Shown: positions 1-23,809 of the stretch, in pieces
Layout: each line of letters begins with the position of its first letter
Position numbering within the stretch: position 1 is the stretch's first letter
IMG/VR virus record: IMGVR_UViG_3300023235_000136
Coordinates: 1 to 23,809 of that record
DNA from: a virus
Direction: 5' to 3' (one strand)
DNA: 23,809 nt
Program-made: the position numbers and the translations under genes
The notes under the pieces: generated by a model
The model's database searches: none
What the model was told of the DNA's origin: nothing
The model's input: the letters and a program-made list of their open reading frames with translations, nothing else

Positions 1-1
1 T

Positions 2-1072
2 AATCTATCAAGATTTAACGCGAACCTTGAATTTGATTCAGGCGATTTAGCTACTTGGATTCACGTTGCAGTGGTGGTAAATATATCAACCCCGACAGTC
101 TTGTTTTATATGAATGGTGTTGTTATGGCCGGCGGAGCAGTCAATACAGCGGCCACTGCAATTAGAGACACATCAGAGCCATTTGTAATTGGAGCAGAAA
201 ATGGGGCATCATTTTTTGACGGGTTAATAATGGGACTGAGGGTTTGGTCAGATTTAAGAACAGCAGATGAAATATTGCAATATAAAAATGTGCAATTACT
301 GGGAACTGAAGCAAATCTTGTTGCATCCTGGCCTTTAGATGACTCTTTATTAGACCAAACTTCCAATGATAACGACTTAACTAATAATAACAGCGCAGTG
401 TTTGTTGAAGACGTACCTCCAGTAGAAGCGACACCTTTCTTTGATGATTTTGAAAGCTATGATGTAGGAGCACTGGATGGTCACGGAGGTTGGGATGGCT
501 CAACAGATTACCGAGCTGAAACAACTGAGGTAAAAGAGGGAGTAAATGCTATGGGATTCCATACCACAGCAGTAGCTCTTATAAATAAAGTAGGTACTTT
601 AGTTGATGATGGAAGATGCTCATTCTACTTTTATAAATCAAGTCACGCTGCTAGAACCTATGTGTATCTAAACGAAGGAACTTCTGACGTGGCAATAATT
701 TATATCAATGATTCTGGCAATATTCAGTATTATAGTGCAGCGGCATATCACGACATTCAGGCTTACAATGAAAGCCAGTGGTATTTGGTAGAAACAGAAT
801 GGCGAAGCGTAGACCATAAAATGAGGCATAGGATAGACGGCGGTACGTGGACCTCATGGTTCGCGCCTTTTGCTGCTTGGACATACGGAATTAGTAGATT
901 CGGTATGACATCAAGAGACTACTCGGTGTCAGAATATTTCTATTTAGATTATATAGCAGAAGACCCACTACCATCATCTTCAATAAAATCAATTAATGGA
1001 CTAGCATATGCTTCAATAAAATCAGTTAATGGTCTAGCTATAGCAAGTGTTAAATCATTTGACGGATTGTAA
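2..1072 (+). CDS. LamG/ConA-like lectin virion protein, 5'-truncated
   Basis: The reading frame is open from base 2 and already shows LamG-type strands (WIHVAVVV, VLFYMNGVV, then GLRVWSDLRTADEI), so the gene starts before the window and the first in-frame ATG at 116 or GTG at 71 is internal. The visible 356 residues hold one LamG-like beta-sandwich (about residues 1-125) and a second ConA-like domain starting at FFDDFESYDVG (about 140-315). The end is an 11-residue repeat with core SIKSINGL that stops at the TAA. LamG and ConA-like domains bind carbohydrate and are common on phage tail fibres and decoration proteins, so a surface-binding role is likely. The lysis genes follow directly. The family is clear; the exact place in the virion is inferred. 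Confidence 0.75.
   Translation, partial: NLSRFNANLEFDSGDLATWIHVAVVVNISTPTVLFYMNGVVMAGGAVNTAATAIRDTSEPFVIGAENGASFFDGLIMGLRVWSDLRTADEILQYKNVQLLGTEANLVASWPLDDSLLDQTSNDNDLTNNNSAVFVEDVPPVEATPFFDDFESYDVGALDGHGGWDGSTDYRAETTEVKEGVNAMGFHTTAVALINKVGTLVDDGRCSFYFYKSSHAARTYVYLNEGTSDVAIIYINDSGNIQYYSAAAYHDIQAYNESQWYLVETEWRSVDHKMRHRIDGGTWTSWFAPFAAWTYGISRFGMTSRDYSVSEYFYLDYIAEDPLPSSSIKSINGLAYASIKSVNGLAIASVKSFDGL
980..1069 (+). repeat. C-terminal 11-residue repeat of the lectin gene
   Basis: Two full 33-base units (980-1012 and 1013-1045) and a partial third (1046-1069) encode S[IV]KS[IVF][ND]GL followed by AYA or AIA. The array ends exactly at the stop codon. The DNA copies have diverged at third positions while the peptide is kept, which suggests selection on the protein. 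Confidence 0.85.
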
Positions 1073-1094
1073 TAATTAATTAATTATAATTTTT

Positions 1095-1319
1095 ATGAAA
1101 AATACAATTAAAAGACATTTAATTTCGTTCGTCGTCACATTCATAGCAATGTTTTTACTAGCTCTTTATCCAGCTATCGAACTTGGGAACTGGGAGTCTG
1201 GAATTTTTTTAGGGGCTATATTAGCAGCTGCAAGGTCAGCGTTTAAGTTAGCCTGGGAATTTGCTTTAGTTCCATTATTTAACAATGCGTTAGACTGGGC
1301 TAAAGAATATAAAAAATAA
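1095..1319 (+). CDS. Holin-like small membrane protein
   Basis: This 74-residue protein has a short basic N-terminus (MKNTIKRH), a first hydrophobic helix at about residues 9-27, a Gly/Glu turn (GNWESG), a second hydrophobic helix at about 36-58 and a charged tail DWAKEYKK. Two spans, short length and a charged C-terminus fit a class II holin, which would permeabilise the inner membrane for the amidase encoded at 2401. It lies 22 bases after the lectin gene in an A/T-rich leader with no Shine-Dalgarno. The call rests on topology and position in a lysis cassette, because holins share little sequence. A structural membrane protein is the main alternative. Confidence 0.65.
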   Translation: MKNTIKRHLISFVVTFIAMFLLALYPAIELGNWESGIFLGAILAAARSAFKLAWEFALVPLFNNALDWAKEYKK

Positions 1320-1332
1320 TAAAACAAAATCT

Positions 1333-1608
1333 ATGGCTGGGAGTAATGACAAATTAAGAAAACTTTTGACAACAGAGGTTAAATATATAATAGCTATTGT
1401 AGTTTTTGTAGTGGGTGTTGTTGCTCCTTATTATAGTATTAAGCAGGATGTGGCCCTGATTAAACAAAATCATTTTGCTCATATGGAGACAATGACTAAA
1501 AATATTGAAACTAATAATGAAGAAATAAAAAAACTAAACGAAACTCAAGTACAGTTAATGCAAGCGATTGCCGGGAACACAGCAAAAATTGATATTTATC
1601 ATAAATAA
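1333..1608 (+). CDS. Single-span membrane protein with coiled coil, lysis-associated
   Basis: The 91-residue product has a short charged head, one strong transmembrane helix at about residues 18-35 (YIIAIVVFVVGVVAPYY) and then a polar, heptad-like helix to the end (about 38-85, rich in Lys, Glu, Asn and Gln). This layout resembles XhlA-type accessory proteins and spanin- or antiholin-like proteins that act beside holins. It starts 13 bases after the holin-like gene, so the two are very likely co-transcribed. No signal peptidase or lipobox site is visible. The lysis role is inferred from context and shape only. Confidence 0.55.
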   Translation: MAGSNDKLRKLLTTEVKYIIAIVVFVVGVVAPYYSIKQDVALIKQNHFAHMETMTKNIETNNEEIKKLNETQVQLMQAIAGNTAKIDIYHK

Positions 1609-1626
1609 ATTGTTCATTAAATAAAA

Positions 1627-1634
1627 AAGGAGGT
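1627..1634 (+). promoter_or_regulatory. Strong Shine-Dalgarno site
   Basis: AAGGAGGT lies 4 bases before the ATG at 1639 and is a perfect anti-16S match. It is the only full Shine-Dalgarno found before a gene here; most other starts have A/T-rich leaders. The site fixes this start and suggests unusually high translation of the small zinc-ribbon-like gene. Confidence 0.8.
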
Positions 1635-1638
1635 CGAG

Positions 1639-1848
1639 ATGTATACAGTAGAGGTTTGTATGAAATGTCACAGTTGCAATTTAGTAGGCAGATTCCAGAG
1701 TGAGAACGTTATCGATGCAGTTTGGGACTATATCGGTGATAATCCTGATAACATAAACTATGAAATCTGCGTGTGCATAGACTGTAGAAGTGAAATTGGC
1801 GATATTGCCGCAAAACAATTATTGAAGAATGGTTCCAATGAAAACTAA
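1639..1848 (+). CDS. Small zinc-ribbon-like protein
   Basis: The 69-residue protein carries two cysteine knuckles: Cys7, Cys10 and Cys13 near the start and Cys44, Cys46 and Cys49 (ICVCIDC) later. The 10/13 and 46/49 pairs, spaced as CxxC, would make a four-Cys zinc ribbon. The linker AVWDYIGDNPDNINYE may form a helix and a strand. No enzyme residues are visible; DNA, RNA or protein binding is the usual role of such ribbons. Its consensus ribosome-binding site stands out in this genome. Its last 11 bases overlap the start of the next gene, so translation is probably coupled. Exact function unknown. Confidence 0.7.
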   Translation: MYTVEVCMKCHSCNLVGRFQSENVIDAVWDYIGDNPDNINYEICVCIDCRSEIGDIAAKQLLKNGSNEN

Positions 1849-2110
1849 AAAGCACGAAGACCGGGAACGGAAGAGATTCAGAGAGTGGATGGATAAGGAC
1901 GACAATTGGAAAAGTAACGGAAAGAAGATTCATCACCATATTGTTAACAAGTATAACGGCGGTAATGACTGTCAATGCAATTTACTTTATATGGACGAAG
2001 CTAGAGAAAAGGCTTGGCACTTCTTATTCAAGAATCTCTCCTTTGAGGAGGCAGCAGAATTGCTACTCAGAGTAGCTAGGGCGAAGAAGAATCAGGAACG
2101 GCACCAATAG
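1838..2110 (+). CDS. HNH-like mini-protein
   Basis: The 90-residue protein has a basic head (MKTKKHEDRERKRF) and a core HHHIVNKYNGG...CNLLYMDE...AWHFLF. The His cluster at 32-34, Asn48 and His61 match the His-Asn-His spacing of HNH/beta-beta-alpha-metal nucleases, and helix SFEEAAELLLRVAR closes the fold. It lacks the usual extra zinc-binding CxxC pairs. I recall similar small proteins in phage and uncultured bacterial genomes, but nuclease activity is inferred. I chose ATG 1838 over the in-frame ATG 1829 because it gives an 11-base overlap with the upstream stop, as seen at two other gene pairs here. Confidence 0.6.
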   Translation: MKTKKHEDRERKRFREWMDKDDNWKSNGKKIHHHIVNKYNGGNDCQCNLLYMDEAREKAWHFLFKNLSFEEAAELLLRVARAKKNQERHQ

Positions 2111-2132
2111 GGGTGGACGTAAACTGCCCCTA
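2108..2132 (+). other. Hairpin at the stop codon before the NrdD-like ORF
   Basis: TAGGGG (2108-2113) pairs with CCCCTA (2127-2132). With two G-T wobbles and one G-C pair the stem reaches 9 bp around the loop ACGTAAA. It contains the TAG stop of the preceding gene and is followed by TAATTTTA, not a clean T-run. It could be a weak terminator, an RNA-processing site or an mRNA stabiliser. Confidence 0.5.
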
Positions 2133-2158
2133 TAATTTTACAAACTAATAACGATTAT

Positions 2159-2293
2159 ATGGCAAATGAAGGAAGACAAGAGTGCATAGTCTACAGTCGA
2201 GTAGTCGGCTGGCTTACGCCTACTAAGAATTATAATCTGGGGAAATCAGCTGAGTATAAGGATAGAAAAGTATTTAAATTGAATGAAAAGTAG
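2159..2293 (+). CDS. 44-residue ORF resembling the NrdD glycyl-radical C-terminus
   Basis: The ORF starts at ATG 2159 and ends at TAG 2291-2293. Its core reads YSRVVGWLTPTKN, then NLGKSAEYKDRKVF. This resembles the C-terminal segment of class III anaerobic ribonucleotide reductase, where an R-V-x-G-Y motif carries the glycyl radical and is followed by an N-x-GK-x-E-x-R pattern; Gly17 here would be the radical glycine. Only one Cys (Cys9) remains of the zinc site that normally precedes the motif. No catalytic NrdD core or NrdG activase is in the window. It overlaps the next ORF by 11 bases. It may be a stand-alone radical domain, a remnant or a reused fold. Confidence 0.55.
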   Translation: MANEGRQECIVYSRVVGWLTPTKNYNLGKSAEYKDRKVFKLNEK

Positions 2294-2399
2294 CCGTCCT
2301 ACAGCAGAAGACATATTCAAAGGCAAGTGTATTTTAGGTTGTTCTTTCGTAGTAGTTTGGGGAGCAGTTTTATTAATAATTTATTTAGCATTTAAATAA
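2283..2399 (+). CDS. 38-residue single-span membrane peptide
   Basis: The ORF begins inside the end of the NrdD-like ORF (ATG 2283, 11-base overlap) and stops at TAA 2397-2399, one base before the amidase start. The product is MKSSRPTAEDIFKG, then Cys16 and Cys20 and a hydrophobic helix at about residues 17-37 (FVVVWGAVLLIIYLAF) ending in Lys. Tight packing between coupled genes and a full transmembrane helix argue that it is translated. A holin partner, antiholin or spanin-like role is possible given the adjacent amidase; none is proven. Confidence 0.55.
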   Translation: MKSSRPTAEDIFKGKCILGCSFVVVWGAVLLIIYLAFK

Positions 2400-2400
2400 T

Positions 2401-2922
2401 ATGAAGACACCAGAATATATAATGATTCACCATTCGGCTGTATCTTATAAAAAAAATAGGGACCAGTTTAGAGCTAATAATAGTTATCATAGAAAGCTAT
2501 GGAATTTCAGGAGCAGTCTCGGTTACTATTTAGGATATAATTATGAGATAGCTAAGAATGGTAAGGTCAGACAGGCCAGGGCGGATGGAGAAACTACTGC
2601 GGCCTGTTATCAGGATGGTATGAACAATGGTAAATGTATTCACATTTGCTTGGATGGAAATTTTGACCAAGAGAAATATACTGCCCCTCAGTTATTTGCT
2701 GTAAGAGATTTATTAAAATCGTTAATATCAAAATATAATATTAAAGACATAATCGCTCACAGGGATTATGCCAATAAGAGTTGTCCAGGAATGAATGTAG
2801 ATATTGGCTATTTTAAGAAGGTGGCCGGGTTCAAAAAAGAAGAGCCAATATCTTCACCACCGGAACAATCAAACGCAGAAATTATAAAACAAATAATAGA
2901 ATTATTAACTAAATTAAAATAA
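2401..2922 (+). CDS. N-acetylmuramoyl-L-alanine amidase endolysin (Amidase_2, T7-lysozyme-like)
   Basis: The 173-residue enzyme would cut the amide bond between N-acetylmuramate and L-alanine in peptidoglycan during lysis. The fold markers of Amidase_2/PGRP are present: IMIHHSAV near the start (His10 as zinc ligand), GYYLGYNYEIAKNGK, IHICLDGNFD and IIAHRDYANKSCPG. His120, Lys126 and Cys128 have the same mutual spacing as His122, Lys128 and Cys130 of T7 lysozyme. A Pro/Ser linker (about 147-157) leads to a short C-terminal helix IIKQIIELLTKLK. There is no signal peptide, so export through a holin is expected. It sits with three small membrane proteins upstream, a standard lysis arrangement. 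Confidence 0.88.
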   Translation: MKTPEYIMIHHSAVSYKKNRDQFRANNSYHRKLWNFRSSLGYYLGYNYEIAKNGKVRQARADGETTAACYQDGMNNGKCIHICLDGNFDQEKYTAPQLFAVRDLLKSLISKYNIKDIIAHRDYANKSCPGMNVDIGYFKKVAGFKKEEPISSPPEQSNAEIIKQIIELLTKLK

Positions 2923-2929
2923 CAAAAGT

Positions 2930-3187
2930 ATGATTAACGACAAGATTAAAAACTGGTTTGGTAAAAAGAAGGAAACTCCAACTGAGCCAGTGGTAGAGAC
3001 TCCAACTGAGCCAGTGGTAGAGACTCCAACTGAGCCAGTGGTAGAGACTCCAACTGAGCCAGTAGTGGAAACTCCAGATAAAGGAATCCCAGCAACTTCA
3101 ATCGCTCCGGCAGTGACGAAGAGAGTATTGCCATATTTAGACTCTGACTCAAATGAGAAGGGAGAGGGAGAAAAAAGTTTTTTATAA
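2930..3187 (+). CDS. PTEPVVE-repeat small protein
   Basis: The 85-residue protein has a basic amphipathic start (MINDKIKNWFGKKKE), four tandem 8-residue units TPTEPVVE and a low-complexity acidic and basic tail. The middle is an extended, disordered Pro/Glu stalk. No domain is recognised. It begins 8 bases after the amidase stop and precedes the glycosyltransferase, so it shares their transcript. It could be a spacer or anchor protein; the lysine-rich head might bind a membrane or nucleic acid. Long ORFs on the opposite strand here are products of the repeat. Confidence 0.55.
   Translation: MINDKIKNWFGKKKETPTEPVVETPTEPVVETPTEPVVETPTEPVVETPDKGIPATSIAPAVTKRVLPYLDSDSNEKGEGEKSFL
2975..3070 (+). 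repeat. Four tandem 24-base repeats
   Basis: The unit ACTCCAACTGAGCCAGTGGTAGAG occurs at 2975-2998, 2999-3022 and 3023-3046 without change and at 3047-3070 with two substitutions. It stays in frame. Near-identity of the copies suggests recent expansion by slippage, and copy number probably varies between relatives. Confidence 0.95.
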
Positions 3188-3211
3188 TTAAATAACATAA
3201 TCCGCAAAAAT

Positions 3212-4957
3212 ATGAATAAGCCAAAATTTGACATCGTAGCTATAGCGAGGAACGAAGAAAAGCACATTCCAAAGATGATGAGTTCCTTAAAGGACTTCCA
3301 AGCTAGAGGTGGTAACGTCTATATACTTGACACGGGTTCAACTGATAAGACTGTTGAAGTAGCGAAGAGTTTAGGGTGTATAGTCAATGCTGTTGGAGAC
3401 AAGTTCAGAATAAAAGTTGACCAGGAATTAGCTGATAATATTAACAACAAATTTATTGTCGAGGGTGAAGCCCCTGTCGTCAAAGCTGGTGATTCATTTT
3501 TTGACTTCGCAAGTGCTAGAAATCACAGTGTTAGTTTTACAGAACTAGACATGATTTCTACAATGGACTGCGATGAAATCTTCACCAAGCTTGATATAGA
3601 TAAAATAAATCAGGCTATAGATGATGGTTATGAACAGTTCGAATACAGTTTTGTTTTCAGCCATGATGCCCTGGGTAATCCGGTAATCAAATTTAAACAA
3701 AGCAAGTTCTATAACAAAACAAAAACAAAATGGGTAGGGATAATTCACGAGGTCCTTCGAGGTCCAGCTAACATTATTAACGTTGAAGAAGATGTAATTA
3801 AGCTAGAGCACTACCAGAATGAAGAGACTAATCGCTCTGGTTATATTAGAGGCCTGGCTATAGACTGTTTCAATAACCCGAATAATGACCGTAACTCTCA
3901 TTACTTTGCTAGAGAATTATCCTATCTCGGTAGAACTAAATCAGCTATCAAAGAGTTTGAAAATCATATCTCAATGGGCAAGTGGGGAACGGAAGCAGCT
4001 CAGTCAATGCTTTATATTGGAGACTGTTATAAGAAGTTGGGCGATATCCCTAAGATGGTTATGTGGTATTCACTGTCAGTAGAAAAAGAAGCTAGAAGGG
4101 AACCTCTGATGAGAATGTCTGAATTCTATTTTGGAAGAGGGATGCACAAGCAAGCTATTGTTTACGCCGAAGCTGCTTTATCAGTTACTCAGTTACCGTT
4201 CTATTCAAATCACCAACCGTATTACGAGCATGCCCCTCACGAACTTCTTTATGTATCATACTGGGCATTAGGTGATAGAGTTAAAAGTAAAGAGCATTGG
4301 AAGAAGGCTATTAAGTTTATGCCTGGTAACCCTAAGTACATTTCAGACGCTCAGTTTTATAGAGACGAACCGGTTGAAAAAGTAGTTCCGAAGATTTCAT
4401 TCGTTATACCTACATTGGGTCGCGAAGAAGGATTAAATCGCTGTACGGACTCTATAGAGGCTCTAAATTATCCAAAAGACAAGGTTGAAGTGATTATTAA
4501 GCAAGATAGCTTTGAAAACAGAACTGGAGTACCGAAATTAGTTAAGCAGGGAGTTGAGGAATCAACTGGAGAATGGGTGGTGTTTGCTTCTAACGATATA
4601 GAATTTACTCCGGAATCAATTAATGAAGCCTTGGCTGTTGGAGAATTAGGATACGTTGCTTTCAACACCGGGCAGGTATCTCCGGATGAAGGGAATATCA
4701 ATGAACATTTCATGATAAGGAAAGATATTATTGAAAAGATAGGAGAAGTATTTGATACAGATTTCTGGCATGCCGGTTGTGATAATTTACTTCTAGCTAA
4801 GATGAGGAAACTTGGAGTATTCAGGAGAGCTGACAAGGCCGTAGTTAAACATTTCCACTTTACTCAAGGAGCAGAAATGGATAAGACATACGAACTTGGT
4901 TGGTCAAAAGTAGAAGAGGACCGGGCTCTATTGAAAAAGAAATTGTCAGAGCTATAG
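3212..4957 (+). CDS. Two-domain glycosyltransferase with central TPR-like helices
   Basis: The 581-residue protein opens with a GT-A family 2 domain: VAIARNEEKHI, ILDTGSTDKT and a metal-binding DCD at Asp119-Asp121 inside STMDCDEIF. Residues of about 225-370 are helical repeats of TPR type (ARELSYLGRTKSAIKEFENH, MLYIGDCYKKLGDIPKMVMWY). A second GT-A-like domain begins near residue 393 (ISFVIPTLGREEGLNRC) with ASNDIEF around Asp462 in the place of DxD and FWHAGCDN later. Such enzymes transfer a sugar from a nucleotide sugar to a protein or glycan. The target is unknown: virion proteins, host surface glycans and phage DNA are all possible. It lies between lysis and tail genes. Confidence 0.8.
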   Translation: MNKPKFDIVAIARNEEKHIPKMMSSLKDFQARGGNVYILDTGSTDKTVEVAKSLGCIVNAVGDKFRIKVDQELADNINNKFIVEGEAPVVKAGDSFFDFASARNHSVSFTELDMISTMDCDEIFTKLDIDKINQAIDDGYEQFEYSFVFSHDALGNPVIKFKQSKFYNKTKTKWVGIIHEVLRGPANIINVEEDVIKLEHYQNEETNRSGYIRGLAIDCFNNPNNDRNSHYFARELSYLGRTKSAIKEFENHISMGKWGTEAAQSMLYIGDCYKKLGDIPKMVMWYSLSVEKEARREPLMRMSEFYFGRGMHKQAIVYAEAALSVTQLPFYSNHQPYYEHAPHELLYVSYWALGDRVKSKEHWKKAIKFMPGNPKYISDAQFYRDEPVEKVVPKISFVIPTLGREEGLNRCTDSIEALNYPKDKVEVIIKQDSFENRTGVPKLVKQGVEESTGEWVVFASNDIEFTPESINEALAVGELGYVAFNTGQVSPDEGNINEHFMIRKDIIEKIGEVFDTDFWHAGCDNLLLAKMRKLGVFRRADKAVVKHFHFTQGAEMDKTYELGWSKVEEDRALLKKKLSEL

Positions 4958-4986
4958 TTGATAAAAACCCTAAAAAATGGTATAAA
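4958..4986 (+). promoter_or_regulatory. Sigma70-type promoter for the virion module
   Basis: TTGATA (4958-4963) and TATAAA (4981-4986) are separated by exactly 17 bases. Each hexamer is one base off consensus. The predicted start near 4993 leaves a leader of about 26 bases before ATG 5019. The site fills the widest + strand gap after the glycosyltransferase, where a promoter is plausible. Confidence 0.65.
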
Positions 4987-5018
4987 TAAAATATAAATAA
5001 TAATTAAAATATAATAAG

Positions 5019-6410
5019 ATGTACCCTCAAATAAAAATTATAAATGACATAGGTAACACACTTCATATCCCGAATCAGTTGGACGTGAAGGCTCTTACCT
5101 ATCTTAGCAGCAATATAGCGGCGGGGGTGATTGCCGTTCCTGTTGATAACACCACTGATTTCACCGATGGTGCATCAATTTTATTGCTGTTATCCTCAAT
5201 TGGAACTGAGAATTCTGAAATAGTAACGTCAGCCTCAAACACAGTCCAGAGTTTCGTAACTCTGGCTACAGTAATGGCTCATAACCGTGGTGACAACGTT
5301 AGTGAGATTAAGTGGGACCAGATAGTTATATCTAAAGCTACTGAAGCTGGAGGAGCTTATGCTGTTCTTGCTACTCAGACAATCTTCACCACACAGCAAA
5401 ACACAGTTATTTATGACACTATCGGTCTCTCAACTGATTACTATAAACTTCAATGGAAAAATTCATTAACAGGACTGTTGTCAGATTACTCAACGGAGAT
5501 GAGTGTAGATGCTTATCCGACTGACTCAGTTAATTCGATAGTAAAACCAGTGCGTAAGGCAATGGGAATTAGTGATGAGGATAATAGAATTACATCTGAT
5601 TTCTGCATAGAGGCTGTTAACGACGCTAGAAAATTTGTAGCTGCCAAACTTTACGGTATTCGTCACGCCTGGCAACAGGAGTTTGAGTATCCGATTAAGA
5701 TGTTGGCTGGAACTAATTTTGTAAACCTACCTTCAAACGTTGATTTTATTGAAACAGACCAATCAATTTTAGCGGCAAGATTATTGTTAGACAACATATT
5801 GACACCGTTCAATATGAGATATATTGACAAACGTAACTGGAATCAAGTTTCATTTTCAGTAATGGGTGGAGCAACCTCTGGCTCAACAGCCATAGGCGCT
5901 ACCGAAATAGTATTGGAAAACGTTGGGGACTTCCCCGATAGTTCATCCGGTGTAGCTTATGTAGCAACGGCAGCTTATACGGAAGAAATTGAAGAGATAG
6001 CTTACACCGGAATAAATGCAACAACAAATCAACTTACTGGAGTTACTGGAATCACTAGAACGATTCCTACTGGAACCAGGGTTTGGTCGAGACCCACAAT
6101 TTCACAGCCTATCTATTACACAGTATTTGATGATAAATTGTATTTCGACAGAATAGTTCCAGATTCAATGCAGGGACAGAATCTCTACATTGACTACTAT
6201 AAAAAGATTGATGAGGTTGTAAGTCTCTCTCAGGAGCTCCCAGAGCACTATAGAGAGATTTATAAGTGGTATCTACGTTATGCCATTAAGTATCGTAAAG
6301 ATACTTCTCTAGGCAGTGACGACCCAGATTTGAAGAAGTTCGAGAACTTAGTGCAAGCTCTGTTCAACAACCTTTATACGGGTCAAGATACTACAATAAT
6401 AACTAATTAA
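5019..6410 (+). CDS. Neck/adaptor-like virion protein with embedded beta-domains
   Basis: The 463-residue protein appears modular. Residues of about 25-90 form a small beta-domain (ITTDF-like [16 protein letters not shown] and EIVTSASN), repeated in kind at about 280-355 ([31 protein letters not shown]). Between them are an Fn3-like stretch (to about 160) and a helical core ([33 protein letters not shown]). The end is helical ([17 protein letters not shown]). The helical core with inserted beta domains resembles head-tail adaptor proteins of podoviruses, and it stands before a nozzle-like gene as gp11 precedes gp12 in T7. The assignment is inference from order and predicted structure, not from a clear motif. 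Confidence 0.5.
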
Positions 6411-6418
6411 ACACACAT

Positions 6419-7123
6419 ATGGCATATACAAATCCGCTGATTCCTTTAGTTGATATTCAACAACAGGAACAGCCAAGTAATGAGAGCTCATATCAGTTGG
6501 TTACCTTTGGTACAATAACTGGTGGAAGCCCTTACGCCGGTGCTACTTACGCAAATATCTTTGCGTTAGAGTGCTTACTCCAAGACTTAGACGGTTCAGC
6601 TGTTTACCAAATGACTGGTACAGTTGCTGTTCCAGCTTGGTCAACAATCGGCTCAGGTGCCGCTGGTGCAACTGGTTATACAGGATATACAGGTTATACA
6701 GGCCCTGGAGTAACTGGTGCAACTGGTTACACTGGCGCTGATGGAGCTACTGGTCCTACTGGCTACACTGGTCCTGACGGAGCAGCTACTGACACTGGTG
6801 CCACTGGTCCTGACGGCCCAACTGGTCCTACTGGCTACACTGGCCCTGACGGAGCAGCTACTGACACTGGTGCAACTGGCTACACTGGTCCTGACGGAGC
6901 TACTGGTTATACAGGCTACACTGGATACTCAGGAGCTGATTCTTCAGTTACTGGTCCTGATGGTCCTACTGGCCCTACTGGCTACACTGGTCCTGATGGT
7001 CCTACTGGTTACACAGGATTCACTGGTTACACTGGACCCGGAAACGGCTTCAATGCCGGTCCTACTGGTCCAATACAAACAATCACAATTGTTGATGGTT
7101 TGGTCACAGGAATAACTCTTTAG
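6419..7123 (+). CDS. Collagen-like fibre or decoration protein
   Basis: The 234-residue protein has an N-terminal domain of about 80 residues (with [20 protein letters not shown]), a collagen-like Gly-X-Y tract at residues 83-208 rich in GYT, GAT, GPD and GPT, and a short C-terminal cap ([18 protein letters not shown]). Gly-X-Y tracts form triple helices in phage fibres even without hydroxyproline, Thr replacing it here. The short breaks (ATDT, ADSSV) would be kinks. The C-terminal cap may trimerise the shaft. It sits between neck and nozzle genes, so a whisker, appendage fibre or capsid decoration role is likely. Host binding is possible but not shown. Confidence 0.75.
6665..7042 (+). repeat. 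Collagen-like Gly-X-Y coding tract
   Basis: Degenerate 9-base units encode Gly-X-Thr or Gly-Pro-Asp triplets. A longer direct repeat with a 72-base period is visible: the block starting GGCTACACTGG at 6761 recurs at 6833 over about 46 bases with few changes. The tract also creates a long false ORF in another + frame. Confidence 0.9.
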
Positions 7124-7131
7124 TTTTCCTA

Positions 7132-7163
7132 TTCCCCACTTCTTTTTGCGGATGAGTGGGGGG
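7132..7163 (+). other. Intergenic hairpin between fibre and nozzle genes
   Basis: CCCCACT (7134-7140) pairs with AGTGGGG (7155-7161) around a 14-base loop, extendable by two T-G wobbles. No T-run follows on either strand, so it is a weak terminator at best; RNA processing or stabilisation fits equally well. Confidence 0.5.
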
Positions 7164-7185
7164 TTAGTAAAATTAATATAAAATT

Positions 7186-8637
7186 ATGCCAGACATGGAA
7201 AACATTATAATCCCATACCCAACGGAAGGAGTTATACGCTCGTCTCAATTAAGTGACACTGTTTGCCCGGAGAACTCTGTTCAACTAGCAATCAATATGC
7301 ACTTCGATAGGATTGGTTCAATGACTACTAGACTTGGAATTGCTAATTACGCAGACCAATTAGCAGGAAGCGTAACTGCTTTCGGGACTTTAAATATACA
7401 AGGAGGAAACAAGAGATTATTCGGACAGGTAGCTAAGGACATTTCAGTATGGAACGGAACTACCTGGGCTTCAGTAAGGACAACCACCGTAACTACAATC
7501 GCTAGGTTTAGTCAGTTTCTAAATAGAACCTGGATGGTAAATGGAAATGCTGGAGACGACCCCCAGACTTCAAATGGAGGAGCTTTCGCCGGGACAGATG
7601 TTCCAGCTACATTCCCTGCTGCTGATTTTATTGAAGCTGGGTTTGATGGAAGAGTTTGGGTGGCTGATTCAGCTAATGATATCCTTTACTTCACAGATAT
7701 TGTTCAGTCAACTGACGGAATCAATTATATTACCCCATTGACTTTTGACATAACTACTAACTTTATTAGCAAATTTTCTCCTCAAGACGGGGAATCCATA
7801 ACTGGGTTATTCAGGGTGCCCAAGGCGCTCCTTCTTTTTAAACAAAATCATATTTATAGGGTGTACGGAACAACTAATGTTGACCCGTATCCGGCTTACA
7901 ACGTTGGTACTTACTCCCAGGAATCAATTGTCCAGGGGAAAGATGGAGTTTATTTCCATCATTCTTCCGGTTTCTATAAGTTTACTTACGATACTCAGCC
8001 TACTGAAATTTCTCGCAGGGTTAGTGACTTTATAAAGGCTATCCCTAGAACTAATTATGAAAACGTAGCGGGGGTATATGATGGTAGGGATGCCATAAAA
8101 TGGTCTGTTGGGCCACTTACTGTTGAAGGAGTTACCTATGCTAACTGTCAGATGAGATATTCTATATCTACTCAGGTTTGGACTATCTATGATTTTGCAG
8201 ATAACAGTATTACAGCACTGGTTCGTTATGACGACGGAACTACCATCGAGCAGATTGCGGGGACCTCTACTGGTTTAGTTGGAAAACTTGATTCAGGACA
8301 TACAGATTTTGGAACAAAGATTTACTATGAAATGATTGACAGATGGCGTTCATTCACTGAGATGTACTCTCGTTCTAAAACAATGACCGGGATAGCTGTC
8401 ATGAGTGAAAATGCCGGAGGCTCAGTCGTTCAGTATCAAGTTAATAAGGATGATGTTAATAAATGGAACAACGTTGGGACTATTAAAATAGATTACGCGG
8501 CTCTATTCCCTAACGAGGTGACCAAGGACTTTAATTTAATTAGATTAAGAATAAGCGGAAACTCTACTGGAGACCCGATAATATTTAACGGTGTCGAAAT
8601 ACTATCATTAGACGACGCTGGATTTGAAGAAAACTAA
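7186..8637 (+). CDS. Tail nozzle / DNA-stabilisation-like beta-propeller protein
   Basis: The 483-residue product is nearly all beta with repeated blade-like segments: FGTLNIQGGNKRLFGQ, ISVWNGTTWAS, WMVNGNAGD, GRVWVADSANDILYFTD, LLLFKQNHIYRVYGT, GVYFHHSSGFYKF and STQVWTIYDF. The early segment MHFDRIGSMTTRLGIANY is of the kind that starts P22 gp10 and T7 gp12 type nozzle proteins, where a conserved R.G tract precedes the propeller. It follows the adaptor-like and collagen-like genes, as expected for a podovirus tail tube. No enzyme motif is seen. The propeller call is fairly safe; the exact tail position is inferred from synteny. Confidence 0.6.
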   Translation: MPDMENIIIPYPTEGVIRSSQLSDTVCPENSVQLAINMHFDRIGSMTTRLGIANYADQLAGSVTAFGTLNIQGGNKRLFGQVAKDISVWNGTTWASVRTTTVTTIARFSQFLNRTWMVNGNAGDDPQTSNGGAFAGTDVPATFPAADFIEAGFDGRVWVADSANDILYFTDIVQSTDGINYITPLTFDITTNFISKFSPQDGESITGLFRVPKALLLFKQNHIYRVYGTTNVDPYPAYNVGTYSQESIVQGKDGVYFHHSSGFYKFTYDTQPTEISRRVSDFIKAIPRTNYENVAGVYDGRDAIKWSVGPLTVEGVTYANCQMRYSISTQVWTIYDFADNSITALVRYDDGTTIEQIAGTSTGLVGKLDSGHTDFGTKIYYEMIDRWRSFTEMYSRSKTMTGIAVMSENAGGSVVQYQVNKDDVNKWNNVGTIKIDYAALFPNEVTKDFNLIRLRISGNSTGDPIIFNGVEILSLDDAGFEEN

Positions 8638-8638
8638 T

Positions 8639-10765
8639 ATGAAACTAGCAGATTTATTTTTAAATAGATTCCTATACAGGGACAATAAACAGAACTCGGA
8701 AACGAAGGACTCTGCTTTTGTTTCTGCGGATTCTTCTGAGATAGACCCGGCTTCTATCCCTTCCGGAGGTGCTGCCCAAGATATAAATACCGGAAACGTT
8801 CAAATAGATGGAGCCCAATTGGAACCTGGTACATATCCGACAACCACTCTCGATGTCTCAAACTGGGGCTGGGGTCAAACTTGTGCCTTCGTTTCTGCCA
8901 CTCTAAATACTGTGACCTGGGGAGCTGGAACATTTACCTCAGCTGATGGCGAGGCCTATGCAATCAGTGCTGGCACTACTGGAGTGATGGCCGCTAAAAC
9001 TTATATATATTTAGACTTAAACGTATCTGAGACCGTGTATCAGAAAACTACCACCTCATCAACTTCGGTCGGAGTTGGTAAGGTTCTTGTCGCCGTAGCT
9101 GAGAATGGACCAGCAACTGCAACTTATATGCTCTCCGAGGCCACTCAGATAGTTGGTGATAATATAATAGCTAACACCATTAACGCTTCTAAAATTACAA
9201 CTGGTCAGTTGGTTGTTGGTGATGCTTGGGTAGGATTAGGGTCAGCAGAAGATGCGGCCGGGGTTACTACTATTGTTGGAAACACAGTCACCACTGGGTA
9301 TGTGAACGCTCTATCCATAACGGCAACTGGGCAGATTACTGCTGGTTCAATGCTCGTCGTGAATGGAGGCAACACCGTAGGATTTACTCCAGCAGGAGCT
9401 AACGCTATTTTTGCTGGACCGACTGGTGCACCTACATTTTATGTGACTCCAGCTGGAGCGCTGACAGCTACCTCAGTAACAATCACTGGAGACGTAACTG
9501 CTACTGCTGGGTCTGATTGGACCGGTAATGCAATTGCTTCTGCTTATATAGGAAATTTAGATGCTTCAAAAATAACAACAGGGTCACTATCAGTGTCTCG
9601 TACGGATGCTGACGTGACTCAAACAGCTTTGACTGCTGGTGCAAATATTGATAACGCTAAGGCTAATGGCACTACACTTATCACTGGTGGTTATATTACT
9701 ACCGGAATAATTACAGCTAGCAACATAACAACCGGAACTCTTAGTGCTGTAACGGTTCAAACATCATCTGGTAATGAAAGGATTAAACTAATTAGCGATA
9801 GTATTCAATTTTATTCCGGTGGAACTCTCAGAGCTACGTTAGACGGAACATCATCTGGAAACGGCGGATGTAGAAATACCGGAGACTTCTATGTAGCAAA
9901 TAACAAATCATACTGGATTGCTTCAACTGCTGGTGGCTCTAGCGAATACGGTGGAATTGGTGTTGACAATTCAAATCATTTAATAATAACTTGTGGTACT
10001 GCTGACGACCTTTACATAAAGAATAATGCTGGAACTAATATGGTTTATATGAGCGATAGCGCTCAAGCTATCTTTTATGACGGAATCAATTCAGAGGGTA
10101 ATTTTAATGTTGGGGGAGGCTATGCAGCTAGATTTGAGAGTATTCCTATATACTTACAATCAGGAGCTGGAACAAACTGTAGAATACAAGGTTCCTCAAC
10201 GGTCATATCTTACGAAGCCCCTAACGACCATAATTTCTATGTTGGAGGTACGGCCTCAGTTGACGCTGTTATAGACGCTAATATCTGGACTAATGGAGAC
10301 TTACTGGCGGACGGTTCAAAAACATTCTTAACCTCTCATCCGGATGGAAAAAAAGATAAACTATTAAGATATACTGCACAAGAAAGCCCTGAAGTTATAT
10401 TGAGACATAGAGGTAAAGCTAGTACAGATGGACTAGGTAAAGCCGAAATTACCCTTCCTTCTCATTTCACTTTAATAACAGACCCAGCTGGAGACGTTAC
10501 AGTTAACCTCACTGTCATTGGAGATAATCGTATTTTCTTGCAAGACGAGCCGACTAACGAGAGGGTGAGAGTCGGAAGCTCAAACCCCAATGTCGATTTC
10601 CATTATGAAGTAATGGCTATCAGAAATGGATATCTAGGTGCAGCGGTAGAGTTAGATATAGATGATAAGTCACTTGTTGCAAAAGATAGAATCTTAGTTG
10701 AAAAAATGAAAAAAATAAAAAGCATTGAGATTAAGACTGTTAAAAAAGACAAAAAAGTAATATAA
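8639..10765 (+). CDS. Long tail fibre / receptor-binding protein
   Basis: I chose ATG 8639, two bases after the upstream stop, instead of TTG 8624, which overlaps that gene; the product is 708 residues. The middle repeats segments such as NTINASKITTGQL, NLDASKITTGSL and ITASNITTGTL, typical of trimeric fibre shafts and the tail region of host-specificity proteins. The C-terminal 145 residues (from about 560) contain FLTSHPDG, LLRYTAQESPEV, RHRGKAS, ITLPSHFTLIT and FHYEVMAIRNG, a beta-rich tip seen at the end of many phage fibres. The final 25 residues are very lysine-rich. It probably contacts the host receptor. Confidence 0.75.
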   Translation: MKLADLFLNRFLYRDNKQNSETKDSAFVSADSSEIDPASIPSGGAAQDINTGNVQIDGAQLEPGTYPTTTLDVSNWGWGQTCAFVSATLNTVTWGAGTFTSADGEAYAISAGTTGVMAAKTYIYLDLNVSETVYQKTTTSSTSVGVGKVLVAVAENGPATATYMLSEATQIVGDNIIANTINASKITTGQLVVGDAWVGLGSAEDAAGVTTIVGNTVTTGYVNALSITATGQITAGSMLVVNGGNTVGFTPAGANAIFAGPTGAPTFYVTPAGALTATSVTITGDVTATAGSDWTGNAIASAYIGNLDASKITTGSLSVSRTDADVTQTALTAGANIDNAKANGTTLITGGYITTGIITASNITTGTLSAVTVQTSSGNERIKLISDSIQFYSGGTLRATLDGTSSGNGGCRNTGDFYVANNKSYWIASTAGGSSEYGGIGVDNSNHLIITCGTADDLYIKNNAGTNMVYMSDSAQAIFYDGINSEGNFNVGGGYAARFESIPIYLQSGAGTNCRIQGSSTVISYEAPNDHNFYVGGTASVDAVIDANIWTNGDLLADGSKTFLTSHPDGKKDKLLRYTAQESPEVILRHRGKASTDGLGKAEITLPSHFTLITDPAGDVTVNLTVIGDNRIFLQDEPTNERVRVGSSNPNVDFHYEVMAIRNGYLGAAVELDIDDKSLVAKDRILVEKMKKIKSIEIKTVKKDKKVI

Positions 10766-10772
10766 TAAACAT

Positions 10773-11765
10773 ATGGCAAGAAATTTTTACAAAAAAGACG
10801 GTAGCTACTATTACGCTGATAATAATCAGAAGATTTATAATGAGGCTGAACTACAAGAAGCTGCTCAAAGCGGAACAGAAGTACCTTACTCTGAACCGGG
10901 TGGAAACTCGGATGGAAATAGGGACTTTTATAAAATCGGTAATGACTATTTTTATTCTGATAATGGACAACAGATTTTGAATGAACCAGAACTACAAGAA
11001 GCTTCTAACTATGGAGTAGAAATTCCGCCAACCCAAGCAGCTGTGGATAAGATTTACGCAGACGAGGCTGCTAATAACCCCGCCATTAGTGAGTTAACTC
11101 AGGGTGGCAGTACAATTGAAGAAATTATCAACGCTTTATCCACAGGTAATCTATCAGGTGTAGTTGACTGGAATGGTCAACCTTTCAGTGTCGAAGACCA
11201 ACAGGCGGCTCTCACTCAGGCTAATGAGGATAACAAGTTGTACTACGAGGCTCTGAAGAATAAAGAAACTGCCGAAGCTGAATCTACACTCGAGCAAGAT
11301 AAGGCTAACTATCAGGAATATCTACTTAATGCTGGACAATCTTTCGAATCAGACAAATCTAAAATTGACCAACAGGCGGCTAACTCAGGTGTGCTATTTT
11401 CTGGTGGAAGAGTTCAGAGAGAGAAGAATATGCAGAGAGCCTACGAGCAAGACCAGTCATATCAACAAGGTAAGTTAGCTAGAAATATTGGAACTACAGC
11501 GAGTGACTACCAATACAAATATGGAAATGATGCTGCTCAGGGTCTAAATAAATACTACAAAACAGGTGGAAATACTTACAATCCTAATGTAGCCAGAGGC
11601 GGAGTCGGGTCTTCTGGACTTTCAAGCGTTTATAATCCAAACAAATATAACTATCAAGGAACCAGGAATACTGAAAGAAGTGCAGCCTCTAACACTAGGG
11701 CCGCAGGTTATCTTTGGAACAAGGGAAATAAACTGCTAGGTACAGGATATAAAAATCAATATTAA
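10773..11765 (+). CDS. Probable internal virion protein with a duplicated N-terminal motif
   Basis: The 330-residue protein starts with two copies of a 35-residue unit (residues 4-38 and 50-84) of the form [ND]FYK...YYYADN...E.ELQEA...G.E[VI]P. A Gln/Glu/Lys-rich helical region (about 110-240) follows with ANSGVLFSGGRVQRE, a motif seen in helical minor virion proteins, then a Gly/Tyr/Asn-rich tail (SSVYNPNKYNYQG). It starts 7 bases after the fibre gene and precedes another unknown and the giant polyvalent protein, the place where podoviruses encode ejected core proteins. Function beyond that is unknown. Confidence 0.5.
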   Translation: MARNFYKKDGSYYYADNNQKIYNEAELQEAAQSGTEVPYSEPGGNSDGNRDFYKIGNDYFYSDNGQQILNEPELQEASNYGVEIPPTQAAVDKIYADEAANNPAISELTQGGSTIEEIINALSTGNLSGVVDWNGQPFSVEDQQAALTQANEDNKLYYEALKNKETAEAESTLEQDKANYQEYLLNAGQSFESDKSKIDQQAANSGVLFSGGRVQREKNMQRAYEQDQSYQQGKLARNIGTTASDYQYKYGNDAAQGLNKYYKTGGNTYNPNVARGGVGSSGLSSVYNPNKYNYQGTRNTERSAASNTRAAGYLWNKGNKLLGTGYKNQY

Positions 11766-11769
11766 ATAT

Positions 11770-12744
11770 ATGAATCCATTACAAAGTCTTTTTAACAGAG
11801 GTCCGGAGCCTATCAATTTGCCGGAGATGCCAGTATTGAATCCTGGTTCGTCACCGCTCTTTGGTTCTGACCCTAAGACATCAAATCAAACACTTCCCTA
11901 CGGCGGAGGTTCTTATAACCCTGCTGGGAAATCAACCATAGTCCCGGAGAATGATGTGTACGCTAGATATAGAGACCCCAAAACTGGGGATATAATGCCT
12001 CCTAACGAATATGCTCTGTCCCTGGGTAACAAAATACCTAAAGGCACAGGACAAATTCCTAACTACGCCGGAGACGCTATGACTAATCCTAACCAGTCAG
12101 CGAATGAACTAAAAGGAAGGGCTAGAGATATGACCAATGCAAGGAATGATATAGCAACTGGAACAAAAGACCCCTACGGAGTTGGAAATAAATCTGGCAT
12201 TGCCTATAGTCCTACTGAATTGAAAGCTATCGAAAATGCTTATGCGGGTGTCTATGACCCAGCTTTAAACGATGTATTCTCAAGACTACAGGACAAGCAG
12301 GCTGAAGACGCTAAGATTGCTTCCAGGGAGGACAGAGTCTTCGCCACTAACGAAGCTATTCGTCAATGGCAGGCTACCACTGGAACAAAAAAGAGTGGTT
12401 CAAGTGACCCCAAGGCTCTTTTCACTCAAACTCAACTTAACAACGGTTCCAGCAACTCAGGTTTAGGCTTAGAAATTTTTAGCACATTAGATAATGATAT
12501 TAAAAACTTCTATATAAATCCTCCTATGGGCTTGGACGACATGGAAAAGAAAGTCCCAATGTATGAGGTATTCAATAACTACTTTGGAAAAATTGAAGCA
12601 GGGGATATCAAAGCACAGAAAGTAAATGATATGATAGTAGAAAGCACACTGCCAAATCCAGTGAAGCATTACTTCATTGAACAACTGCCATTGGATGCCC
12701 CGGAAAAAGAAAAAAGCTGGAAGAACATCTGGGGATTATTATAA
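11770..12744 (+). CDS. Probable internal virion protein, unknown
   Basis: The 324-residue protein has a disordered Pro/Gly/Ser-rich N-terminal third (LPEMPVLNPGSSPLFG), a short conserved-looking segment VYARYRDPKTGDIMPPNEYA (about 58-77), a charged helical middle (AYAGVYDPALNDVFSRLQDK, EDRVFATNEAIRQWQAT) and a compact helical end. I recognise no enzyme motif or membrane span. It starts 4 bases after the preceding gene and ends 13 bases before the giant gene, so all three are likely translated from one message. An ejection-core or scaffold-like role is a guess from position. Confidence 0.5.
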   Translation: MNPLQSLFNRGPEPINLPEMPVLNPGSSPLFGSDPKTSNQTLPYGGGSYNPAGKSTIVPENDVYARYRDPKTGDIMPPNEYALSLGNKIPKGTGQIPNYAGDAMTNPNQSANELKGRARDMTNARNDIATGTKDPYGVGNKSGIAYSPTELKAIENAYAGVYDPALNDVFSRLQDKQAEDAKIASREDRVFATNEAIRQWQATTGTKKSGSSDPKALFTQTQLNNGSSNSGLGLEIFSTLDNDIKNFYINPPMGLDDMEKKVPMYEVFNNYFGKIEAGDIKAQKVNDMIVESTLPNPVKHYFIEQLPLDAPEKEKSWKNIWGLL

Positions 12745-12757
12745 TAAAATTAATAAA

Positions 12758-15700
12758 ATGATAAATCCGTTTAATCCTACAATAGCGGATAAGAAAAATC
12801 CGTTTAATCAGGCTTCTCCTAGCCAGGAAATGCCTAAACTAAATCCTTCTCCTTCCATGAAGAAGTTTTTTAGCACCTTCCCGACTCAAGCTCCAACCCA
12901 ATCTCCAACCCCGCGGGTAATGCCAACACCAGCCGACCCGGTTGGCAAGGGTGAAACTTTATCCCAGGGCGGAAATAGAGCGAAGGAAGCTCCTAGCACT
13001 TGGAATAAGATAGCCAGAGCCGTTCTCCCTAGAGGAATGGAAGACTATTTTGGTATGAACGAAGACCCAAGTAAACCTCTGAGTGTACAGGAATCAGAAA
13101 ATGCTAAACAATCATACTGGCGCGGACAGAGAAAAGAAGAAAATATAGCTGGTGTTACTAAAGAAGTAGACGAATATGTTCCTCCAACAGATTTCTGGGG
13201 GAAGTTAGGCGAAGTAGCAAAATACCGTGGCTATACTAGCAATGTTTTCACTGGCTTTATTAAACCGGCCATTGGTACAGTTGTTGAACAGGCCGGACTA
13301 CAAAGCAATAATCCAGAGCTTAGAAAATGGGGAGAACAATTTGCAGACAGAACACTAGAAAAAGAAAGCCGGAGGTCAAGTGCTCAATCAATGGCTGACG
13401 TTCCTGGTGTATTTGAGGGTGGATTAAAAGACCCTCGTTATTATTCAAAAACAATGACTCAAGCTGTTGGTTTCCTAACGGCTATTCTTGGTACATCCGT
13501 TGCCGTTACTGCCGTGACTAAAAATCCTGTCCTTGGTGCAACCGCTGCTTTTTCCGTTGGTGCAGCATTGGAAAGTTCCGGTGCTTACCAGGATATGATT
13601 GATAGTGGTGTTGCTCCGGATGATGCTAATACCGCAGCACAGATTTACGGAGTAGCCGCCTCAATGATTGAGAACGCCACTGGTATTAAACCAATGGGAG
13701 GCGTAAAGGCACTGACTCAAGATTTCGCAGTTGACGCTGCCAAGAATGGTAGTGTTAAAAGCTTTTTCAAAACATGGGCACAAGAAGGTATTTTAGAAGA
13801 GGGCTCACAGCAAATGGTAGAAAACATAATTACTAAATTCGTAGATAAAGACAGGCAAGTATTTGACAACGTTCTCGAAAGTATGGTCAGCGGTTCAGTT
13901 GGTGCATTGCCGGCCGTTGGTGGTGGAGCAGTTTATAATAGATATAAAAACAAAAAAGATAAAATAATAGAGGAGGACATAATGGGCCCAGATGGAAAAC
14001 CACTTACAATTTCTCATTTTACAGACGATAAAAATATAAATTCAATATTATCTCAGGGCTTTGACACATCGAGAGCTCCTATTCATGGCATAAAAGGTCT
14101 CGAGGCGGGAGAGGCTACTGGAAAATTTGGGAACGATACTCTATATTTTACCACTGATAATAATAGATGGAATAAAGCTCAGGTGTTTGTAGGAGAGGGT
14201 AAGGGGACTGTTAGCCAACAGGCTTTTAATTATGAGACTCAGCAATGGGAGACTGAGGAAAACGCTTACAAGATGGTAGACTTAGCTCCAATAGAATCAA
14301 CTATAAAAGATGAGGCAAAGATATTAACCGTTGATAGCGTAGCTAAGGCGGAGGAAGTTATTGGCTCTCAAAGATTCAATAACTTTAAATTTAAGATGAT
14401 AGAAGACCTTGTGGCATCAGCCAGGAGAGACGGTTATGATATTTTAAATATTAAAGAGGGAGAAAAGGGAGCTTGGGGAGGCATCAATGAAGACCCAACT
14501 AAGACAGGTTACGGAGTTCTTACCGGAAATAGTGGTAATGACGACTACTTCGTTTTAAACAAAGATATACTTAATATAAAAGGAGCCAAGCAAGAAGAGC
14601 AGCCATTGGATACAAGCAAGACTGTGGGAGAATTACAAAAAGAATATAGTGATACCAAGCCTGGATATAAAAAGTTCAGTGAGTATGTTGATACGATGGT
14701 CCAGAACCAAACAGTCAAGCCAGAAGAGGCTACTATCCTGAAGACTTTATTTGAAGGAACAAAAGATGATTTATTGGGAGCGTTAAAATTCTCTGATAAT
14801 GGAAGACTTTCTAGCACGTCAGGAAGATTTATATATGGGAGAAGACCTGGTAGTCCAATTATTGACAATCCTCGGATACAAATGCAGAAGGGGTTAGACG
14901 CTAAAGGGTTTGCTCAAGCTAGTAGGGTATTCGTCCACGAGTTCGGGCACGCTGGATGGCACCTAGTATTAACAGCAGAAGAGAGAGCTATTGTAGAGGA
15001 TGTGTTTAACAAAATGCCTAGGGCAGAACGAAGACGACTGTTTAGTGATAATAGTAATAATGCTGACTACTACGCCGGAACTGCCAGAGAATTCTTTGCT
15101 CAAAGTTTTTCTGATTATGTGTTCGAAAATAAAGTGTCAGACACTCAGATGAAACCACTTCTGAAGAGACTGGCTGAAACATTTTACAGACGATTGAGGA
15201 ATTTAGTAACAAGAGGTGAAATCCCAGCCGTAAAAGCAATGAGTCCTGTATTTGAAAAGATTTTAGCAGGGGATAAAACAACACCTCTCACTGAGTTTTA
15301 CAATAAAGAAAATATTAGTTTCAAAGAAAAGCTTCAGGAAATATTTGATAATCTGGCCCCGGAAACTAAGGCCCAACGACAGGCCACTGGACAGAAACCT
15401 TTATTTACCGCTCCTGCCACAAAAGAAGTTCCAGTAGAGGAGATTATGCCTAAGACTGGTGATTCTGCTGCAGAAATGGGAGAAGAAATACGACAGAAAG
15501 GTACAGAAGGACTGCCACCGGATATCGCTTCAACAGTAGAACCGTTAGAGAAAGTCATAGGCAGTGAAAGAAAAACTCCTCTCAAAGAGAGAGTGAGATT
15601 TTTAGACTACCTTAGAACTCCCTGGAAAGTATTCGATAGAATGGGAATTAGAGCTTCTTACCAGAAATTATTGTCTGGCTATGAGGGCTACGTTAAAGAA

Positions 15701-17326
15701 CTCCCACAAAATATTGATAAAATCACAGCCTGGTCAAAGAGAGTGTCCAAGGAATCAAATGAAAAGATTTTCCGCTCATTAGATGGCGAGACAATCGCTC
15801 TTACCCCAGAAGAAACTCAAGTAGCTGGGGAGATTAGAACCTGGCTAGCAGAATGGGCTGATAGATTAGGGATGAGCAAAGATGAACGAATCTCAGAATA
15901 CATTACTCATATTTTCCCAATTCAGAAGGGCGGAGAAATCCCTGAAGAAATTTCATATATCATAAATAAGAAAATTCCAGGCAGTGTCTATAACCCATTC
16001 CTATTACAGAGAAAAGGCGCTGAAGGATATAAAAAAGATACCTGGGCTGCCTTAGACGCTTATACAAAGAGGGCTACTCGTAAGGTTCATATGGACCCGG
16101 CCTTGACTGAATTGAAAGAAGCCAGTGCTGGATTAACAGACACTAGCCAATTAAATTACTTAAATAGCTACCTTGGAGCCGTGAATTTAAGGCCAACAGC
16201 CCTCGATACCTCAATAGATAACCATATTAAAGAGAAATTTGGGTACTTTTTTGGGGCTAGACCTACCGCCGCTATCACCAGGTCCGTTAGAAAGATGATT
16301 GCCAGGGCTAAAATCGGTGGTTCTATCACTTCTTTAGCCAAGAACTTGACTCAGGGGGTTAATACCTTCTCTGATTTGGGTACTTTTTACACCCTCCGGG
16401 GGTATATGGACCTAGTAAAGTTTGGAGCAAAGGAACTAAAGGAGAATGGAGTCCTGATTGCCCCGTTTATTGAAGACAGGACCTATAGTGCAGTCAAAAA
16501 AACAGCAGAAAAAGTAGATAAAGTATTGTTTGCAAATATGAACGCCTCAGAACTTGTGAATCGTGGTGCCGCTTATTATGGTGCCAAGGCAAAATTTACT
16601 AATGGTAAGGTAACCGCTAAAGAATATAAAGCTGCCTTCGGGGAAACAAAGCCTGATAATCATAAACCGACTCAGGCAGAGGCTGTGCGTTATGGTAAAT
16701 TCGTTGCCGCCAAAACTCAGTTCCTATTCGGAGCCCTGGATACTCCAGTAGGCTTGAATAGTGATATTGCTAAGATGGCATTTCAGTTCCAGACCTTTGG
16801 ATTGAAGCAAGCTGAGTTTATTACTGATATGGTTAACAATAAAGAATGGCTTAAACTGACAAGATATATGGCAAGCTCAATGTTCTTATTCCAATTCATT
16901 GCTGGTGCTTTTGGAATGAAGTGGGATGATTCGTTTAAAACTTTGAGATGGGGTATGCCACCAGCAATCCAGTTTTTCATAGACCTATTCAAGGGAGGAA
17001 TTATGGGTAAAGATAAATACGGCAATCGATTAGACGGCAGTGAGCAGGCATCGCTGGTTGCTAAAACATTATTTACTAATATGGTTCCGGTTGGTTCACA
17101 ACTTCAGAGAAGCTACCAGGGATTGAAAGCAGTAGGCGAAGGAGCTGGACGAACCAAATCAGGAACTCTCCAATATAAAATAGACCAAACACCATCCAAT
17201 TATGTAAGAGGTACATTATTTGGAAAATACAACCTTCCAGAAAATAAGAAATTCTACAAAGAAAAGGACAGGAAGGCCAGAGGGAAAAGCAGTAGTTCCG
17301 GAAGTAATCCATTTAACCCACAATAA
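12758..17326 (+). CDS. Giant polyvalent (probably injected) protein with ART-like and zincin domains
   Basis: I chose ATG 12758 (1522 residues) over TTG 12677, which overlaps the upstream gene by 68 bases. Order of parts: Pro/Ser-rich head with NPFN motifs; glycine/alanine hydrophobic region at about 236-280 (AVGFLTAILGTSVAVTAV); an ADP-ribosyltransferase-like segment from about 418 (ISHFTDDKNINSILSQGF, then DTLYFTTDN); a zinc metallopeptidase motif HEFGHAGWH with His727, Glu728, His731 and His735, followed by ADYYAGTAREFFAQSF; and a long helical C-terminal part (about 950-1500) with KNLTQGVNTF and FQFQTFGLKQAEF. This matches polyvalent proteins that phages carry in the capsid and inject to modify the host. 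The peptidase could act on host or phage proteins. Confidence 0.72.
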   Translation: MINPFNPTIADKKNPFNQASPSQEMPKLNPSPSMKKFFSTFPTQAPTQSPTPRVMPTPADPVGKGETLSQGGNRAKEAPSTWNKIARAVLPRGMEDYFGMNEDPSKPLSVQESENAKQSYWRGQRKEENIAGVTKEVDEYVPPTDFWGKLGEVAKYRGYTSNVFTGFIKPAIGTVVEQAGLQSNNPELRKWGEQFADRTLEKESRRSSAQSMADVPGVFEGGLKDPRYYSKTMTQAVGFLTAILGTSVAVTAVTKNPVLGATAAFSVGAALESSGAYQDMIDSGVAPDDANTAAQIYGVAASMIENATGIKPMGGVKALTQDFAVDAAKNGSVKSFFKTWAQEGILEEGSQQMVENIITKFVDKDRQVFDNVLESMVSGSVGALPAVGGGAVYNRYKNKKDKIIEEDIMGPDGKPLTISHFTDDKNINSILSQGFDTSRAPIHGIKGLEAGEATGKFGNDTLYFTTDNNRWNKAQVFVGEGKGTVSQQAFNYETQQWETEENAYKMVDLAPIESTIKDEAKILTVDSVAKAEEVIGSQRFNNFKFKMIEDLVASARRDGYDILNIKEGEKGAWGGINEDPTKTGYGVLTGNSGNDDYFVLNKDILNIKGAKQEEQPLDTSKTVGELQKEYSDTKPGYKKFSEYVDTMVQNQTVKPEEATILKTLFEGTKDDLLGALKFSDNGRLSSTSGRFIYGRRPGSPIIDNPRIQMQKGLDAKGFAQASRVFVHEFGHAGWHLVLTAEERAIVEDVFNKMPRAERRRLFSDNSNNADYYAGTAREFFAQSFSDYVFENKVSDTQMKPLLKRLAETFYRRLRNLVTRGEIPAVKAMSPVFEKILAGDKTTPLTEFYNKENISFKEKLQEIFDNLAPETKAQRQATGQKPLFTAPATKEVPVEEIMPKTGDSAAEMGEEIRQKGTEGLPPDIASTVEPLEKVIGSERKTPLKERVRFLDYLRTPWKVFDRMGIRASYQKLLSGYEGYVKELPQNIDKITAWSKRVSKESNEKIFRSLDGETIALTPEETQVAGEIRTWLAEWADRLGMSKDERISEYITHIFPIQKGGEIPEEISYIINKKIPGSVYNPFLLQRKGAEGYKKDTWAALDAYTKRATRKVHMDPALTELKEASAGLTDTSQLNYLNSYLGAVNLRPTALDTSIDNHIKEKFGYFFGARPTAAITRSVRKMIARAKIGGSITSLAKNLTQGVNTFSDLGTFYTLRGYMDLVKFGAKELKENGVLIAPFIEDRTYSAVKKTAEKVDKVLFANMNASELVNRGAAYYGAKAKFTNGKVTAKEYKAAFGETKPDNHKPTQAEAVRYGKFVAAKTQFLFGALDTPVGLNSDIAKMAFQFQTFGLKQAEFITDMVNNKEWLKLTRYMASSMFLFQFIAGAFGMKWDDSFKTLRWGMPPAIQFFIDLFKGGIMGKDKYGNRLDGSEQASLVAKTLFTNMVPVGSQLQRSYQGLKAVGEGAGRTKSGTLQYKIDQTPSNYVRGTLFGKYNLPENKKFYKEKDRKARGKSSSSGSNPFNPQ

Positions 17327-17333
17327 AGATAAC

Positions 17334-17368
17334 AAAAAAGACCCAGTGAAATTACTGGGTCCTTTTTT
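17334..17368. terminator. Bidirectional rho-independent terminator
   Basis: GACCCAGT (17340-17347) and ACTGGGTC (17354-17361) form a perfect 8-bp stem with loop GAAATT. Six T follow at 17363-17368 and six A precede at 17334-17339, so it works on both strands. It lies between the convergent late and early gene blocks and touches the stop of the last - strand gene at 17371. Confidence 0.93.
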
Positions 17369-17370
17369 AT

Positions 17371-17613
17371 TTACTTGAGTTCTAGCGCTGCCAGAATCAG
17401 GGGGATGAAGTTAAGGGCGGTTTTCTTTAGGCCATTGGCCTTGAGTTCCTTTATTAAAATCTCTTCAGCTCTGGCTGATATTTCAGGTGTCAGTTCTTTT
17501 TTCATCTCCTTGGCTGTCTCTGAGAGAACTAACCCAAATTCGAAGGCTACCTTCAGCGTTTTGTTTCCATAGACTGGAAGCCTAGGAAATTTATTTAGGT
17601 TGCTCGGTTTCAT
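17371..17613 (-). CDS. Small unknown helical protein, last gene of the early block
   Basis: I chose ATG 17613 (80 residues, MKPSNLNKFPRLPVYGNK...). The same frame is open further up to 17748, but that part mirrors the upstream gene and is strongly biased. The protein has a short basic start, then KVAFEFGLVLSETAKEMKKE, a helix EISARAEEILIKELKANG and a hydrophobic end FIPLILAALELK. No domain is recognised. It overlaps the upstream stop by 23 bases. Basic and helical make-up suggests a small nucleic-acid- or protein-binding factor, but nothing decides it. Confidence 0.5.
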   Translation of the reverse strand: MKPSNLNKFPRLPVYGNKTLKVAFEFGLVLSETAKEMKKELTPEISARAEEILIKELKANGLKKTALNFIPLILAALELK

Positions 17614-17908
17614 TTTTTTCTTCATTAGGTTTATCTTCTCCCTGAGCCGGCGTTCCACTTGTATCACCCTCGGGCTTAGGTTCCTCTGGTATGCCAGGAG
17701 TTTCTGGAGTTTCAACTGGTGGAGTGTCTGGAGTCTTTTCTTTATCAATATCGTATTTTTCTATGTCGTTGTACATAACCATATTCTTCAAAATTCCTCC
17801 TTCGGTAAGGACTTGCTCTGCGGATGGGACCATTTCTAATTGCTTACACAATGTCTCAATAGCCTTCATCTTTTCTTGTGTTTTTTGTTGTGCTTGTTGT
17901 GGTGTCAT
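17591..17908 (-). CDS. Unknown protein with Pro/Glu/Thr-rich tail
   Basis: The 105-residue protein starts with a helix (MTPQQAQQKTQEKMKAIETLCKQL, about 1-25) followed by AEQVLTEGGILKNMVMYNDIEKYDI, then a disordered acidic tail of about 45 residues (TPDTPPVETPETP, KPNEEKNETEQ). No known domain is visible. It starts 7 bases after the stop of the WDGH gene in the same transcript. The acidic disordered tail recalls tails of single-strand-binding proteins and other replication factors, without a matching core. Confidence 0.5.
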   Translation of the reverse strand: MTPQQAQQKTQEKMKAIETLCKQLEMVPSAEQVLTEGGILKNMVMYNDIEKYDIDKEKTPDTPPVETPETPGIPEEPKPEGDTSGTPAQGEDKPNEEKNETEQPK

Positions 17909-17915
17909 AAATTTA

Positions 17916-18290
17916 TTATAAGTTTTTTAATCTTTCTAATACATCTTCCGGAGTGTGTCCATCGAACTCTGGAGCTTTATCCAGTGTCTTCGCAAAATAG
18001 GTATCATCCCACTTGCTTTCAGGTAGGTGATAGGTAATTTGTTCTCCGTCCTCTTTGTTTATCCCCATGATAAACCAACCTTCCCAGCTAGTCTCGTCTG
18101 AGTGTAATTTAGAGCGCCATACAGCTGGCTTCATTCTTTCAGGAATTGAGCAGTCATAGTAAACAATATCTGAGAACGTTTTACATAGGAGTATAAACAA
18201 CGTGATTCTATGCTCGTACAACTCTTTAAACGTGTGATAACCGTCTGATACATCTTCTACCTCGCAAGGTAGTATTAATTTATTGTCCAT
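17916..18290 (-). CDS. WDGH-motif phage protein
   Basis: The 124-residue protein contains three signatures of a widespread phage family of unknown function: SDGYHTFKELYEHRITLF near the start, GWFIMGINKEDGEQITYHLP in the middle and EFDGHTPEDVLERL at the end. I know the pattern from other phage genomes; no reaction has been established to my knowledge. The N-terminus MDNKLILP nearly repeats that of the upstream nuclease (MENKLILP). It lies 4 bases after the nuclease stop, so it may work with the recombination proteins. Confidence 0.7.
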   Translation of the reverse strand: MDNKLILPCEVEDVSDGYHTFKELYEHRITLFILLCKTFSDIVYYDCSIPERMKPAVWRSKLHSDETSWEGWFIMGINKEDGEQITYHLPESKWDDTYFAKTLDKAPEFDGHTPEDVLERLKNL

Positions 18291-18294
18291 ATAA

Positions 18295-18918
18295 TTATAT
18301 CTCTTTTAAGAATAATTGATAAGCCTCACTTATTTCATTCGCTGATTTGACGATTAACTTCTCCATTTTATCTATCTCTCTTTCGTCAAACTCGCGATAG
18401 AAACTTTTAATTTTGCCAGTAACCTGGACCGCTCGCTCATTCTCTCTCCAGAAATCGTCAACCTGTTTCTCTCCTTCTTTAGTCTCAATCCAGTCTAGGT
18501 GGCAATACTCAGGCATTTTACCAACTTCCTTGCTGTGCTTTAAAGCTGTAGCATAGAAAACTAATTGACCGTGCTTTATAACCTTAGCCTGAGTCCAAGG
18601 TATCTTACCGGTCTTCTTCTCACGAAAAACATTATCAGTGGGGTTATAATCATCGATGTAGGAGAGTATCGGGACTCCAAATATAGTTGTCCGTATCTCA
18701 TACTCCCTTATCTCGCACACCTCTAACTCCGGCAACAATTCTTTGTGAGTTCCTTTCTCAATCATTTCAGCAATCCCCTTGCCGAACCTGAGATACTTGG
18801 TGTCTAGTTTTTTTCCGCTCTCGAAGTATTCCTTTCGGAATCTACCGGGACTAGATATCCAACAAGACATTGCGGACCAAGATAAATGAGGTTTTGGTAA
18901 TATCAATTTATTTTCCAT
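18295..18918 (-). CDS. RecB/Cas4-like PD-(D/E)XK nuclease
   Basis: The 207-residue product (start ATG 18918; the frame is open to 18942) begins with SWSAMSCWISSPGRFRKEYF, as in RecB-type nucleases where a helix and Arg/Tyr bind DNA. The catalytic set follows: SYIDDYNPTD with Asp89/Asp90, FREKKTGK with Glu100 and Lys102, and GQLVFYATAL with Gln118 and Tyr122 (Q-x-x-x-Y). No four-Cys iron-sulfur cluster as in Cas4 is seen (only C19, C68 and one later Cys). An exonuclease for recombination or packaging ends is likely. It overlaps the upstream gene by 11 bases, implying translational coupling. Confidence 0.75.
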   Translation of the reverse strand: MENKLILPKPHLSWSAMSCWISSPGRFRKEYFESGKKLDTKYLRFGKGIAEMIEKGTHKELLPELEVCEIREYEIRTTIFGVPILSYIDDYNPTDNVFREKKTGKIPWTQAKVIKHGQLVFYATALKHSKEVGKMPEYCHLDWIETKEGEKQVDDFWRENERAVQVTGKIKSFYREFDEREIDKMEKLIVKSANEISEAYQLFLKEI

Positions 18919-19492
18919 CGAATTCATTGCCTTTAATTTCAAGTAATGGAAGTAAAGACATTTTATCCTCGTCAGTCAGCTTAGTTGAAGCATGAATTCT
19001 GTCGATAATAATGTCTAAAGCCTCTTTACTCATACATGAATTAATGGCTTGAGTAGCTTTAACTAGGGCTACACTGCTTGCAGGTGGCTGATTAGTTACC
19101 ACAGGTTGTCCTGACTCAGGCTCAGGAGTTATCTGAATTTCAGGAGCAGTAGTGACGGTATCCATTCCAGTTTGTGTAGGAGTGGAAACTGGAGCAGGCT
19201 CAGGAGTAGGAGTGGTTGGAGTTACAACTGGAGCCGGTGTAGGCTCAGGTCTTTTACCATCCACTAAATAATATTCTTTCCAAAGCTTATTCATGTGAGG
19301 GGCGATAAAATCGTGAGCCTCATCGATTGAACCGGCTTTGACGATAATTTCCGGCTGAATATTGCCGTAGGCAACAGTCGGGATTACCATTTTAATTGAG
19401 TAGCTAAGCATTTGCACTTTGCTTTTAGCCACAACTTTCTTTTTAGCTACAACCTTCTTTTTTGGAGTAGCTTTCTTTTTCGTGTCTTTCAT
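18908..19492 (-). CDS. Lys-tailed protein with Pro/Thr linker, recombination-associated unknown
   Basis: The 194-residue protein has a histone-like basic tail (MKDTKKKATPKKKVVAKKKVVAKSK, about 1-25, with the repeated VVAKKK), a beta/alpha core of about 50 residues (YSIKMVIPTVAYGNIQPEII, EAHDFIAPHMNKLWKEYY), a Pro/Thr/Glu linker (81-135) and a C-terminal helical domain (ALVKATQAINSCMSKEALD, TKLTDEDKMSLLPLLE). It is not identified. Basic tail, core and coupling to the downstream RecB-like nuclease suggest a DNA-binding partner such as a single-strand-binding or annealing factor. That is inference. Confidence 0.55.
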   Translation of the reverse strand: MKDTKKKATPKKKVVAKKKVVAKSKVQMLSYSIKMVIPTVAYGNIQPEIIVKAGSIDEAHDFIAPHMNKLWKEYYLVDGKRPEPTPAPVVTPTTPTPEPAPVSTPTQTGMDTVTTAPEIQITPEPESGQPVVTNQPPASSVALVKATQAINSCMSKEALDIIIDRIHASTKLTDEDKMSLLPLLEIKGNEFDGK

Positions 19493-19515
19493 TTATTTGC
19501 GGTTAAATGAGTTAA

Positions 19516-19812
19516 TTAAATACTTAATTGAGTAAATCTCAATGAAGGTTTCTCTTCAAAGGTAGCCTCACCAGTGCTTTGTTCAGTGGCTTTTTGAGCC
19601 TTAAACTGCTCTTCTAGTTCAGTTACCTTTGGTGTGTAGGTCCAAGTTTTTACCTTGGCTAGTGTGAATTTTCCTACAGGAGTGTCAGCCCCAGTAGCAT
19701 TGTCCTTCACAATGTCCTCGATGATGTTGACCTTTAGCGCGTCTTTCTGTGCTGTTAATTTTTTAATTTGGGAGTCGAGAACAGCATACTCCTCGTACAT
19801 TTTTTCTGACAT
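19516..19812 (-). CDS. Gp157-like coiled-coil phage protein
   Basis: The 98-residue protein has an N-terminal coiled coil (about 2-35, EYAVLDSQIKKLTAQKDALK), a strand pair TPVGKFTLAKVKTWTYTPKV and a tail EKPSLRFTQLSI. The pattern 'coiled coil, VGKFT, K-W-Y' recurs in phage early regions, often near recombination and single-strand-binding genes and annotated as hypothetical or siphovirus Gp157-like. Its role is unknown; a nucleic-acid or nuclease cofactor is plausible. It starts 1 base after the stop of the ribbon-helix-helix gene, indicating coupling. Confidence 0.55.
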   Translation of the reverse strand: MSEKMYEEYAVLDSQIKKLTAQKDALKVNIIEDIVKDNATGADTPVGKFTLAKVKTWTYTPKVTELEEQFKAQKATEQSTGEATFEEKPSLRFTQLSI

Positions 19813-19813
19813 A

Positions 19814-19996
19814 TTATTTTCTAGTTACTTTTTTAGATTCCATAGCCATGTCGATGATATCTCTAAAGATTTCACCTTCAGTGACATTTTGTTTTTTAGC
19901 CTGTGCCTTGATAAACTTTTGCTGACTAGGTCTAATTCTAGTATTGATTCTAGCCATTGGCATTGCTTTTTTGATGGTTTTTTTAGTTTTGTTCAT
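19814..19996 (-). CDS. Ribbon-helix-helix (CopG/Arc-like) regulator
   Basis: The 60-residue protein has a basic tail (MNKTKKTIKKAMPMA) and one ribbon-helix-helix unit: strand ARINTRIRP (about 15-23), helix SQQKFIKAQAKKQ (24-36), turn NVTEG and helix EIFRDIIDMAM (42-52). These proteins dimerise, insert the paired strands in the major groove and bind palindromes. A 12-bp palindrome inside the promoter at 20390-20418, upstream of the preceding gene in the same transcript, is a natural target, so autoregulation is likely. Length is normal for phage Arc/CopG-type regulators. Confidence 0.78.
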   Translation of the reverse strand: MNKTKKTIKKAMPMARINTRIRPSQQKFIKAQAKKQNVTEGEIFRDIIDMAMESKKVTRK

Positions 19997-20007
19997 AGTG
20001 AGTATTG

Positions 20008-20379
20008 TTATATTTTAATTATTATTTCTGATAGTTCCTCTGCCGTTAACCGGGAGATAGAAATTACCCCTTCTTCTCTTAACTTTAATATCTCGTTGAA
20101 TCTTATACAGCAGAATTCGTCTTTGAATTTTATAATCAGGTAGGAGGGTAGAGGTGGAATAGATACTCCATCGCATGGCTTGGGCCGGCTTATTTCGTCC
20201 GACAATTTCCACACAAGCCCATTCTTCTCTGTGGACTGTAAGCCTTCCCACTGGACCTTCTCAATCTTCCCGAACTGAAATGATTCTGTCATAGTTTGTT
20301 TTAACTCATAGTAGCAGTAAAATTTCTTTTCTCGTAAGTATTGATTTAGTAATGTATTCCATTTTTGTTCTTTCTTCAT
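20008..20379 (-). CDS. RecU-like PD-(D/E)XK nuclease (putative Holliday junction resolvase)
   Basis: The 123-residue protein has the core FYCYYELKQTMTESFQFGKIEKVQWEGLQS. The E-x-K (Glu25-Leu-Lys27) followed by a Phe-rich segment and Gln43 resembles the RecU/resolvase type of PD-(D/E)XK fold, where the acid pair and Lys bind metal and cut branched DNA. The downstream half (ISRPKPCDGVSIPP, SYLIIKFKDEFCCIRF) supplies the later strands. An upstream catalytic acid is not obvious in the short N-terminus, so activity is unproven. It is the first gene after the promoter at 20390-20418, with a predicted leader of only about 4 bases. Confidence 0.55.
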   Translation of the reverse strand: MKKEQKWNTLLNQYLREKKFYCYYELKQTMTESFQFGKIEKVQWEGLQSTEKNGLVWKLSDEISRPKPCDGVSIPPLPSYLIIKFKDEFCCIRFNEILKLREEGVISISRLTAEELSEIIIKI

Positions 20380-20389
20380 ATCTGTTTAT

Positions 20390-20418
20390 ATTTTAGCATA
20401 TAGCGATGTCGCTGTCAA
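20390..20418 (-). promoter_or_regulatory. Sigma70 promoter for the recombination operon
   Basis: On the - strand TTGACA (20418-20413) and TAAAAT (20395-20390) are spaced by exactly 17 bases; only one base departs from consensus. The predicted start near 20383 is about 4 bases before ATG 20379, so the message would be almost leaderless. It is the only clear promoter in the early block. Confidence 0.75.
20402..20413. promoter_or_regulatory. Putative operator palindrome inside the promoter
   Basis: AGCGATGTCGCT is an inverted repeat with 5-base arms and a 2-base centre. It fills most of the spacer and touches the -35 box, where a bound repressor would block RNA polymerase. A ribbon-helix-helix protein is encoded in the operon it controls. 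Confidence 0.5.
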
Positions 20419-20428
20419 ATGTTTAAAG

Positions 20429-20857
20429 TTAACTTTTCTTTGTTTCAAATGTTTTCTTCAACGACCACCCGCCCCTTTTAATCCTTAATGTCAGTGCACT
20501 GGGGCTACAGCCTAGTTTTATTGCCGCTTCTTTCAGCGTTTCTCCTTTATATCTCACATTATTTATTCTATTATTCATCTGTTCGGTTTTTGTAGCCCAC
20601 CGACAATTCGATTTGGAATAACCTTTATTGTTATTTATTCTATCCAAAGACAACCCTTCTTGTGGCAACTCCATATCATCTATAAAAGCTTGGATAGATT
20701 CTCTCCACCTTTTGCAAACCTTTATACCTCTGCCACCATAATATTTATAATCTTTATTCTTCGGATTACCACACCTATCAACCATTTGATACCACCTTCT
20801 ATATATTTTAGAAATACCGCCAGTAGCATATCCGTGTTTTTTATGTTTTTTTGTCAT
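20429..20857 (-). CDS. HNH homing-type endonuclease
   Basis: The 142-residue protein starts at ATG 20857, overlapping the helicase stop as ATGA; the upstream open frame to 20914 is part of the helicase. It has YRRWYQMVDRCGNP, YYGGRGIKVCKRW, LSLDRINNNKGYSKSNCRWA with Asp72, Asn84 and Asn96, and then TEQMNNR. This is the common phage HNH family in which the first His is replaced by Asp. Residues 104-128 (YKGETLKEAAIKLGCSPSALTLRIKRG) look like a NUMOD-type helix-turn-helix for site choice. Such genes are typically mobile and insert beside replication genes. Confidence 0.85.
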   Translation of the reverse strand: MTKKHKKHGYATGGISKIYRRWYQMVDRCGNPKNKDYKYYGGRGIKVCKRWRESIQAFIDDMELPQEGLSLDRINNNKGYSKSNCRWATKTEQMNNRINNVRYKGETLKEAAIKLGCSPSALTLRIKRGGWSLKKTFETKKS

Positions 20858-22131
20858 ATGTTTAGAGAGAGCTTTTCTTGAAAATCCTGTCCTGACATTA
20901 TAGTATCGTGGCAATCTTTGTCACACCCCTCGACCACAAGGTGGATATATAAATTCTTCTTCAGTTTATTGGCGCGTAGGACTCTGCCAAGAGATTGTTC
21001 GTAGTCAACGTATCTCCAGGACTTACTGGCATAGATAACGCAGGGGAATGTTGGAAGTTCGTAACCGGAAGAAATCGAACTTTGGGCAACAATAATGTGG
21101 GGTTCCGGACTATCATTTACGGTTTTTATAAAGCTTCTATCTTTCGTAGCCCCGTTTAGTATTGACACTTCATAGTTTTCCTTCCTTAATACTCTAGCAA
21201 TCTCCTCGATTTGGGCTGTGTAGTTGGCAAAAACAAGTAATTTAGGGAACTCTTGGGCTCTTTCTACTATATAATCTATCTTATTTGACTTAAAAAGGGT
21301 GGTATGATTGGTCATTTTGTCTATTTTACCCTCTAACTCCTCAATCTTCTTCCCATATAGCACTCCATTCTCTATTGTACGGAGCCTGGAGCGCCTCACA
21401 AGCGGGTCAGCCTCAGATAGGGTAATATCTGCTACGGCCTTCCTTTGCTCCCCGCTAAGCTCAATTCCAACGGTTTTATGGGTTTGCTCGGGTACATCAA
21501 AGAAATCATTTAAACCACCTGTATATCCAAAGGTTTGGACTAGGTTAGCTAACCGCTGTTTAATAGCCTCATCCTTCTTAGGCATCCAAATTCTACGGAT
21601 TCCACCTATTCTGATTTCAACGTAATAAGTTCTACGGAACTGGTCAAAGTCCCATTCCTGGCCGAACAATATTCCAATACCCCACATGCTCATTGGCTTG
21701 GGGACCGGGGTGGCTGACAATAGATAAAGTCTTTTCGGATTGTGCTTTTTTACATAATTCAGAGTAGCTTCAAAAATCTGGGAGGTCTTAGGTTTCTGTA
21801 TCTTATTCTTCTGAACATACATTGGGAGTATACCTAAATTATTGTGGCACTCATCAATTATAACTGTTTCAAAATATTCTAATTCATCCCACATTTTCCG
21901 GATGTCTTCTTTACTTATAACTGTTAGGTTAACTTTAGTGGCCCACTTTTTATTTTCTCTTTCCCAGGTTTTATCTTCTCTTTGTTGCTTAGGACATATG
22001 ACCAAGGTTTCGCCAGTAGCTAACTCCAGTGCAGTTCGTGTCTTAGAGGCTCCAGTGCCTAAAAACAGGCCACATTTAAGTTTCCCCTCGGCTATTATTT
22101 TCTCTTGGTGTGCATAGAGTTTAGGTATCAT
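20854..22131 (-). CDS. SF2 (DEAD-like) DNA helicase
   Basis: The 425-residue protein carries the superfamily 2 motifs: Q-like LYAHQEKII (5-13), motif I FLGTGASKTRTAL (Lys30), motif II IIDECHN (Asp93-His96, DECH), motif III LLSATP (139-142), SGYELPTFPCVIYASKSW and motif VI YEQSLGRVLRANK (Gln379, Arg383, Arg386). It would unwind DNA or remodel replication or recombination intermediates with ATP. Motif I is odd: Ser29 stands where a Gly nearly always precedes the Lys. It follows the primase-helicase by 4 bases, so a replication role is likely. Length and motif order are otherwise normal. Confidence 0.85.
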   Translation of the reverse strand: MIPKLYAHQEKIIAEGKLKCGLFLGTGASKTRTALELATGETLVICPKQQREDKTWERENKKWATKVNLTVISKEDIRKMWDELEYFETVIIDECHNNLGILPMYVQKNKIQKPKTSQIFEATLNYVKKHNPKRLYLLSATPVPKPMSMWGIGILFGQEWDFDQFRRTYYVEIRIGGIRRIWMPKKDEAIKQRLANLVQTFGYTGGLNDFFDVPEQTHKTVGIELSGEQRKAVADITLSEADPLVRRSRLRTIENGVLYGKKIEELEGKIDKMTNHTTLFKSNKIDYIVERAQEFPKLLVFANYTAQIEEIARVLRKENYEVSILNGATKDRSFIKTVNDSPEPHIIVAQSSISSGYELPTFPCVIYASKSWRYVDYEQSLGRVLRANKLKKNLYIHLVVEGCDKDCHDTIMSGQDFQEKLSLNI

Positions 22132-22135
22132 ATTT

Positions 22136-23809
22136 TTATTTAGTATAATCTTGATAAGGATTATTATTTAAACCTCCGTTAACTTCGTTTTGCTTTATCC
22201 ACTGAGGACTTAGGGCTATGCCTGTGAACCTGGACTCTCCTCCGCCACCCTTTCGTGGTTCAAATCCAAATCGATTTCCCTTTGCCCCGTAGGCTCGGAC
22301 TTCTTTAGTGAAAGTTATATTAGCTTTAGTTTTTCTTCCGCCGTCAGTAGCACTCCAGTTTTTATATTCAATATAAAGGGCCGGAGTTTCTATATCGCTC
22401 CACTCATTAAGAACAATACATTGAGATAGGAAGCCTTCAACTGAGGAGTTCTCCTCGCGGTATTCATCTAGCATTGCAATCTGTTCTTTAGTTACTACAA
22501 ACTTTTTACTTTCAGCCAAGTCAATAGCCCCCTCAATCATCCAATTTAGTATCCCCGGCAGTTCTTTTGCTAGCAATCCAATATCTGAACGCAGTTCGAT
22601 GTTTGGATTATCACGATAGTTATTCAAAAACATTAGACAGCAAATTCTTCGCTCGGTAGCTGTAGATGTATCGTCAACTCTAGGTAACATATTTACAGCG
22701 AAGACAAACTTAGCTTGAGGTCTGAATTTAAATTGGTCTTTATATTTTATATCAATAGTTACTTGCTCACCGGAGACTAATTTTTTCAGCTTATTACTCT
22801 GATAGTAATTTCCGTGAACCTCCTCGATTATATTTAATCTCTTTCCTATCAAACCTTTGAAACCGAACTGACCATACAAACTTTCAAGGTCAATGTGAGA
22901 AGTCGCGTCCGGCCCGATTATCATTGCGACTGTATCTATAAAAGTAGACTTACCGTTTCCACCGTCTCCAACCATAAATAAGGCTCTGTCGTGGAGCATT
23001 GAAGAAGACAGGCAATAACCACAGAACTGCTGTAGCAACCTAGTCTTTTCTTCCTGCTCGTCTCCTAACATCCAGTCTTCTATACATTGGTCCCAAGTAG
23101 GACATTTTGCAGTAGGGTCGTAATTAACCGGGTACTGAATCAATGAAACAAAGTCCGGAGTGTGAGGTGATAATTCTTTAGTATAAATATTAAGCAAGCC
23201 GTTTTTTACGTTAGCTATGTAGCCCCCGTCGTCTGAGACAACTAACTTCGGTATGATTGAAAGTAGACAGGCTACTTTGTCTGAAACATTTCTCTTGGTT
23301 CTGTAGCCCCAGAGCATATCGTCGTAGAGCCCATTTAAAACCATATCAGAAATATCCTGGTCAGACAGCATTTTGTAAACTCCCTTTTCATATTGGAAGA
23401 TAATCCCGATTTCGTTCTTTCTTAGGTGAGGATTGTTGATTAAAATCTCGCGCTCATAGGCGGAGAACCTAACTTTGTCCTGGTCTTTGCGGTCCTTAAT
23501 AACTTTAGTGTAGGCCTGCTGTATCTTTTGGTTCTCAACCGGAGACATATTGTAGGCTATAACCTCATTTTTATAGGAGTAAGTATAGTTCCCGGCGAAA
23601 GCACTCTGAATAGTGTTAACAATCTCCTGGGCTCCTCCTGGCTCGAGTTCCATTCCGTGCCAACCAACCTTGCCAATATGTTTAAGGGCTTTCTCGGAGG
23701 TCCATTCAGCTTGCCTCATTAGACAGGCTGTGATGTGAAGTGTTGTATTGCGACCGACTGACGGATAAATACTGTCAGCATTGTTGCTAATTAATTTTTG
23801 AAAACTATC
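22136..23809 (-). CDS. Primase-helicase, PriCT plus D5/SF3 type, 5'-truncated
   Basis: The frame is open to the right edge: upstream of the Met at 23719 it still reads YPSVGRNTTLHITACLM, so the start lies beyond the window and at least 558 residues are visible. Counting from the edge, a PriCT-like helical part (GRNTTLHI...EIVNTIQSAF) leads to a D5_N-like region, then an SF3 helicase with Walker A GDGGNGKST (Lys287), Walker B LNIIEE, sensor FAVNMLPRVDD and an Arg pair ATERRICC. SF3 helicases form hexamers that unwind DNA at forks. The missing front part probably holds a primase domain. It heads the early block, as expected for the main replication enzyme. Confidence 0.88.
   Translation of the reverse strand, partial: DSFQKLISNNADSIYPSVGRNTTLHITACLMRQAEWTSEKALKHIGKVGWHGMELEPGGAQEIVNTIQSAFAGNYTYSYKNEVIAYNMSPVENQKIQQAYTKVIKDRKDQDKVRFSAYEREILINNPHLRKNEIGIIFQYEKGVYKMLSDQDISDMVLNGLYDDMLWGYRTKRNVSDKVACLLSIIPKLVVSDDGGYIANVKNGLLNIYTKELSPHTPDFVSLIQYPVNYDPTAKCPTWDQCIEDWMLGDEQEEKTRLLQQFCGYCLSSSMLHDRALFMVGDGGNGKSTFIDTVAMIIGPDATSHIDLESLYGQFGFKGLIGKRLNIIEEVHGNYYQSNKLKKLVSGEQVTIDIKYKDQFKFRPQAKFVFAVNMLPRVDDTSTATERRICCLMFLNNYRDNPNIELRSDIGLLAKELPGILNWMIEGAIDLAESKKFVVTKEQIAMLDEYREENSSVEGFLSQCIVLNEWSDIETPALYIEYKNWSATDGGRKTKANITFTKEVRAYGAKGNRFGFEPRKGGGGESRFTGIALSPQWIKQNEVNGGLNNNPYQDYTK

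Follow-up and report, generated by a model that had tools for sequence, protein, structure and literature searches.

Arc of phage P22 is a ribbon-helix-helix (RHH) repressor that overlaps a promoter on a 21-bp operator with two half-sites. Mnt is likewise a P22 repressor, and MetJ binds 8-bp met boxes. The locus described here resembles these systems in having a putative RHH repressor over a promoter; Arc is, moreover, phage-encoded, and the R-x-N-x-R layout found here is similar to that of its contact strand. Neither Arc nor MetJ uses 6-bp hexads, however, and Arc gave no sequence match here.

The closest known mode of working is that of the omega protein (ParB of pSM19035), an RHH repressor of Gram-positive plasmids which recognizes a 7-bp non-palindromic sequence, WATCACW, in 7-10 copies (PMC9499535). 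These repeats are direct or inverted, overlap promoters including omega's own, and are bound cooperatively (PMC9499535). Common to both systems are a small RHH protein and short non-palindromic repeats that lie over promoters in either orientation, here as judged from sequence only; cooperative binding, known for omega, is proposed for the present locus. The likeness concerns the mode of working. Omega also serves in plasmid partition, and in place of its 7-bp heptads the repeats found here have a period of 6 bp, the unit GACAYC and 2-3 copies, so that the hexads are not an omega operator.

In archaeal viruses, the RHH regulators SvtR and AvtR are autorepressors that also act elsewhere on viral DNA, and the operators of SvtR, AvtR and F55 are imperfect inverted repeats or, in F55, two tandem ATAGATAGAGT (PMC5569661). 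These regulators share with the present one that they are virus-encoded, and AvtR gives the best, though weak, profile match to the RHH family found here (E = 0.057). They differ in their archaeal promoters and other operators, and each AvtR chain contains two RHH motifs. With regard to translation, a −10 element adjoining the open reading frame gives leaderless messages in Deinococcus-Thermus (PMC12340547), and the message of lambda cI is leaderless (PMC9031893). As in those genes, the −10 element of the present locus lies few base pairs from the ATG. Those are cellular genes and a lysogeny repressor, whereas here we deal with a phage recombination operon that has a full TTGACA and a putative regulatory array, in a genome lacking a Shine-Dalgarno signal.

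The stretch of DNA analyzed in full (the window; 23,809 nucleotides) is a 23.8-kb record of an uncultured phage. Rightward genes, structural and late by appearance, extend from 1 to 17.3 kb, and leftward replication and recombination genes run from 23.7 to 17.4 kb; the two sets converge on a terminator-like hairpin. Judging from gene content and orientation, the operon of interest is presumably early. Its features are the following.

20413-20418, minus strand: −35 hexamer TTGACA, the GACA part of which opens the first hexad
20411-20416, minus strand: hexad 1, GACAGC, assigned from the phased hexads across relatives
20405-20410, minus strand: hexad 2, GACATC, assigned in the same way
20399-20404, minus strand: putative degenerate third hexad position, GCTATA, suggested by relatives, several of which have GACATA here
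20402-20413: palindrome AGCGA-TG-TCGCT (AGCGACATCGCT on the complementary strand); it exists here but is not what relatives conserve
20390-20395, minus strand: −10 hexamer TAAAAT, with TGC immediately upstream (extended −10, 20398-20396)
20380-20383, minus strand: predicted 4-nt leader AGAT, with the start at A20383 if it lies 7 nt past the −10 element
20008-20379, minus strand: first gene, 123 aa, a RecU-like, Holliday-junction-resolvase-like nuclease according to protein and fold matches
19814-19996, minus strand: second gene, 60-aa RHH protein with the strand R16-I-N18-T-R20-I, the proposed autorepressor
19516-19812, minus strand: third gene, 98 aa, conserved
18908-19492, minus strand: fourth gene, 194 aa, conserved
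18295-18942, minus strand: fifth gene, 215 aa, conserved, nuclease-like by eye, with no family match
17916-18290, minus strand: WDGH-domain protein (PF25311), likewise leftward and lying downstream
17334-17367, minus strand: strong terminator-like hairpin, bidirectional, which ends the leftward operon

Read on the minus strand from 20418 down, the sequence is TTGACA GCGACATCGCTATATGC TAAAAT ATAAACAGAT ATG with a 17-bp spacer, just as the initial annotation had described the promoter before ATG 20379. The pattern TTGACA-N16-18-TANAAT matches only once in the window (0.05 matches expected by chance; at least one match in 5 of 100 shuffles), and the extended −10 position carries TG. No further exact copies of the promoter were found across the whole virus record, nor was any RNA family or tRNA found that would explain the element. 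The −10 element lies 10 bp from ATG 20379, and the predicted transcript start about 4 bases before the ATG holds provided that the start is canonical. One other candidate, GTGACA-16-TATAAT (20924-20897, minus strand), was rejected as the operon promoter, as it lies inside the conserved coding end of the helicase gene and is probably a coding coincidence. It matches the consensus at 11 of 12 positions, and similar sites, probably forced by the protein sequence, are present in relatives G001 and G003. In the interval from the helicase stop to this promoter, the window carries an HNH endonuclease gene (phrog_3377; 20429-20857, minus strand) as a cassette that is missing at that spot in L004, L006, L007 and L009, while G012 has a different HNH-like gene there.

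The first gene product gives a weak sequence match to the phrog_843 Holliday junction resolvase (E 2.9e-5). Its structural model (pLDDT 82) has a RecU-like PD-(D/E)XK nuclease fold, and the top eight Foldseek matches among solved structures are all RecU (probability 0.97-1.0, E 0.006-0.08). Homologues are conserved from residue 2 on, an observation in favor of ATG 20379 as start codon.

Two scans with the first gene yielded 28 viral loci, to which a DNA-pattern scan added one more (L050); 27 distinct records were analyzed. No relatives of the first gene were found in bacterial genomes or among 50,697 deposited phage records, and a search with the 60-aa RHH protein alone returned nothing. The gene order helicase, nuclease, RHH is kept in all analyzed records except G021, where the helicase gene lies at the opposite end of the record. 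A promoter with the same type of spacer is found between the helicase and RHH genes in 25 of the 27 records (G004 equals G005 in sequence); G019 has no such site, and the sites of G002 and G010 are weak.

The spacers of these relatives contain 2-3 GACAYC-like hexads in a 6-bp phase, mostly as direct repeats and in some records inverted, as exemplified by TTGACACCGACACCGACATAGAATATAAT (G007), TTGACAGCGACACCGACATAGAATATAAT (G016) and TTGACGGCGACATCGACATAGGATACACT (G024). The unit usually opens within the −35 box, giving TT-GACACC-GACACC-GACATA; the window reads TT-GACAGC-GACATC-GCTATA, in which only two hexads are clear. When the spacers of the main set are compared with themselves at a shift of 6, 52% of positions match versus 25% in shuffles (z = 10.3), although the hexad z-scores overstate independence because the sites share descent and several were first found by motif search. 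G013, G014, G015, G017, G018 and several second promoters had been chosen on their −35 and −10 elements alone. Spacers of second promoters give z = 6.0 at lag 6. No lag other than 6 goes above z = 2.6, and lag 7 is below shuffles (z = −2.3). Half-sites within spacers number 57, against 13.9 in shuffles (shuffle maximum 25). With a leave-one-out matrix, the window site comes out on top at 31.0 bits, the runner-up scoring 8.5.

The initial annotation had taken a different element, the palindrome, for the operator, which an RHH dimer would bind as a classical inverted repeat. This 12-bp sequence, AGCGATGTCGCT (20402-20413), is indeed an inverted repeat with good 5-bp arms around a non-palindromic TG/CA center, and dyads also occur in G002, G006, G009 and G014. 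It does not fill the spacer, however, covering only the first 11 spacer bases and, from the −35 box, its final A, and the exact sequence AGCGANNTCGCT, of which further copies were sought, occurs only once in the window. When 18-mers are random or shuffled, 13-16% of them contain a dyad of equal or better quality, so that by itself the palindrome does not exceed chance. Many sites lack a dyad altogether (G007, G016, G027, G028, G029), and the mean dyad score of the spacers over relatives is at shuffle level (z = 0.5) while the 6-bp phasing is very strong: what relatives conserve is not the dyad but the phased GACAYC hexads. We therefore regard a palindromic operator as improbable; the 12-bp palindrome appears to be a by-product of two hexads and chance.

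The orientation of the hexads bears on a further alternative, namely that the repeats in the spacer belong to a specialized promoter recognized by a sigma factor of the phage or the host, without any repressor. Consistent with this, their placement beside the −35 box is fixed in most sites. Elsewhere, however, the hexads are shifted by several base pairs, and their number ranges from 1 to 3. In G017 and G018, two hexads are reversed (GACACC-GTTGTC-GGTGTC), and in G013, G015 and another promoter of G022 it is the middle hexad that is reversed, in each case with the 6-bp phase kept, so that by sequence direct and inverted repeats both occur at these sites. Such inverted hexads are easier to reconcile with a protein-binding site separate from the promoter than with a sigma element. 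As the −35 and −10 elements are, moreover, already near-consensus for sigma-70, we consider a specialized promoter very improbable, and favor an operator of tandem hexads laid over a sigma-70-type promoter.

Which protein would bind these hexads? The gene predicted to encode an RHH-like product is second in the operon, as originally annotated. Its AlphaFold model, a monomer, contains helices 23-36 and 40-59 after an extended R16-R20 (core pLDDT 92-96), that is, a strand followed by two helices at RHH spacing. The Foldseek list is dominated by RHH proteins (TacA1, CopG, ParG, Arc), each a weak match with E 0.27 and above, and Pfam returns sub-threshold matches to NikA-like, TacA1 and ParG families and also to DUF6290. 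Individually weak, these matches agree together and support an RHH fold. R16, N18 and R20 are invariant in close relatives, and such an alternating R-N-R in the modeled strand fits the DNA-contacting beta ribbon of a dimer. In G013, G015 and G022, the strand reads R-L-N-S-H/Y-V and the hexads often end in A (GACACA), a co-occurrence that is suggestive only. In G028 and G029, the strand differs (R-x-Y-P-G) and the hexads are still GACACC, which counts against a simple code.

The element and the RHH gene are linked across the phage group. Each of the 27 records has one RHH gene that could be recognized, always downstream of the nuclease gene. Close-branch phages have the element before the nuclease gene or extra small genes ahead of it (G002, G003, G010, G012, G016). 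In the distant branch (G020, G021, G022, G024, G027, G028, G029), it lies between the nuclease stop and the RHH start. The factor shared by both branches is an RHH gene downstream of the element. By its sequence position, the putative operator overlaps the promoter of the RHH-encoding operon in 25 of the 27 records. A second copy of the element precedes another early operon of small genes in G024, G027, G028 and G029, and scoring turned up additional sites of this type in G021 and G022. Among complete close relatives, the second early promoters of G003 and G006 have spacers that have clearly diverged; in G005, no second early promoter was recognized. Strong sigma-70-like promoters with diverged, partly related spacers were also seen in G003 (25155, 30116, 32274), G014 (9282, 13554) and G015 (11673, 15023); several of them carry TTTGA immediately before the −10 element and may be further regulon members.

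These arrangements also speak to the notion that only the promoter is conserved, the repeats reflecting shared descent and translation of the first gene using an internal or longer message. The close-branch sites are homologous and leader lengths vary, as it would predict. Against it, the position of the element differs between branches, the element is found again at second promoters, ahead of unrelated genes, its sequence varies while the phasing stays, and the protein read from ATG 20379 is conserved from residue 2 on. We consider this explanation hardly credible.

A more serious rival assigns the hexads to another regulator, encoded by the host or by another phage gene, and holds that the RHH protein does something else, such as plasmid-like partition or DNA packing. 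Linkage alone is no proof of binding, and G028 and G029 keep their hexads despite two different residues in the RHH strand. The strict promoter pattern, however, was found in 257 Gb searched in only four viral contigs, all from this phage group, and two bacterial contigs, and the hexad element is thus not a common host operator. Furthermore, each record has one RHH gene, always downstream of the element, and no HTH_3 repressor gene was found in 16 records. On balance, we regard another regulator as unlikely. The same 16 records contained no tyrosine integrase either. The bacterial matches to the strict pattern (L046 542-570; L047 3251-3279, reverse strand) lie upstream of host-looking genes. 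These two contigs are from Firestonebacteria and Dehalococcoidia, and their matches were taken as chance, no phage-like or RHH gene being recognized in the translations shown.

The sole RHH gene per record, the position of the element directly before it in the distant branch and the second copies of the element make it likely that the RHH protein is an auto-repressor that blocks RNA polymerase. Of the self-regulated switch proposed in the initial annotation, the compact promoter-operator ahead of the RHH operon stands, linked to it and moving with the first gene, while the palindrome as its operator is not supported.

To evaluate how the first gene would be translated, the gap between the −10 element and the first start codon of an open reading frame of at least 40 aa was determined at 25 sites. 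This gap is 4-10 bp in 13 of them, for which the leader is predicted at 0-4 nt; with the 4-bp gap of G011, transcription would start on the ATG itself. The first genes behind these short gaps are unrelated, comprising the nuclease, three small open reading frames (G002, G003, G015) and the RHH gene (G029). In 11 sites, the gap is 14-53 bp, and G010 has no such reading frame nearby, so that the short spacing is not a universal trait. A Shine-Dalgarno-like motif precedes none of the 21 window genes of at least 90 aa, and seven relatives are near shuffled expectation. With no clear signal above shuffles in the group, translation seems generally Shine-Dalgarno-independent, and because the phages lack Shine-Dalgarno enrichment, leaderless starts are unsurprising and less special than at first sight. 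Leaderless translation of the first gene of the window is plausible, and near-leaderless translation in the window phage is likely.

Taken as a whole, a sigma-70 early promoter with a hexad operator, autorepression by the RHH protein and a near-leaderless first gene is, in our view, probably the best explanation of the locus. A sigma-70-type promoter would drive a recombination and replication operon encoding the RecU-like nuclease, the RHH protein and conserved small proteins. Its operator would consist of tandem 6-bp half-sites, consensus GACAYC, running from the −35 box into the spacer. Host polymerase would make the first transcripts, upon which the RHH protein of the operon would build up. 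As the inferred binder, presumably repressing rather than activating, it would occupy the hexad array cooperatively, probably with one dimer per hexad, and by blocking RNA polymerase switch its own operon off; in relatives, another early operon whose operator matches would also be shut off. The distance from transcript start to ATG is probably 0-4 nt in the window phage, and the near-leaderless message would rely on the Shine-Dalgarno-independent initiation that seems to prevail genome-wide.

More tentatively, and with somewhat less than even confidence, we propose that this undescribed phage group uses a hexad code: the RHH protein would read GACAYC in either orientation, in a 6-bp phase from the −35 box, and co-ordinate two early operons, the first gene being leaderless in a host whose translation does not depend on Shine-Dalgarno sequences. 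For an uncultured phage group, the locus provides a concrete, testable candidate for an early-gene switch. About 40 natural operator variants with matching RHH sequences are useful for learning how RHH proteins read repeat DNA, and confirmed transcript starts would add a family of phage operons whose messages are naturally leaderless.

Some minor observations concern other genes of these phages. In G006 (L072), an insert of about 0.9 kb (approximately 21605-22512 of the record) breaks the helicase frame and matches no Rfam intron family; it may be an intein or an intron. On the plus strand, the window encodes a collagen-like protein with many GYTGPxG-type repeats (6419-7123) and a small protein with tandem PTEPVVET repeats (2930-3187).
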